Assembly (NCBI RefSeq): GCF_963082495.1
Contig: NZ_CAUJAN010000001.1
Coordinates: 186,001-250,000, forward strand
From: Methanobrevibacter sp. V74
GTDB lineage: Archaea > Methanobacteriota > Methanobacteria > Methanobacteriales > Methanobacteriaceae
Reading direction: 5' to 3'
Length of the DNA: 64,000 nt
Of the stretch, positions 1-64,000 are shown in pieces. The stretch's first letter is position 1, and the number at the start of each line of letters is the position of its first letter. A program made the position numbers and the translations under genes. A model generated the notes under the pieces. That model was given only the letters and a program-made list of their open reading frames with translations, was not told the DNA's origin and searched no databases.

Positions 1-111
1 GTGGCTGATGATATTAAAATCATAAAACCTCAAGTGAAAAAATCTATTAAAAAACACTCCCTTAAAAATAAATTGAAGTTGATTAAAATATTGAAACTTC
101 GATTAGGTTAA
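1..111 (+). CDS. C-terminal end of an unknown protein (partial)
   Basis: The first frame is open from base 1 to a TAA at 109-111, giving 36 residues that are very rich in lysine and isoleucine/leucine. The GTG at base 1 could be a start or just a codon of a gene that begins before the window. A short basic tail like this is not enough to name a family. It stops about 40 bases before an insertion-sequence remnant. Confidence 0.35.
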   Translation: MADDIKIIKPQVKKSIKKHSLKNKLKLIKILKLRLG

Positions 112-148
112 GTTTAACTTAACCTCAATTTTCCTTTTTTTAATTTTA

Positions 149-172
149 GAGTGTCCACCTAAATTGATTTTT
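149..172 (+). repeat. Left terminal inverted repeat of the insertion sequence
   Basis: These 24 bases match the reverse complement of 913-936 exactly. A partial inner copy (TTTTTAGGTGTGG) follows at about 193-205. Confidence 0.85.
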
Positions 173-308
173 AATTTTTGGTCAAAAAATTTTTAGGTGT
201 GGATTTTACTTATTTTTTTATTTTTCTTTAAATTTTAATTTAACTTGTTTTTAGATGGTTAAGTTTATATACTTTGCTGTACCTATTTATTATTAAGTAT
301 AAGTAGAT

Positions 309-903
309 ATGGTATTATTATTTATACTTAAAAGAACGCATGACACGAATCAATTAAAATTAGGTATTGAAACATTAGATTTTAATGCTCCAAAAGATCA
401 TATTTCGCGTTTGTCTTGAATTTATTGAAGAAATTTTTCCACTTTTGGAAATCAAAGATCCTAAGAAAAAGAGAGGAAAGGAATTTATTCCTTTAGATTA
501 AATGTTAAAATTACTTGTTTATGCAAAAACATAACATATTGACTCTGCAGTAGTAATTGTAGACATGACAAGGTATTATGGCATTTATAAGTATGTTTCA
601 GATGATGTTAAACCATCAAAATGTTCAATTCAAAGGTATAGTCGTGAATATGGGCAATATTTTGAAGTATTATTGTAAATGATCTTGAAAAAATCCTTTG
701 ATGATGGATTAACTGATCCTAATCATGTTGCTATTGATGGAACTATCAAAAAAGCATATAATTCCAACAACTATCCAATCACAAAAAAAGAAACACTAAT
801 ATGCGCCGATTACTACGAAAGAGGAATTATAAGCAAAAAAACCATTGAAAAACTCAATAAAAAACCAATTACAACTCAAAATAACAATATTCTAAAAAAA
901 TAA
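309..903 (+). pseudogene. Transposase remnant, N-terminal part only, several in-frame stops
   Basis: Joined across stops, the plus strand reads as one protein: an N-terminal piece with LKRTHDTNQLKLGIETLDF, then EEIFPLLEIKDPKKKRGKEF, then VDMTRYYGIYKYVSDDVKPS and REYGQYFEVLL, and finally an open stretch from 679 with DPNHVAIDGTIKKAYNSNN. From memory this resembles transposases common in Methanobrevibacter genomes. The DGT step probably belongs to the start of the DDE catalytic domain. Stops at 417-419, about 500 and 532, and before 679, plus loss of the C-terminal half, make it non-functional. A TATA-like stretch (GTTTATATAC) lies upstream near 262. Confidence 0.75.
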
Positions 904-912
904 ATTATCCAA

Positions 913-936
913 AAAAATCAATTTAGGTGGACACTC
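913..936 (-). repeat. Right terminal inverted repeat of the insertion sequence
   Basis: Exact reverse complement of 149-172. It ends in GGACACTC. Confidence 0.85.
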
Positions 937-971
937 AATAAAATAATTTTCTAAAACACTATATTTTTTTA

Positions 972-1922
972 TCATATTTTATTCAGGTAATTGCAAGTAT
1001 GGTCTGAAGAAAATATATTTCCATCTTTTAAAGCTTGGCTTCTACAACCTCCACATTTACATTTATATAAACATTCATTACAAAATCCAGTTCTTTTATA
1101 TCTTAGATTTTCCATTAAATTGGAATTCCAAATTTCATTAAAATCATCTTTTAAAATATTACCTATTGTTATGGGCAGATTGCTACATGGTAAAATATCT
1201 CCATTATATTTGACAGAAATGAGAGATTTTCCAACTTCACAACCTATTGCTTTTTTGTCCCAAAGAATCCATTGAGGATAAAACATGAAAACTTTTATTG
1301 ATGGCTTTTGAGTTGTTAGATATTCATGAACATTATTTAAAAAGGTTTCTGTTTCTAAAGAGTTTAACATCAAATTTCTTAAATTTTTTCCTCTTCCACT
1401 TGGATTTAATGCTTCAAAAGTAATAGAATCTAATTTTAAATTTTCTGCCATATGAATTAAATTAATAAAATCATTTGCATTGTTTTTACTTACACAAACA
1501 CCCATATCAACAGATATATTTTGATCTTTAACAATTTTCATGGCATTTAATGCATCATAATATGAATTGTCTCTAAATTTGTTATGAATATTAGCATTTG
1601 TTGATTCAAAACTTATGCTCATTCCATCAATACCAATTTTTGATAAGTATTTTGCTTTTTTTTTATTTATTAAAGATCCATTTGTTAATATTGTTGTTTT
1701 AAAGTATTTTTTTGATTCTTTGAGTATATCGAATATGTCTGGTCTTAAAAAAGGTTCTCCACCACTAATTATAAGTTTATCAATATTTAATTCATTTAAA
1801 GATTTAATAACTTCTAAAATTGTATTTAAGGATTCAAAATTATTGTAATATTTCATTGAGTCCATATAACAATAAGAACAATTTAAATTACAGTATTCAG
1901 TGACTCTCATTACACATTTCAT
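972..1922 (-). CDS. Radical SAM/SPASM enzyme, probable peptide maturase (second of a pair)
   Basis: Radical SAM enzyme of about 316 residues. The N-terminus has the CxxxCxxC iron-sulfur motif (CNLNCSYC) and the SGGEPF SAM-binding motif. The C-terminus has a cysteine-rich SPASM region (CNECLYKCKCGGC), which in this superfamily usually binds extra Fe-S clusters and is typical of enzymes that modify ribosomal peptides. The start chosen at 1922 gives MKCVMRVTEYC and overlaps the end of the preceding radical SAM gene by 26 bp, suggesting translational coupling. An ATG upstream at 1949 and a second one at 1910 are alternatives. The substrate is inferred to be the 15-residue peptide encoded at the head of the operon; a metabolite substrate cannot be excluded. 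Confidence 0.85.
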   Translation of the reverse strand: MKCVMRVTEYCNLNCSYCYMDSMKYYNNFESLNTILEVIKSLNELNIDKLIISGGEPFLRPDIFDILKESKKYFKTTILTNGSLINKKKAKYLSKIGIDGMSISFESTNANIHNKFRDNSYYDALNAMKIVKDQNISVDMGVCVSKNNANDFINLIHMAENLKLDSITFEALNPSGRGKNLRNLMLNSLETETFLNNVHEYLTTQKPSIKVFMFYPQWILWDKKAIGCEVGKSLISVKYNGDILPCSNLPITIGNILKDDFNEIWNSNLMENLRYKRTGFCNECLYKCKCGGCRSQALKDGNIFSSDHTCNYLNKI

Positions 1923-2904
1923 CTTTAAACATCCAGCACTGAGGATCATTTCCTAAATAAAAACCATTTGAATGTGCAGCTCCTCTGCATCCTCCACAAA
2001 GATATTTATAAATGCAATTCATACAATTTTTTATTAAGTCCCTATTTCTTAAATTTTTAAAAATGACTGAATTTTCCCAAATTTCTTCCAAAGTCATTTT
2101 ATTTAAATTTCCAGAATTGACTTGTAGTCTTGGACAAGAAAAAACAGATAAATCTTGATTAATACATAATGCAGATATTCCTGCTGTACATCCACCACAA
2201 ACATGGTTTTTATCTAAGAAATTATCTAAATTTTCACTAAAAATTAACCATAAAGGGTCATTTGATTCAACATTTAATCCAGTTTCTAGAGAATAAGATT
2301 TCATTAAATTGAATACATTTAGCATATCCTCAAATGATAATATATTTGAGTTGTCCGATTTGTTTATTGGAGTAATTCTTTCTATTATGCATCTATCTAC
2401 ATCGTTTTCCAATGCTAAATTTAAATAATTTTTTACATCATCATAATTACTTTTCATCAATGTCATTCTTAATGAAGTATAAATATCATTTTTTTTCAAA
2501 TTTTTTATTGCTTCAATTGATTTATCAAAAGTTCCAGATCCTCTAATTAAATCATTAATTTCTTTACAAGATCCATCTACACTAATTGTTACATCAACAT
2601 TATATTTTTTCAGTTCTTTAATTGTATTTTCTGTTATTAGTGTCCCATTTGAAGTAATGTGGTTAGTTAATGACAGATTATTAGAATATTCTAAAATTTT
2701 AAATATTTCCGAATGTAGTAAGGGTTCCCCACCACTGAATATTACATTTTTTGTTCCTAAATCTTTTGCTTGATTTAATATTTCTTTAACTTTTTCTAAT
2801 GATAAATCACCATATTTTGAATATTTACTAGCATAACAATAACTACAATTTAGATTGCATCGACCAGTTATGTGAAATACTAATAAAAAAGGAGTAAATT
2901 CCAT
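1897..2904 (-). CDS. Radical SAM/SPASM enzyme, probable peptide maturase (first of a pair)
   Basis: Radical SAM enzyme of about 335 residues with CNLNCSYC near residue 16, SGGEPL for SAM binding, and a C-terminal SPASM domain (CGGCTAG, then CMNCIYKYLCGGC and a last Cys in NDPQC). The start at 2904 is preferred because AAGGTGATAAC stands just before the ATG; a longer reading frame from 2973 would run back through the hairpin and lacks such a site. It has the same design as the gene after it, so two steps of modification or two related products are possible. The order is peptide ORF, 9-bp hairpin, this gene, second enzyme, all on one strand. Confidence 0.87.
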   Translation of the reverse strand: MEFTPFLLVFHITGRCNLNCSYCYASKYSKYGDLSLEKVKEILNQAKDLGTKNVIFSGGEPLLHSEIFKILEYSNNLSLTNHITSNGTLITENTIKELKKYNVDVTISVDGSCKEINDLIRGSGTFDKSIEAIKNLKKNDIYTSLRMTLMKSNYDDVKNYLNLALENDVDRCIIERITPINKSDNSNILSFEDMLNVFNLMKSYSLETGLNVESNDPLWLIFSENLDNFLDKNHVCGGCTAGISALCINQDLSVFSCPRLQVNSGNLNKMTLEEIWENSVIFKNLRNRDLIKNCMNCIYKYLCGGCRGAAHSNGFYLGNDPQCWMFKDEMCNESH

Positions 2905-2919
2905 GTTATCACCTTGTAT

Positions 2920-2948
2920 TTGTGGGGCAAATAAGTTTAGCCCCACAA
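2920..2948 (-). promoter_or_regulatory. GC-rich hairpin between the peptide ORF and the radical SAM genes
   Basis: TTGTGGGGC and GCCCCACAA form a perfect 9-bp stem with an 11-base loop, by far the most GC-rich structure in this stretch. It begins 7 bases after the stop of the 15-codon ORF and ends just before the ribosome site of the first radical SAM gene. It has no following U tract. In peptide-maturase operons such hairpins often let the precursor mRNA be more abundant than the enzyme mRNA; that role is inferred here. Confidence 0.75.
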
Positions 2949-2954
2949 TTTTTT

Positions 2955-3002
2955 TTAGTGGTTGTGTTTGCAACCTAACATCAAAAATTCTTCATAACTC
3001 AT
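2955..3002 (-). CDS. Candidate RiPP precursor peptide, 15 residues, Cys/His-rich end
   Basis: A 16-codon ORF encodes MSYEEFLMLGCKHNH. It has one of the best ribosome sites in the region (AGGTGATAAATT then ATG). The peptide has an acidic, hydrophobic front (SYEEFLML) that could be a recognition segment, and a Gly-Cys-Lys-His-Asn-His end with one cysteine and two histidines that could be modified or bind metal. It is too short for normal gene callers. Position at the head of a two-gene radical SAM/SPASM operon, followed by a hairpin, is the classical layout of a small ribosomally made, modified peptide. It could instead be a leader peptide that controls the operon. No protease or dedicated exporter lies on the same strand; two ABC proteins lie in the divergent cluster. 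Confidence 0.6.
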   Translation of the reverse strand: MSYEEFLMLGCKHNH

Positions 3003-3777
3003 AATTTATCACCTGTTTTTGTTTTCACAATTAATATTAATATTACTAATTAGTAATAACTAATTAATAAAAAATTAATTGTTATTAATACAATTGTATA
3101 TTTTAGTATATAATGTTTTTCATTGTATTACTTAATTTAATAATAATTATTATTTATTTGTATTATATTAATTTTTTGATAAATTAGTGGCTTTTTATTC
3201 ATTTTATTTAATTAACTTCATTAAAGATAGATGGATTTAAAATAAGGATAGTTTAATACAATCATGATTTTTAAATGAAGGTTGTCATATTTTTTAGGAA
3301 GTTAGAAAAAATATTTTTTTTAACCTTGTAGAAACTTACTTTAAAATAGTTGTATTGCTCTTTAAATATTATATAACACCTCTTTGAGTTTTGTTTCTTT
3401 ATTTTGGAGTTTTGTGTTTTGGCTATAGTTTCCTTCGTTTAATCTCCTTTTTATTACATATATTACGCTTTCTACATTCATAAATTATTAAAAAATTCAA
3501 TAAAAAAACTAATATATTGAACATATCTTGTGCATATATTTTAAAATAACTAAATTTTTTTTAAAGTATCTATTTTTGGCATGAAAATATTTAAATAGTA
3601 CTTAAATTATAGTAATAATATTAGTTAAAACTATATTAATTAATTAATACTTTTTTAATTATTAATAATAATTAAATGGTTTTGATAAAAATCTTGTTAG
3701 TATTTAGAAAATAATTCAGTTTTTTTTCTTTGATATTGCAAGTATTTTAATAAATGTTTATTAAATGGTGGAAGGAT
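3003..3777. other. AT-rich divergent intergenic region between the peptide operon and the ECF-terpenoid cluster
   Basis: About 775 bases with no convincing ORF. On the peptide side, minus-strand AT-rich TATA-like stretches (ATTATATAC near 3105-3113, AAATATACA near 3092-3100) precede the tiny ORF. On the cluster side, boxes such as AAATATTTAAAT near 3586 and ACTATATTAATTAA near 3629 are candidates. A perfect 16-bp palindrome lies at 3042-3057, and related TAGTAATA motifs occur near both promoters. The middle (3240-3480) shows nothing I recognise. Confidence 0.6.
3042..3057. promoter_or_regulatory. Perfect palindrome upstream of the peptide ORF, candidate operator
   Basis: ATTACTAATTAGTAAT is its own reverse complement over 16 bases. 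It overlaps a second arm pair (TTAGT-AATA-ACTAA, 3050-3063). It stands about 40-60 bases before the peptide start, where the transcription start would be expected. A similar string (TAGTAATAATATTAGTTA) occurs at 3610-3627 near the divergent cluster promoter. In such AT-rich DNA chance palindromes are common, so this is a weak call. Confidence 0.3.
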
Positions 3778-4323
3778 ATGAATAATGATTTAAATAGAAA
3801 TAAATTTTATTTTAGTAACAAAGAAATAACTTTGCTTGCTGCTTTTTTTGTTTTGTTGTTAGCAGATAATTTCATTTGGACATTAGGTCCAATGGTAGGT
3901 AATGTTATTTATGGTGTAGTTGAAGGAGTGATTTTAATAGTGGCTGCTATTGTTGTTGGTAAAAAATATACTATGGTAACATTAGGCTTTGTTAGGACTT
4001 TAGCAGAATTTATTATAGCTGGAGCATTTGTTGGAAGTTTAACAGCATTTTCATATATTATTTGTGCTATAATTTTAGAAGTTATTTTGTTAACTTCAGA
4101 TTCATATGGTGAAAGTTTAAAAACAAATATTATAGGCACGGCAATTTATGGTATAGTAAGTAGAATTGTTTTTTTAGGAATTAGTATGATTTTTTATGGG
4201 ATGGTTTTACCTAATTCATTACTTGCATTCATGGTCATCGTTCCAACTATTTCATTCACAATAGGTGGTTTGATTGGAACTTCTTTTGGTAAACGTGTTA
4301 AAACAATATTGTTTTCAATTTAG
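3778..4323 (+). CDS. ECF transporter S component (substrate-binding membrane subunit), copy 1
   Basis: Small hydrophobic protein of 181 residues with about five to six predicted membrane segments and the conserved start NKFYFSNKEI, shared with the protein at 6830. The start at 3778 is preferred over the ATG at 3754 because GGTGGAAGGAT stands directly before it. The presence of EcfT and a double EcfA downstream makes it very likely an S component, the membrane protein that binds the small ligand of an ECF importer. It resembles the group often called Trep_Strep or MptD-like, which commonly sits next to ecfT, ecfA and two ABC half-transporters; this family placement is from memory. The ligand is unknown. 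Confidence 0.75.
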   Translation: MNNDLNRNKFYFSNKEITLLAAFFVLLLADNFIWTLGPMVGNVIYGVVEGVILIVAAIVVGKKYTMVTLGFVRTLAEFIIAGAFVGSLTAFSYIICAIILEVILLTSDSYGESLKTNIIGTAIYGIVSRIVFLGISMIFYGMVLPNSLLAFMVIVPTISFTIGGLIGTSFGKRVKTILFSI

Positions 4324-4331
4324 GTGATTTA

Positions 4332-5177
4332 ATGGGCAGTATAGTTATTAAATTAAAGAATCTTATTTCAATTCCACGCCCACATTTATTTGTAATTCCC
4401 GCAGCAGTTGGTATTTGTGGATATGTTTTATCTTCATCAAAAGTTGATTTGTTTGGAATAATATTTAGCATACTTATACCCATTTTAATATGGTCTGGGG
4501 GTCAAACATTCAATGATTTTTATGATGCAGATTTTGATAAGGTTTATCATCCTGAATGGCCTATTCCATCTGGCAATATAACAAAAAAAACAGCTTTGGT
4601 ATATGGTTCTTTATTTTATGCTTTGGGAATTATATGTTCATTGGGGTTTAATATTTATTGTACGATAGTCACTTTGTTTATAATATTTTTTTCATTTATT
4701 TATAGCAAGCTTAAAAGAAAAGGAATATATGGTAATATTTGCTTTGGTATTTGTGTTTCATTATGTTTACTAATAGGTTCAACAATCGCAAAAAATACTA
4801 CATTCATGATTTTTTACATAATGTTAATATCTATTTTGATTCATATGTCTGATAATATTATAGGGACTTTTGCTGATATGGATGTTGATAAAAAATTAGG
4901 TTTCAATACATTACCTATTGAATTTGGGATAAAGAAATCTGCAAGGATTTGTCTTTTATTTATTATAATTTCTTTTATCATGACATTAATACTGTCAGGG
5001 TTTACATTAAATTATTTTTTACCTTTAGCGATTATTGCATTTATTTCAATTTTTTGGAGTTCATTGATGGTGTATTCTAATCCTAGAAAATTCACTAAAA
5101 TTAGTGGCTTTTGGATTGTTTATTCTTTTTTCATGGGTGAAATATTATTTTACATGTCCTTTTTGGTAGGAGGATGA
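4332..5177 (+). CDS. UbiA-family membrane prenyltransferase
   Basis: A 281-residue multi-pass membrane protein with both aspartate-rich motifs of the UbiA superfamily: N61-D62-x-x-D65-x-x-x-D69 (NDFYDADFD), followed by the PIPSG element, and D182-M-D-V-D186 followed by GFNTLPI. These motifs bind the Mg-diphosphate of a prenyl donor. UbiA enzymes attach prenyl chains to aromatic or polar acceptors; some members are terpene cyclases. Start has GGTGATTTA before ATG, 8 bases after the S component stop, and the next gene begins 6 bases after its stop. The expected Arg of NPxRPIPSG is a Trp here (HPEWPIPSG). Genome-wide archaeal lipid UbiA enzymes exist, but location beside a cyclase and importer points to a specialised product. 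Confidence 0.88.
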   Translation: MGSIVIKLKNLISIPRPHLFVIPAAVGICGYVLSSSKVDLFGIIFSILIPILIWSGGQTFNDFYDADFDKVYHPEWPIPSGNITKKTALVYGSLFYALGIICSLGFNIYCTIVTLFIIFFSFIYSKLKRKGIYGNICFGICVSLCLLIGSTIAKNTTFMIFYIMLISILIHMSDNIIGTFADMDVDKKLGFNTLPIEFGIKKSARICLLFIIISFIMTLILSGFTLNYFLPLAIIAFISIFWSSLMVYSNPRKFTKISGFWIVYSFFMGEILFYMSFLVGG

Positions 5178-5183
5178 TTATTC

Positions 5184-6737
5184 ATGCATAAAAAAGTTGA
5201 AAATTCTTTAAATAATGGGTTGGAATATTTAATTTCCCAACAAAAAGAGAATAAATATTGGAATTATGGTTTTAAATCTTGTAGTTTTGCCACTGCAATA
5301 GCTTCTATTGTTTTTCAGGAATATGGGCGGAAAAAAGAATCAAAAAAAGCTATTAATTGGCTTTTAGAAAATCAGAATGATGATGGTGGTTGGGGTGATA
5401 TAAAGGGAGGTCCTAGTGAAAAAAACTCTACTTTGTGTAGTTTAGCAACCTTTAAGTTAAATAATTATTATGAATCGAATTTAGATTATTTACTCAAATA
5501 TTTTTTAAATTATGATGTATCTCCTCAAACATTATGTTATTTAGCTTATGTGGGGTTGATTAATTGGGATGATGTTAAAATTCCTAAATTATGCATGATG
5601 TCAAATCCTATTTTATTTAATGAAACGGAGTTTAAATTAGATGAACCAATGGTTTTCATTGAAAGATTCACATCAACAGCAGTAAGCCTTTTAAAAACTT
5701 TAAATTCAAGTGATGATTGTGAATTGGCTTTTGTCAAAAATGCTTTTGATAATATTTTTAAATTTCAGGCTTTTAATGGGTGTTGGTTTGGTTATACTCA
5801 TATTACTGCTTTGATATTATTAGCCATGACAAATTTTAATTTTGATTGTAAAATTAATTCTTTAAATTGGATTTTGAATATGCAAAATGATGATGGGGGT
5901 GTGTCTATATCTGAGGGATTACCTATACATGACACAGCTTTAAGTTTAATAACCTTAAAAAATGGGGGTTTAGATATTAACAAATATGTTAATTCTAAAA
6001 AATGGATTTTAAATTCTCAAAAAACTAATGGGGCATGGGGTTGGATACCTGATTACTCACCAGTTGATTCTGATGATACTGCTCTTTGTTGTTTGGCTCT
6101 TGATTTATATAATAATTCCAATGACATTTTTGCTGCGAGGTATAATGCTATTAAATGGTTGAAATTAAGGCAAGTGGATGATGGGGGAATTGCTACTTTT
6201 CCAGTTGATTATGATGGATATGTTCCTGGTGGGGAAATCACGACATTGAGTGTCACATCTAGAACTCTTAAAACTTTTATTTCAATGAATGATTTAGATG
6301 AATCAAAAAAAGCAGAAAAATATTTGTCGAATAAAGTTTTTAATAAATTTTCATTGAACGATTGGTTTTTTGGATATTACTCTTTATCTTTGGCTATTGA
6401 AGTGTTAATTAAACGGGGTTTTAACGAAAAGAATTTTAAAGAAATTATGGCTTTTTTAGTTAAAAATCAGAATAAAAATGGGTCTTGGGGGGATGAATCA
6501 GATTCAAATAGTTGTGTGGAAGAAACATCTTTTGTTTTATATATTTTAATTTTGTTGGGTATGAACATTTTTGATGATGTTATAAAAAAAGGATTGGAGT
6601 TTTTGCTGAAAAATCAATTAGATGATGGTAGTTGGAAATCATCTTATTTAGGTTATATTCCTCCTGTTAGATATGATAATAAAATTTGGACAGAATATTC
6701 AGTAATAAGGTTGTTTAACTTGATTTTAGAGAGGTAA
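5184..6737 (+). CDS. Class II terpene cyclase-like protein (squalene-hopene cyclase fold repeats)
   Basis: A 517-residue soluble or membrane-associated protein with repeated QW-type motifs (QNDDGGWGD, QNDDGGVS, QKTNGAWGW, QVDDGGIA, QNKNGSWGD, QLDDGSW), the hallmark of the alpha-alpha barrel of squalene-hopene cyclases and prenyltransferase beta subunits. It also has DSDDTA at residues 295-300, matching the DxDD acid motif that protonates the substrate in class II cyclases. Its length of about 517 is nearer to bacterial class II diterpene cyclases (about 500) than to squalene-hopene cyclase (about 630). GGAGG precedes the ATG. The likely substrate is a C20 prenyl chain, free or attached by the UbiA partner; this is inference. 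Confidence 0.82.
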   Translation: MHKKVENSLNNGLEYLISQQKENKYWNYGFKSCSFATAIASIVFQEYGRKKESKKAINWLLENQNDDGGWGDIKGGPSEKNSTLCSLATFKLNNYYESNLDYLLKYFLNYDVSPQTLCYLAYVGLINWDDVKIPKLCMMSNPILFNETEFKLDEPMVFIERFTSTAVSLLKTLNSSDDCELAFVKNAFDNIFKFQAFNGCWFGYTHITALILLAMTNFNFDCKINSLNWILNMQNDDGGVSISEGLPIHDTALSLITLKNGGLDINKYVNSKKWILNSQKTNGAWGWIPDYSPVDSDDTALCCLALDLYNNSNDIFAARYNAIKWLKLRQVDDGGIATFPVDYDGYVPGGEITTLSVTSRTLKTFISMNDLDESKKAEKYLSNKVFNKFSLNDWFFGYYSLSLAIEVLIKRGFNEKNFKEIMAFLVKNQNKNGSWGDESDSNSCVEETSFVLYILILLGMNIFDDVIKKGLEFLLKNQLDDGSWKSSYLGYIPPVRYDNKIWTEYSVIRLFNLILER

Positions 6738-6829
6738 TTTTTTTTTTAAAATAATTAAATTAATATAATGCATTGAACTTTTAATTTTAATAAATTTTTG
6801 GATAATTAATAAATATTTGGGGAAACATT

Positions 6830-7381
6830 ATGAAAACTAAAAATTATGAACAAAATAATAAAAATAAGTTTTATTTTAGTAATAAAGAAATAGCTTTAAT
6901 TTCTACTTTTTTAGTAATGTTGCTTATTGGGGAATGTGTTTGGTTTGCAGGGCCTATTATAGGTATTGTGTTTCATGGAATAGTTTGGGGAATAATCTTA
7001 ACAATTGCTGCAATTATTATTAATAAGAAATACACGATTTTAGCATTGGGGGTAGCATATACATTAATTGATTTTACTTCAGCAAGTATGTATGGAGGAA
7101 CACTTTCTGCACTTAATACTTTAGTAGGGGTTTTAATTTTAGAGTATTTCCTACAAATTACTAAAGATTATGGTTCTAATTTAAAGATGGATTTATTAGG
7201 GATAATATTATTTGCATTAGTTTCAAGATCGGTTTATGTTTTTATTATGACTTGCGTGTATGGTATGAATATTCCTTTTTACTTAGCAATATTTTCTTTT
7301 ATACTGCCTCATTTATTCACTTTTCCAATTGGAACTTTGATTGGTTATAAAATGAGTAATAGAATAAAAAATGTAATATGA
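6830..7381 (+). CDS. ECF transporter S component, copy 2
   Basis: A 183-residue membrane protein clearly related to the one at 3778: both have NKFYFSNKEI near the start, a conserved G-P-I/M-x-G segment about 45 residues in, and a similar spacing of hydrophobic helices. GGGGA lies upstream of the ATG. A 92-base gap from the cyclase gene may hold an internal promoter. Two S components in one cluster usually mean two ligands sharing one energising module (EcfT plus EcfA), or a duplicated subunit with altered specificity. Placement around the UbiA-cyclase pair suggests that both belong to the same pathway. Confidence 0.75.
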   Translation: MKTKNYEQNNKNKFYFSNKEIALISTFLVMLLIGECVWFAGPIIGIVFHGIVWGIILTIAAIIINKKYTILALGVAYTLIDFTSASMYGGTLSALNTLVGVLILEYFLQITKDYGSNLKMDLLGIILFALVSRSVYVFIMTCVYGMNIPFYLAIFSFILPHLFTFPIGTLIGYKMSNRIKNVI

Positions 7382-7396
7382 AAAGGAGTTGTTCTT

Positions 7397-8185
7397 ATTA
7401 TTGAATATGTTAAATCTAATTCGTTTGTACACAGACTGGATCCTCGTTCGAAGCTTTTATTTTCGTTTTGTATTTTAGGTGCTTCTGTTATAACATATTC
7501 AATGCCTTTTTTATTTTTGTTAATAGTTATTTCATTAATAATATGGAAATTATCAGATATTCCCATTAAAAATTTCAAGCCATTTTTTCTAATGATTTTT
7601 GTTATAGTGGTAATTGGAATAATCACTCAAGCAGTTTTTTTCACTGATAAACCAGGTTATAGTGGAACTAAAACAGTTATTTTTAATTTAATGCCGTGCA
7701 ATATTCCATTTATTGGCTATTTGCCGGTTACTGTTGAAGGAATAAACTATGGTATTATTTTTTCAATGAGGATGGTTGCAATATTTATTCCCCCACTCAT
7801 TCTTCCATTTACAACACATCCTAGTGAAATTATAATGATGTTGAGGAAATTTAGATTTCCGGAATGGATGATTTTGTTGTTTACAATGGCAATACGTTTT
7901 TTACCATTGACTATTCAAAATATTTCAATTACAAGAAACGCACAAAAAATTAGGAAAGATAAAATAAACTTACGTGACTTATTGTTACTTTTAGAATCAA
8001 TTATAATCACATCACTTAGAACGGCTAAGCAAATGGCCTTAACATTGGATGTAAAATCTTTTGGGTATAGTGAAAAGAGAACATCAATGAAAAACATTAG
8101 CTTTAAGAAATTAGATTTTGTTTTTTCACTATTTTCAATTTCTATTTTTATTTTTTCAATAATGTTATATTGGGGAGGTTGGTGA
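7397..8185 (+). CDS. ecfT: EcfT, transmembrane coupling subunit of an ECF transporter (unusual ATT start)
   Basis: The family N-terminus IEYVKSNSFVHRLDPRSKLL is clearly encoded from 7397, but no ATG, GTG or TTG lies in frame between the TGA at 7379-7381 and the internal ATG at 7502. A GGAG at 7385-7388 is correctly spaced for an ATT at 7397, so I extend the gene to that codon (262 residues). The typical HRLDPR motif near the start and the AIRFLPLT and NAQKIRKDKI segments, which are the coupling-helix region of EcfT, are present. EcfT links the S components to the ATPase. A caller that begins at 7502 would lose 35 conserved residues. Confidence 0.82.
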   Translation: MIEYVKSNSFVHRLDPRSKLLFSFCILGASVITYSMPFLFLLIVISLIIWKLSDIPIKNFKPFFLMIFVIVVIGIITQAVFFTDKPGYSGTKTVIFNLMPCNIPFIGYLPVTVEGINYGIIFSMRMVAIFIPPLILPFTTHPSEIIMMLRKFRFPEWMILLFTMAIRFLPLTIQNISITRNAQKIRKDKINLRDLLLLLESIIITSLRTAKQMALTLDVKSFGYSEKRTSMKNISFKKLDFVFSLFSISIFIFSIMLYWGGW

Positions 8186-8187
8186 TA

Positions 8188-9831
8188 ATGGAACCTATAA
8201 TCGATGTTGAAAATTTGTCTTTTAAGTATTTTGGTTGTAATGATTTTGCTCTTAAAGACATTAATATAAAGATTGGAAAAGGTGAATTTATAGGCGTTAT
8301 TGGTAAATCTGGAAGTGGAAAATCAACATTGCTTCATTGTTTAACAGGTATTATTCCTCATGAAATTAAAGGGGAAAAAACTGGATCGGTTATGATAAAT
8401 AATTTAAACACTGATGAGCATGGAATATCTGAAATAACTAATCAATTAGGGATAGTTTTTCAAAATCCAGAAATTCAACTTTTTAATATTTCTGTTGAAG
8501 ATGAATTAGCTTTTATTTGTGAAAATTTAGCATATCCTATTGATGAAATTAAAAAATCCGTTGATTTTGCATTGGATACAATTGGGATTCGCCATTTAAA
8601 AGATGAATATCCGTTTAATTTATCGGGTGGTGAAAAACAAAAGGTCGCTATTGCTTCAGTATTGACTGTACGTCCAAAAATATTAGTTTTAGATGAACCT
8701 ACTTCTGAATTGGATGCAAAAGGAAAAGAAACAGTATTTAAAACATTAAAAAAGCTTAAAAATGATGGGATGACGATTATATTAGTTGATCATAACTTGG
8801 ATGGGTCTTATAAATTAGCCGATAAATTAATTTTATTGGATGACGGCAAAATTGAGATGTTTGGAGAAACTGAAAATATTTTAAAATCTCCCATGATTGA
8901 ATCATTAGGTTTAAGACTTCCACAACAAGTTCAAATGGGTTTAAAACTAAAATTAGATGGCATGTTAATGGATATAGAAAATATGGCAAGGCTATTGGAT
9001 GAGAAAATAATAAATAAGGAATTTTCTATTAAATACTTAAATTTAGTCAATAATTCTAATGTTGAAAATACCATAAAAATTGAAAATTTGTCTTTTAAAA
9101 GAGATAATCATGTTATTTTAAAGAATATTGATCTTGAAATTAAAAAAGGTGATTTCATAGCTTTAATTGGAAAAAATGGTTCGGGTAAAACAACTTTAGC
9201 TTTGATTATAATGGGCATTCTAAAAAAAAATAAGGGGGTTGTAAATGTTTTTGGAGAAACTAATGGCGACATTAAAAAAATCAGGAAAAAAGTCGGATTT
9301 TTATTTCAAAATCCCGAACATCAACTATTTTGTAATACTGTGACTGAAGAGATAAAATACGGGCTTGAAAATGATATTGATATGAATAAGATAATGGAGA
9401 ATATGAATCTTAAGAGATTGAAGGATAATCATCCGTTAACTTTAAGTAGGGGCGAAAGACAAAGAGTAGCAACAGCCACGGCAATTTCTAATAATCCTGA
9501 AATTTTAATAATTGATGAACCTACAACAGGTCAGGATTGGAATAATATAAAATCATTTATGAATATTTTAAAAGAATTAAACGATAATGGCAAAACTATT
9601 CTAATAATAACTCATGATATGAGAGTTGTTGGCGAATATTGTAAAAAAGTTATTTTGATGGATGATGGTGAAATATTGTTTAATTTAGAGACACGTGAAG
9701 CATTTGAGAAATTAAGCGCTTTTGAAAATTATGATATAAAACCTTCGATTATTGCAGATATAAGTATTAAATCCGGCATTAGTCCTCCTTTGTTGAATAT
9801 AAATGAATTAATTGGTGATGATAATGTTTAG
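8188..9831 (+). CDS. Fused double EcfA ATPase (two ATP-binding domains in one chain)
   Basis: A 547-residue cytoplasmic ATPase with two ABC domains: Walker A GKSGSGKST and GKNGSGKTT, signature LSGGEKQ and LSRGERQ, Walker B ILVLDEPT and ILIIDEPT. Such fusions replace the EcfA-EcfA' pair of ECF importers. The start at 8188 follows GGAGGTTGGTGATA, just after the ecfT stop; a TTG at 8170 is an alternative upstream codon. The second signature has Arg where Gly is usual (LSRGE), which may make the two ATP sites unequal. It would energise both S components of this cluster. Confidence 0.9.
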   Translation: MEPIIDVENLSFKYFGCNDFALKDINIKIGKGEFIGVIGKSGSGKSTLLHCLTGIIPHEIKGEKTGSVMINNLNTDEHGISEITNQLGIVFQNPEIQLFNISVEDELAFICENLAYPIDEIKKSVDFALDTIGIRHLKDEYPFNLSGGEKQKVAIASVLTVRPKILVLDEPTSELDAKGKETVFKTLKKLKNDGMTIILVDHNLDGSYKLADKLILLDDGKIEMFGETENILKSPMIESLGLRLPQQVQMGLKLKLDGMLMDIENMARLLDEKIINKEFSIKYLNLVNNSNVENTIKIENLSFKRDNHVILKNIDLEIKKGDFIALIGKNGSGKTTLALIIMGILKKNKGVVNVFGETNGDIKKIRKKVGFLFQNPEHQLFCNTVTEEIKYGLENDIDMNKIMENMNLKRLKDNHPLTLSRGERQRVATATAISNNPEILIIDEPTTGQDWNNIKSFMNILKELNDNGKTILIITHDMRVVGEYCKKVILMDDGEILFNLETREAFEKLSAFENYDIKPSIIADISIKSGISPPLLNINELIGDDNV

Positions 9832-11551
9832 AGATTTATTAAAACTTGCGAATAAACGTAGAAATAAACTAATATTTGCATCATTTTTACATGTGTTGTC
9901 TTCCGGGATTTCAATTATTCCCTTTTTCATAATTTATTTAATAATATTGGTTTTTTTCCAAAATTCAATAGATTTTAAATATCTTACAGCTATTTTAATA
10001 GCCATACCATTGGTTTATGTTTTGGAATTTTTTATAATGATGTTTGCTTATAATGTTTCCCATAGGGCAGCTTATGAAATTATTTATGAGGTTCGGCTTG
10101 ATTTAGCTAATCATTTAATTTCATTACCTCTTAGTAATTTTAAAGAAAAACGCACTGGGGATTTTGAAACGGTTTTAAATGAAAATTCGGAAATCTTGGA
10201 ACTTTTTTTAGCCCATCATCTTCCTGAAATGATTAGTACAATTTTTGTTCCTTTTTTCACAGCATTGTTTTTATTTTATATTGATTGGAAAATGGCATTA
10301 GTTTGTTTATGTCCAATTGTTTTAGCTTTTATACCAATAATTTCTCAACTTAACTCTTTAAATGATATGATTAATAATCATTTAAAAACACAATCACATA
10401 TGAATTCAACAATTTTGGAATATGTGATGGGTATAAAAGTTATTAAAGTTTTTAATAGGTCAAAAGACTCATTTGATAAGTATAAGGGAGCTATTTTAAA
10501 ATGGAAAAATAGTATGAGAATATGGTCAACTCAAAGAGCATTATCTTTTACTTTATATCAGGCATTTATCGGTTCTACTTTGTTATTCATTATTCCATTT
10601 GGGGTTTATTTTTATATTGATGGAACGTTGATTCTAGAATCATTTATATTTTTCATGATAATGGGACCAATTTTTGGTAATCAGTTCATGAGAATATATG
10701 AGTTTATTAGGCATAATATGGAGGAACGGGAGTCTTTAAATAGGATTAATCAAGTGTTATCTCTTAAACCAGTTAAAGATTGTGGAACAATTGCATTGGA
10801 AGATATTAGATGCATAGAGTTTCAGGATATTTCCTTTTCTTATGATGGTGAAATCAATGCTTTAAAAAATTTAAATCTTTTATTTGAAGGAGGTAGAAAA
10901 TATGCATTAGTTGGACCTTCGGGATCAGGCAAAACCACAATTATTAGGCTTATTCTTAGATTTTGGGATGATTATAATGGTAAAATAAAAATTAATGGTA
11001 TTGATATAAAAGAAGTCTCATTAGAAGAATTATTGTCATTTATTTCAATTGTTTTTCAAGATAATTTTTTGTTTAATGACACAATTTTTGAAAATATTAA
11101 AATTGGAAATCCTAATGCTAGTTTGGAAGAGATTATACAAGTTTCTAAAGAAACATACTGTCATGATTTTATAAAAAATCTTCCTAATGGCTATGACACA
11201 GTTGTTGGAGAAGATGGTTCTAAATTAAGTAGTGGTGAAAAACAAAGAATTGCTATTGCTAGGGCAATTTTAAAAGATGCTCCTTTAATAATTTTAGATG
11301 AATTTACCGGATTTGTAGATGCTGAAAATGAATATTTGATACAAAAGGCGTTAAATAAACTCACAAAAAATAAGACAGTAATAATAATTGCGCATAAATT
11401 GTCTACAATACGAAATGTAGATCATATCTTTGTTCTTAATGAGGGGGAGCTTGTTGAAGAAGGCAATCATAATCAGTTAATTCATTTAGATGGGATTTAT
11501 AAAAAATTATGGAGTATTCATAGTTCAGCTGATAATTGGAAGGTGAGATAA
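9824..11551 (+). CDS. ABC transporter half-unit, membrane domain fused to ATPase (first of a pair)
   Basis: About 575 residues: a six-helix type IV ABC membrane domain (residues 1-310) and an ATPase domain with Walker A GPSGSGKTT, Q-loop FQDNF, signature LSSGEKQRIAIARAI, Walker B LIILDEF and H-loop IAHKLST. The Pro after DE is Phe (DEFTGF), and the D-loop is VDAEN, so this site looks altered. GGTGAT before the chosen ATG overlaps the EcfA stop. With the next gene it should form a heterodimer. Sequence relatives include both drug or lipid exporters and YbtPQ/IrtAB-type siderophore importers, so direction cannot be told from sequence. Confidence 0.85.
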   Translation: MFRDLLKLANKRRNKLIFASFLHVLSSGISIIPFFIIYLIILVFFQNSIDFKYLTAILIAIPLVYVLEFFIMMFAYNVSHRAAYEIIYEVRLDLANHLISLPLSNFKEKRTGDFETVLNENSEILELFLAHHLPEMISTIFVPFFTALFLFYIDWKMALVCLCPIVLAFIPIISQLNSLNDMINNHLKTQSHMNSTILEYVMGIKVIKVFNRSKDSFDKYKGAILKWKNSMRIWSTQRALSFTLYQAFIGSTLLFIIPFGVYFYIDGTLILESFIFFMIMGPIFGNQFMRIYEFIRHNMEERESLNRINQVLSLKPVKDCGTIALEDIRCIEFQDISFSYDGEINALKNLNLLFEGGRKYALVGPSGSGKTTIIRLILRFWDDYNGKIKINGIDIKEVSLEELLSFISIVFQDNFLFNDTIFENIKIGNPNASLEEIIQVSKETYCHDFIKNLPNGYDTVVGEDGSKLSSGEKQRIAIARAILKDAPLIILDEFTGFVDAENEYLIQKALNKLTKNKTVIIIAHKLSTIRNVDHIFVLNEGELVEEGNHNQLIHLDGIYKKLWSIHSSADNWKVR

Positions 11552-13275
11552 TGATTAGGGATCTTTATTCTCTTTTTGGAAAGAACAAATATAAAGTTAA
11601 AAAATCTTTGTTATTTTTGTTATTGCATAGTTTTATTAGTATTGTTCCTCTTTTCATAATATTTTTGTTTATACTGGAATTTTTTAAAAGCAGTATAAGT
11701 ATATCCAATTTAATTTATTTCACAGTCTTTTTAGCCGGAACTTATATTGTATTTAATAGTTTAGAGCACCATATTTATTTATATTTTATGAATTTGGGGT
11801 TGGATATTTCCTATGACTTACGTTTAGATATTGGTAAAAAATTAACAGAATTACATTTGGGATTTTTTAATATTAGTACATTAGGTGAGATAAACACAAT
11901 AATAAGTGAATATGTATCTAAGGTTGAATATTTTGTTACATACACTGCCCCATTTATGGTTTCTTCAATAATTACTGTTGTTTTACTCAGCATGATTTTT
12001 TTCATATTGGATTGGAGGATTGCTATTTGTTCGTCTATGGTTTTTCCATTATCTTATTTGTCATTTAAACATTCCGATAAGGTTTCTAAGATTGTTGTTA
12101 AAAATAGGGAAAAATCTTTGATTAAATATAATTCTGCGATTGTGGAGTTTATTAGGGGAATAAATATAATAAAAATTTATAATTTAAATTCAAAACAGTT
12201 TAAAAAGTTTCATTTAGCTACAAAAGATTTTAGGGACAAAAATATTGAAAATGTTAAAGCTACAATGATTCCAAACATTTTTGTCCTATTTTTTGCAAGT
12301 ATTAGTGTAATAATTTTATTTCCAATCGGAATCTATTTGTATATAACTAAATCAATAAGTCTTTTTAAAATAATATTTTTCTTTATTGCAACACCCAGTA
12401 TATCATCGGCTATGACTGATTGTCTTTTTGGATATATTCATCTTAAAAATCATGTCGGATATGGAGTTAAATGTATTAATAATTTAATGGATGAAAAAAT
12501 CATTTCAGAAAATAAAAATGAAGTAAAATTGAATAATTATGATATTATAATTTCTGAGGTTACTTTTGCTTATGAAAACGAAAAAGTTTTAAATAATATT
12601 AGTTTTAAATGCAACGAAAAGACTTTAACTGCACTAGTTGGACCTTCAGGTTCTGGAAAAACAACTATGATAAATTTAATTTTAAGATTTTGGGATGTTC
12701 AGGAAGGTTCAATAGTTATTGGAGGTTATGATATAAGGGAAATGCCTTTAAAACAATTATCAGATATAATTTCAATTGTTTTTCAAGATGTTTTTCTTTT
12801 TGATGCATCTCTTAAAGATAATATTAAAATGGCTAAAAAAAATGCAACCGATGAAGAGATTATTAAAGCATCTAAAGATGCAATGTGTCATGAGTTTATA
12901 GAAAAATTGCCTAATGGTTATGATACAATCGTTGGGGAGAATGGTTCTAAATTAAGTGAAGGTGAAAAACAAAGAATTTCTATTGCTCGAGCAATTTTAA
13001 AGGATTCTCCAATAATAATATTGGATGAACCTACTTCTTCATTAGATGCTGAAAATGAGTATTTAATTCAAAAAGCTATTGAAAAGATGATTAAATCAAA
13101 AACTGTTATAATGATAGCTCATAGACTCCATACCATAAGTTCTGCAGATCAAATAATATTTTTAAAAAAAGGAGAAATTTTTGAAAAAGGAACTCACAAT
13201 GATTTAATGGATAAAAAAGGGCATTATTATAATTTTTGGAATATTCAAGAAAAAGTAAGGGAATGGAAATTTTAA
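11551..13275 (+). CDS. ABC transporter half-unit, membrane domain fused to ATPase (second of a pair)
   Basis: About 574 residues with the same design as the gene before it, starting in a TAATG overlap with its stop and preceded by GGTGAGAT. ATPase motifs are Walker A GPSGSGKTT, signature LSEGEKQRISIARAI, Walker B IIILDEPTSSLDAEN and H-loop IAHRLHT. The two halves are similar enough to be old paralogues. This is the last gene of the ECF-terpenoid cluster; an AT-rich gap of 255 bases with short T runs follows. Confidence 0.85.
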   Translation: MIRDLYSLFGKNKYKVKKSLLFLLLHSFISIVPLFIIFLFILEFFKSSISISNLIYFTVFLAGTYIVFNSLEHHIYLYFMNLGLDISYDLRLDIGKKLTELHLGFFNISTLGEINTIISEYVSKVEYFVTYTAPFMVSSIITVVLLSMIFFILDWRIAICSSMVFPLSYLSFKHSDKVSKIVVKNREKSLIKYNSAIVEFIRGINIIKIYNLNSKQFKKFHLATKDFRDKNIENVKATMIPNIFVLFFASISVIILFPIGIYLYITKSISLFKIIFFFIATPSISSAMTDCLFGYIHLKNHVGYGVKCINNLMDEKIISENKNEVKLNNYDIIISEVTFAYENEKVLNNISFKCNEKTLTALVGPSGSGKTTMINLILRFWDVQEGSIVIGGYDIREMPLKQLSDIISIVFQDVFLFDASLKDNIKMAKKNATDEEIIKASKDAMCHEFIEKLPNGYDTIVGENGSKLSEGEKQRISIARAILKDSPIIILDEPTSSLDAENEYLIQKAIEKMIKSKTVIMIAHRLHTISSADQIIFLKKGEIFEKGTHNDLMDKKGHYYNFWNIQEKVREWKF

Positions 13276-13475
13276 AAAATATTATTTCTTCCAAGCATTG
13301 AATAAAGATTTTTTTAAGAAAAAACTGAATAAATTAACAAAAAAATACTGAAAATTAATAAAACAAAGAAAAAAACTAAATTGCAGAATCATGGGGATTC
13401 TCCTTAAATTAAATTTTGCAGATTAGCTATTTTTTTATAAAGGATTTACATTTTTTAAGTCTTTTATGAGCAAGA

Positions 13476-13484
13476 TTTATATAA
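13476..13484 (+). promoter_or_regulatory. TATA box of tgtA
   Basis: TTTATATAA lies 47 bases before the ATG, at the usual distance for an archaeal promoter with a short leader. Confidence 0.6.
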
Positions 13485-13530
13485 TTTCTAATTTAAATCT
13501 TATTTTAACAAATAGAATATGGTTGAATAA

Positions 13531-15510
13531 ATGTTTGAGATTAAAGCAAAAGATGGAAAAGGCCGTGTAGGTGTTTTAAAAACCAAACATGGTGATGTAA
13601 AAACTCCTGCATTAATGCCTGTTATTCATCCTCGAAAACAAGCACTTGATGTTGGTAAATATGGTGCGGATATCGTAATTACTAATGCGTATTTAATTTA
13701 TAAAGACCATGAATTAAAACAGAAGGCAATTGAGGAAGGTCTTCATAGATTGATTAATTTTGACGGTCCAATAATGACTGATTCGGGTTCGTTTCAATTA
13801 TCTGTTTATGGGGATGTTGAAATAACGAATAGGGAAGTCATTGAATTTCAAGAATTAATTAAAACTGACATTGGAACAAGTTTAGATATTCCAACCGCTC
13901 CATTTGTGGAAAGGGAAAAAGCAGAAAGGGATATGGAAATCACTCTTGAAAGGGCTCGTGAAGCGGTTGAGTTTAAAAAAGAGAATAATATTGAAATACT
14001 TTTAAACTCTGTTGTTCAAGGATCGACCTTTCTGGATTTAAGACGTGAATGTGCAAAAGAACTGTCAGCATTAAATGCAGATTTATATCCGATTGGGGCT
14101 GTAGTGCCTTTGATGGAATCATATCACTACAAAGATCTTGTAGATGTTGTAATGAATTCCATGAAGGAGCTATCCGACACTGTTCCTCGTCATTTAATGG
14201 GAGCGGGGCACCCGATGATTTTTGCATTATGTGTGGCTATGGGCTGCGATTTGTTTGATTCGGCAGCTTATATATTATATGCAGAGGATGATAGATTATT
14301 GACAAACAGGGGAACATTCAAATTGGAAAACTTACAGGAAATGCCCTGTTCTTGTGAAGTATGTACTAAATACACTCCAGATGATTTAAGGGCAATGCCC
14401 AAGGATAAAAGACGGGATTTAATAGCGCAGCATAATTTGCATGTTTCATTTGCAGAAATTAGATTAATCAGACAGGCAATTTATGATGGAAACTTAATGG
14501 AACTTGTTGAAGAGAGATGCAGAGCTCATCCTGCACTTCTTGAAGCTCAAAGGCAGCTTGGAAACTATACTGGGGATTTGGAAAAATACGAACCGAGAAG
14601 CAAGAAATCAGCATTTTTCTACACCGGTCCGGAATCTCTCTGCAGACCTGAAGTCTTGAGGCATATGCAAAAGTTACGTCAAATGCCTAAAAAACGTGAT
14701 TTGGTAATATTGCCTCCAACAAGAAAGCCTTATTCTAAATTCATCTCAGGAAAACTTGGGGAGTTCTATATCTATGGATCTGAACAGGATTTGGATTTAG
14801 ATGATTCTGATTTCATGGTTTTGGATATTCCATTTGGATTGGTACCTCTTGAAATTGATGAGGTATATCCCTTAAGCCAAAATGATGCTCCTAAAACTCG
14901 TGATGTAGACAGTATTGAATTTATTGAAGATTTTATAAATGAATTTGTTGAATATTATGATCAGGTTTTAATACATTCAAGAATCATTAAGGACTTGGAA
15001 ATAGGCCTGTATAATAAATGCACTTCCTCAGATGAGATAAGATATAAAAAAGATGATGTTAAAAAGATTAAAGCTATTGCAGATTATCAATTTGGTGTTG
15101 GAGCAGGTGATGTGCTATTTACAGGCAATATCAACATAGAAAAAAGCAAAAAAACAGGCAAAATCCGACATATCTATGATGGAAAAGTGTTAATTGTAAA
15201 TATGAGGGCATCTGATTCTTATTTGATTTTATCAAAAGAAGGTGCAAAAAGACTTCACAATGGTATTCCTTATCCGAAAAATAGGGTAGTTGTAAATAAA
15301 GACGCGGAACCATTTGCACTTGACGGAAAAAGCGTATTCTGCAAATTTGTAGTTGAATGTGATGAGAATATCCGCTCTAAAGATGAAGTTTTAATTGTCA
15401 ATGAGGAGGATAAATTACTTGCTTATGGAAAAGCACTACTTGGAGCATGCGAAATAGAACAATTCGAAACCGGCCAAGCAATCAAAACCCGTAAAGGAAT
15501 GAAACAGTGA
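13531..15510 (+). CDS. tgtA: Archaeosine tRNA-guanine(15) transglycosylase
   Basis: A 659-residue enzyme that swaps guanine 15 in the D-loop of archaeal tRNAs for preQ0, the first step of archaeosine formation. The N-terminal barrel has MTDSGSFQLSVYG and the catalytic/substrate-binding segments (VQGSTFLDLR, MGAGHPMIF). A zinc-binding site is visible at about residues 270-300 (CSCEVC followed later by the conserved H). The C-terminal third has the extra archaeal domains ending in a PUA RNA-binding domain (VLIVNMRASDSYLILSKEGA). Length is that of the full archaeal enzyme. A methyltransferase gene follows after 4 bases. Confidence 0.93.
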   Translation: MFEIKAKDGKGRVGVLKTKHGDVKTPALMPVIHPRKQALDVGKYGADIVITNAYLIYKDHELKQKAIEEGLHRLINFDGPIMTDSGSFQLSVYGDVEITNREVIEFQELIKTDIGTSLDIPTAPFVEREKAERDMEITLERAREAVEFKKENNIEILLNSVVQGSTFLDLRRECAKELSALNADLYPIGAVVPLMESYHYKDLVDVVMNSMKELSDTVPRHLMGAGHPMIFALCVAMGCDLFDSAAYILYAEDDRLLTNRGTFKLENLQEMPCSCEVCTKYTPDDLRAMPKDKRRDLIAQHNLHVSFAEIRLIRQAIYDGNLMELVEERCRAHPALLEAQRQLGNYTGDLEKYEPRSKKSAFFYTGPESLCRPEVLRHMQKLRQMPKKRDLVILPPTRKPYSKFISGKLGEFYIYGSEQDLDLDDSDFMVLDIPFGLVPLEIDEVYPLSQNDAPKTRDVDSIEFIEDFINEFVEYYDQVLIHSRIIKDLEIGLYNKCTSSDEIRYKKDDVKKIKAIADYQFGVGAGDVLFTGNINIEKSKKTGKIRHIYDGKVLIVNMRASDSYLILSKEGAKRLHNGIPYPKNRVVVNKDAEPFALDGKSVFCKFVVECDENIRSKDEVLIVNEEDKLLAYGKALLGACEIEQFETGQAIKTRKGMKQ

Positions 15511-15514
15511 TATT

Positions 15515-16186
15515 ATGAATGATAATGATAATAATGTGAATACTGGACGTCATGTTGAAAATAAGGAATTAATTAAAAATGCCAGAAACCCTGTTGGCGA
15601 ATTGGGTCATCAAATACTTGATAGGATGAATAAATCCCATGAATCAATGGCGCAATGGGGAGTAACTCATTTTGATGTTAAGGAAGATTCAAAAATCTTG
15701 GACATTGGATGCGGAGGTGGAAGAAATCTTGAAAGATTTGCCGCACTGGTGTCTGGCGAAGGCAGAGTTGTTGGAATTGATTACTCCGAAGTAAGCGTTG
15801 AAAAATCCATTGCATTGAATAAGGAAGCTATTGACAATGGAATTGTCAACGTGTTAAAAGAATCAGTTTCTGACATGCCATTTTATGATGAAACCTTTGA
15901 TATTGTAACTGGTTTTGAGACTATATACTTCTGGCCGGATGTTATCAATGATTTAAAGGAAGTTAATAGAGTTTTGAAGAAAGGAGGTTTAGTATTTTTC
16001 TGTAATGAAGCGGTCTATAGGGAAGGCGAAATGGAAAAATATGATGATTTGGTAGAATTGCTTGACATGAAGATATATTCCGAAGACGTTTTAAGGGAAT
16101 CTCTTGAAAGGACAGGGTTTAAGGATTTCAAAGCATTTGTAAATGAAGAAAATGATTGGATTTGCATTACTGCAATAAAAATCTAA
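15515..16186 (+). CDS. SAM-dependent class I methyltransferase
   Basis: A 223-residue protein with the SAM-binding motif ILDIGCGGGRNLERF, the acidic end of the second strand (VVGIDYS), and motif IV-like FDIVTGFETIYFWPD. The start is 4 bases after the tgtA stop, so the two genes are co-transcribed. The substrate is unknown. Coupling to tgtA hints at RNA but many such small-molecule methyltransferases look alike. Confidence 0.8.
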   Translation: MNDNDNNVNTGRHVENKELIKNARNPVGELGHQILDRMNKSHESMAQWGVTHFDVKEDSKILDIGCGGGRNLERFAALVSGEGRVVGIDYSEVSVEKSIALNKEAIDNGIVNVLKESVSDMPFYDETFDIVTGFETIYFWPDVINDLKEVNRVLKKGGLVFFCNEAVYREGEMEKYDDLVELLDMKIYSEDVLRESLERTGFKDFKAFVNEENDWICITAIKI

Positions 16187-16217
16187 TTTCTTTATTTTTT
16201 TAGATTATAACGAAACC

Positions 16218-16226
16218 TTTATATAT
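16218..16226 (+). promoter_or_regulatory. TATA box of the tRNA-Gly pair
   Basis: TTTATATAT lies 37-45 bases before the first tRNA gene, fitting an archaeal tRNA promoter. Confidence 0.6.
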
Positions 16227-16262
16227 CATTAAAACATAAGTTTATTTGTTGTTAGTTTTCAT

Positions 16263-16336
16263 GCGGTGTTAGTCCAGCCTGGTTAAGACTCTAGCCTGCC
16301 ACGTTAGAGACCCGGGTTCAAATCCCGGACGCCGCA
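16263..16336 (+). tRNA. tRNA-Gly (anticodon GCC)
   Basis: The acceptor stem GCGGTGT pairs with ACGCCGC, with discriminator base A at 16336. The anticodon stem CTAGC/GTTAG encloses the loop CTGCCAC with anticodon GCC. The T arm CCGGG-TTCAAAT-CCCGG is standard. No intron is seen and CCA is not encoded. Confidence 0.95.
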
Positions 16337-16345
16337 TTTTTATAT

Positions 16346-16419
16346 GCAGTTGTGGTATAGTCTGGTTATTACTTGGGCCTTCCAAGCCTACAACCCGGGT
16401 TCGAATCCCGGCAACTGCA
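16346..16419 (+). tRNA. tRNA-Gly (anticodon TCC)
   Basis: The acceptor stem GCAGTTG pairs with CAACTGC, discriminator A. The anticodon stem TGGGC/GCCTA encloses CTTCCAA with anticodon TCC. The T arm contains GGGTTCGAATCCC. It lies 9 bases after the first tRNA-Gly, so both are probably cut from one transcript. CCA is not encoded. Confidence 0.95.
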
Positions 16420-16483
16420 TTTGGATTATGATTTTTTTTTAAAGTTCTTACATTGTTTAATTAATACTTATTTTTTAGTTACT

Positions 16484-16492
16484 TTTATATAA
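16484..16492 (+). promoter_or_regulatory. TATA box of the HMG-CoA synthase operon
   Basis: TTTATATAA lies 61-69 bases before the start codon, leaving a leader of about 35-40 bases that contains GGTGAT. Confidence 0.5.
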
Positions 16493-16552
16493 TAATAGGA
16501 ATATAATATTTATAATTAAATTAATTTTTAAGATTATAATTAAGGTGATTTA

Positions 16553-17590
16553 ATGGTAGGAATAGTAGGATATGGGGCACATGTGCCATCATATAGAATA
16601 AAGGTAGAAGAAATTGCTAAAGTATGGGGGGATGACCCTATAGCTTTATCAAATGGTTTAATTGTTAATGAAAAATCTGTTCCTTCTCCTGATGAAGACA
16701 CTGCAACTATTGCAGTAACTGCTGCAAGATATGCACTTGCAAGAGCTCAAATTGATCCGTCAAAAATCGGGGCTGTTTATGTTGGTTCCGAATCACATCC
16801 ATATGCGGTAAAACCAACTGCTTCCATTGTTGCTGAAGCAGTTTGTGCGACTCCAAAATTGACTGCCGCTGATTTAGAATTTGCTTGTAAAGCTGGAACT
16901 GCAGGCATTCAAATGTCAATGGGATTAGTTAAATCCGGTATGGTTGACTATGCATTAGCTATTGGAGCAGATACTTCACAAGGGGCTCCGGGTGATGCTT
17001 TGGAATACACCGCATCTGCTGGTGGAGCCGCTTATATTGTCGGTGAAAAAGACACAATTGCTGATATTAATCATACCTGTAGTTATACAACAGATACTCC
17101 TGATTTTTACAGAAGGGAAGGTCAAGATTATCCATCTCACGGTGGACGTTTTACAGGAGAACCTGCTTACTTTAAACATGTTTTAAGTGCAGCAAAAATG
17201 TTATTTGATGAAACTGACTCAAAACCTGAAGATTATGATTATGCATGTTTCCACCAACCTAACGGTAAATTTTACTTGAGGGCGGGTAAAAAATTAGGAT
17301 TCGGTTCAGAACAAATTAAACAAGGATTATTAACTCCTAATATTGGAAATACTTATTCTGGTGCTGTACCATTAGCTTTATCTAATATTTTAGACGTGGC
17401 TGAACCTGGAGATAACATATTTGTCATTTCATATGGATCCGGTGCTGGAAGTGATGGTTTTACAATAACTGTCAAAGATGAAATTGTTGAAAGAAGAGAA
17501 TTAGCTCCAAAAACAGAAGATATCATCAGTAAAAAAACCTATGTTGATTATGCTGTATATGCTAAATTCAAAGGTAAAATTAAAATGTAA
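16553..17590 (+). CDS. Archaeal hydroxymethylglutaryl-CoA synthase
   Basis: A 345-residue enzyme that condenses acetyl-CoA with acetoacetyl-CoA to HMG-CoA in the mevalonate pathway, which makes the isoprenoid chains of archaeal lipids. The nucleophile Cys112 lies in [11 protein letters not shown], the conserved His in [10 protein letters not shown], and the C-terminal GSGAGSDGF loop is present. GGTGATTTA precedes the ATG. The thiolase that makes its substrate follows after 12 bases. In other archaea these two form a complex bridged by a DUF35 protein; no DUF35 gene is next to them here. Confidence 0.93.
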
Positions 17591-18760
<1,170 letters not shown>

Positions 18761-18784
18761 ATCTCTTAAATTTTTATTTTTTTC

Positions 18785-19708
18785 ATGATAATTAACACAG
18801 GTTCCAGAACCGATATTCCCGCTTTTTTTAGTAAATGGTTTTATAACAGGATTAGTGAAGGATTTGTTTGCACCCGCAATCCTTATAATGATGACATTTA
18901 TAAATATCCGCTGGATCCTAAAATAATTGACTGCTTATGCTTTTGCAGTAAAAATCCAAAACCTATGCTTAATGATTTGGATAATCTTGATGATTTCAAT
19001 CAGTTCTGGTTTGTAACTATTAATCCTTATGATAAAGACGTTGAAGTTAATGTCCCTAATTTTAAAAATGTTATTAAATCTTTTAAAAGGTTATCGGACT
19101 ATTTGGGAATTAATAATGTGTCTTGGAGATATGATCCTATTTTTATTTCAGAAAAATATGATTTAGATTTTCATATTGAAATGTTCACTAAAATTGCACA
19201 TGAACTTAGAGGTTACACTACTGACTGCACAATCAGTTTCATTGATTTGTATCGGAAGGTTTTAAGAAATTTTCCAGATGCGGTGGATGTTGCAACTGAA
19301 GAGAGATTAATTATTGGCAGTGAATTTTCAAAAGTTGCGAATGACTGCAATATTAAGATGAAAACTTGTGTTGAAGGAACTCTTCTAGATAAATTTGGTT
19401 TTGATTCAAGTGGATGTATGACTCAAAATGTGATTGAGAAAGCTATTGGTAAAAATTTAAAAATCCCTAAAGGAAAATATAGGATCCGTGAATGTGATTG
19501 TATATTTGGGAGGGATATTGGAGCATACAATACCTGCCTTCATGGATGCAAGTATTGTTATGCAACCGTAAATCCAAAACGGGCTCAGAAGAACTATAAG
19601 CTACATAACTCATGCTCTCCACTTTTGATTGGCAATATTAAGGATAGTGATATTGTGAAAGAAGTTAGGGAGCCAAGTTATATAGATACTCAACAAAAAC
19701 TACTTTAA
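18785..19708 (+). CDS. DUF1848 family protein
   Basis: A 307-residue protein. The start INTGSRTDIPAFFSKWFYNRI, the central WRYDPIF segment and the C-terminal cysteines (CDCIFGRDIGAYNTC, then CKYCYA) are the pattern I know as DUF1848, a family with a possible iron-sulfur centre and unknown function. The Cx2CxYC-like motif at the end resembles a radical SAM cluster motif but is at the wrong end. Start follows only 24 bases after the thiolase stop with no clear ribosome site. A 50-residue copy of its C-terminal end, diverged, occurs at 23263-23412. Confidence 0.75.
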   Translation: MIINTGSRTDIPAFFSKWFYNRISEGFVCTRNPYNDDIYKYPLDPKIIDCLCFCSKNPKPMLNDLDNLDDFNQFWFVTINPYDKDVEVNVPNFKNVIKSFKRLSDYLGINNVSWRYDPIFISEKYDLDFHIEMFTKIAHELRGYTTDCTISFIDLYRKVLRNFPDAVDVATEERLIIGSEFSKVANDCNIKMKTCVEGTLLDKFGFDSSGCMTQNVIEKAIGKNLKIPKGKYRIRECDCIFGRDIGAYNTCLHGCKYCYATVNPKRAQKNYKLHNSCSPLLIGNIKDSDIVKEVREPSYIDTQQKLL

Positions 19709-19748
19709 ATGCTCTTTTTTTAAACATGCTCAATTAAATATGCATTAT

Positions 19749-20792
19749 TTATTTTCCCTCTAGTCGTTTTATATCTAAAATCATTTGATCAAAGTCAGAA
19801 ATGAAGTTCTTATCTTGTACAACTCGGAATTTTTCATATTTTTCAAGAACATGTTCTCTGGCTTCTTCGGCAGAGATTTTACCTTTGTCAACTAGGATTG
19901 GCAGCCTTCGAAGTTTAAGGTAATCATCCAGCAGTTCCTTCCAATCCTTCATGCCCATTGGGATTCTATCTTCTGCACGTGATTCAGCTAAATTTAAAAA
20001 ACCTTCTACTAAACTGTTTAATCTAGATAATTCCTTCTGATTTAGATAATTTTTTGATATGACTACATCACTTTGGAGTATTTTTCCATTTGGTGCTTTT
20101 TTCCAAGTTGTCAATCCCATATGCGTTTTTTCAATATCGCTTCGTGTTTCTATGATTTCAGCAGCAGTATGGTTGCTTATTGCATATATCAGTTTGTTCT
20201 GCACTGTAGCAAAGAATTCTTTTGTGATATCTGCATTTTTGTCATAATCAAAACTTGTTGCATAAATGTCAGTGATTTTTTGATTGAATCTTCTCTCTGA
20301 AGCCCTTATCTCACGAATTGTTTCTAATAATTCATCAAAATAGTCTTCTGTAAATCTTCCACCTTTTTTCAGAAGTTCTTTATCTATGACAAATCCTTTT
20401 ACCATATATTCCTTTAAAATTTTATTGGCCCAACGACGAAACTGGGTTGCTTCTTTACTGTTGATTCTATATCCTATTGATATGATTGCATCAAGATTAT
20501 ACCATTTTTGGGGCCTACCTCGATTATTTGATTTTTTTAAGGATTTCTTAATAAAATCAGAATTATCTTTAAAAAGGTCTTTAGAAGATATGCTTACTTC
20601 TTTTTCATTTAGCTCACCTTCCTGAATGATATTTGAGAAATGCATTGAAATATTGGCGGAAGTTGTTCCAAATATTTCTGCTATGACTTTTTGACTTGAC
20701 CATAATGTTTCGTTACCAATTATGAATTCAGCTTCTATATCGTTCTGTTCACTTTTGTATAATAACTTTTCAATAAGTTTGAATTCTGGCAT
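19749..20792 (-). CDS. RhuM family protein (virulence RhuM-like, DNA-binding)
   Basis: A 347-residue protein with the typical N-terminal segment (LWSSQKVIAEIFGTTSANISMHFSNI), a helix-turn-helix-like stretch, then RGRPQKWYNLDAIISIGYRINS and ATQFRRWANKILKEYMVKGFVID, which are the signatures of the RhuM family. The function is unknown. The family is spread on mobile islands of bacteria and archaea and is often near restriction or toxin genes. GGAGGACATGT before the ATG gives a strong start. A minus-strand TATA (CATATATAAAAC) lies about 50-60 bases upstream; a group II intron begins 96 bases upstream of its start. Confidence 0.85.
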   Translation of the reverse strand: MPEFKLIEKLLYKSEQNDIEAEFIIGNETLWSSQKVIAEIFGTTSANISMHFSNIIQEGELNEKEVSISSKDLFKDNSDFIKKSLKKSNNRGRPQKWYNLDAIISIGYRINSKEATQFRRWANKILKEYMVKGFVIDKELLKKGGRFTEDYFDELLETIREIRASERRFNQKITDIYATSFDYDKNADITKEFFATVQNKLIYAISNHTAAEIIETRSDIEKTHMGLTTWKKAPNGKILQSDVVISKNYLNQKELSRLNSLVEGFLNLAESRAEDRIPMGMKDWKELLDDYLKLRRLPILVDKGKISAEEAREHVLEKYEKFRVVQDKNFISDFDQMILDIKRLEGK

Positions 20793-20874
20793 ACATGTCC
20801 TCCTTGGTTTAATTTAAAAATTATATGATTGGTTTTATATATGTTAATTATAATTATATCCCTTTTTGTAAGAG

Positions 20875-20888
20875 CATTTGATAAGTAA
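20875..20888 (+). promoter_or_regulatory. Intron target site, copy 1 (IBS2 and IBS1)
   Basis: CATTTG (20875-20880, IBS2) and AAGTAA (20883-20888, IBS1), separated by AT, end exactly at the GTGCG start of the intron. Both are complementary to segments inside the intron (CAAATG at 21125-21130 and TTACTT at 21197-21202), as expected for base-pairing to the 5' exon. Confidence 0.65.
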
Positions 20889-21523
20889 GTGCGACGGGAT
20901 AGGGTCTCCTTTTTCCCTACTCTTGTATCAGTGAGACACTTCTTGTATGAAGTTGTTTTAATCCCTGTTGTGTTGGGATTTCCTCCTGTGAAATTCTTAG
21001 CTTGGTAACGAGCCTAAGAAGTTGCATGAGCAAAATGTCTAATGAAACACTAGTATCCAGTGTTGTCAGGGCTAGAGGAAGAATAAGAATGGTTAATTAA
21101 AGTGAACGAATGCAAGCATCGTGACAAATGACGATAGGTAGGATACAAAGCACTATAAAGAGTGCTACTATCGATTGCAATTAGGAAATAAGTACTTTAC
21201 TTATGCTTATAACGCACAACCCGTAGAATTGCCGGTGTAAAGTTCGGACCTTACCTTATTCGTATCTGATGGGAGATTAACCCGGTAAGCCATTTGAAGT
21301 CCTAAAAGAAGACTCTTTTTTTTTAGGTAAGCGGATTGCGAATGAAGTGGAATTCTTCAGGTGGTAGAGGATTTTGAAAAAAGCGAAAGCCGTTAATTAT
21401 CGAAAGATAGCAGGAAAACAGGGAAATTATTAACTGTGAACGGATACCTGCCCTTTTGTGGTAGGCATGGAAACATGGCTAACTTTCAAAGAGTAGACAA
21501 CGTGTAAATAAAACTATTAATGT

Positions 21524-23056
21524 TTGTTTGTTAAAAGGATGGTGATAAAGTTGAGTTATGCTCAAAACAACATTGTTTTAGAGTCCACAACATCATACGC
21601 TACGCTATGGTCTGATACTGATTGGAAGAAGACCTATAAGTATGTAAATAAACAAAGATTTAGGATATTTCGTGCCGAAAGTGAAGGTGATAGTCGAAAA
21701 GTTAGAGATTTACAGCGAATGTTAGTTCGTAGCCCTGCCGCATTAAAAGTAGCAATTAAAAGGGTTACACAGACAAATAAAGGTAAAAGAACTCCTGGTG
21801 TGGATAGATATCTTGCATTAAGCGATGCTGAACGAGGAAAATTGTTTATTAAGATAATAAATAGAAATATAAACAAACATAACCCCAAGCCTGTGTATAG
21901 GACTCAAATTCCGAAAAGTAATGGTAAAACTCGTTCTCTTGGTATTCCTACCATTATTGACAGAGTTTATCAGGAATTACTTCGTTTAGTCTTGGAGCCG
22001 CAATGGGAAGCTCGTTTTGAACCTATAAGTTATGGTTTTAGGCCTGCAAGACGAGTTCATGATGCAATGGAAAGAATTTTCCATGACATACATTATCGCA
22101 GATTCAATTATGTATTCGAGGGCGATTTCAAGGCATGCTTCGATACATTAAGCCATGAATTCATCATGGAACAATTAAAAGGATTTCCGTATGTCGGATT
22201 GGTTGAAAAGTTTCTTAAAGCTGGATATGTGGAAAATGGAGAATTTTTCTCCACCAATCAAGGAACTCCACAAGGAGGGTTGTTATCGCCATTGCTAGCA
22301 AATATTGCCTTACATGGATTAGAAAACTGTTTAAATATTTCATATTATGAATACCATAGCAGTAAAGGTTATATGACTTTTATTACTCGTGGAAAATATC
22401 GGGTTGTGAGGTATGCCGATGATTTTCTTATATTTGCAAGAAATAAGGAAGATATAGAAGCAATACCTAACATTCTTAAAGAATATTTGGATAGGAGAGG
22501 TTTAATCCTCTCTGAAGACAAAACTTGTTTCACAACCATCTTTAAAGGATTTGATTTCCTAGGTTTTAATGTTAAAATCGAAAGAGATAATAAATGCATT
22601 ATTAAACCATCAAAAGACTCTGTTAAAAAGGCTAAAGCCAAAATTAAAGATATCTTCGAATATGCTAAGGGACAGAATGTGGAATATCTCATTGATAAGT
22701 TAAACCCAGTGCTTGATGGCATTGCAGAATTTTGGAAACCTATGGCTTCTTCTAAAGCATTTTCAAATCTTGACAATTATATTTGGAAGAAAAATTGGAA
22801 ATTCCTAAATCATCTTCATCCTAATAAAAGTTCTGGTTGGATAGTTAATAAATATTTCCCCAGACCTGAGAAAGATGATGAACATCAAGATAAATGGATT
22901 TTAACTGACTCAAATACAGGTAAACAGTTGAATAAAATGTCATGGACTAATATTGAAAGGCATACAATGATTAAACATAACTATTCGCCTTTGGACAAAA
23001 GCAAATATGATTACTTTTACAAAAGAAGACTATCGACTGCAAATATTTTCAGATAA
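21524..23056 (+). CDS. ltrA: Group II intron reverse transcriptase/maturase, copy 1
   Basis: A 510-residue intron-encoded protein. It has reverse transcriptase blocks (IPKSNGKTRSLGIPTIIDRVYQ is the RT2-like segment, YGFRP, GTPQGGLLSPLLANI, and the catalytic YADDFLIF), then a maturase X region (WKKNWKFLNHLHPNK). I see no C-terminal HNH endonuclease cysteines. AAAAGGATGGTGATAAAGTTG lies at the front, so the ATG at 21524 or a TTG at 21551 may be used. It assists splicing and copies the intron into new sites matching its target. The protein is identical in sequence to that of copy 2. Confidence 0.92.
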   Translation: MFVKRMVIKLSYAQNNIVLESTTSYATLWSDTDWKKTYKYVNKQRFRIFRAESEGDSRKVRDLQRMLVRSPAALKVAIKRVTQTNKGKRTPGVDRYLALSDAERGKLFIKIINRNINKHNPKPVYRTQIPKSNGKTRSLGIPTIIDRVYQELLRLVLEPQWEARFEPISYGFRPARRVHDAMERIFHDIHYRRFNYVFEGDFKACFDTLSHEFIMEQLKGFPYVGLVEKFLKAGYVENGEFFSTNQGTPQGGLLSPLLANIALHGLENCLNISYYEYHSSKGYMTFITRGKYRVVRYADDFLIFARNKEDIEAIPNILKEYLDRRGLILSEDKTCFTTIFKGFDFLGFNVKIERDNKCIIKPSKDSVKKAKAKIKDIFEYAKGQNVEYLIDKLNPVLDGIAEFWKPMASSKAFSNLDNYIWKKNWKFLNHLHPNKSSGWIVNKYFPRPEKDDEHQDKWILTDSNTGKQLNKMSWTNIERHTMIKHNYSPLDKSKYDYFYKRRLSTANIFR

Positions 23057-23066
23057 AGGTCTATTT

Positions 23067-23100
23067 GAGCCGTATGTATCGAAAGATACACGTACGGTTC
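23067..23100 (+). ncRNA. Group II intron domain V (copy 1)
   Basis: This 34-base hairpin starts GAGCCGTATG, has a GAAA tetraloop and ends CGTACGGTTC. It contains the catalytic AGC triad near its 5' end. It is the most conserved part of group II ribozymes and confirms the element type. Confidence 0.9.
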
Positions 23101-23262
23101 TCGAGAGGGTGCGGATGAGTAATCATCCAATCCTATCTAACTATTTGTTCGATATATAAATAAATTCCAAAAAGTAATGGATAACTCTTATACTTTTAGG
23201 CATTGTTTGTTCGTATTATATGGAACAAGATTTGAATTTGAGGTAGATAATTTCTATACTTT

Positions 23263-23412
23263 TATGCAAACAGCAACATGAAACTGGTTAAAAAGAATCA
23301 GAAGTTGCATAATCCAAATTCTCCACTTTTAATTGGGGAGGTTAAAGATAGTGATTTTGTAAAGGAGATTTCTGAGCCTAGCTTTATTGATACTCAACAA
23401 AAATTAATATAA
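23263..23412 (+). pseudogene. 3' remnant of a second DUF1848 gene
   Basis: The frame reads YANSNMKLVKKNQKLHNPNS and continues to ...FIDTQQKLI before TAA at 23410-23412. This matches the last 50 residues of the intact DUF1848 protein at 18785-19708 (YATVNPKRAQKNYKLHNSCS ... YIDTQQKLL) with many substitutions. Upstream sequence does not continue the match. It is therefore an old, diverged copy whose 5' part was lost, possibly when the island was rearranged. The intron boundary lies 121 bases upstream. Confidence 0.8.
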
Positions 23413-23428
23413 AAAAAGCAAAGCAGGA

Positions 23429-23671
23429 TTATTCCGCGGTAACTTCAATAGTAAAAGTCATTGCTTCAAGAGTTTCGGTTTGACCAGATTTAATGGAGTA
23501 AATAGGTGAACCGTGTAAAATTAGATTATTGTTAACTTCTCTGATTTTGTTATCTTTTACTTCTTGCATGTGTGTTCCTTCATAAAAGAAACCTGCATTT
23601 GAGTCGCCTTCTAATTCGTATGAAATAACTTCGCCACTATTTTTGTTAGTTGCATTAATTTTTAAAATCAT
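23429..23671 (-). CDS. Small hypothetical protein, 80 residues
   Basis: MILKINATNKNSGEVISYEL begins a small, mildly acidic protein with no membrane segment and no cysteines. GGAGATTAAAACT before the ATG at 23671 fixes the start; a TTG-initiated frame at 23686 would swallow that site. It is followed on the same strand, 60 bases away in the opposite reading direction, by nothing related; the gene upstream on this strand is cobyric acid synthase, 97 bases away. Content with alternating hydrophobic residues suggests a beta-rich fold. I do not recognise the family. Confidence 0.6.
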   Translation of the reverse strand: MILKINATNKNSGEVISYELEGDSNAGFFYEGTHMQEVKDNKIREVNNNLILHGSPIYSIKSGQTETLEAMTFTIEVTAE

Positions 23672-23768
23672 AGTTTTAATCTCCAATTTTTGATAGTTAT
23701 TATTATGTTTGTTAATGTTTTTAAATAATGCGGTTTAAATTTAATAATAATGTATCAAATTCCGGATT

Positions 23769-25304
23769 TTACTCTTTTTTTGCAAATACTAAGTTATCAA
23801 TAATGTCCATATCTAAATTTTCTTCAACAATTTCGGCCAATCTATTTAGGGAATAGTCCTTTTGCGTTTCATATGGATCTTCACCATATTTGGCTTCAAG
23901 ACCTTTTTTAACCCGGATATAATTTAAAAACTCTCTTCTGAAATTGTAATTGTGGAATATTCCATGGAAATATGTTGCAAAGACATTGTCGTTAGATGCC
24001 CCATCGATTTTTCCGTTATCATTATTTCCCTGACCTTTTTCAATATTTAAAAGTGGTGTGGAATTTAAAAGTTTGCTGGTTCCTTCATGGATTTCATAGC
24101 CCCTTACCTCTTCGCCTACAATGTTTTTAAATATTTCACCTGCAAGTCCGTTGATGTCTTGAGGTATTGTTGCAATTGACTGTGTAACGATTTTTCCAGC
24201 TCTTGAAAAGCTTGATTCAATATCTAGGAGACTTAATCCATTTATTGTCCCATGACTGGACTCACGTTTATCTTCATCATTAATTACATTACCCAATATT
24301 TGCAGGCCGCCGCAAATTCCGATAATGGGAATTTCAGCTGATTTTTCAATTATTCTATCTGCAAGGCCGCTTTCACGAAGTGCATGCATATCCTCTGTTG
24401 AATTACGAGTACCTGGAATTAAAATAGCGTCAACATCTCCAATATCATCATTAATGCCAATCATTTTAAGGGAAACATCATCTTCATACTCAAACGGGTC
24501 GATGTCTGTGAAATTAGCTATTTTCGGAAGCCTTATTACTCCAATGGTAATTTCCCGATTCTCTGCAAATTCATGGGTTGTTAGGGATGCCGAATCCTCT
24601 TCTGGCAATTTTAAAGTTTCGTCATAGGGCAATACTCCTAAAACGGGTTCGCCAGTTATCTCTTCAATTCTATCAAGGCCAGGTTTTAGGATATCGAGGT
24701 TTCCTCTGAACTTATTGATTACGGTTGCTTTTAGGCGGGACCTGTCATAATCATCAAGCAATACATAAGTTCCGGCAATGGCTGCAAAAACCCCTCCCAT
24801 TTCAATATCTGCTATCAATATTACATTTGCATCAGCGAGGTGGGCTATTTCCATATTGGCTATATCTTGATCTCGCATATTAATTTCAGCAGGAGAACCG
24901 GCACCTTCAATGATTATAATGTCATATTCGTCTGATAAAATCTTAAAACTTTCTTTTATTGCATTAAGTGCCGTGTCATGGTATTTATGCTGGTAGTCAT
25001 AAAAGTTCATATCTCCAACGGATTTTCCCTGAATTATTACATTTGAAGTGAAATCTCCTTTTGGTTTTAATAAAACCGGATTCATATGTATACTTGGTTC
25101 AATCATTGCCGCTTCCGCTTGTAGCATTTGTGCTATGCCTATTTCTCCATTTTCTTTTGTGGTGTATGAGTTTAAAGACATATTTTGGGACTTGAAAGGT
25201 GCTACTTTATATCCTCTGTTTTTATAAATTCTACATAATGCTGCTACAAGCATACTTTTTCCGGCATTTGATGATGTTCCTTGAACCATGATACAGTTTG
25301 TCAT
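23769..25304 (-). CDS. cbiP: Cobyric acid synthase (cobalamin-type corrinoid amidation)
   Basis: A 511-residue enzyme that uses ATP and glutamine to amidate adenosyl-cobyrinic acid a,c-diamide at four side chains, giving cobyric acid for the corrinoids used by methyltransferases in methanogens. The N-terminal synthetase domain has QGTSSNAGKSMLVAALCRI as its P-loop. The C-terminal class I amidotransferase-like domain has PIIGICGGLQILGN with the nucleophilic Cys, and the His of YFHGIFHNYNFRREF. No strong ribosome site precedes the ATG, so the mRNA may be leaderless; TTTATAATA lies about 30 bases upstream on the minus strand. It is the only metabolic gene between the two introns. Confidence 0.93.
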   Translation of the reverse strand: MTNCIMVQGTSSNAGKSMLVAALCRIYKNRGYKVAPFKSQNMSLNSYTTKENGEIGIAQMLQAEAAMIEPSIHMNPVLLKPKGDFTSNVIIQGKSVGDMNFYDYQHKYHDTALNAIKESFKILSDEYDIIIIEGAGSPAEINMRDQDIANMEIAHLADANVILIADIEMGGVFAAIAGTYVLLDDYDRSRLKATVINKFRGNLDILKPGLDRIEEITGEPVLGVLPYDETLKLPEEDSASLTTHEFAENREITIGVIRLPKIANFTDIDPFEYEDDVSLKMIGINDDIGDVDAILIPGTRNSTEDMHALRESGLADRIIEKSAEIPIIGICGGLQILGNVINDEDKRESSHGTINGLSLLDIESSFSRAGKIVTQSIATIPQDINGLAGEIFKNIVGEEVRGYEIHEGTSKLLNSTPLLNIEKGQGNNDNGKIDGASNDNVFATYFHGIFHNYNFRREFLNYIRVKKGLEAKYGEDPYETQKDYSLNRLAEIVEENLDMDIIDNLVFAKKE

Positions 25305-25394
25305 GCATTAATATATTGAGTTGATATTATAAATAATTTAAAAATGAGAAAGTTTTAATCTTATTTGAAGTATGGATTTCGCATATTTTGGTGA

Positions 25395-25577
25395 ATGTCA
25401 ATAATTTTGGAATACAAAATCAGTAAACAAAACTATTTTCATGACACGTTAAAACAATTGTTGGAAATGGTACTCATTGAACGCATCAATCCTGAAGTCA
25501 AAACGGATATGGCCTATAAAGTAACAGAGAAAGATAAAAGAATACTGGGGGGAAATAAGTTACTTGCTCTCAATTAA
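25395..25577 (+). CDS. Short ORF, 60 residues, possible C-terminal scrap
   Basis: MSIILEYKISKQNYFHDTLK begins the frame, and it ends EKDKRILGGNKLLALN. The end resembles the last residues of amidohydrolase-type proteins (ILGGN followed by a Leu-rich tail), which would make it a 3' remnant, but the front does not match anything I know. GGTGA lies only 2 bases before the ATG. The call is weak. Confidence 0.25.
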   Translation: MSIILEYKISKQNYFHDTLKQLLEMVLIERINPEVKTDMAYKVTEKDKRILGGNKLLALN

Positions 25578-25627
25578 CATCCATCATCATTATTTAAAAC
25601 TTCTTTTCTGGAACGATTTGGCATATC

Positions 25628-25683
25628 TCAGTGAAAAACAAGATTGATTTGTGAAAAGGCGGCCGTTAATGTTAATGTCACCT
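25628..25683 (+). repeat. Imperfect direct repeat, left copy, beside the ATPase gene
   Basis: About 43 of 56 bases match 27354-27409, including GATTGATTTGT/AATTGATTTGT and the exact string GTTAATGTTAATGTCA. Weaker similarity extends upstream in both places (AACATCCATC, then TTCTG). The pair flanks the broken ATPase gene. Confidence 0.55.
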
Positions 25684-25816
25684 CATTAAATCAAATCTAA
25701 AAAAGTAGCTATTGAATTATCAACCTTATGTTAATGGAAACATAAAATTACTCCCAAAAACTATCTTATAAGTGAAATTAAAAACCATCAATCCAATATG
25801 ATTAAATTTGAAAATG

Positions 25817-25908
25817 ATAAAAAAGCACAAATTTATAGTGTAGAAAACCACAAAAATATAGTATAAAAAAGCACAAATTTATAGTGTAGAAAACCACAAA
25901 AATATAGT
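25817..25908 (+). repeat. Perfect tandem duplication, 2 x 46 bp, upstream of the ATPase gene
   Basis: Units 25817-25862 and 25863-25908 are identical. Each contains the short inverted pair GTG-TAGAAAAC-CAC and a TATA-like AAATATAGT. It ends 19 bases before the ATG of the ATPase pseudogene. It may be a duplicated promoter or operator. Confidence 0.75.
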
Positions 25909-25927
25909 TTAATGAGGTTGAAAAAAT

Positions 25928-27217
25928 ATGTCAGAAGTATATTACGAAAGAATACTGGATGAAACAATTGAAAAAAGACTTAAAATGGTGGGGGCAGTTG
26001 TTATTGAAGGTCCAAAATGGTGCGGTAAAACAACAACTGCAAAACAACATGCCAAAAGTATTTTACAACTACATGATCCAGACAATAGGCAGAACTATTT
26101 GGAGTTAGCTGAGATAATGCCTTCAAAATTATTAGAAGGTGAAAAACCTCGATTAATTGATGAATGGCAGGTCGCACCAGTATTGTGGGATGCTGTGAGA
26201 ACAAAAATAGATAATACTCCAGGATACGGTCAATTTATCCTAACAGGTTCAACAAGCATTAACAATGATGAGATTATGCATACAGGAACTGGACGCGTAA
26301 GCAGAATGACAATGCTGCCTATGAGTTTATATGAAAGCAAGGAATCTAACGGTAAAATATCCATTTTGGAATTATTCAAGAATCCTGACATGAACATTGA
26401 TGGAATTGAATCAGAATTAACAATTGAAGATTTGGCATTTGCAACCTGTAGAGGAGGATGGCCAGAAAGCATCATACAAACTGATAAGGAAGCACAGTTA
26501 TTTGTTGGTGAAAATTATGTGGATAATATTTGTAAATCAGACATATCCACAGTTGATAGAGTTAAAAGAGATCTAAACCGAGCTAAAAAAATATTAAGAT
26601 CATATGCATGAAACAATTCCACAGAAGCAACAAAACAAACCATTTTAAAAGATGTTAGGGGAAATTATCCCGACATGGCTTACTCCACATTGGACGATTA
26701 TCTAAAAGCACTATTCAAATTATTTGTCACAGTAGATATTCCTGCCTGGAATCCGAATATACGGTCAAAATCTGCAATAAAATCATCAGATAAACGAGAA
26801 TTCATCGACCCTTCAATAGCAACAACTCTGTTAAATTTAGACCCTGAGGGATTACTGTTCGACCTAGACACATTCGGACATATATTTGAAAACTTATGCA
26901 TGAGAGATTTATCCGCATACACTTCATCCATGGGAGGGCAAGTATTCTACTATAGAGACCGTTACGGCTTGGAATGTGATTGTGTATTAACTTTAAAAAA
27001 TAAAGATTATGCATTAATAGAATTTAAATTAGGAAGTACAAAAATCGAAAAAGGAGTAAAAAACTTATTAAAACTTGACAGTCTCATTAAAAAGACGATT
27101 TCTGAAACTGATTTATATATTAAAGAGCCAAAATTTTTAGCAGTGGTAACTGGAGGAAAATTTGCCAAAACAAGAGAAGATGGAGTAAAAGTCATTCCAA
27201 TAGGATGTTTAAGATAA
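25928..27217 (+). pseudogene. AAA ATPase of the DUF4143 type, interrupted by one in-frame TGA
   Basis: The frame is open from ATG at 25928 to TGA at 26609-26611 and then continues in the same frame to TAA at 27217, giving a would-be protein of about 429 residues. The first part has the P-loop EGPKWCGKTTTAKQH, RLIDEWQ (Walker B) and ILTGSTSI (sensor), the second part the DUF4143 region ending in an ECDCVL...ALIEFKLG element that looks like a PD-(D/E)xK nuclease core. The stop falls in RSYA*NNSTEAT where relatives have Arg, so a single base change explains it. Both halves may still be made, the second from the ATG at 26675, but no ribosome site supports that. Such ATPases are common in archaeal genomes with unclear roles. 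Confidence 0.85.
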
Positions 27218-27353
27218 AATCATAATAAAAAACATTTTGAAAATCCAAAATGTAAACTATACTCCGAAACTAACAGGAAACATAACATCCATCTTTTTCA
27301 TTGACGATTGTGTTCAACTATTCAAACTAATTTCTGAAAGGATTCATATACTC

Positions 27354-27409
27354 GCAGTAGAAAACAAAATTGATTTGTTAAATCCTTGCTGTTAATGTTA
27401 ATGTCAACT
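27354..27409 (+). repeat. Imperfect direct repeat, right copy, beside the ATPase gene
   Basis: Partner of 25628-25683. The copies lie 1726 bases apart and bracket the tandem repeat and ATPase pseudogene. They may be the shared 3' flanks of a once tandemly repeated ATPase gene. Confidence 0.55.
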
Positions 27410-27426
27410 CTTTTTATTTTATTTAA

Positions 27427-28034
27427 TTAAGACTCGTGTTTATTTCCTTTGAAACATTTAATAGTCTCGTGTAGTTTTTCACTTTCTTTTTCAACCAGAA
27501 ACCTTAGTGTATCCTGAAAATTTATTCCTTTGGTGTATTCATTAACATTGTCGAGATAGTCTTGTATGGTCAGTTCAATGTTTCTTTTCCGCTGCATCCG
27601 CTGCTGACCATAAAAAGGATTGCAGATTGAAGCAGAGGTGTTGTGATTTCAAGGAACTGTCTGATAACCTCCTTGTCAGGTAAATCCTTAAAGCTAATTT
27701 GAACAGGAAGATGCTGTTCTTTTTGTTCAATCCAGATAATGTGTGGATTTCAATTTCAAAGTACCTGTAAAAGGATTTTACTGTTGAGAGATACAATACA
27801 GCTGATGAATACATCATTGTCTGCTGGAGATGATTGTTGTAGCTTATCAGTCTCCTTTTTAGTTTTCTGTGTTTTCATCTTGCTCCTTTATCTTCTTCAA
27901 TCAATTCAGCCAATGTTGTTTTCTGGAACCGTTCATGGTGTTTCAACATGTAGGTGATTGGTTGTGCATTTCTTTTTTTAGTCTATTCTGATGCAGTATT
28001 CTTCTTTCAGGTCGCTCATGTTTTCATATATCAT
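27427..28034 (-). pseudogene. Decayed tyrosine recombinase (integrase) gene, frameshifted and truncated
   Basis: On the minus strand three frames together read as an integrase: MMYSSAVLYLSTVKSFYRYF and EIEIHTL in the first, QKEQHLPVQISFKDLPDKEV, FLEITTPLLQSAILFMVSSG and CSGKETLN in the second, and ELTIQDYLDNVNEYTKGINF to the stop in the third. The SSGC-ETLNLTIQDY order resembles the core of archaeal tyrosine integrases. The C-terminal catalytic part (HxxR and Tyr) is missing, and the N-terminal third contains several stops. At least two frameshifts are needed, so it is inactive. It ends just before the second intron. Confidence 0.65.
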
Positions 28035-28063
28035 TTTTAACTACCTTTTAACTTGTCCGAGAG

Positions 28064-28077
28064 CATTTGAAAAGTAA
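28064..28077 (+). promoter_or_regulatory. Intron target site, copy 2 (IBS2 and IBS1)
   Basis: CATTTG (28064-28069), two spacer bases AA, and AAGTAA (28072-28077) directly before GTGCG. It is the same as in copy 1 except for one spacer base, and GAG also precedes both. Confidence 0.65.
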
Positions 28078-28712
28078 GTGCGACGGGATAGGGTCTCCTT
28101 TTTCCCTACTCTTGTATCAGTGAGACACTTCTTGTATGAAGTTGTTTTAATCCCTGTTGTGTTGGGATTTCCTCCTGTGAAATTCTTAGCTTGGTAACGA
28201 GCCTAAGAAGTTGCATGAGCAAAATGTCTAATGAAACACTAGTATCCAGTGTTGTCAGGGCTAGAGGAAGAATAAGAATGGTTAATTAAAGTGAACGAAT
28301 GCAAGCATCGTGACAAATGACGATAGGTAGGATACAAAGCACTATAAAGAGTGCTACTATCGATTGCAATTAGGAAATAAGTACTTTACTTATGCTTATA
28401 ACGCACAACCCGTAGAATTGCCGGTGTAAAGTTCGGACCTTACCTTATTCGTATCTGATGGGAGATTAACCCGGTAAGCCATTTGAAGTCCTAAAAGAAG
28501 ACTCTTTTTTTTTAGGTAAGCGGATTGCGAATGAAGTGGAATTCTTCAGGTGGTAGAGGATTTTGAAAAAAGCGAAAGCCGTTAATTATCGAAAGATAGC
28601 AGGAAAACAGGGAAATTATTAACTGTGAACGGATACCTGCCCTTTTGTGGTAGGCATGGAAACATGGCTAACTTTCAAAGAGTAGACAACGTGTAAATAA
28701 AACTATTAATGT

Positions 28713-30245
28713 TTGTTTGTTAAAAGGATGGTGATAAAGTTGAGTTATGCTCAAAACAACATTGTTTTAGAGTCCACAACATCATACGCTACGCTATGGT
28801 CTGATACTGATTGGAAGAAGACCTATAAGTATGTAAATAAACAAAGATTTAGGATATTTCGTGCCGAAAGTGAAGGTGATAGTCGAAAAGTTAGAGATTT
28901 ACAGCGAATGTTAGTTCGTAGCCCTGCCGCATTAAAAGTAGCAATTAAAAGGGTTACACAGACAAATAAAGGTAAAAGAACTCCTGGTGTGGATAGATAT
29001 CTTGCATTAAGCGATGCTGAACGAGGAAAATTGTTTATTAAGATAATAAATAGAAATATAAACAAACATAACCCCAAGCCTGTGTATAGGACTCAAATTC
29101 CGAAAAGTAATGGTAAAACTCGTTCTCTTGGTATTCCTACCATTATTGACAGAGTTTATCAGGAATTACTTCGTTTAGTCTTGGAGCCGCAATGGGAAGC
29201 TCGTTTTGAACCTATAAGTTATGGTTTTAGGCCTGCAAGACGAGTTCATGATGCAATGGAAAGAATTTTCCATGACATACATTATCGCAGATTCAATTAT
29301 GTATTCGAGGGCGATTTCAAGGCATGCTTCGATACATTAAGCCATGAATTCATCATGGAACAATTAAAAGGATTTCCGTATGTCGGATTGGTTGAAAAGT
29401 TTCTTAAAGCTGGATATGTGGAAAATGGAGAATTTTTCTCCACCAATCAAGGAACTCCACAAGGAGGGTTGTTATCGCCATTGCTAGCAAATATTGCCTT
29501 ACATGGATTAGAAAACTGTTTAAATATTTCATATTATGAATACCATAGCAGTAAAGGTTATATGACTTTTATTACTCGTGGAAAATATCGGGTTGTGAGG
29601 TATGCCGATGATTTTCTTATATTTGCAAGAAATAAGGAAGATATAGAAGCAATACCTAACATTCTTAAAGAATATTTGGATAGGAGAGGTTTAATCCTCT
29701 CTGAAGACAAAACTTGTTTCACAACCATCTTTAAAGGATTTGATTTCCTAGGTTTTAATGTTAAAATCGAAAGAGATAATAAATGCATTATTAAACCATC
29801 AAAAGACTCTGTTAAAAAGGCTAAAGCCAAAATTAAAGATATCTTCGAATATGCTAAGGGACAGAATGTGGAATATCTCATTGATAAGTTAAACCCAGTG
29901 CTTGATGGCATTGCAGAATTTTGGAAACCTATGGCTTCTTCTAAAGCATTTTCAAATCTTGACAATTATATTTGGAAGAAAAATTGGAAATTCCTAAATC
30001 ATCTTCATCCTAATAAAAGTTCTGGTTGGATAGTTAATAAATATTTCCCCAGACCTGAGAAAGATGATGAACATCAAGATAAATGGATTTTAACTGACTC
30101 AAATACAGGTAAACAGTTGAATAAAATGTCATGGACTAATATTGAAAGGCATACAATGATTAAACATAACTATTCGCCTTTGGACAAAAGCAAATATGAT
30201 TACTTTTACAAAAGAAGACTATCGACTGCAAATATTTTCAGATAA
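28713..30245 (+). CDS. ltrA: Group II intron reverse transcriptase/maturase, copy 2
   Basis: Identical 510-residue protein to that at 21524-23056, with the reverse transcriptase core (GTPQGGLLSPLLANI, YADDFLIF) and maturase domain, and no HNH endonuclease. Both copies are intact, so both could supply protein for splicing and mobility. Confidence 0.92.
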   Translation: MFVKRMVIKLSYAQNNIVLESTTSYATLWSDTDWKKTYKYVNKQRFRIFRAESEGDSRKVRDLQRMLVRSPAALKVAIKRVTQTNKGKRTPGVDRYLALSDAERGKLFIKIINRNINKHNPKPVYRTQIPKSNGKTRSLGIPTIIDRVYQELLRLVLEPQWEARFEPISYGFRPARRVHDAMERIFHDIHYRRFNYVFEGDFKACFDTLSHEFIMEQLKGFPYVGLVEKFLKAGYVENGEFFSTNQGTPQGGLLSPLLANIALHGLENCLNISYYEYHSSKGYMTFITRGKYRVVRYADDFLIFARNKEDIEAIPNILKEYLDRRGLILSEDKTCFTTIFKGFDFLGFNVKIERDNKCIIKPSKDSVKKAKAKIKDIFEYAKGQNVEYLIDKLNPVLDGIAEFWKPMASSKAFSNLDNYIWKKNWKFLNHLHPNKSSGWIVNKYFPRPEKDDEHQDKWILTDSNTGKQLNKMSWTNIERHTMIKHNYSPLDKSKYDYFYKRRLSTANIFR

Positions 30246-30255
30246 AGGTCTATTT

Positions 30256-30289
30256 GAGCCGTATGTATCGAAAGATACACGTACGGTTC
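30256..30289 (+). ncRNA. Group II intron domain V (copy 2)
   Basis: Same 34-base domain V hairpin as at 23067-23100 (GAGCCGTATG ... GAAA ... CGTACGGTTC). Confidence 0.9.
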
Positions 30290-30338
30290 TCGAGAGGGTG
30301 CGGATGAGTAATCATCCAATCCTATCTAACTGTTTGAA

Positions 30339-30356
30339 ATGTACATATTTGTACAT
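30339..30356. promoter_or_regulatory. Perfect inverted repeat upstream of lonB, candidate operator
   Basis: ATGTACA-TATT-TGTACAT has 7-bp perfect arms. It lies 9 bases after the end of intron copy 2 and 55 bases before the lonB TATA box. It is a plausible binding site for a dimeric regulator, possibly stress-linked given the target gene; no such regulator is in the window. Confidence 0.45.
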
Positions 30357-30410
30357 GATGTCGAAAAGTTAATTCTTTTAGTTACTTTTGTTTACTAAAA
30401 TAGAAAACTT

Positions 30411-30418
30411 TTTATATA
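30411..30418 (+). promoter_or_regulatory. TATA box of lonB
   Basis: TTTATATA 82-89 bases before the ATG implies a leader of roughly 55-60 bases ending in AAGGGAGGTTTATTA. Confidence 0.55.
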
Positions 30419-30499
30419 TCTTAAGTTTAAATAAATATTTAAATAGTATATCAAACTTAATTTTTTAATGATGAATTCTATTAAAAGGGAGGTTTATTA

Positions 30500-32479
30500 A
30501 TGAAATTTGAAGAGCAAGAATCCATTGAAGATTCTCAAAGTGAAGAAATTGTTGAGCCGGAAATAAAAGAAACTGGTGAAAGTGAAGAAAACCAACCCAT
30601 GTTAGATTATGATAATATTAAAAGTTCACAAGATATTGAAGTTCCACCCTTATTAATTGATCAGGTAATTGGACATGAAGAGTCTATTGAAACAATTAAA
30701 AAGGCAGCTAAACAAAGAAGGAATGTTTTGCTTATAGGTGATCCTGGTGTAGGTAAATCAATGCTTGCAAAAGGTATGGCGCAAATTTTGCCACATGAAA
30801 GTCTTCAGGACGTGTTGGTATATCCTAACATGGAAGATAACAATCATCCACTTATAAGGTCAGTTCCTGCTGGGGAAGGTAAAAAAATTGTAAAAGCAAC
30901 AAAAGGATCTGCAAAAGGTCATGAAGAAAGAAAAACCATTATTACAATGTTTGTAATTGGTGGGATATTGGTAATCGGATTTATGTATGGCAGATTGCTG
31001 GAATCTATTATTGCAGCGGCGTTAATTTTACTTATATCTATCCAAATCAAACCAAAAAATACAAGCATGGCTCCAAAATTATTAGTTAACAATGAAGAAT
31101 CAAGATTTGCACCATTTATGGATGCGACTGGAGCACATGCTGGTGCACTCCTTGGAGATGTACGCCACGATCCATATCAATCCGGAGGGCTTGGAACTCC
31201 AGCACATGAACGTGTGGAAGCGGGAATGATTCACAAAGCTAATAAAGGGGTTTTATACATTGATGAAATTGGTACAATGAGCATGAAAACTCAACAAGAA
31301 TTGTTATCTGCAATGCAGGAAAAACAATATTCTATCACCGGTCAAAGTGAAAACTCAAGTGGAGCAATGGTGAGGTCCCAAGCGGCACCATGTGATTTTG
31401 TTTTAGTGGCATCCGGAAACCTTCAAGTTCTTGAAGGAATGCATATTGCAATGAGATCTAGAATTAGGGGATATGGTTACGAAGTGTTCATGAAAGATTA
31501 CATGGAGGACACGACTGAGAACAGAGAAAAATTAGTTCAATTCGTAGCTCAGGAAGTTAAAAATGATGGAAGGATTCCTCATTTTGCAATTGATGCTTTA
31601 GATGAAATTATCATGGAAGCCAAAAGAAGATCAGGTAAACAAAATGCATTAACTTTAAGGTTAAGGGACTTAGGCGGGCTTGTACGTTCTGCAGGTGATG
31701 TGGCTATTGAAAAAGGAGAAAGTATTGTAACTGCCGAACATGTGGTTGAAGCTAAAAAATACGCAAGAACATTGGAACAACAAATTGCTGACAGATCCAT
31801 TGTTCAAAGAAAAGATTATAGTATGGTTTCTGCTGAAGGTGGAAGGGTTGGTCTTATTAACGGACTTGCAGTAATTGGAGACAGAAGCGGTATTGTATCA
31901 CCAATCGCCGCTGAAGCAGCACCGACCCAATCTAAAAATGGCGGTCAAATCATTGCCACAGGTAAACTAGGTGAAATTGCTCAGGAATCAGTTCAAAACG
32001 TAAGTGCATTAATTAAAAAATACACCAACAAGGATATCTCTCAATATGATATTCACATTCAGTTTATCCAAACTTATGATGGTGTGGAAGGGGATTCTGC
32101 CAGTGTAAGTATTGCAACAGCAGTAATTTCAGCTATTGAAGAAATCCCGATTGATCAAACTGTAGCATTAACCGGTTCACTTAATGTGCGTGGAGATGTA
32201 ATGCCTATTGGTGGAGCAACTGCTAAAATTGAAGCGGCAGCGGAAGCTGGAATGAAAAAAGTATTGATTCCAAAATCTAACCTAAAAGATGTTATGATTG
32301 AGAAAAAATATGAAGATATGATTGAAATAATCCCAACTGAAACTCTAAGTGATGTTTTGGAAAATATTTTAATTAGCGGATCCAGTAAAGATAAACTAAT
32401 TGAAAAAATGAAAAACATCGGGTCTAAAGTTGTTAAAAAAGTTCCACAAACTAATTTAAACAATCCAACTACTCATTAG
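30500..32479 (+). CDS. lonB: Archaeal membrane-bound Lon protease
   Basis: A 659-residue ATP-dependent protease of the archaeal LonB type. Walker A is GDPGVGKS at residues 80-87; two membrane helices follow at about 146-183, inserted inside the AAA+ domain as in this family; Walker B-like VLYIDEIG follows near 251. The C-terminal protease domain has the Ser-Lys pair: Ser533 in GVEGDSAS and Lys576 in IGGATAK. It degrades misfolded and regulatory proteins at the inner face of the membrane. An acidic N-terminal tail (residues 1-45) is present. GGGAGG precedes the start. An intron sits in the upstream region. Confidence 0.95.
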
Positions 32480-32668
32480 TTGGGTTTAACTATTTTTTTT
32501 ATTTATATTGGGGACGTGACATGGCTCAAAATTTTGTATAACTTATTTGAATAATATTATATGATTCCTTGCTCTAACAGTTCAAAAATAAGTAAAATTT
32601 GGAAATTATAATTTATTCTGAACGCGAAATAATCATGTTCCGACATCTATTTTATGCATATAATTAAC

Positions 32669-32677
32669 TTTATATAT
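32669..32677 (+). promoter_or_regulatory. TATA box of the MurT-like gene
   Basis: TTTATATAT lies 23-31 bases before the ATG at 32700. This spacing leaves almost no leader, so the mRNA is probably leaderless. Confidence 0.6.
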
Positions 32678-32699
32678 TTTTTAAATCTAAAATACTCAC

Positions 32700-34130
32700 A
32701 TGGTGAGAAAATTTAGATTTAATTTTGCTAAATTAACTAGTAAAGCTACTTCACAATTGGCTAAGTATGGTTCTGGTGAAGGTAAAGCTATACCAGGGTA
32801 TATATTTTTAAAAGTTGGTGGAATCGAATCTTTGAGGGAATTGGCTAATGAACTTAAATTAGGTTCTATTTTAGTAACAGGTACTAATGGTAAAACAACT
32901 ACAACAACTTTTTTAATTAAATTATTATCTAATGATCTGAAAATAAGAAAAAGTTTTGAAAGCAATACAATCAATTCAATCACAACTAGTCTTTTAAAAC
33001 AGAAAGGGGATTTGGGTGTATTTGAATATGGGATAAGAAATGTCGAATTCGGAATTCCCGATAAAGTTCAAAATGTTCTAAAACCAATTGGTGTAGTTTA
33101 CACGACTATTTCTAAAGAACATACTCAAGTTAATGGGGTTAAAAACCCGTTTTTATCATATTACCATGCGAAAAAATTGTTAACACAAGATATGGAACAT
33201 GGAGTGATTGTAACTAATTGTGATGATCCAAGAACTGCATTAATAGGTATTAATAAACAGGATAGAGTTAAAATCAATTATTATGGAATTGATACTGATA
33301 AAATAAAAGATATCTATGATGTAGGCTCAGTAAAATGCCCTAAATGTAATGAACATGACTTAAATTACTCTAAAGTATTCATGAATCATAGGGGATTTTA
33401 TGAATGTGAATGCGGATTCAAACGTCCAGAACCAAATGTCAAATTATGCGACATTGAGTTCGGAGTCGATTATTGGAAATTAGAAATTGAGGGTGATTTA
33501 TTTAATTATCCTGCAAAAGAAAATGTTTCTTTTGAATTGGAATTGAATGTTCTTCCATTCGGATTTCACAATATCTACAATACATTAGCTGCAATTACTG
33601 CATATGCATCATTCACACCAAAAATTGATAATATAGAGAATACTATTAAAAATGTATTTGACAATTTAGACAGCTCATTTATTCCACCTGGAAGATTTGA
33701 AGTTGTCAAATTTAATCAGAAAGTCATCGGTTTAGGTCAGGGAGATAATGGAGACGCATTAAAAATAAATGGATTGTTTATGAGTCAATTTATTAAGGAA
33801 CCATTGGAATTTATTTATACTACTCCTGATGAATATGAGGAAGAAATATTTCAGGACCATCTAAAAACAATTGAATGTCTAAATCCCGAACATATAATTG
33901 TTGTTCCGGGAAGAAAATCTGTAAAAAAAGCCGAAGAATATTATAATTTGATTAAAAAAGAATTTGATAATGTTGATTTTTATCCATTGAGTTATAAGGA
34001 AATGGATGTTAAAATTAAAAAATTAACAGAGTTGGCTACACATTCCAACTACGATTATGTTATGATGTCTGGCTGCGGCGAAGAACAAGCAATGTGGGAA
34101 AAAATAAAAAGAAATATAGTTAATAGATAA
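32700..34130 (+). CDS. MurT-like Mur ligase family protein (cell-wall precursor modification)
   Basis: A 476-residue protein of the Mur ligase superfamily. The ATP-binding motif TGTNGKTTTT is at about residues 59-68, and a C4-type zinc ribbon (CPKCNEHDL ... CECGF) is inserted near residues 215-240 as in MurT. The C-terminal part fits the DUF1727 domain. In bacteria MurT with GatD amidates the glutamate of lipid II. Pseudomurein-containing Methanobacteriales have MurT-like homologues thought to act on pseudomurein peptides. No GatD gene is adjacent. The exact reaction is inferred. Confidence 0.85.
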   Translation: MVRKFRFNFAKLTSKATSQLAKYGSGEGKAIPGYIFLKVGGIESLRELANELKLGSILVTGTNGKTTTTTFLIKLLSNDLKIRKSFESNTINSITTSLLKQKGDLGVFEYGIRNVEFGIPDKVQNVLKPIGVVYTTISKEHTQVNGVKNPFLSYYHAKKLLTQDMEHGVIVTNCDDPRTALIGINKQDRVKINYYGIDTDKIKDIYDVGSVKCPKCNEHDLNYSKVFMNHRGFYECECGFKRPEPNVKLCDIEFGVDYWKLEIEGDLFNYPAKENVSFELELNVLPFGFHNIYNTLAAITAYASFTPKIDNIENTIKNVFDNLDSSFIPPGRFEVVKFNQKVIGLGQGDNGDALKINGLFMSQFIKEPLEFIYTTPDEYEEEIFQDHLKTIECLNPEHIIVVPGRKSVKKAEEYYNLIKKEFDNVDFYPLSYKEMDVKIKKLTELATHSNYDYVMMSGCGEEQAMWEKIKRNIVNR

Positions 34131-34602
34131 TTTTGCTATCTATAATTTCTTTAATTGTTTTATAAAATTCACAGTCACTTTCTTCCATTTTTTCAAAGTT
34201 TGAATCAATGTTGCAACTGCAAATGTCACTTTTCCCGATAACATATTCTTGGGAGCCTTTTTTAACTAAGATCCCGAATAATTTTTCTTCAGGGTCACTA
34301 TATGTATCAAATTCTTCCTGTGTGAGCTGTAGGTTATAGTCTTTAATAGAAAATATGTCGCATTCATTCAAAACAGGTACAAATGTCATCATACCGTATG
34401 GGAGGAATATATTTTCATTTTCATGGATTTTAATGAGTTTCTCTTCATATGAGTCCTCATCTGTTATTCCATAACCTTTCATCTCCAGGATATTATTTGT
34501 TTTCATGTAATTTTCATCATCAATGACAAAAGCAAGTAAATTAGGGTCAATATAATTATCGCATGTAGCTCTAATATTTTTAATAGTTTCACCAATGTTC
34601 AT
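34120..34602 (-). CDS. Hypothetical acidic protein, 160 residues, overlapping the ADP-ribosylglycohydrolase gene
   Basis: MNIGETIKNIRATCDNYIDP starts a soluble, acidic protein with two close cysteines (ICSCN near residue 135) and no membrane segment. The start at 34602 overlaps the end of the upstream gene by 14 bp, and GAGG stands 8 bases before it inside that gene, so translation is coupled; an ATG at 34626 is the longer alternative. It converges with the MurT-like gene and the two overlap by 11 bases at their ends. The family is not recognised; co-translation suggests that it works with, or is a target of, the hydrolase. Confidence 0.65.
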   Translation of the reverse strand: MNIGETIKNIRATCDNYIDPNLLAFVIDDENYMKTNNILEMKGYGITDEDSYEEKLIKIHENENIFLPYGMMTFVPVLNECDIFSIKDYNLQLTQEEFDTYSDPEEKLFGILVKKGSQEYVIGKSDICSCNIDSNFEKMEESDCEFYKTIKEIIDSKIIY

Positions 34603-35494
34603 CACAAATCGCCTCGAACTTTTCACATAATGATTTTACTTCCTCAATTTTATCAATTTCACCGATCCACTCTACAGGTATCGAATCATAACCATAATAA
34701 ATTCCAGCTAAACCGCCGCAAATAGCCGCATTCGTATCAGTGTCTCCGCCAATATTTACAGCTTCAAGTACTGCATCTTTGTAATTGTCAGTTGTAAGAA
34801 GTGAATGCACAACACATTCAAAGGTATAAATCACATAACCTTTGCCACTTAAGCAATCCAAATCATTGTTGAATATCTTTTCAAAGTATATTAGTTGATT
34901 GGAATCTTTATAATATTCTTTAATTTTATCATATGCTAAATGAAGGTGTTCTTCAATTGTTAAATTGTTTTTAAGCATGGATTTAGCTATTTCGACATAT
35001 AGTACGCAGGCAATCTTTGACCTTGCATGGGCATGGGTTAAAGCTGAAACATTTTCAATAGTCTCATAATCAATATCTCCAATGTATGATAGCGGCAAAA
35101 TTCTCATTAAGGAACCATTTCCATTGTCTTGCTCTTCTCCACATCCGGATTTTAATGCGGGAATTCCTCTTTGATAATTAGCAATAGCCGTTCCAACAGT
35201 TATCCCGCAATCGAATACTACGCTGCCTTGCATATATTTGGCATAATTATGCCAGTCACAGAATTTAATCATCATATCTTCCAGGTCAATTCCATTTTTT
35301 TCCACGATGCTGTCCATTGTAGCAAGTGTCATTGCAGAATCATCAGACCAGGTTCCTTTAGGCTGATTATATGTGCCATGACCTCTCATACCAGTGACAG
35401 GATTTTTCCTAAGTGTTTTTCCTGATTTAAACTCGACAGGAACTCCAAGTGCATCTCCAACAATAAAACCAATTATGCCATCCTGAACTTTCAT
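34589..35494 (-). CDS. ADP-ribosylglycohydrolase family protein (DraG/ARH type)
   Basis: A 301-residue enzyme of the family that removes ADP-ribose from proteins or cleaves related ADP-ribosyl compounds using two metal ions. Metal-binding motifs are in order: GDALGVPVEFKSG near the start, TWSDDSAMT, NGSLMRILPL and GGDTDTNAAICGGLAG near the end. Length and layout are typical. No ADP-ribosyltransferase is seen in the window, but the small protein that overlaps its end may be related to the pair. No clear ribosome site; a start about 40 bases after a TATA-like TATAATCAATAAAG on the minus strand is possible. Confidence 0.88.
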   Translation of the reverse strand: MKVQDGIIGFIVGDALGVPVEFKSGKTLRKNPVTGMRGHGTYNQPKGTWSDDSAMTLATMDSIVEKNGIDLEDMMIKFCDWHNYAKYMQGSVVFDCGITVGTAIANYQRGIPALKSGCGEEQDNGNGSLMRILPLSYIGDIDYETIENVSALTHAHARSKIACVLYVEIAKSMLKNNLTIEEHLHLAYDKIKEYYKDSNQLIYFEKIFNNDLDCLSGKGYVIYTFECVVHSLLTTDNYKDAVLEAVNIGGDTDTNAAICGGLAGIYYGYDSIPVEWIGEIDKIEEVKSLCEKFEAICDEHW

Positions 35495-35573
35495 GTCTAA
35501 ATCTTTATTGATTATAGTAATTAATTGTGTTTATCGGTTAATTTTATAATTTCATAAAACAAATTTTATATAG

Positions 35574-36083
35574 ATGATTATAAAAACAAAAAATCTCTGT
35601 TTAAGGCATTGGCACAAATCGGATGCCGAATCTCTCTACAATCTGGCTAAAAATCCAAACATTGGTCCTGTTGCAGGTTGGCCACCTCACAAAAGCATTG
35701 ACTATAGCTTGAATATTATTAATACAGTATTTGCTCGTGATGAATGTTATGCAGTAACTAAAAATGATGATTTAATAGGTTGTGCCGAGCTTTTAATTCA
35801 CCCGGACACTAATCATTGGTGGGGGGAGGATTCAGCTGAACTTGGTTATTGGATAGGCAGTCAATATCAGGGTAGAGGATATGCGAGCGAAGCCTCTAAG
35901 GCATTAATTTCAAGAGCTTTTAATCAGTTAAACATTAAACGAATTTTTGCAACATATAAAAGTGAAAATATCCAGTCTAAGAGAGTTTTAGAAAAATTAG
36001 GATTTGAATACTACTCCCAATTAAATAATATTGATTATTTGAATAGGCCTTTTCGCGAAATCGCTGTGATATTAGAAAAATAG
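35574..36083 (+). CDS. GNAT family N-acetyltransferase (RimJ/RimL-like)
   Basis: A 169-residue acetyltransferase with LRHWHKSDAESLYNLAKNPN near the start, the acetyl-CoA-binding segment ELGYWIGSQYQGRGYASEAS (motif A with QGRGYA) and NIQSKRVLEKLGFE (motif B). RimJ/RimL-type enzymes acetylate N-terminal residues of proteins or amino groups on small molecules; the substrate here is unknown. The mRNA is probably leaderless, since ATTTTATAAT (about 35541) lies 24-33 bases before the ATG. Confidence 0.88.
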   Translation: MIIKTKNLCLRHWHKSDAESLYNLAKNPNIGPVAGWPPHKSIDYSLNIINTVFARDECYAVTKNDDLIGCAELLIHPDTNHWWGEDSAELGYWIGSQYQGRGYASEASKALISRAFNQLNIKRIFATYKSENIQSKRVLEKLGFEYYSQLNNIDYLNRPFREIAVILEK

Positions 36084-36113
36084 TTATATATTAAAACATA
36101 TTAACTTTAACTA

Positions 36114-36482
36114 ATGACAAGAATATGTAAAAATTGTGATTTTGTTAATCAGGATGATTATGATTATTGTGCTAAATGTGGAACTCCACTTGTTGAAGGA
36201 ATTAAACCTAAACAGATTTATGTTTACAAATCAGATCAACTTCAAATAAATAAAAAAGCACTTATTGCAGCTTATATTGTAACTATATTTTTGTCTTGGT
36301 GTGGTTTTGTAGTGGGTCTTATTTCAAAACATACTAATTTGGCAGTTTTCACATTCTTCGGTTTTTTCATGCCATTTTATCTGGTTCAATCACCTCATCC
36401 AACCTTAAGAAAGCATGGCATGATTATGATGGTAATATCTCTTTTTGGTGTAGCGCTCTCGTTTTATGTTATGCTTCATTAA
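36114..36482 (+). CDS. Small membrane protein with N-terminal zinc ribbon
   Basis: A 122-residue protein. Residues 1-25 form a zinc ribbon (CKNCDFVNQDDYDYCAKCG, two CxxC knuckles), followed by about two to three hydrophobic helices at 48-70, 75-92 and 100-120. Such zinc-ribbon membrane proteins are common in Methanobacteriales with no assigned role. It sits in tandem 30 bases behind the acetyltransferase and converges with the next gene. Confidence 0.75.
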   Translation: MTRICKNCDFVNQDDYDYCAKCGTPLVEGIKPKQIYVYKSDQLQINKKALIAAYIVTIFLSWCGFVVGLISKHTNLAVFTFFGFFMPFYLVQSPHPTLRKHGMIMMVISLFGVALSFYVMLH

Positions 36483-36492
36483 AAATGAATAA

Positions 36493-37005
36493 TTAAACTG
36501 GGATAAATTTGATGTTTCCTAACAATATTTGTATTGGAATCATAGGAACGTTAATTCCATTTTGAAGCATTGCAACACTCATGGAATCTCCTCTGGACAT
36601 GGTTCCGGCAACATTTTCATTGCTTGCATAACCATTGTATGCATCATTTGACCTAATGTTGTCCACTATGCCAAAACCGAAAATGGCTTGAGCAGCATGA
36701 TTGTTTACACTGACGATTAAATGAGGACTCTTATTATAACTGTATTCCATAATTTCCTTTACAGCCCCATATGGATCTTCAGGATTGTTTATATGGACAT
36801 TATGCAATGTTTGTCCTTGTGAATTAATGGAATTTCCGGGATAAATCCATTCAAATCCAGTTATGGAAAATGATGCGGCCATATCGATACTTGCATCTTC
36901 CTCTGCATCTTCTGCAACCACTATCACAGGACTATTTATAGTAATTGTTGATAATAACAAGACCATCACTACAATTCCTATAAGGATAAAATGTATCTTT
37001 TTCAT
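36493..37005 (-). CDS. Secreted or membrane-anchored hypothetical protein
   Basis: A 170-residue protein with an N-terminal hydrophobic segment (MKKIHFILIGIVVMVLLLST), which is a signal peptide or anchor, followed by an acidic linker (AEDAEEDASID) and an exported domain of about 130 residues without cysteines. It is not recognised. It is on the opposite strand to both neighbours, ends 11 bases from the zinc-ribbon gene and starts 89 bases before prs. Confidence 0.65.
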   Translation of the reverse strand: MKKIHFILIGIVVMVLLLSTITINSPVIVVAEDAEEDASIDMAASFSITGFEWIYPGNSINSQGQTLHNVHINNPEDPYGAVKEIMEYSYNKSPHLIVSVNNHAAQAIFGFGIVDNIRSNDAYNGYASNENVAGTMSRGDSMSVAMLQNGINVPMIPIQILLGNIKFIPV

Positions 37006-37094
37006 AATTATTCTTTTAAGAATTTTAAATATTAATACTTAACTTTTTTAATGAATTAAAACATATATAAATTCATAGAAATTTTGGTGATAAT

Positions 37095-38009
37095 GTGATT
37101 ATAGGCGGTTCATCTTCACAAGACTTAGCAGCTAATGTTGCAAAAGAACTCTCAGAAGAGTTATGTTATGTTGAAACTCGAAAGTTTCCAGATGGAGAAA
37201 GATATTTAAGAATTATTGGAGAAATTGAAGACGAAGTAACAATTATTCAATCAACAGGATATCCTCAAGATGAAAATTTAATGGAATTATTATTTATAAT
37301 TTCAAACCTTAAGGATTTGGGAGCAAAAAAAGTCAAAGTCGTTGTTCCTTATATGGGTTATGCAAGACAAGAAAAACGATTCAATCCCGGCGAAACAATT
37401 TCAGCTAAAATCGTCTGTGATTTAATTCAAGCGGCCGGTGCTGATGAGTTTATCACTTTCAATATTCATGAAGAATGTGTTTTAAACTTTTTCGACATCC
37501 CTGCAAGAAACATATCAGCCATGCCTGCTATTGCAGAATACTTGGATAAAAAATACTTTAAAAAAAGTGGTGAAAAACCATTAATTATCGCACCGGATAA
37601 AGGGGCCTACGGTTTTGCACAGGAGATATCTGAAATTATCGGATGTGAATGCACTTATTTAACTAAAGTCCGTTTGGGGCCTGATAAAGTCGAAACTAAA
37701 ATAGTTGATGTTAGATGTGATAGTGAGAGTGAAAACACTGTTAATGTTGATAGCGTAAAGGGAATGCATGCAATTATTATTGATGATATTATAGCAACTG
37801 GAGGAACTATTGTTAATGCTATTAACATCTTAAAACAATATGGCGCTTCATCAATCGATGTATGTTGCGTACATCCAATTTTAACCAATAACGGAGCTAC
37901 CAGAATTTATTCTGCTGGTGCTGATAAAATCATTGGAACTAACACCTTATCTTCTGACACTTCACGGGTATCTATTGCAAAAGCGATTGCAGATGCATTG
38001 AGGCAGTAA
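37095..38009 (+). CDS. prs: Ribose-phosphate pyrophosphokinase (PRPP synthase)
   Basis: A 304-residue enzyme that makes PRPP from ribose 5-phosphate and ATP for purine, pyrimidine, histidine and methanopterin-type synthesis. Typical motifs are RKFPDGERYLRI, the flexible loop DPYMGYARQEKRF-like segment (VPYMGYARQEKRFNPGE), PDKGAYGFAQEI and the PRPP loop IIIDDIIATGGTIVNA. The start is GTG with GGTGATAAT directly before it. TATATATAA-like bases near 37062-37070 form the promoter. A small unknown gene and uvrB follow. Confidence 0.95.
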   Translation: MIIGGSSSQDLAANVAKELSEELCYVETRKFPDGERYLRIIGEIEDEVTIIQSTGYPQDENLMELLFIISNLKDLGAKKVKVVVPYMGYARQEKRFNPGETISAKIVCDLIQAAGADEFITFNIHEECVLNFFDIPARNISAMPAIAEYLDKKYFKKSGEKPLIIAPDKGAYGFAQEISEIIGCECTYLTKVRLGPDKVETKIVDVRCDSESENTVNVDSVKGMHAIIIDDIIATGGTIVNAINILKQYGASSIDVCCVHPILTNNGATRIYSAGADKIIGTNTLSSDTSRVSIAKAIADALRQ

Positions 38010-38010
38010 A

Positions 38011-38301
38011 ATGGATAAAGAAACTATTAAAAAAGAATTAACTGAGGAATCAAATAATATTTTGGCTAAGTATAGTGAACCTGATGTTGTTGATGGGGTT
38101 TCTGTAATGAATATGTCTTCAAAAACAGTATTTTTAGGTTCTCTTAGGGTTTACAATGAAGATGTTGTAGGTAATATTAAAAAGGATTTAGAAAAAAGAT
38201 TTAAAAATTATGGGGATTTATCAATAAGGGATGAAAAAGTTGTTCCTTGCTGTGCTCCGAGATACATACATATTAGTTTCAATATTTCAATTTCCAACTG
38301 A
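38011..38301 (+). CDS. Small hypothetical protein between prs and uvrB
   Basis: A 96-residue protein starting [20 protein letters not shown], rich in charged residues in the first 30 and with a CC pair in [12 protein letters not shown] near residue 78. It begins one base after the prs stop, and uvrB starts 5 bases after its own stop, so it is part of a prs-orf-uvrB operon. I do not recognise the family. There is no membrane segment. Confidence 0.6.
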
Positions 38302-38305
38302 TATT

Positions 38306-40267
38306 ATGAAGGAATTCAAATTAAAATCACCTTATAATCCATTAGGCGATCAACCAAAAGCCATTAACTCTTTAGCTCAAGGAATAAATGATGATGTAAA
38401 AGAACAAACACTTTTAGGTGTAACCGGTTCTGGTAAGACTTTTACAATGGCAAATGTCATTGAAAAAGTCCAAAAACCTACACTTGTCATTTCACATAAT
38501 AAAACATTGGCAGCACAATTATATGAAGAATTTAAAGAATTCTTCCCAGACAACGCTGTTGAGTACTTTGTTAGCTATTATGATTATTACCAGCCTGAAG
38601 CATATGTGCCAAGAACGGATACATTCATTGATAAGGAAGCTTCAATTAATGAAGACATTGATATAATGAGACATTCAGCAACCCAATCTCTCCTTTCAAG
38701 AGATGATGTTATTGTTGTAAGTAGTGTAAGTTGTATTTATGGTATTGGGTCTCCTGAGGATTATGGCGAATTTGCTTTCGGAATTCATGTTGGCGACATT
38801 TATGATAGGTCTGAAATTCTAAAAAGATTGATTTTCATGCAGTATGAGAGAAATGATATTGAATTCGACCGTGGACAGTTCAGGGTCAGAGGAGATGTCA
38901 TTGAAATTAATCCTGTTCATGGAACGCCGCCGATTAGAATTGAATTGTTTGGTGATGAAATAGATGCAATTAGCATAATTGACAAGGTCACTGGAAAAAA
39001 GCAGGAATCCCTTAAAAGATACATGATTTACCCTGCAAAGCATTTTGTCGTTGGCCAGGATAAGATGGATACCGCTCTTTTAAAAATTAATACTGAATTG
39101 GATGAAAGATTGTCTGAGCTAAATGCAACTGGAAAGTTATTGGAAGCTCAAAGACTGGAGCAGAGGACTCGCTTTGATATTGAAATGCTTCAGGAAATGG
39201 GGTATTGTCCGGGAATTGAAAATTATTCAATGCATTTATCAGGACGTAAATGGGGAGAAAAGCCATATTCCCTATTGAAATATTTTCCAGATGACTATTT
39301 GACCATCATTGATGAATCTCACGTTACTGTTCCTCAAATTAGAGGAATGTATAATGGAGACAGAGCGCGTAAAGAGACTTTAGTAGAGCATGGTTTCAGA
39401 TTGCCTTCCGCTAAAGAAAATAGGCCTTTAAGATTCGATGAGTTTGAATCATCAATAAATCAGGTTATTTATGTATCGGCAACACCGGGCAAATATGAAC
39501 TTGCAAAATCAAGAAATGTTGTTGAACAGATTATCCGGCCAACTGGTTTAGTGGACCCGGAAGTTTTAATAAGGCCAGTAACCGGCCAGGTAGAAGATTT
39601 GCTTAAAGAGGTTAGATTAACTACCAAGAAGGACGAAAGAGTTTTAGTCACTACTTTAACAAAAAGAATGGCAGAAGACCTAACAGATTATTATGCTAGA
39701 ATTGGTATTAAAGTAAGATATATGCACTCTGAAATTGATACATTAGAGAGAATTGACATTGTAGATGATTTAAGGCGCGGCAAATTTGATGTTTTAGTTG
39801 GTGTAAACCTATTGAGGGAAGGTTTGGATCTTCCTGAAGTTTCTTTAGTAGCTATTTTAGATGCAGATAAGGAAGGATTTTTAAGAAATGAAACTTCATT
39901 AATACAGACAATCGGCCGTGCTGCAAGAAACGTTAACGGTCGTGTAATAATGTATGTGGATGACATGACAGATTCTGTTAGAAATGCATATGACACTACA
40001 CTTAAAAGGCGCAAATTGCAAATGAAATATAATGAAGTTCATGGCATCACACCAAAATCCACTCAAAGAACATTAAAAGAGAAGTTAGTTGAAGATGACA
40101 AATACAAAGTCATTGGTGCTGATGTCAATAGTATGCCAAAAGATGAGCTTCGTTTATTAATTAATGATCTGGAAAAAGATATGAAAGATGCGGCTGCAAG
40201 ACTTGACTTTGAAAGGGCAGCTGATTTGAGAAACAAGCTTTATGCCTTGAAAGGATTTGATAGGTAG
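38306..40267 (+). CDS. uvrB: UvrABC excinuclease subunit B
   Basis: A 653-residue DNA damage-recognition helicase of nucleotide excision repair. Walker A is GVTGSGKT, the damage-binding beta-hairpin [12 protein letters not shown] and the helicase motifs DESHVTV, VSATPG and [10 protein letters not shown] are present. The C-terminal UVR domain ([20 protein letters not shown]) binds UvrC. The start at 38306 ([20 protein letters not shown]) is the family start; an ORF from 38231 overlaps the preceding gene and has no support. UvrABC in Methanobacteriales is an old acquisition from bacteria. uvrA follows after 233 bases; uvrC is not in the window. Confidence 0.95.
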
Positions 40268-40280
40268 TTTTTAATTTATT

Positions 40281-40391
40281 TTAGATAACGGCATCACTGA
40301 AGATGTCCTTATTGGAGATGAAACAATGCCATTCTATTGGGATTTACCGGATAATTTCTCAATTAAGTGCCGGACATTAAAACAATATTGA
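40281..40391 (+). pseudogene. Possible gene scrap between uvrB and uvrA
   Basis: A 37-codon open stretch without a start reads LDNGITEDVLIGDETMPFYWDLPDNFSIKC and on to LKQY before a TGA. Its composition looks more like protein than the surrounding AT-rich DNA. It may be the 3' end of a lost gene. An ATG inside the stretch would leave only 21 residues. The call is weak. Confidence 0.25.
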
Positions 40392-40500
40392 TTTTAAATA
40401 AATTATTGATTATCAATCATATGTTAATTTTTACTTTCCAAATGCTCTGTCTAAATTATTTTATATATAATCAGATCTAATAATATTATGGAGTTTTATT

Positions 40501-43389
40501 ATGACTAATGAAGATAAAAAGCAAATTATCATCAAAGGTGCACGTGAACATAATTTACAAGATATTGATGTTAGCGTCCCCCGTGATGAATTTATTGTAA
40601 TTACCGGTCTAAGCGGGTCTGGAAAGTCTTCACTTGCTTTCGATACAATTTATGCTGAAGGACAGCGTAGATATGTTGAATCATTATCAGCTTATGCAAG
40701 GCAATTTTTAGGTCAAATGAAAAAGCCTGAAATGGAATCCATAGAGGGTTTGTCTCCAGCCATTTCAATTGACCAGAAAACTACAAGGGAAAATCCAAGA
40801 TCTACTGTAGGTACAATTACTGAAATTTACGATTATTTAAGATTATTATTTGCAAGAATCGGTATTCCGCATTGTCCTAATTGTGGAAAAGAAATCTCAC
40901 AACAGACTATCGGCCAAATTGCTGAGACTATCATTGAAGAAGGGGAAGGAATTAAAATTCAAATTTTATCTCCTGTAGTTCGTGATAAAAAAGGTCAATT
41001 CAAAGACGTTTTTGAGGACCTTAGAAATAAAGGATTTGTAAGGGTTCGTGTTGATGGGAAAATCCGTGATTTAGATGAGGATATTGGTCTTGCAAAGACT
41101 TACAGGCACAATATTGATGTTGTTGTTGACAGATTAAAAATTAGAAAAGATGTTGATTTTAAAAGGAGATTGGTTGATTCTCTAGAAACTGCAGCGGAAT
41201 TCACAGACGGATTAATTAGTGTGTTATTTGACGGTGATGATGGGGAGTATGAGAAAAAATACTCTGAACATTTTGCTTGTGTTGATTGTGGAATAAACTT
41301 TGAAGAATTGACTCCAAGGATGTTTTCCTTCAATGCTCCACAAGGAGCATGTCCAGAATGCAATGGTATTGGTTCTAAATTAGAAATTGACCCGGATTTG
41401 GTAGTTCCGGACAGGTCATTAACTTTAAATGAAGGAGCTATTGTGCCATGGGCAAGTTCGGCTAAAAAAGAAAATTATTACTTCCAAATGCTTGATGCCG
41501 TTTCTAAACATTTTAATTTCAGCATGGATGTTCCATTTAATGAACTTGATAAGGAATATCAAAACATAATTCTTTTTGGTTGTGATGAGAAGATCCCATT
41601 CAATTTTAAAAGAAGAAATAAATCTTATATGGTTAATCGTAAATTTGAGGGTGTCGTTCCAAGAATGCAAAGATTATACTTTGAAACTAAATCAAGCTAT
41701 TCAAGAAAATATCTCTCAAAATTCATGTCCGATAGGAAATGTTATGTCTGTGACGGCAAGCGTTTAAGGCCTGAAGTATTATCAGTCACTGTTGGCGGAA
41801 AATCAATCATTGATGTGTGTGATTTAGCAATCAAAGATTCATATCAATTTTTCCAAGATTTGGAATTAAGTGAAAGAGAAAATTTCATCGCAAAAGAGGT
41901 TTTAAAAGAAATCAAAGAGCGTTTAAGTTTTTTAGTTGAAGTGGGCCTTGATTATTTATCCATGTCAAGATCATCAGGTACATTATCAGGTGGTGAAGCT
42001 CAAAGAATTAGATTAGCTACTCAAATAGGTTCTGGACTTGTTGGAGTATTATACATTTTAGACGAACCAAGTATAGGGCTTCATCAAAGGGATAATATCA
42101 AACTTATTGATGCATTAAAAAGACTTAAAGACTTAGGTAATACTTTAGTGGTTGTCGAACACGATGAAGAAACCATTTTATCAGCAGATCATGTTGTAGA
42201 TATTGGTCCGGGAGCCGGTGAGCATGGCGGTAAAGTCGTAGCTCAAGGAACACCATTGGATATAATGAATAATCCCGATTCAGTTACAGGCCAATACATC
42301 TCAAGGGTTAAAAAAATTGACATACCAAAACAGAGGAGACATGGGAATGGGAAATTTATTAAAATTATTGGAGCTGAACAAAACAATCTTAAAAATATTG
42401 ATGTTGAAATCCCTCTAGGTAAATTTACTTGTGTAACTGGTGTTAGTGGTTCTGGTAAAAGTAGTTTGATTAATGAAATCCTATACAAGGGAGCTCAGGG
42501 CAAATTATCTAAAAAATTCATGTTTGCCGGCAAATATAAAGAAATTGAAGGGCTTGAAAACATAGATAAAGTTATTGCAATTGATCAAAAACCTATTGGA
42601 AGAACTCCCAGATCAAATCCTGCAACATACACTGGTGTATTTACTGATATTCGTGAGTTATTTGCAAATACTCCTGAATCAAAAGCAAGAGGTTATAAAC
42701 CTGGAAGGTTCTCATTTAATGTTAAAGGAGGAAGATGTGAAGCTTGTTCTGGTGATGGTATTGTTCAAATTGAAATGCACTTTTTAGCTGATGTTTATGT
42801 TCCTTGTGAAGTTTGCGGTGGTAAAAGATACAATGAAGAGACTTTAGATATTCGTTATAAAGGTAAAAACATTTATGAAGTCTTAGAAATGACTGTTGAA
42901 GAAGCTTTAGAATTCTTTGAAAACATTCCTAAAATCACTAAGAAACTTCAAACATTATATGATGTTGGATTAGGATATATGAAGATAGGTCAACCTGCAA
43001 CAACATTGTCTGGTGGGGAAGCTCAAAGAATTAAGTTGTCTAAAGAGTTATCAAGAACCAGCACTGGTAAAACATTATACATTCTTGATGAACCAACTAC
43101 TGGTCTTCACTTTGATGATATTAAAAGACTTTTGGATGTACTTTATAGATTGACTGATGCAGGTAACTCTGTTGTTGTTATTGAACATAATTTGGATGTT
43201 ATTAAAACTGCGGATCATATTATTGATCTTGGTCCTGAAGGGGGAGATGGTGGTGGAGAGGTTATTGCTACTGGAACTCCTGAGGAGATTGCTAAGGCTG
43301 GAACTTACACAGGTGAGTTTTTAGATCGTATGCTTGATGAAAATATCACTCCTTATGCTAAAGAATTAGTAGAGGATATTGGTAAATAA
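40501..43389 (+). CDS. uvrA: UvrABC excinuclease subunit A
   Basis: A 962-residue damage-sensing ATPase of excision repair with two ABC domains. Walker A motifs are GLSGSGKSS near the start and GVSGSGKSS near residue 647; both signature segments LSGGEAQRI are present. Zinc modules are visible at CPNCGKE and CVDCGIN ... CPECNGIG, and the UvrB-loading insert near CEACSGDG ... [10 protein letters not shown]. It is full length. A weak ribosome site (TGGAGTTTTATT) precedes the ATG. uvrB lies just upstream on the same strand. Confidence 0.96.
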
Positions 43390-43430
43390 TTTCTTCTTTT
43401 TATTATTATTTTTTTAAATTTTCATTAACA

Positions 43431-43439
43431 TTTATATAG
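43431..43439 (+). promoter_or_regulatory. TATA box of the amt-glnK operon
   Basis: TTTATATAG lies 20-28 bases before the NrpR-type operator at 43459, placing the operator on or just after the expected transcription start. Confidence 0.6.
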
Positions 43440-43458
43440 TATTTTTTTATAATATATT

Positions 43459-43478
43459 GTCGGAAGGTATATTCCGAC
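43459..43478. promoter_or_regulatory. NrpR-type nitrogen operator
   Basis: GTCGGAAGGTATATTCCGAC is a perfect inverted repeat with 7-base arms and contains GGAA-N6-TTCC, which matches the nif/gln operator bound by the archaeal nitrogen repressor NrpR in Methanococcus (from memory). It sits between the TATA box and the amt start, so binding would block transcription when nitrogen is plentiful. Confidence 0.8.
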
Positions 43479-43511
43479 GTTATACTTCCGTTAATTTATT
43501 TAGTGATTATT

Positions 43512-44720
43512 ATGGTTTTAAGTACAGGAAATACTGCTTGGATGCTAGTTTCATTAATATTGGTTTTATTGATGAGTGTTCTGGGAATAACATTTTTTTA
43601 TGGTGGTTTATCAAAAAGAAAAAACGTTCTAAACTCAATGTTTTTATCATTGATTGCATTTGCAATAGCTAGCTTAATTTGGATTTTGTATGGTTATCAA
43701 TTTTCATTTTCAACCTCAAGTTTGGGAGATTTTATTGGAATACCTGCTAGTTTGTTTATGGATGGAATTGGAGTTGATTCATTAACAGGAACCATTCCAA
43801 CACTGGTTTTTGCAGGATTCGAACTAACATTTGCAGCTTTAACCGCAGCTATTGTAGCTGGTGCAGTTGTTGGAAGGATGAAAACAAAAGCATGGATTAT
43901 ATTTACAATTTTATGGGTTAGTTTGGTTTATATTCCAATTTGCCATTGGATATGGGGTGGAGGATGGTTAATGAACTTAGGTGCGGTTGATTTTGCCGGA
44001 GGAGTTCCAGTTGAGGTTAACTCTGGTTTTTCAGCTCTTGCATTAGCATTGATATTAGGAAAAAGAAAAGATGTTTCATTACTTCCCCATAATTTAGGCT
44101 ATTCGATTTTAGGAGCTGGATTTTTATGGTTCGGATGGATGAGATTCAATGGAGGATCTGCACTTGCAGCTAATGGTTTAGCAGGTTCTGCAATTTTAGT
44201 TTCTAATACTGCTGCAGTTGTTGCAATGCTTACTTGGCTGGCTTTGGATTATTTCAAAGTTGGAAAGCCAACAGTTTTAGGGGCAATCACTGGTGCAGTT
44301 GCAGGATTGGTCGCCATTACTCCTGCTGCAGGTTATGTCTCTCTTTCAGGTTCAATAGTAATAGGTTTAGGTGCATCTTTAATTTCTTACTTTGCTGTTT
44401 ACAATCTTAAAGCAAGATTTGGTTATGATGATGCATTGGATGTATTTGGTGTTCATGGACTTTCTGGCGTTTGGGGATTGATTGCCACTGGTTTATTTGC
44501 ATCCCCTGCAATAAATGGGGTGGCGGGATTTTTTTATGGAAACCCCAGTCAGCTAACACTTCAAATAATAGCTGTTGCTGCAACTGCAATTTATGCATTT
44601 GCAGTAAGTCTTTTAATAGCAAAAGCATTAGATATTATTATGGGATTGAGAGTAAACGATAGAGAAGAAATTACCGGTCTTGATTCAGCACTACATCAGG
44701 AATCAGGATACAGACTTTAA
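43512..44720 (+). CDS. amt: Ammonium transporter Amt
   Basis: About 402 residues with around 11 membrane helices. It has the twin-His architecture region and typical segments: [18 protein letters not shown] in helix 1, [60 protein letters not shown] and the C-terminal [13 protein letters not shown]. It moves ammonium inward when nitrogen is scarce. The start at 43512 (ATG after AGTGATTATT) is preferred; an in-frame GTG at 43503 is possible. glnK follows in the same operon with 16 bases between. Confidence 0.93.
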
Positions 44721-44736
44721 CAATGTTTGGGATATT

Positions 44737-45075
44737 ATGAAAAGAATTATCGCAGTAATAAGAGAAGAAATGTTTGAAAATGTTAAAATGGCACTTTTAG
44801 AAGCAGGTTGTGAGGGAATGAATGTTTCTGCTGTAAAAGGAAAGGGAAGACAGTTAGGCATTAGAGAATCTTACAGAGGTTCTAGTTATTGCATTGATTT
44901 AATTCCAAAAACAAGGGTTGAATTAATTGTCAATGAGAATGATTTGGATAGAATTATTGATGTCATTGTTGAAAGTGCAAGAACCGGAGATGTTGGGGAT
45001 GGTAAAATTTTTGTCTCAGATGTAGAAGAGGTCATCAGAATCAGGACTGGTGAGAGAGGTTCTGACGCTGTTTAA
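44737..45075 (+). CDS. glnK: Nitrogen regulatory PII protein GlnK
   Basis: A 112-residue PII protein that binds ATP/ADP and 2-oxoglutarate and closes the Amt channel. MKRIIAVIREE and the T-loop with Tyr51 in RGSSYCIDLIPK are seen, and the C-terminal GDGKIFV...VIRIRTGERG forms the nucleotide pocket. The start is the internal ATG at 44737, which gives the family length; frames that begin upstream overlap amt. Expression with amt under an NrpR-type operator is typical in methanogens. Confidence 0.93.
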   Translation: MKRIIAVIREEMFENVKMALLEAGCEGMNVSAVKGKGRQLGIRESYRGSSYCIDLIPKTRVELIVNENDLDRIIDVIVESARTGDVGDGKIFVSDVEEVIRIRTGERGSDAV

Positions 45076-45201
45076 TTTATTAATTATAATTTATATTAAC
45101 CTCTTATTTTTCATTATTTTTTTTAAATTTATTCATTTTTTAATCTGTTTTATAAACATTTTTTTTTGATTTTTTTTATTTTCTCTGATTATTTAAACAG
45201 A

Positions 45202-45209
45202 TTTATATA
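45202..45209 (+). promoter_or_regulatory. TATA box of the DUF2193-aquaporin operon
   Basis: TTTATATA lies about 20 bases before the leader hairpin at 45229, so the transcript should begin near the hairpin base. Confidence 0.55.
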
Positions 45210-45228
45210 ATATGTTGAATAATTTATT

Positions 45229-45285
45229 ATTATCTAGGTGTATTGAAAGTTTATGCTTGGATACACTTATTGCCTAGGTGATAAT
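45229..45285 (+). promoter_or_regulatory. Leader hairpin that can hide the ribosome binding site
   Basis: ATTATC (45229-45234) can pair with GATAAT (45280-45285), TAGG (45235-45238) with CCTA (45273-45276), and TGTAT (45239-45243) with ATACA (45261-45265). The GGTGAT ribosome site (45278-45283) overlaps the outer stem, ending directly before the ATG at 45286. Such a leader could act as a temperature or ligand switch; the pairing is by eye and the role is inference. Confidence 0.4.
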
Positions 45286-46785
45286 ATGAGAGAGTTATAT
45301 GAAAAAATGATTGACGAGGCAATGGCTGCTCAAAAAGCAGATGTTGCTGTTATATCAGAAAATAGATACAAAAACTTTAAAATTGTTGATGCAAAACCAT
45401 ATGCTGATGCTGTTTCAAATATGACAGTATTTGATGGTCAGGCGGAATCTGTTATAAATTTACACAAGGAATCTGTTAAAAACCATTTTGAGATTTTATC
45501 TTCTATTGCTGATACTTTAAAATGTGAAGATGATCCTTTCATTGAACATTTTCAAACTCCTCCAGTTTTAGAAATATTATGTGATGAAGATGGGGAATTT
45601 GCAGACAGTGTTGATAAATTTATACAAGCTATTGCAGATTCAGAAGCTATTGTGTCAAAAGAAGCAATTAGAAGATATGGGGGATTCTATGGACCTACTT
45701 GTGTTGTAGACTTTGCTTTAATGCCTGGAAGTACAAGTAATGTTGTAAATCAAATTTTACAAAAAACTGACATTCCCGTAGCTCACAAGCAAGCAATTTT
45801 ATCTGCAAAATCATGGGGTATGAATACCTCCTATGGTATTGGTGATGCATTTGCTAATGCTTTAGAAGATGGTGCAACCGCTGCAGAAGCAACTGAAAAT
45901 GAAGTTGCAACCTTGCAAATGATTTATAAGACTCCTATTGAAGGACAAGGTACTTTAATGGATGATGCTGAACATTCATCTTTTGATGTAAGAGATTACA
46001 TGACCAAATATAAAAAAGCCATGACAAAAGCTGTTAAAGCTGCGATGGATGATGGTGTACACTATGGAAACATTGTAACCGTACCTGCATATTGTGTTGG
46101 GGACATTGGACATCATATTGGTCAATCTACTTATAACATGTGTAAAGATGATGTGACATTAGCTATTGTTCAAGCAACAGCTGATGTTATTGAGTCAACA
46201 TTAAGAAATAATTTGGATAAGTATCAATCTCCATCAAATGTGTTAAATCTCGCTACTGGTTCATCTGCATGTGCAACAGAATTTATTTTAGAATTGGATG
46301 GATTTAATGCACCAATGGTAGTTGACTTATTTTCAAAAAGATTCCACAATTATGTACAGCTGTATCCTACTAGAGGGGCTGCTGCCGAATTGCACAACTG
46401 TGACTTTATGGACATGATCTACAGAGGATTTAATTCTATAAGTGAAGCCAGAAAAATAAGGGCAGGACTTAAAAAAGATCTGGTGCCTAAAATTAGTGGA
46501 TTGGATGTTGATTTAAGTCCGGTTTTAGCTAATGAAATTGTAATGAATCCGCAATTATACACTTATCCTGCATGTGCAATAACTGTCAGATTCTCATCAC
46601 TTATGAGATTGGCAGATTATCCATGTCTTTTAACCTCAGAACCAATTACTGCAACTATGATGACCAACCTCATTGCTCTTAACAAGGAAGTGGCTGGTTC
46701 TCCGGTAAGGGGATGTAAAAACTGCGCATCCGCTTCTTTAGTGGATAATAGACATGAATATTGTCAGTGGAGAGAGTCTGTATAG
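45286..46785 (+). CDS. DUF2193 family protein, methanogen-specific
   Basis: A 499-residue soluble protein. I recognise it as DUF2193 from its overall run: YGGFYGPTCVVDFALMPGST, HKQAILSAKSWGMNTSYGIG, YCVGDIGHHIGQSTYN and cysteines near the end (RGCKNCASASLVDNRHEYCQ). Its function is unknown. The start is fixed by AGGTGATAAT before the ATG at 45286; an ATG at 45253 lies in the hairpin loop and would not have a site. The aquaporin gene begins 9 bases after its stop, making a two-gene operon. Confidence 0.75.
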   Translation: MRELYEKMIDEAMAAQKADVAVISENRYKNFKIVDAKPYADAVSNMTVFDGQAESVINLHKESVKNHFEILSSIADTLKCEDDPFIEHFQTPPVLEILCDEDGEFADSVDKFIQAIADSEAIVSKEAIRRYGGFYGPTCVVDFALMPGSTSNVVNQILQKTDIPVAHKQAILSAKSWGMNTSYGIGDAFANALEDGATAAEATENEVATLQMIYKTPIEGQGTLMDDAEHSSFDVRDYMTKYKKAMTKAVKAAMDDGVHYGNIVTVPAYCVGDIGHHIGQSTYNMCKDDVTLAIVQATADVIESTLRNNLDKYQSPSNVLNLATGSSACATEFILELDGFNAPMVVDLFSKRFHNYVQLYPTRGAAAELHNCDFMDMIYRGFNSISEARKIRAGLKKDLVPKISGLDVDLSPVLANEIVMNPQLYTYPACAITVRFSSLMRLADYPCLLTSEPITATMMTNLIALNKEVAGSPVRGCKNCASASLVDNRHEYCQWRESV

Positions 46786-46794
46786 GAGGGTAAA

Positions 46795-47568
46795 ATGACT
46801 TGCAATATACGAAAAAAATTCGTTGCAGAACTTTTGGGAACATTTTTTCTCGTATTGTTCGGTACTGGCTCAGCTGTTGTGACACTTTTAATTTCACAAA
46901 GCATTGACCCTAATAATGTTGGAATCGGTATTTTAGGAGGTCTTGGAGACTGGATTGCAATAGCATTAGTATTTGGTCTAACTGTAATGATATGTATTTA
47001 CGTGTTCGGTAAGATATCTGGTGCACATTTAAATCCTGCTGTTACTATTGGTTTGCTTGTAACTAAAAACATTGCTTTAAAGGACAGTATTTACTATATT
47101 GTTGCTCAAGTAATCGGCGCATGTTTGGGAAGCCTATCATTATACTTATGTTTAGGTGCTCCGGCTGTAGCAATTGGAGGGTTAGGTGCAACAGCTCCGG
47201 GACTTGGCGTAACTTACCTGCAAGCTATGTTTGCAGAATTCTTAGGCACATTCTTCTTAATGATGGTTGTAATGGGTGTTGCAATTGATAAAAAAGCAGA
47301 ACCTGGTTTTGCTGGAATATCAATTGGTATGACTGTTGCAGCAGTAATTGCAGTTTTAGGCGCATTCACTGGTGCTTCAATTAATCCTGCACGTACATTT
47401 GGACCATACTTAATGGATATGTTACTTGGTGGTCAAAATCTCTGGGTATATTACCCAATATACTTGATTGGACCAATTTTAGGTGCAATTTGTGCAGCAT
47501 TTGCTTATGCATACCTAGCAAAAGATAGTGGAGTTTGCGAACTCCCGCAACCGTTTAGGGATGAATAA
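46795..47568 (+). CDS. aqpM: Archaeal aquaporin (MIP family channel)
   Basis: A 257-residue channel with six membrane helices and both asparagine boxes: SGAHLNPAVTIG and ASINPARTFGPY. It should pass water, and in archaeal AqpM relatives also glycerol or small gases (from memory). GGAGGGTAAA precedes the ATG, 9 bases after the DUF2193 stop. A perfect terminator hairpin overlaps its stop codon. Confidence 0.92.
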   Translation: MTCNIRKKFVAELLGTFFLVLFGTGSAVVTLLISQSIDPNNVGIGILGGLGDWIAIALVFGLTVMICIYVFGKISGAHLNPAVTIGLLVTKNIALKDSIYYIVAQVIGACLGSLSLYLCLGAPAVAIGGLGATAPGLGVTYLQAMFAEFLGTFFLMMVVMGVAIDKKAEPGFAGISIGMTVAAVIAVLGAFTGASINPARTFGPYLMDMLLGGQNLWVYYPIYLIGPILGAICAAFAYAYLAKDSGVCELPQPFRDE

Positions 47569-47600
47569 TTCTTTTGAATTATTCTATTTTTCTTTTTTTA
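47563..47600 (+). terminator. Hairpin and T tract at the end of aqpM
   Basis: GAATAATTC-TTTT-GAATTATTC gives a perfect 9-bp stem with a 4-base loop, followed by TATTTTTCTTTTTTT. The stem starts inside the last codons of aqpM. Confidence 0.7.
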
Positions 47601-47648
47601 GAAAGCTATATAACATATATTAAACTAATAATGTTGTATGGTGATAAT

Positions 47649-48518
47649 TTGAGTTTTGATATCGGAGAAGCAATTTTAATATTTATTCGTGGAATTCTTA
47701 TGGGTTCGGCGGATATTATTCCCGGAGTTTCCGGAGGAACAATCGCATTAATTACTGGGATATATGGACATTTAGTAGAAGCAATAAGTAATATTCGTTT
47801 TGGATTTTTAAAACCATTGCTTAAAGGGGATTTTAGTGGTTTTTGGTCAAAATTATTGGAAGAAATCGATTTTAAATTCTTAATACCTCTGATATTAGGT
47901 ATTGGAGTTGCCTTTTTAACACTTGCAAAAGTTGTAACTTATTGTATGGATTTCCACACAGCAGTAACTTATGCATTCTTTTTAGGATTGATTATAGCTT
48001 CAGCTGTAATATTATTTAAAAAACTCGATGAATTAAACATGAAAAATTTAATTTTTGCAATAGTTGGAGCTATTTTAACTTACATCTTTGTAAGTTTAAA
48101 TCCAATAGCTGCAAATCACTCGTTAATTGTAATATTTTTCTCAGGAATAATTGCAATCTGTGCCATGATTTTACCTGGCATTTCAGGATCTTTCCTGTTA
48201 TTTTTGCTTGGACAATATAAGTATATGTTAAATGCACTTCATCAACTTCAGATAACTGAAATAGTCACATTTGTAGTTGGTGCAGTAATAGGAATTCTTG
48301 GATTTTCAAAAATCCTTAATTTCTTGTTAAAAAATCATCAAGAAGTAACTATGGCATTTCTAATTGGCATAATGCTTGGTTCACTAAAAGTTCCATGTGT
48401 GGAAATCGTCAGTTCAGTGGGTATGGACTTTTCAGGTTTTATCCCCTGCCTTATTGTTGCAGTAATCGGTTTTGTAATTATTATTGTATTGGAAACTAAA
48501 TTTGATTATAAAGAATAA
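47649..48518 (+). CDS. DUF368 membrane protein, possible polyprenyl-phosphate flippase
   Basis: About 289 residues with eight or more membrane segments and the DUF368 signature GSADIIPGVSGGTIALITGIYG near the start, repeated in inverted sense by ICAMILPGISGSFLLFLLGQY. Bacterial members are reported to recycle undecaprenyl phosphate across the membrane; in an archaeon with pseudomurein and N-glycans a polyprenyl-phosphate role is a fair guess. The start is probably TTG at 47649, with GGTGATAAT immediately before it; an ATG at 47631 without a site is the alternative. Confidence 0.8.
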   Translation: MSFDIGEAILIFIRGILMGSADIIPGVSGGTIALITGIYGHLVEAISNIRFGFLKPLLKGDFSGFWSKLLEEIDFKFLIPLILGIGVAFLTLAKVVTYCMDFHTAVTYAFFLGLIIASAVILFKKLDELNMKNLIFAIVGAILTYIFVSLNPIAANHSLIVIFFSGIIAICAMILPGISGSFLLFLLGQYKYMLNALHQLQITEIVTFVVGAVIGILGFSKILNFLLKNHQEVTMAFLIGIMLGSLKVPCVEIVSSVGMDFSGFIPCLIVAVIGFVIIIVLETKFDYKE

Positions 48519-48528
48519 TCAAATTTTT
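48498..48528 (+). terminator. Hairpin at the end of the DUF368 gene
   Basis: AAATTTGATTAT and ATAATCAAATTT form a perfect 12-bp stem with a 5-base loop (AAAGA), then TTTTTC. The stem contains the stop codon. Confidence 0.65.
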
Positions 48529-48573
48529 CACTTTTTTAATGTTTATTAACCATTAACAATATAATTATAAACA

Positions 48574-51162
48574 ATGCTAGTTTTAAAAAATATTAAAAAA
48601 CAGTGGAAACTGTATCCTGTCGGCTCACCAAAAGGCGCATTGAATCATAAAAGAGAACCTGACTTTGTAGGCAATATTAAATTTAGTCAAGATGGAGATT
48701 CGCTGTCTATTTCTCGCTTTGTAGCTGATTATAATTTTAAAGATACCTCCACATTAAATGAAACACTACTTCCTCCAGGAGAGGTAATTAAACTATTGCG
48801 TTCTCAAGCGGTTTTTCTTGCAACACCTGATGAGAATGTTGAAAAATTTTTAACATCACTTAATATTAAAGTTAGGCGCACAAGGGTATGCGATTACTGT
48901 GCTTATGAGGGAAATATTACTGTTGTCAATTCAGATTATTCATATGGTTATCACAATCAATTAATTTGTAAAGATTGTGCTCATGATACTATTAAAGAAG
49001 AGTTGAAGCTTCAAGGATTTGATAAAAAGATTTTTAGAAATCTTAAAAAAACATTAGAAAAAACAAATAGTTTAGAAAAAACTTTATCAATCCTGGATCC
49101 TCATTTCGACCCCTTAAAAAATAGGAGATTAACATTATTTGATAAAACCCGCAAATCCAAACATATCATTCCGCCGGTGGATATGAAACGTTTAAAAATT
49201 CCTAAAAACTTTAAAAAGGTTCTTTTAGATTCTGGAAGCACTGAATTATTGCCAGTTCAATATTTGGCCATTAAAGAGGGACTTCTAAAAGGTGAGGATC
49301 TGCTGGTTGTTAGTGCAACGGGTTCGGGCAAAACTTTAGTTGGGGAGCTTGCAGGAATTGCAAAAGCCCTGAATGGCAAGAAATTTGTTTTCCTGACTCC
49401 ATTAGTTGCTCTTGCAAATCAAAAATATCGTGATTTTAAAAAGAAATACTCAAAACTAGGTTTAAAAGTATCTATTAAAGTTGGAAGAAATCGCGTAAAA
49501 GCAAAAGGGGAACTCAATCTGCCGGATTCGGACATATCCAAAGCAGACATTGTTGTTGCAACCTATGAGGGAATTGATTACCTTTTGCGTAATGGAAATT
49601 CGGATACCTTGTCTAAGTTGGGAGTAGTTTTAATTGATGAAATTCACATGATTGATGATGAGGATAGGGGAACACGTCTCAATGGTTTAATTAAGCGTGT
49701 AAAACATTTGTATCCTAAAACTCAAATTATAGGCTTGTCAGCTACTGTTAAAAATCCTGAATTTTTAGCTTCTGAATTTAACATGAAATTGGTGGAGTAT
49801 GCTGAGCGCCCAGTGCCTTTGGAGCGTCATTTAGTTTATGTAAGAAACGAATCCCAAAAAAGACACATCATGCAGAAACTTGTTAAAATGGAATTCAATA
49901 CCAAATCTAAGAAAGGATATCGTGGACAGACTATCATATTTACTAATTCAAGGCGTAAAACTCACCAAATTGCTAATTATTTAAATAATAAACGTATCAA
50001 TGCTCATGCATACCATGCGGGATTATCTTATTATAAAAAAGAAAGAATTGAAAAGGACTTTGATAGGGGCAGGATTTCTTGTGTTGTAACTACTGCAGCT
50101 CTTGCTGCGGGTGTGGATTTTCCAGCTTCCCAAGTAATTTTTGACTCATTAGTGATGGGCAATAAATGGATCAATCCAAATGAATTCTCACAAATGTTGG
50201 GGCGTGCTGGAAGGCCGTCTTATCATGATAGAGGCATTGTTTATTTAATTCCTGAAGTTGGAAATGATTTTCAAGGAGAATCTGAAGAAGCAATGGCCTT
50301 AGACCTTTTAGAAAGTAACAGTGAAGATGTTTATATTGAATATGATGAGGAGTCATCTTACGAACAGATCCTTGCAGATATTTCATCAACTTCTATCGGC
50401 TCTGTTGATGAGTTAAATAAATTTTATAAAAGCATCGATGTTCCGATTAGCATTAAAATAGCTATTGAGGAAATGGAAGACTTAGGGTTAATTGATAGGG
50501 TTTCAAACAGATTAAAAATAACTAAATATGGAAGGGCAACATCGGTATCATTTTTATCAATTGATGATGCGGAGTTTATTAAAAATACACTTCATGATGG
50601 AAATTACTTGAAAAGATATGTTGGCATATCTCCAATGTATAAGAAAAAAGACAAGTATGACAAGCTTAAAGTTTTAATTTTAGCAATAGCGCTGGATTTG
50701 GAAATGTTTGACAATGTATATTTGTCAAGCGTCATTCACAATCAAATCTCAAATGCTTTAAAAATCAAATTCTCGACAAGATTATTTGCAGAATCAACCT
50801 TGGATATAATATCTTCAGGAGAAGCAATTGACAAAATTGATAAAAAATTCCAAGAGGCATTAATAGCTCTTCAAAGTGATTTTATGCAATGCAGATGTCA
50901 GGATAGGCCATTTTGCAGTTGCATGCAAAGGGGAATTTCAGAAGTAATTGTCCATGAAAGGCTTAAAGGTAGAGATCCTCAAGATATTTCAAACAAACTA
51001 TTTAAAAAATATCAGATTCAAGTTTATCCGGGAGATATTTTCTCATGGCTAGATAATTTTGTCAAGAACTTGGATGCAGTCAAAAGAATTGCAAATGCAT
51101 ATGGTAATGGGAATGTAGTTAAAAAAACTAATTACTTAATTAGGAAAATAGAAAATGGGTGA
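48574..51162 (+). CDS. Archaeal Ski2-like DEAD/DEAH-box helicase with zinc clusters
   Basis: An 862-residue ATP-dependent helicase. Residues about 100-150 hold a C4 zinc finger (CDYCAYEG ... CKDC). The helicase core has Walker A SATGSGKT near residue 250, LIDEIHMID (motif II), GLSATV (III) and QMLGRAGRPSYHDRG (VI), of the Ski2/Hel308 type. Near the C-terminus a second cluster (CRCQDRPFCSC) is followed by a helical tail. This domain order fits the archaeal helicase linked with RNA decay (ASH-Ski2); this naming is from memory. A start without ribosome site at 48574 suggests a leaderless mRNA. Confidence 0.85.
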   Translation: MLVLKNIKKQWKLYPVGSPKGALNHKREPDFVGNIKFSQDGDSLSISRFVADYNFKDTSTLNETLLPPGEVIKLLRSQAVFLATPDENVEKFLTSLNIKVRRTRVCDYCAYEGNITVVNSDYSYGYHNQLICKDCAHDTIKEELKLQGFDKKIFRNLKKTLEKTNSLEKTLSILDPHFDPLKNRRLTLFDKTRKSKHIIPPVDMKRLKIPKNFKKVLLDSGSTELLPVQYLAIKEGLLKGEDLLVVSATGSGKTLVGELAGIAKALNGKKFVFLTPLVALANQKYRDFKKKYSKLGLKVSIKVGRNRVKAKGELNLPDSDISKADIVVATYEGIDYLLRNGNSDTLSKLGVVLIDEIHMIDDEDRGTRLNGLIKRVKHLYPKTQIIGLSATVKNPEFLASEFNMKLVEYAERPVPLERHLVYVRNESQKRHIMQKLVKMEFNTKSKKGYRGQTIIFTNSRRKTHQIANYLNNKRINAHAYHAGLSYYKKERIEKDFDRGRISCVVTTAALAAGVDFPASQVIFDSLVMGNKWINPNEFSQMLGRAGRPSYHDRGIVYLIPEVGNDFQGESEEAMALDLLESNSEDVYIEYDEESSYEQILADISSTSIGSVDELNKFYKSIDVPISIKIAIEEMEDLGLIDRVSNRLKITKYGRATSVSFLSIDDAEFIKNTLHDGNYLKRYVGISPMYKKKDKYDKLKVLILAIALDLEMFDNVYLSSVIHNQISNALKIKFSTRLFAESTLDIISSGEAIDKIDKKFQEALIALQSDFMQCRCQDRPFCSCMQRGISEVIVHERLKGRDPQDISNKLFKKYQIQVYPGDIFSWLDNFVKNLDAVKRIANAYGNGNVVKKTNYLIRKIENG

Positions 51163-51317
51163 TGTAATGCTGATGAAAAATATTAATTGGTTGCAATTAC
51201 AATACTGATGTATATGGCAGTCGAAAAAGCAGTTTTTCAAGCAATGAATACTGCTGCATGTGAACTTGCCTGAGTATCATAATGGGAATCTTTGGACAAA
51301 TGAAATAAGGTGATAAT

Positions 51318-51809
51318 ATGCCACATCCACATAAAAAAGCTATAGAAAACATGAGTCCCTCCTCATTGGTGGGAATAATTGAAGAATCTAAAGTTACATA
51401 CGTTCGTGAAAATTTAAGTGTGTTTTTACATGAAAGTCAAATTAAACTATTAAAACAGGTTAAAAAACATGAGAAACCTCATCACAAGCGTATCAGAATT
51501 AGACAATATGAAAAAGCAGATAAAAATGATTTATTCAATCTACATTCAGAGCTATATTTAAAAAAATACCAAAAACTTGCTAAAAAAGATTTAATCGAAA
51601 TTGATGAAAATCCTGAAAATGGCCTTGCATATGATTGTTGTTTGACGGATAAGGGAATTGAAATTTTAGAAGAGATTAATCGCCTTGAATGTCAATGGGA
51701 AGAAGTTGCAGGTTTCAATGAAAAGGATATTGAAGTTTTAAAAAATCTAGCATTGAATTCGTTTGAAATTTCATACAAACACAAGAAGAATCAAGGGTTT
51801 ATATTTTAA
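51318..51809 (+). CDS. Hypothetical protein, possible winged-helix regulator
   Basis: A 163-residue basic protein, strongly charged, no membrane segment. The second half reads LYLKKYQKLAKKDLIEIDEN...LTDKGIEILEEINRLECQW, a pattern like the beta-wing and final helix of winged-helix DNA-binding proteins. AGGTGATAAT directly before the ATG fixes the start. The gap from the helicase gene (155 bases) holds a stray ORF starting MAVEKAVFQAMNTAACELA that I take as non-coding or a scrap. Confidence 0.55.
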   Translation: MPHPHKKAIENMSPSSLVGIIEESKVTYVRENLSVFLHESQIKLLKQVKKHEKPHHKRIRIRQYEKADKNDLFNLHSELYLKKYQKLAKKDLIEIDENPENGLAYDCCLTDKGIEILEEINRLECQWEEVAGFNEKDIEVLKNLALNSFEISYKHKKNQGFIF

Positions 51810-51816
51810 ATTCCAT

Positions 51817-51870
51817 AGCTATTGGGTTAAAATATTTTCAACATTCTCAATAGCTTTATTTTCTATTTTT
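51817..51870 (+). terminator. Hairpin and T-rich tract after the winged-helix-like gene
   Basis: AGCTATTG (51817-51824) pairs with CAATAGCT (51848-51855); the loop has a further weak stem, and TTATTTTCTATTTTT follows. The remaining 255 bases up to the adhesin gene hold only its promoter; I see nothing else. Confidence 0.6.
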
Positions 51871-52066
51871 AAAATCTTCATATTTTAAATCACCACCATG
51901 CCTTAGGACTTTGTTTTGATGGATACATCTGTAAAATGTGTTTGTTAATCATTTTAGAGGGAATCTAGATTAAAAACACTTTATATTCATTTAAAACTCA
52001 AATTATAATGCTGATGTACACTTTATTTATACATTATTTTATTTAATTTCAAATATACTTTAAAAC

Positions 52067-52075
52067 TTTATATAT
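52067..52075 (+). promoter_or_regulatory. TATA box of the first adhesin-like gene
   Basis: TTTATATAT 51-59 bases before the ATG implies a leader of about 25-30 bases. Confidence 0.5.
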
Positions 52076-52125
52076 TTTTATCAATAAATCTATATGATAA
52101 TTCATATCAATTAGGTTGTATTTTT

Positions 52126-55100
52126 ATGAAAACAAAAAACTTTTTAATTGGTATTTCATTATTAATACTTATTTTAAGTATTGGTAGTGTTTGTGCAGAG
52201 GATTTGGATAATTCAACTTTAAATCAAGTAAATGGGAATGATAATTCGTCTTCTATTTTATCAAACAGTGCTGAAAATGTTATTGGAGATAATTTGGAAG
52301 AGATTACTGTAAATAATTGGGATGAATTGCAGTATTATTGTTATTTAAATGATGGGAATTATGTTTTAAAACTTAAAGAGAATACCAATTTTTATCCGAC
52401 TGACGTTGACGATGTTAGTTATCAAATACAGGTAAATAATAATGTTACAATCATTGGAAGTTCCGGAGCTTATTTTGGAGATGCCTCTGCTAATGCACGT
52501 TCAATTAAATATTTGGCTATTAGTGTATCTGAAAACTCAGGTCATGGTATAACCTTAAAAAATGTCACATTTAAATGGATTTCCTCAAAATTTGAACCTA
52601 ATGCAATATTTTTACAGATGGGAGGAAATGTAACTAACACTGTTGAAAATTGTATTTTTAATAATATTTCCATGACTGGAGGTCACTCTTCTATCCTGCA
52701 TATTATGAAAGGGGATGTTGTTTTAACAAATTGCTCTTTTACAAACTGCACTACTGATTTCGGTTGCTTGAGTGTATATAATCCCGATGATGATCCTACA
52801 ACATTATGCACAAGAGCTAGAGGTGAGGTAAATAATTGTTACTTTGAAGGTAATTACGCTAGAACCGAACCTGGATGCATTAATAATTGCGGAATACTGG
52901 TTGTGAGAAATTCCACTTTTTACAGGAACGCCGCTTTTTGGTGGGCAGGTGCAATACATACTCATGGCGGTGCAAATACAACGATATATGATTCTAACTT
53001 CACCGATAATGTGGCTGGTTGGAATGGTGGTGCACTATATACATATAGTTACTTGCAGATTTATAATACTATATTTGTAGGTAATAATTGCACTACTAAT
53101 AATGGCGGTGGTGCAATAGGTGCCTGTAAATATTTACATGCTCCATATATTTATATTAAAGATTCATTATTTAATCATAATGAGAACTTATGTTGGAGTT
53201 TGGATGAACTATCAACTACCGGTACTGGTCGTGGTGGTGCTATATCAATTATGGATGAAGGAGGCATTACTGTATTAAATACCACTTTCATATCTAACAG
53301 TGCATCTATTGGCACTGCCATCTGTGCAATTCAACATGTTGATCATGGTTCACCTGATGTTACTTTGATTGGTAATAGGTTTATTAATCATACTCGTGTA
53401 GGTGATGCATTAGTTATCAGATTAGCGCATTATTCAAAATGCATATTGCAGGATAATTATTATTCTGGAAACTCAATTGAATTTTCAAAACTCAAACTCA
53501 CAGCAGATGATAGGATAGGGAATGAAGTAACTCTACATATTGATGCTAGCTTAAAAAATGCAAATTATTATGATTCTGACATTTTAGACAAAGCCACTTA
53601 TGATGTTTACATGGATGGCGAATATATTAAAACAGTAAATTCCACAGATTTCACACTGAATATAAAAAACATCATAAAAGCTCAAGTTTATGTGGTTCCA
53701 TCCATATCTAATAGTACAAGTAATGAAGTTTCTGTAGGTTTACCGAAAGAGTATATTCATGTATCACAAAAATCAGGTAATAACAACAATAATGGATCTA
53801 AAGATAATCCGGTTGCAACAATCTCGAAAGCTATTGAACTTGCAAATTCAACTGGAAATATAAAAATATTGGATGGAACATTTTCAGAGACAAATCTTAA
53901 TGTTAATTACAACCTATCAATTATTTGTGAAAATAATGTTGTAATTTCTGCCAATGGGAATATTTTCAATATTGGCAATTTTGAGTTTGAAATTGTAAAT
54001 GGGGTATTTAGAAATTGTAAAAAGGCTGTTTCGTCTGATGAGAGAATTATTAATCATGAAGGAGGATTTTTAAAATTGAAAAATTGCACTTTCGAATCAA
54101 ATTCATATGAATCTGCATTAATTGAGAGTGGAGGCACAGTTGAAGCAAGTAATTTAAATTTCAAAAGCAATACTGGAATTTTAATTTTAGCCAATACCTA
54201 TACTATCCTTTCCTCGGTATTTGATTCAAATATTGCAAATATTGCAAAACGCAATGCATTAATTAAATCAACAGCTGGAACTCAATGTTTCATTTCAAAT
54301 TCAGCATTTACAAATAATAATGTTAAAGAAGGATGTTTATATTATAATGCTAACAATAATAATCAGAAGACATTAACCGTCACCAATGTCGTATTTTCAA
54401 AAAATAGTGGGGATAGAGGAACATCAGGAATATATATGTCAACTGGAGGTGTTCTTTGGGTAAAATCATCATTATTTATAAATAACACTGATTCTGGGGC
54501 ATATGGTGCCGTAATATTTTCTTCTAGTGAAATTCATGTAAGTGATTCCATATTCCTAGGCAATAATTTTGCAAATTCGAATAATGCGATTTTCAATTCT
54601 AAATCTAATGTAAATTTAAAGAAAATATATTGTAGTGGAAATTGGTTTGGAAATACTCAGGATAACTACAATATCGCTCCTCCAATTTCACCATTATCTC
54701 ATTGTGATTATTGGTTGTTTTTAACTACATCTGCTAATGCAACATCTATATTCCAACAGGAAACTGCAATCGTGACCTTTGATTTAAATAATAAATATGA
54801 TAAAGATGGAAACGTTTCTTATTGGGATTCAAGTAATTTGCCAACAGTTGAACTTGATATTTCAACAACCGGAGGTAATTCTAGTCAAGATAAAGTCACA
54901 ATTGTTTATGGAATTGCAAATACTCTCTTTACTTTAACAGATGTTGAGGGCAGTTTAACCGCCAGCTATAATGGTGTATATGCTACAGTTAATTTTACAG
55001 AATCAGATATTGATCCCAATATGTTTGTTTCATTTGATGATGCTGTTTCAGTTGGGGAGACCACTACAATTGAAATAACTTTACATTACAATGCTACAGG

Positions 55101-58100
55101 CACTTTGACACTTAATTACAGCAATAAAACATTATCTAAACAAATTAAAAATGCAACAACATCCTTCAATATTGATGATTTGTCTGTTGGAGAAAATACT
55201 ATTTTAATTTCCTATTCTGGTGATGGATATTATGCCGCAAGTAACAAAAACATTTCAATAACTGTAAACAAACTAAATTCAACAACCAATATTTCAGTTG
55301 GAGAAATTAAAGTTGGTGAAGATGTTATTCTAACAATTGAGGTTTCTCCAAATGTAACAGGAAACGTAACATTAATAATGAATAATGAGGAAGAAAATTT
55401 AACATTAACTAACTCTAAAGCTAATTATACAATAAATTCTATTTCTAGAGGAGATTATTATATTGTGGCTATTTATAATGGGAATGATAAGTATTTGCCA
55501 AGTCAAAATTCAATTGGTTTTTCTGTTGATAAACTGAACACAACCATATCGGCAAATGTGGCAGATATTACTTATGGTGAATCAGCAGTTATATACATAG
55601 TTTTAAATGATACTGCTTATGGAAATGTCACTGTTAGTGTGGATGGTAAAAATTACACAAATTCCACTATAAATGGAAGTGCCAGGGTAACTATTTCAGG
55701 TTTGTCTGCTGGAGATAAAGTTGCATCTGTATTTTATAGTGGAAATAATGTCTTCAATTCTAACAACTGCACATCTTCATTTAATGTAGCTAAAGCAACT
55801 ACTACATTAACAATCACAGTAAATGATATAATGGTTGGAGATGATGAAAAGATTTCGGTAACTGTTTTAAGTGGGGTTAGTGGAAATATTACAATTACTT
55901 GTGGTGATTTTAATGTTACAAAGAATATTCCACTTACAGGTAAAGTTTCATTGGAACTTCAGGGACTGTCTTTTGGGGTTTATGATGTTTCTGCAATTTT
56001 ATCCAGCGATAATTATTTGACAGTTCAAAACAGTACTCAGTTTAAGGTTTCAAATTATAACACTCCACAATGGTCAAATGAAGGTTATGATAGTCATAAT
56101 ACTGGAAAATCCCCATATGAAACTAATTCGAATGGGGCGATTATTTGGAATAATGATCTAACTGGTGAGGCGATTGGAAATTTGGTAATTGATTCTAATG
56201 GAAATATTTATGTGGTTACGACTTCAGGTATTTATTCATTTGATAATGATGGAAATCAATTATGGTATTATGGTATAGAAGTTGGAGGCAATTATTCTGG
56301 TTTGGCGGTTAGCCGTGATTTTATTATAGCTCCTGAAGTAGGAAATACTCTTCATTTAATTAATCAAAGCACCGGAAAAAAATATGGTTCTATTCACCAA
56401 GGATCAAGCAGGTTTGCACCTGTTGTTGATTCAAATGCAAATTTATACATAGCTGGTGAATATCAATATGAGCCTGGTGATTATAATTTAGTTATTGCAC
56501 CATTTAATCTGTGGAAAAGTGGAGGAGATCCAAGATTGATTTGTTTGGGAAAATCTAGTCCAAAGTCAGCTCCCGTCATTGTTAATGATTATATTTGTGT
56601 TGTTGCCTGTAATGATAGTCTTAAAATTGTTGATATTTTAAATAAACAAATTATAGCAAGTATTTCTGGCAATACTAATGGTGTCCGTCCTGTTGCAGGT
56701 TCGGGAAATATGATTTATGGAGTATTGGATGATGACATTGTTGAAATTAACTCTGAAGGCAGTATAATCTGGAAAACCAAAGTCACAGGTGGCATTGGCA
56801 AGTATTTGGCATTAAATGAAGAACAAGGATTATATTTCATTAATTCACTAGGAAACTTATATAAATATGATTTGGTTAATGGTAATGAATCATTAGTTTC
56901 TAATTTGACTTTTACTTCGGGTATGCTAATTGGAAATGATGGAAATATTTATATTGGTTCAAAAGACATGTTTTATGCATTTGATAGTGAAAATAATTTA
57001 TTATGGAAAAGTTACATTGGAAATCAAGTAATTGGAAATCCGGTTATGGGGAATAATGGAATAATCTATTTAACTACAACTAATGGAATTTATGCATTTT
57101 CTTATGCCAAAATGGAACCTTCAACTTTTAATGCTTCATCGAGCAATATCACTTTTGGTGAAACTGCTATAATAACTGTTTGTTTGCCTATTGATGCAAT
57201 GGGAAGTGTATCTTGTGGAATTGGCAATGACATTTATTATGGTACTGTAAATAATGGTGTAGCCAATATTGAAATTCCAAATCTGTCTGGTGGAAAAAAC
57301 ATTGTTGATGTGACTTATTTGGGAGATAATAAGTATGAATCTATATCAAAGCCTTTGGAAATCCAAGTCAATCGATTAAATACTTACATTGAACTTTTAA
57401 ATAATACTATTTATTATTCTGATAATCTAATAACTGTTTTAAAAGATATAAATGATAATGCTGTTGTTGGCGAAACGGTTCTTGTCAGCATTGATAATAA
57501 AAAGTATGTTTTAACTACTGATGATTTGGGCAGGATATACCTTAACTTAAAGTTAAATAAGGGCCGTTATGTGGCGGTTATTAATTTTAATGACAGCATA
57601 AAGTATTGTGCAAGTAATCTGACTTCAACTGTTAATGTATTGGGCACTATTCAAGCAAACGATATGCTTCGCGGATACAATAGTGGAGTTGATTTTAAGG
57701 CATTATTGCTTACAAATGATGGAAACCCTCTAGCTAATGCTCAGATTACATTCCTTGTAAATGGTGTTCCATATAATGCTACAACTAATGTTGAGGGTGT
57801 TGCTATTTTAAATATGAAATTAAAAGTTGGTGTTTGGGATATTGTTGTTTTAAATCCGTTCAGTGGTGAAAATTCAACTTATAAATCAACAATTGTTAAA
57901 AGAATAACAGATAATTACAATTTAAAGATGGATTATTTAGATGGATCTTACTTCAAAGTTCGCATTGTTGGTGATGATGGCAATTATGTAGGTGAGGGCC
58001 AGGTAGTTAAATTTAAGATAGGAAGTGATACATTCACGGCTAAAACCGATTCCAAGGGTTATGCCTCTTTTAAAGTAAAACATGTTCCTAAAACTTACAC

Positions 58101-58416
58101 TGTCATGACTACTTATAAAGATTTCACTGTTTTCAATAAGTTATTTGTAAAACAGATTCTTAAAGCTAAAGATCTTTCTAAGAAGAAATCCAAATACTAT
58201 AAGTACTCGGCCGCTTTAAAAACTTCTAAAGGAAAAGCTATTGTGGGTAAAAAAATTATCTTTAAAATTAAAGGTAAAAGATACACTGCTAAAACAAATA
58301 AGAAAGGCATAGCTACTATAAAAATAAAACTTAAGTTAAAAGTCGGCAAGTACAAGATACTTGTTAGATTTTCAAAAACAACTATCATTAAGAAATTAAC
58401 TATTAAAAGAAGATAG
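52126..58416 (+). CDS. Giant secreted adhesin-like protein, beta-helix, Ig-like repeats and beta-propeller
   Basis: A 2096-residue cell-surface protein. A signal peptide covers residues 1-24 (cleavage after VCA). Residues about 60-930 form right-handed beta-helix repeats with many Asn, Gly and Ser (a second block starts at YIHVSQKSGNNNNNGSKDNP near residue 544). Ig-like repeats (Big-type, with VNKLN and VGE boundaries) run at about 960-1310. A beta-propeller of the PQQ type follows at about 1313-1658 (WSNEGYDSHNTGKSPYE, repeated GNIY and LW strands). More Ig-like domains come next, and a very basic Lys-rich end (about 2015-2096) may bind the cell wall. No C-terminal membrane anchor is seen. 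Such adhesin-like proteins serve attachment to bacteria or host surfaces in gut methanogens. An intact, fully open frame. Confidence 0.9.
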   Translation: MKTKNFLIGISLLILILSIGSVCAEDLDNSTLNQVNGNDNSSSILSNSAENVIGDNLEEITVNNWDELQYYCYLNDGNYVLKLKENTNFYPTDVDDVSYQIQVNNNVTIIGSSGAYFGDASANARSIKYLAISVSENSGHGITLKNVTFKWISSKFEPNAIFLQMGGNVTNTVENCIFNNISMTGGHSSILHIMKGDVVLTNCSFTNCTTDFGCLSVYNPDDDPTTLCTRARGEVNNCYFEGNYARTEPGCINNCGILVVRNSTFYRNAAFWWAGAIHTHGGANTTIYDSNFTDNVAGWNGGALYTYSYLQIYNTIFVGNNCTTNNGGGAIGACKYLHAPYIYIKDSLFNHNENLCWSLDELSTTGTGRGGAISIMDEGGITVLNTTFISNSASIGTAICAIQHVDHGSPDVTLIGNRFINHTRVGDALVIRLAHYSKCILQDNYYSGNSIEFSKLKLTADDRIGNEVTLHIDASLKNANYYDSDILDKATYDVYMDGEYIKTVNSTDFTLNIKNIIKAQVYVVPSISNSTSNEVSVGLPKEYIHVSQKSGNNNNNGSKDNPVATISKAIELANSTGNIKILDGTFSETNLNVNYNLSIICENNVVISANGNIFNIGNFEFEIVNGVFRNCKKAVSSDERIINHEGGFLKLKNCTFESNSYESALIESGGTVEASNLNFKSNTGILILANTYTILSSVFDSNIANIAKRNALIKSTAGTQCFISNSAFTNNNVKEGCLYYNANNNNQKTLTVTNVVFSKNSGDRGTSGIYMSTGGVLWVKSSLFINNTDSGAYGAVIFSSSEIHVSDSIFLGNNFANSNNAIFNSKSNVNLKKIYCSGNWFGNTQDNYNIAPPISPLSHCDYWLFLTTSANATSIFQQETAIVTFDLNNKYDKDGNVSYWDSSNLPTVELDISTTGGNSSQDKVTIVYGIANTLFTLTDVEGSLTASYNGVYATVNFTESDIDPNMFVSFDDAVSVGETTTIEITLHYNATGTLTLNYSNKTLSKQIKNATTSFNIDDLSVGENTILISYSGDGYYAASNKNISITVNKLNSTTNISVGEIKVGEDVILTIEVSPNVTGNVTLIMNNEEENLTLTNSKANYTINSISRGDYYIVAIYNGNDKYLPSQNSIGFSVDKLNTTISANVADITYGESAVIYIVLNDTAYGNVTVSVDGKNYTNSTINGSARVTISGLSAGDKVASVFYSGNNVFNSNNCTSSFNVAKATTTLTITVNDIMVGDDEKISVTVLSGVSGNITITCGDFNVTKNIPLTGKVSLELQGLSFGVYDVSAILSSDNYLTVQNSTQFKVSNYNTPQWSNEGYDSHNTGKSPYETNSNGAIIWNNDLTGEAIGNLVIDSNGNIYVVTTSGIYSFDNDGNQLWYYGIEVGGNYSGLAVSRDFIIAPEVGNTLHLINQSTGKKYGSIHQGSSRFAPVVDSNANLYIAGEYQYEPGDYNLVIAPFNLWKSGGDPRLICLGKSSPKSAPVIVNDYICVVACNDSLKIVDILNKQIIASISGNTNGVRPVAGSGNMIYGVLDDDIVEINSEGSIIWKTKVTGGIGKYLALNEEQGLYFINSLGNLYKYDLVNGNESLVSNLTFTSGMLIGNDGNIYIGSKDMFYAFDSENNLLWKSYIGNQVIGNPVMGNNGIIYLTTTNGIYAFSYAKMEPSTFNASSSNITFGETAIITVCLPIDAMGSVSCGIGNDIYYGTVNNGVANIEIPNLSGGKNIVDVTYLGDNKYESISKPLEIQVNRLNTYIELLNNTIYYSDNLITVLKDINDNAVVGETVLVSIDNKKYVLTTDDLGRIYLNLKLNKGRYVAVINFNDSIKYCASNLTSTVNVLGTIQANDMLRGYNSGVDFKALLLTNDGNPLANAQITFLVNGVPYNATTNVEGVAILNMKLKVGVWDIVVLNPFSGENSTYKSTIVKRITDNYNLKMDYLDGSYFKVRIVGDDGNYVGEGQVVKFKIGSDTFTAKTDSKGYASFKVKHVPKTYTVMTTYKDFTVFNKLFVKQILKAKDLSKKKSKYYKYSAALKTSKGKAIVGKKIIFKIKGKRYTAKTNKKGIATIKIKLKLKVGKYKILVRFSKTTIIKKLTIKRR

Positions 58417-58505
58417 TTGATTCTAATTTTTTCTTTATTTTCATAATTTTTATTTTATTTCAAAATTTAATCATTTATAGTTTAATTTAATTCAATTTGT
58501 ATTAC

Positions 58506-58514
58506 TTTATATAT
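58506..58514 (+). promoter_or_regulatory. TATA box of the second adhesin-like gene
   Basis: TTTATATAT lies 92-100 bases before the ATG at 58606, giving a longer leader (about 65 bases) than the first adhesin gene. Confidence 0.45.
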
Positions 58515-58605
58515 TACTTGGTATATACATTAATAATATAAAGTTCAGTTTAATTTTTCTTATGTGGGCTTTATAATTTTTAAAATCATTGAATCGAGTG
58601 ATTGG

Positions 58606-61600
58606 ATGAAAAGTTTGGATAAAAATACGTTTATTTGTATGGTTCTATTCGTATTGATGGTATTTTGCATCGGTACGGTTAGTGCAGAAGATATTACGCA
58701 CGATACTAACTTAACCAGTGATTATAGTGGGGAAGTTGTAAGTGCGAGTGGAGACACTATCTATGTTGATAGTTCTTCAACAAGTAATGATGAACAAGGG
58801 ACTGAGGATAATCCTTATAAAACCATTTCTGCTGCTGTTAACTCGGATAAAGTTACTGGTGGGGAAACTATTTTTATAAAAAATGGATTATACTCCGAAA
58901 ATGTTGTAGTTTCTCCAAAAAAAAGCATGTCTTTTGTTGGTGAAAGCCAAGAAGGTGTAATAATTACTTCTAATTCTTCTAATGCAGGTATTTTTAAAAT
59001 ATCTGAGAATGGAATTGCTCTTTCATTTAAAAATTTAACATTTAAGGATGTAAATGCAGGTAAATTTAATCTTCCTATGAGAATTGGTGGAAACCAAGAC
59101 TTATATATGGGGGATTGTTCTTTTATTGATTGCTCTAGTAAATTTGGCGCATTCCAAATATATACTTCAGCTGCTGCAACCATTGAAAACATAAAAATAC
59201 TTAATTTCAAATCTAGCGCCACAGCTGGAACTGGGGGTATTTATTTAACTGGTAATGGTGTTTATAATCTTAAAAATATTTTAATTGATAATTCTACATA
59301 TTCGGGATCTAGTGGCCAAATGCAGGGAATTGTTTATTTATATGGTAGTGGATCATCCATACCAACCGCATACTTCTCTAATCTTACAATTTCAAATTGT
59401 AATGTCATATCAAATTCGATTATTAGATCTTCAGGCAATCTTAATATTAAAAATTCAAGAATTGTTAATAATTCTGTATTGAAGAATTCAAATGGTGCTG
59501 CTGGGGATGGAATTTTTTATGATACTCATTCTATAAACATTACAACTTCAGTAATTGCAAACAATTCCTGTCCTAAAATTGCATTATATAAAACGCCTGA
59601 TAAAGAGTTTACTATGAACTACTGTAACATTAGGGGCAATACTTACGGTACCGGATTTGCTGATGGGGGAGACTATGATGTAAATTATAATTATTGGGGA
59701 TCTAATAGTTTGCCTGATGGTGTGGTTGCTGATGTTTGGGTTATTGATAACGATGGCACTTACCAATTAAGTAATGGTGAAGATTTAACAGTTGAAATTC
59801 CGGAACTTTATAATGCACCTCCTTCCGTAATAATTCATGTTGATGCTATTGCTGGTGATGATACTAATAACGGTAGTGCTGCTGCTCCAGTTAAAACCAT
59901 AGCAAAAGCTGTAGAATTAGCTCAAGGAGAAGGAAAAAGTGGTAAAATTATTGTTAATGCAGGTACTTATGCTGTAAACAATATTCAAACTACTGCTGCA
60001 TTATACATATCTTCTAATGGCACTGTCATCTTTGATGGTAAAGGAGGTAGGGCATTATATGTAAAATCTGGTAATTTACATATTTCTGGAATTACATTCA
60101 CTAATTGTAATGAGTCTAATTCAGGTTCCATTATTCGTATGGATACTAATGCGACTTTAATTGCTGATAATTGTATTTTCACTAAAAATGGTGGTGAAAC
60201 ATATCGCCAATCATTGATATATGTAGATGGTGCTGATTTAACTGTAACTAATTCTGTATTTAGTGACAATGCCGCTCATAAAACTTCTACTAGTTATGGC
60301 AGTATTTATGTCAAAAATCAGGGTAAGTTACATGTGGATAATTGTAACTTTACTGATAATTTCTTAAAATATGGGTTATATATTTCAAGTTCCAATGCTG
60401 AAGTTTATAATTCAAACTTCTTTAGAAATAAAGGTACTTCCTCAAGTGGAAGTGCGGGTATTGGTATTTATGTAAGTGGTACTTCTTCTGCTTATTCTAC
60501 AGGAAAATCAGGCAAGGCTATTGTTAAAAATTGTAGTTTTATAAATAACACTGCCATCTCTGGAACTTATTATGGAGGTAAAGGCGGGGCTATTTACGTA
60601 AACAATAATGCTTCTATGGATATTGATGGATGTTACTTTGAAAACAATGTTGCTCTTACTGGTGGGGGACCTGGTCAAGGTGGTGCAATTTATGCTTCTG
60701 CTGGTGCAATATCTGTTAATAATTCTGTATTCAAAAACAATGTTGCCGATAATGGTTCTGAAATCTATTTAAAATATCATGTTAGTAATTCCTCTAATCC
60801 TTTGTCTGCTGCTGGATTGAATAAACTAAACATTACTAATTCCATTATCCTCAGTGACGTAAATGGAGCAATTTATGCCGATAATAAATCATACGTTGCA
60901 GATGTTAATGAAAACTTCTGGGGAACCAATGTCGAACCTAGTGATAAGGTATCCGATAATATTGATATTGGAAATTGGATAGCATTAACTGCTAATATTA
61001 ATCCGGCTGATGCTCAAATTGGTGATGAAGTGACAATTAATGCTGCTTTCAGTTCTTTAGTATATGCTGATGGTAGTGTTGTTAATTATAATAGGGTATT
61101 GCCTGATGGTTTAAAGGTAACATTCACTTCTAGTAGCGGTAACTTAAATGAAGAGGTCGATGTTGCAAATGGTGAAGCTTCTACAACTTACACAATTGAT
61201 GCAAATGATAAGTATATTACCGCTTCGTATAAAGATGCTGTTGCAAAAATTCCATTGGGCACTGAATTTGTTTATGTATCTCCTGATGGTAGCGATGCTA
61301 ATTTAGGTAGTGAAGCAGAACCTGTTGCAACCTTGGCACATGCTATTGAAATTTCTTCAAAAGGAAAAATCATTGTTTTAGCAGGCACCTATAAAACCGG
61401 CAACTTAGGATATATAAGTGAAAACTTAACTATAATTGGTGTTGGTAATGTAATATTTGATGGTGAAAATGCCAACAGGATATTATACTTTGGAGCTGAT
61501 GCTAAGGGTTTCATAGCTAATGTTACCTTTGCAAATGGGTATGTTACCGGTGAAAGTGGTGCATTAATTGGAAATGCAGGAAACTTAACTATTGAAAATT

Positions 61601-64000
61601 GTACTTTTGCTAATTCCACTTCCGCTAAAAACGGTGGTGCAATTTACAACGCAGGTATTTTAACTATCAGGAATTCAATATTTGAAAACAACAAAGCTAA
61701 GGAAAATGGAGGTGCAATATTCACTCAAAATGCAGGAATAGGTGTAACTCCTGAATTAATAATTGAAGGTACTGTATTTAGTAATAATAGTGCTGTAGGT
61801 ACAGGCAATTTCGGCGGAGGAGCCATTTTCGTACAACAGGCTAAGAATAATTTATTAATTTCTAACTCCAACTTCACTTCAAACCATGTTGAAAGATCAG
61901 GAGGTGGGGCTATTGAAATAGTAAACACCAATAAAGCCAATATTACTTCATGCAACTTTGTTTCTAACACTGCTAAAGGTGAAGATGCTTCAAGTAATCA
62001 TGGTGGAGCAGCGATAAGTTTTGTTGGTTCATATGAGGATATTAAAGAAACCTTAACAGTTTATAACTCATTATTTGAAAATAACTCTGTTGAAGGTCTT
62101 GGTGGTGGAGCCATTTATGTCAGGGCTGCTACTGCGAATATTGCAAATTCCGTATTCATCAATAACTTGGATAATTCAAATTATACAATTTATTCAAGAG
62201 TAACTAGTTATACTACTCCTAAAGTAACTGCAAATGATAACTGGTGGGGAACTAACGATTCACCTAAAGGATTTGTTTCAGATAAAGTAACTTTAAACAG
62301 ATGGGCTATTTTAACAGTTTCAAATGATACTGAAATTGTGGCTGGTGAAAATGTAACAATTACTGCCAATATCAATTCATACAATAATGGAGTTGCTGTT
62401 GGAGAATTGGAAAACCCAATTTGCATACCTCGTGATGTAACTATTTCAACATCTAATGGCGATATTAAAGGTAAATTAGAATCCGGTGAATTCAGCTATG
62501 TTTATAATGTTCCTTTAACCCTAAAATATATTAAAGTCACTGTCGATAATCAAAGTGAAATGATATACTTGATATCTTCCACTATTAATGTTAAGTTAGA
62601 AAATATCACTGTTAAAAAAGGGGATAGGCCAACTTATGTAATTAATGTAACTGATGATGGCGGAACAATCGTAAATCAAGGCAATATAGAATTATTCATT
62701 AATAACATCTCTTTTGCCAATTTAACAGTTGCAAATGGTATTGCAAAGGGCAAATTTGTTATTTCGTTAGATGAAGGTACTTATGATGTGGTTGCTAAAT
62801 ACAGGGATAATGGAGGATTATTTGAAGAAAACTTCGGAACAGGTTCTATAAAAGTCAGCGGAAACAATAACAATATTTACGTATCTAACTTCTTCGACTT
62901 CTTTGATGAAGATGGATACATGTACACTGATATTCCATTCAATTCTTTAACTTTCAGGGACACATTCAATGCTAAAGATTTAGGAATTAATAAAATAACA
63001 TTCACAGCACCAATGACATTTAATAATTATGGTAAATTGGGCATATTTAATAATATTACTTTTGATGTTGTATCTCAGGATATTACATTAAGGGATCTTA
63101 CTTTAATCCTTAATAATGGAATTTCTGGTTCTGCTATTTATGTTGCTGGAGATGATGTAAGTTTAAATGCATTAAAAATTAATTATGAAACTGTTGCAAA
63201 TAGTGAAGCATATGGAATATTTGCTAATGGTGTAGATAACTTAACCGTATCCGGAATAGTCATTGACATTGTTAGTAATTCTATTGGAAGTGTTGGTTAT
63301 CACCAATATGCTATTAAAGTTCGTGATTCAACCAATGTTGTTGTAACTGGTGGAAACATAAATGCTAATTTGCCTGCTTGTGATGTGGATTACGAAGAAT
63401 CCGGCATTGATGCTGATTTAGTTTTAGCTATTGGTATTCAAGGCAGTGAAAATGTAACAATTGCTAATGCAAGAATAAATACTAATGTAATTGGTGCTTA
63501 TGGAAGTTACCCAACACTTGATTCTATCATGGCTAAGGATGTAACTAATTTATTAATTAGTAAAAACACTATTGCTCAAACCGATTTCATAACTACCGGT
63601 GCAGGTTACTCTAATGTTGTAGATTTATACACTTGTAACGATGCTCAAATAATGGGCAACAACATTTTAGTTAACTCCACTGCAGGTACAAACGGTGCAG
63701 GCACTGCTTATCCAATTCAATTAACTGGTCCGTACAAAGGTCTTTTAGTTGACGGAAATACTTTAACCGCAATTAGTCGCGGTCCTACTTTAGGTATTTA
63801 CTCACAAAACTATTATGGTGCATCTTATATTACTGTAACCAATAACTTAATTAATGTAACTGGTTTAGCAACTAATACTAGTTCCTGGTCTTTAGTTTCA
63901 GGAATAGAACTCCAAGATACTCTTGCTAAAGTATACAATAACACAGTTTACTCTCAAAGCATTGGTGATTATTATGAAAATAATTATTTATATGGTATAA
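58606..64000 (+). CDS. Second giant adhesin-like protein, N-terminal part (runs off the window)
   Basis: The frame is open from ATG 58606 to the last base, at least 1798 residues. The signal peptide is MKSLDKNTFICMVLFVLMVF followed by CIGTVSA. Three beta-helix blocks each begin with a cap of the form YV..GSD..G+..P..T+..A (near 58762, 59830 and 61270) and contain many GGAIY repeats with NSxF turns. An Ig-like stretch lies at about 62320-62840, then another beta-helix block runs to the window end. The gene is in tandem with the first adhesin gene, 189 bases downstream. The ORF list cannot show it because there is no stop in the window; I checked the frame at several places. Confidence 0.9.
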   Translation, partial: MKSLDKNTFICMVLFVLMVFCIGTVSAEDITHDTNLTSDYSGEVVSASGDTIYVDSSSTSNDEQGTEDNPYKTISAAVNSDKVTGGETIFIKNGLYSENVVVSPKKSMSFVGESQEGVIITSNSSNAGIFKISENGIALSFKNLTFKDVNAGKFNLPMRIGGNQDLYMGDCSFIDCSSKFGAFQIYTSAAATIENIKILNFKSSATAGTGGIYLTGNGVYNLKNILIDNSTYSGSSGQMQGIVYLYGSGSSIPTAYFSNLTISNCNVISNSIIRSSGNLNIKNSRIVNNSVLKNSNGAAGDGIFYDTHSINITTSVIANNSCPKIALYKTPDKEFTMNYCNIRGNTYGTGFADGGDYDVNYNYWGSNSLPDGVVADVWVIDNDGTYQLSNGEDLTVEIPELYNAPPSVIIHVDAIAGDDTNNGSAAAPVKTIAKAVELAQGEGKSGKIIVNAGTYAVNNIQTTAALYISSNGTVIFDGKGGRALYVKSGNLHISGITFTNCNESNSGSIIRMDTNATLIADNCIFTKNGGETYRQSLIYVDGADLTVTNSVFSDNAAHKTSTSYGSIYVKNQGKLHVDNCNFTDNFLKYGLYISSSNAEVYNSNFFRNKGTSSSGSAGIGIYVSGTSSAYSTGKSGKAIVKNCSFINNTAISGTYYGGKGGAIYVNNNASMDIDGCYFENNVALTGGGPGQGGAIYASAGAISVNNSVFKNNVADNGSEIYLKYHVSNSSNPLSAAGLNKLNITNSIILSDVNGAIYADNKSYVADVNENFWGTNVEPSDKVSDNIDIGNWIALTANINPADAQIGDEVTINAAFSSLVYADGSVVNYNRVLPDGLKVTFTSSSGNLNEEVDVANGEASTTYTIDANDKYITASYKDAVAKIPLGTEFVYVSPDGSDANLGSEAEPVATLAHAIEISSKGKIIVLAGTYKTGNLGYISENLTIIGVGNVIFDGENANRILYFGADAKGFIANVTFANGYVTGESGALIGNAGNLTIENCTFANSTSAKNGGAIYNAGILTIRNSIFENNKAKENGGAIFTQNAGIGVTPELIIEGTVFSNNSAVGTGNFGGGAIFVQQAKNNLLISNSNFTSNHVERSGGGAIEIVNTNKANITSCNFVSNTAKGEDASSNHGGAAISFVGSYEDIKETLTVYNSLFENNSVEGLGGGAIYVRAATANIANSVFINNLDNSNYTIYSRVTSYTTPKVTANDNWWGTNDSPKGFVSDKVTLNRWAILTVSNDTEIVAGENVTITANINSYNNGVAVGELENPICIPRDVTISTSNGDIKGKLESGEFSYVYNVPLTLKYIKVTVDNQSEMIYLISSTINVKLENITVKKGDRPTYVINVTDDGGTIVNQGNIELFINNISFANLTVANGIAKGKFVISLDEGTYDVVAKYRDNGGLFEENFGTGSIKVSGNNNNIYVSNFFDFFDEDGYMYTDIPFNSLTFRDTFNAKDLGINKITFTAPMTFNNYGKLGIFNNITFDVVSQDITLRDLTLILNNGISGSAIYVAGDDVSLNALKINYETVANSEAYGIFANGVDNLTVSGIVIDIVSNSIGSVGYHQYAIKVRDSTNVVVTGGNINANLPACDVDYEESGIDADLVLAIGIQGSENVTIANARINTNVIGAYGSYPTLDSIMAKDVTNLLISKNTIAQTDFITTGAGYSNVVDLYTCNDAQIMGNNILVNSTAGTNGAGTAYPIQLTGPYKGLLVDGNTLTAISRGPTLGIYSQNYYGASYITVTNNLINVTGLATNTSSWSLVSGIELQDTLAKVYNNTVYSQSIGDYYENNYLYGI

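Follow-up and report, generated by a model that had tools for sequence, protein, structure and literature searches.

Several described systems resemble the locus analyzed here in part. In the WGK/streptide-type RiPPs of streptococci (WgkB, StrB, and SuiB), a very short precursor is followed by a hairpin and then by a radical SAM/SPASM maturase; the precursor in the Streptococcus ferus WGK locus, read by eye, consists of 21 amino acids. The PQQ and mycofactocin pathways also employ a radical SAM/SPASM maturase to convert a precursor peptide into a small cofactor, and the PqqE-like fold is a further point of likeness. Methanobactin-like RiPPs are a precedent for a ribosomal peptide with a proposed metal-chelating role; methanobactin is made by enzymes other than radical SAM proteins, whereas both enzymes linked to the peptide described below belong to the radical SAM family. 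The likeness to equibactin and yersiniabactin concerns transport: according to PMC3672683, a permease/ATPase importer (EqbHIJ) and a YbtP/YbtQ-like pair (EqbKL; YbtPQ) lie beside the biosynthesis genes, and EqbKL is described as unneeded for import and possibly serving efflux. We infer that EqbHIJ is an ECF system.

The window, a 64,000-nucleotide stretch of the Methanobrevibacter sp. V74 genome, contains a 15-codon ORF with an AGGTGAT site, followed by two radical SAM/SPASM genes (A and B), the second overlapping the first, as the first-pass annotation had reported (Table 1). The host was correctly named there as a methanogen: two mcrA genes score above the curated cut-off. That annotation had confined the operon to the peptide and the enzyme pair; the pairing held, and the extent did not, because transport genes and a UbiA-family prenyltransferase gene also belong to the unit. 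It had also placed the peptide among the shortest precursors, and short it is, although not the shortest, given that biarylitide precursors have 5 residues according to PMC13417212. The comparisons described below strongly support the conclusion that these methanogens have a real 15-residue gene that is under selection and functionally tied to both radical SAM enzymes and to transport genes of its own.

Table 1. Features of the peptide locus and the facing transport operon, in window coordinates
Feature	Position	Strand	Remarks
Radical SAM/SPASM enzyme B, proposed second maturase	972..1949	-	325 aa; 316 aa if ATG at 1922
Radical SAM/SPASM enzyme A, proposed peptide maturase	1897..2904	-	335 aa
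Hairpin with perfect 9-bp stem between peptide and enzyme A	2920..2948	-	-16.4 kcal/mol, z -3.7 vs 200 shuffles
15-codon precursor-peptide gene, MSYEEFLMLGCKHNH	2955..3002	-	Identical in G006, 11/15 in G145, decayed in G143
AGGTGAT ribosome-binding-like site of peptide gene	3008..3014 (about)	-	AGGTGAT in G006, GGAGGT in G145
TTAGTN4ACTAA site upstream of peptide gene, possible operator (tentative)	3050..3063	+	
TTAGTN4ACTAA copy with one mismatch upstream of S component 1 (tentative)	3621..3634	+	
ECF substrate-binding (S) component 1	3754..4323	+	
Extra UbiA-family prenyltransferase	4332..5177	+	NDxxDxxxD and DxxxD motifs present
Squalene-hopene-cyclase-like protein, DxDD motif	5184..6737	+	1/149 genomes of the order; perhaps outside the unit
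ECF S component 2, paralogue of S component 1	6830..7381	+	
EcfT (CbiQ-type) transmembrane component	7502..8185	+	Above the Pfam CbiQ cut-off, below that of NCBIfam cobalt CbiQ
EcfA-EcfA' fused double ATPase	8170..9831	+	Two Walker A and two signature motifs
ABC half transporter, YbtP-like	9812..11551	+	Best half transporter among 60 PDB rows listed: 6p6i chain A, 314 bits
ABC half transporter, YbtQ-like	11536..13275	+	Best half transporter among 60 PDB rows listed: 6p6i chain B / YbtQ, 280 bits

Both enzymes matched Pfam Radical_SAM (A, 1.6e-33; B, 1e-28) and SPASM (A, 1.3e-7; B, 2.5e-10), with the CxxxCxxC motif and the SPASM cysteines conserved, so that the cluster cysteines are intact; alignment with a distant orthologue suggests that B starts at the internal ATG. 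Neither reached the curated cut-off of the following maturase profiles: WgkB, 163.2 (A) and 144.5 (B) bits, far under the cut-off of 650; PqqE, 94.5 and 100.1 against 381; mycofactocin maturase, 120.1 and 85.4 against 265. WgkB, which is 31% identical to A, shares with both enzymes the lack of an N-terminal RRE (its CxxxCxxC begins at residue 19), and the alignment of A with SuiB starts at residue 101, leaving out the N-terminal domain of the latter. A and B have no N-terminal extension that could accommodate an RRE domain, and neither a peptidase nor an RRE protein was recognized among the ORFs read. Unlike the WGK systems, the locus belongs to an archaeal host, encodes two maturases and a peptide without the WGK motif, and has ECF and YbtPQ-like transport in place of the one MATE-like membrane protein (assigned by eye) of the S. 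ferus locus. It differs from the PQQ and mycofactocin systems in that two maturases are present and no PqqD/MftB-like protein, peptidase, or dehydrogenase was recognized in the cluster.

In the genus-level search for enzyme A (67 genomes, the window's own included; E ≤ 1e-40), only one other genome encoded it, at 84% identity. In this second species (G006), the peptide is identical in all 15 residues; the ORF differs at three nucleotides, each a third codon position and each synonymous (P = 0.046 under random transitions). Between these two loci, 42 of the 45 bases of the ORF are conserved; the 60 bases before it are conserved almost as well (52/59), and conservation drops to 91/140 further upstream and 35/53 between the ORF and the enzyme gene. 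Given this P value and the nearly equal conservation of the bases before the ORF, the pair alone is suggestive, not decisive. The decisive locus for the reality of the peptide is that of G145, from another family of the order, where MDYEEFLEMGCFHNH, terminated by a stop codon, is encoded at L008 1389-1436, 64 bases before enzyme A. This peptide has the same length and 11 of 15 identical residues and retains the C-terminal HNH-stop, at a distance at which the enzymes are 52% (A) and 50% (B) identical. Three intact loci were found in all, two of them close. The first-pass annotation had called the ORF a precursor and had stated that absence or frame loss of the ORF in related loci, or lack of purifying selection on its codons alongside conserved enzymes, would refute the call. 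At both other intact loci the ORF is present with its reading frame preserved, and the wholly synonymous changes in G006, together with the residues and stop kept in G145, agree with purifying selection; the call survives and is rated supported.

A decayed copy of the locus was detected in G143, which belongs to the genus of G145 (L101 8977-14443). Here, MNYKEFLKLGCFNN precedes the remnant of enzyme A and then loses register, continuing within a frame of 29 residues, so that the HNH-stop end is gone; this peptide remnant scores 48, whereas none of 1000 simulations of the region scored above 35. Enzyme A is frameshifted and matched over residues 1-161 only, enzyme B gives no match, and of UbiA no more than residues 258-280 can be matched. 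The genes for the ECF S component, EcfT, the double ATPase, and the second ABC protein are open frames; a frameshift divides the gene for the first ABC protein. The peptide end and the maturases decayed together in this genome, where the module sits among neighbors unlike those of G145.

The unit is sporadic. A peptide-only search of 149 genomes of the order (E ≤ 0.5) matched five: G000 (8e-7), G006 (7e-7), G145 (0.002), G143 (0.23), and G024 (0.16). The G024 match lies within a longer frame (110 aa reported) in a genome where neither enzyme passed the search thresholds and was counted as a chance match; the G143 remnant scores worse than this and is counted as real only for its place in the locus. 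Enzyme A was found in 3 of 151 genomes and enzyme B in the same three (of 149), whereas the S component and EcfT are each present in 4 of 149, the same four genomes as the peptide loci. UbiA was detected in two of 149 genomes at E ≤ 1e-25, and a looser search returned one further, distant relative elsewhere in each of four genomes. These cross-genome searches covered one phylum at strict thresholds (E 1e-10 to 1e-50; for the peptide, 0.5). For the double ATPase and the ABC genes, the comparison covered the four loci. Viral contigs contained no relative of enzyme A, and the two plasmid matches (27-29% identity, E ≤ 1e-25) were taken as generic radical SAM proteins; no S component was matched on plasmids at E ≤ 1e-3.

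In a wider contig search, the best 80 loci listed reach at most 38% identity; the search used exact peptide patterns that are absent even from the G145 orthologue and says nothing on absence outside the order. Upstream DNA was read for two of these loci (L009 and L010). In L010, a Parcubacteria locus (5762-7059), a small Cys-rich ORF ending in LAVCGICSNCCYSDCIGGN (read by eye) is separated by a strong hairpin from the radical SAM gene that follows, likely another precursor-maturase pair. The open-licence literature did not describe the system in the titles and abstract openings of the matches listed. Open-licence papers yielded none combining energy-coupling factor, radical SAM, and precursor peptide, none combining RiPP, UbiA prenyltransferase, and radical SAM, and, for radical SAM RiPPs in Methanobrevibacter, thioamidated RiPPs only.

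The transport genes include EcfT, paired ATPases, and proteins with the S-component fold, as expected of an ECF transporter, and two ABC proteins. The YbtPQ likeness of the latter is the best among half transporters only, two-domain exporters such as ABCB1 scoring higher in the PDB lists. In the window and in G006, the peptide and enzyme genes face a divergent operon of S1, S2, T, AA, ABC1, and ABC2, into which the window inserts, between S1 and S2, UbiA and the squalene-hopene-cyclase-like gene; the latter was set aside as a pathway member on account of its occurrence in a single genome. In G145, all genes lie on one strand in the order peptide, A, B, UbiA, S, EcfT, EcfAA, ABC1, and ABC2. UbiA is thus present at two of the three intact loci, persists as a remnant in G143, and is absent from the G006 locus. 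The G145 locus has 33-41% GC, compared with 51-54% in its neighbors, and follows tRNA-Arg(GCG) (L089 3358-13098); the island looks acquired, and a repeat of the tRNA 3' end was looked for at its far end and not found.

Within the window, the two TTAGTN4ACTAA sites fall in the divergent intergenic region, one ahead of each operon; this motif was picked after looking, and two matches in 64 kb (at most one mismatch) compare with 4.5 expected by chance. A bacterial promoter scan gave 25 matches against 28.1 in shuffled sequences, that is, no excess. Two group II intron reverse transcriptase/maturase ORFs (window 21524-23056 and 28713-30245) have the same 510-aa translation, lie about 7 kb apart, and both match RVT_1, RVT_N, and GIIM. 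To the left of enzyme B, at 300-905, there is a broken open frame of transposase-like look, a label that is a guess; a 74-aa piece of it has no Pfam match.

An ORF of only 15 codons in an A+T-rich genome could be a spurious reading frame. However, the best 15-residue match upstream of the G145 enzyme A scores 66, whereas the maximum in 1000 first-order Markov versions of the upstream region is 34, and this identity is preserved at family distance along with the length and the stop position, which leaves a chance frame a negligible probability. The ORF could also encode a regulatory leader peptide, an attenuator that controls the radical SAM genes and uses the hairpin as its switch. Its Cys and His codons are close to the ORF end, and a hairpin is located directly downstream in the window and, in a longer form, in G006 (-20.2, z -5.1). 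G145, however, retains the peptide and has no hairpin between it and enzyme A (z 0.8), the main ground on which we rejected this explanation. Furthermore, YEEFL, distant from the Cys and His codons, is conserved in the peptide as well, and hairpins also separate precursor and maturase in the S. ferus WGK locus and in a Parcubacteria locus. Regulation by attenuation is therefore very improbable. By the same G145 result, the hairpin noted in the first-pass annotation stands as a feature of the window and falls as part of the layout across loci, and it does not define the system.

Two further alternatives concern the function of the product. As with PQQ or mycofactocin, the peptide could give rise to a cofactor, either redox-active or serving an enzyme, which the ECF and ABC proteins would salvage or distribute and to which UbiA would add a lipid tail, making it membrane-soluble. 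ECF importers, which carry mostly vitamins, also fit such a cofactor; the YbtP/YbtQ-like half transporters and the equibactin parallel instead indicate metallophore traffic. Moreover, UbiA is missing at the G006 locus, no dependent enzyme was recognized beside the locus, and a sporadic unit (3 of 149-151 genomes), island-like in G145, would be unusual for a core cofactor. We regard this main rival as rather unlikely, although it is the strongest of the alternatives. An antimicrobial or signaling peptide, exported by the two ABC proteins and with the ECF set serving self-uptake or signaling, would accord with the sporadic distribution and with PMC8326336, in which several radical SAM RiPPs are antimicrobial or quorum-controlled. 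Against this, it would be atypical for such a system to include an ECF importer that has its own S component(s), two species share an identical peptide where diversification might be expected, and no immunity protein or protease-fused exporter was recognized among the ORFs read; we consider this explanation improbable.

The best explanation as a whole, to which we assign a probability of about 0.6, is a radical-SAM RiPP whose product is exported and re-imported and is most likely a metallophore. Enzymes A and B very probably act on the 15-residue peptide, a relation to which linkage, co-occurrence, and joint decay all point. That the product is a secreted and re-imported metallophore seems to us to have slightly less than an even chance; this reading follows from the resemblance of the ECF importer and the YbtP/YbtQ-like pair to the transporters of the equibactin siderophore locus. 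Equibactin and yersiniabactin are non-ribosomal peptides, whereas the candidate scaffold here is ribosomal, and the Eqb proteins are likened by description. That EqbKL is dispensable for import counts against this reading. In the proposed pathway, the peptide would be a ribosomal precursor in which a leader of some nine residues (MSYEEFLML) precedes a short core with GCxHNH at its end. Because neither enzyme has an N-terminal extension for an RRE, the catalytic barrel itself probably binds the short leader. The two enzymes would modify the GCxHNH end, the likely chemistry being a Cys thioether or a carbon-carbon cross-link, and in some species the dedicated UbiA prenyltransferase may tailor the product or a partner. 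The product, with its His and Cys residues as putative metal ligands, in line with the role that the first-pass annotation had proposed for them, would be moved by the dedicated ECF importer and the YbtP/YbtQ-like pair. The most specific version, a horizontally moving methanogen island for a radical-modified micro-RiPP, terpene-tailed by UbiA in some species and acting as a metallophore or carrier cofactor with its own ECF and YbtPQ-like export-uptake cycle, is unlikely to hold in full.

A 15-codon gene is of a size that annotation pipelines skip, and this one is now directly testable: its conserved core, together with a dedicated transporter and enzyme pair, is defined in two methanogen families. 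The joint decay of tiny ORFs and maturases suggests a route to other micro-precursors. Methanogens rely heavily on nickel, cobalt, and iron. If the metallophore reading is true, they would gain a ribosomal metal-scavenging compound, and the role of the ECF and YbtPQ-like set in these archaea would be explained.
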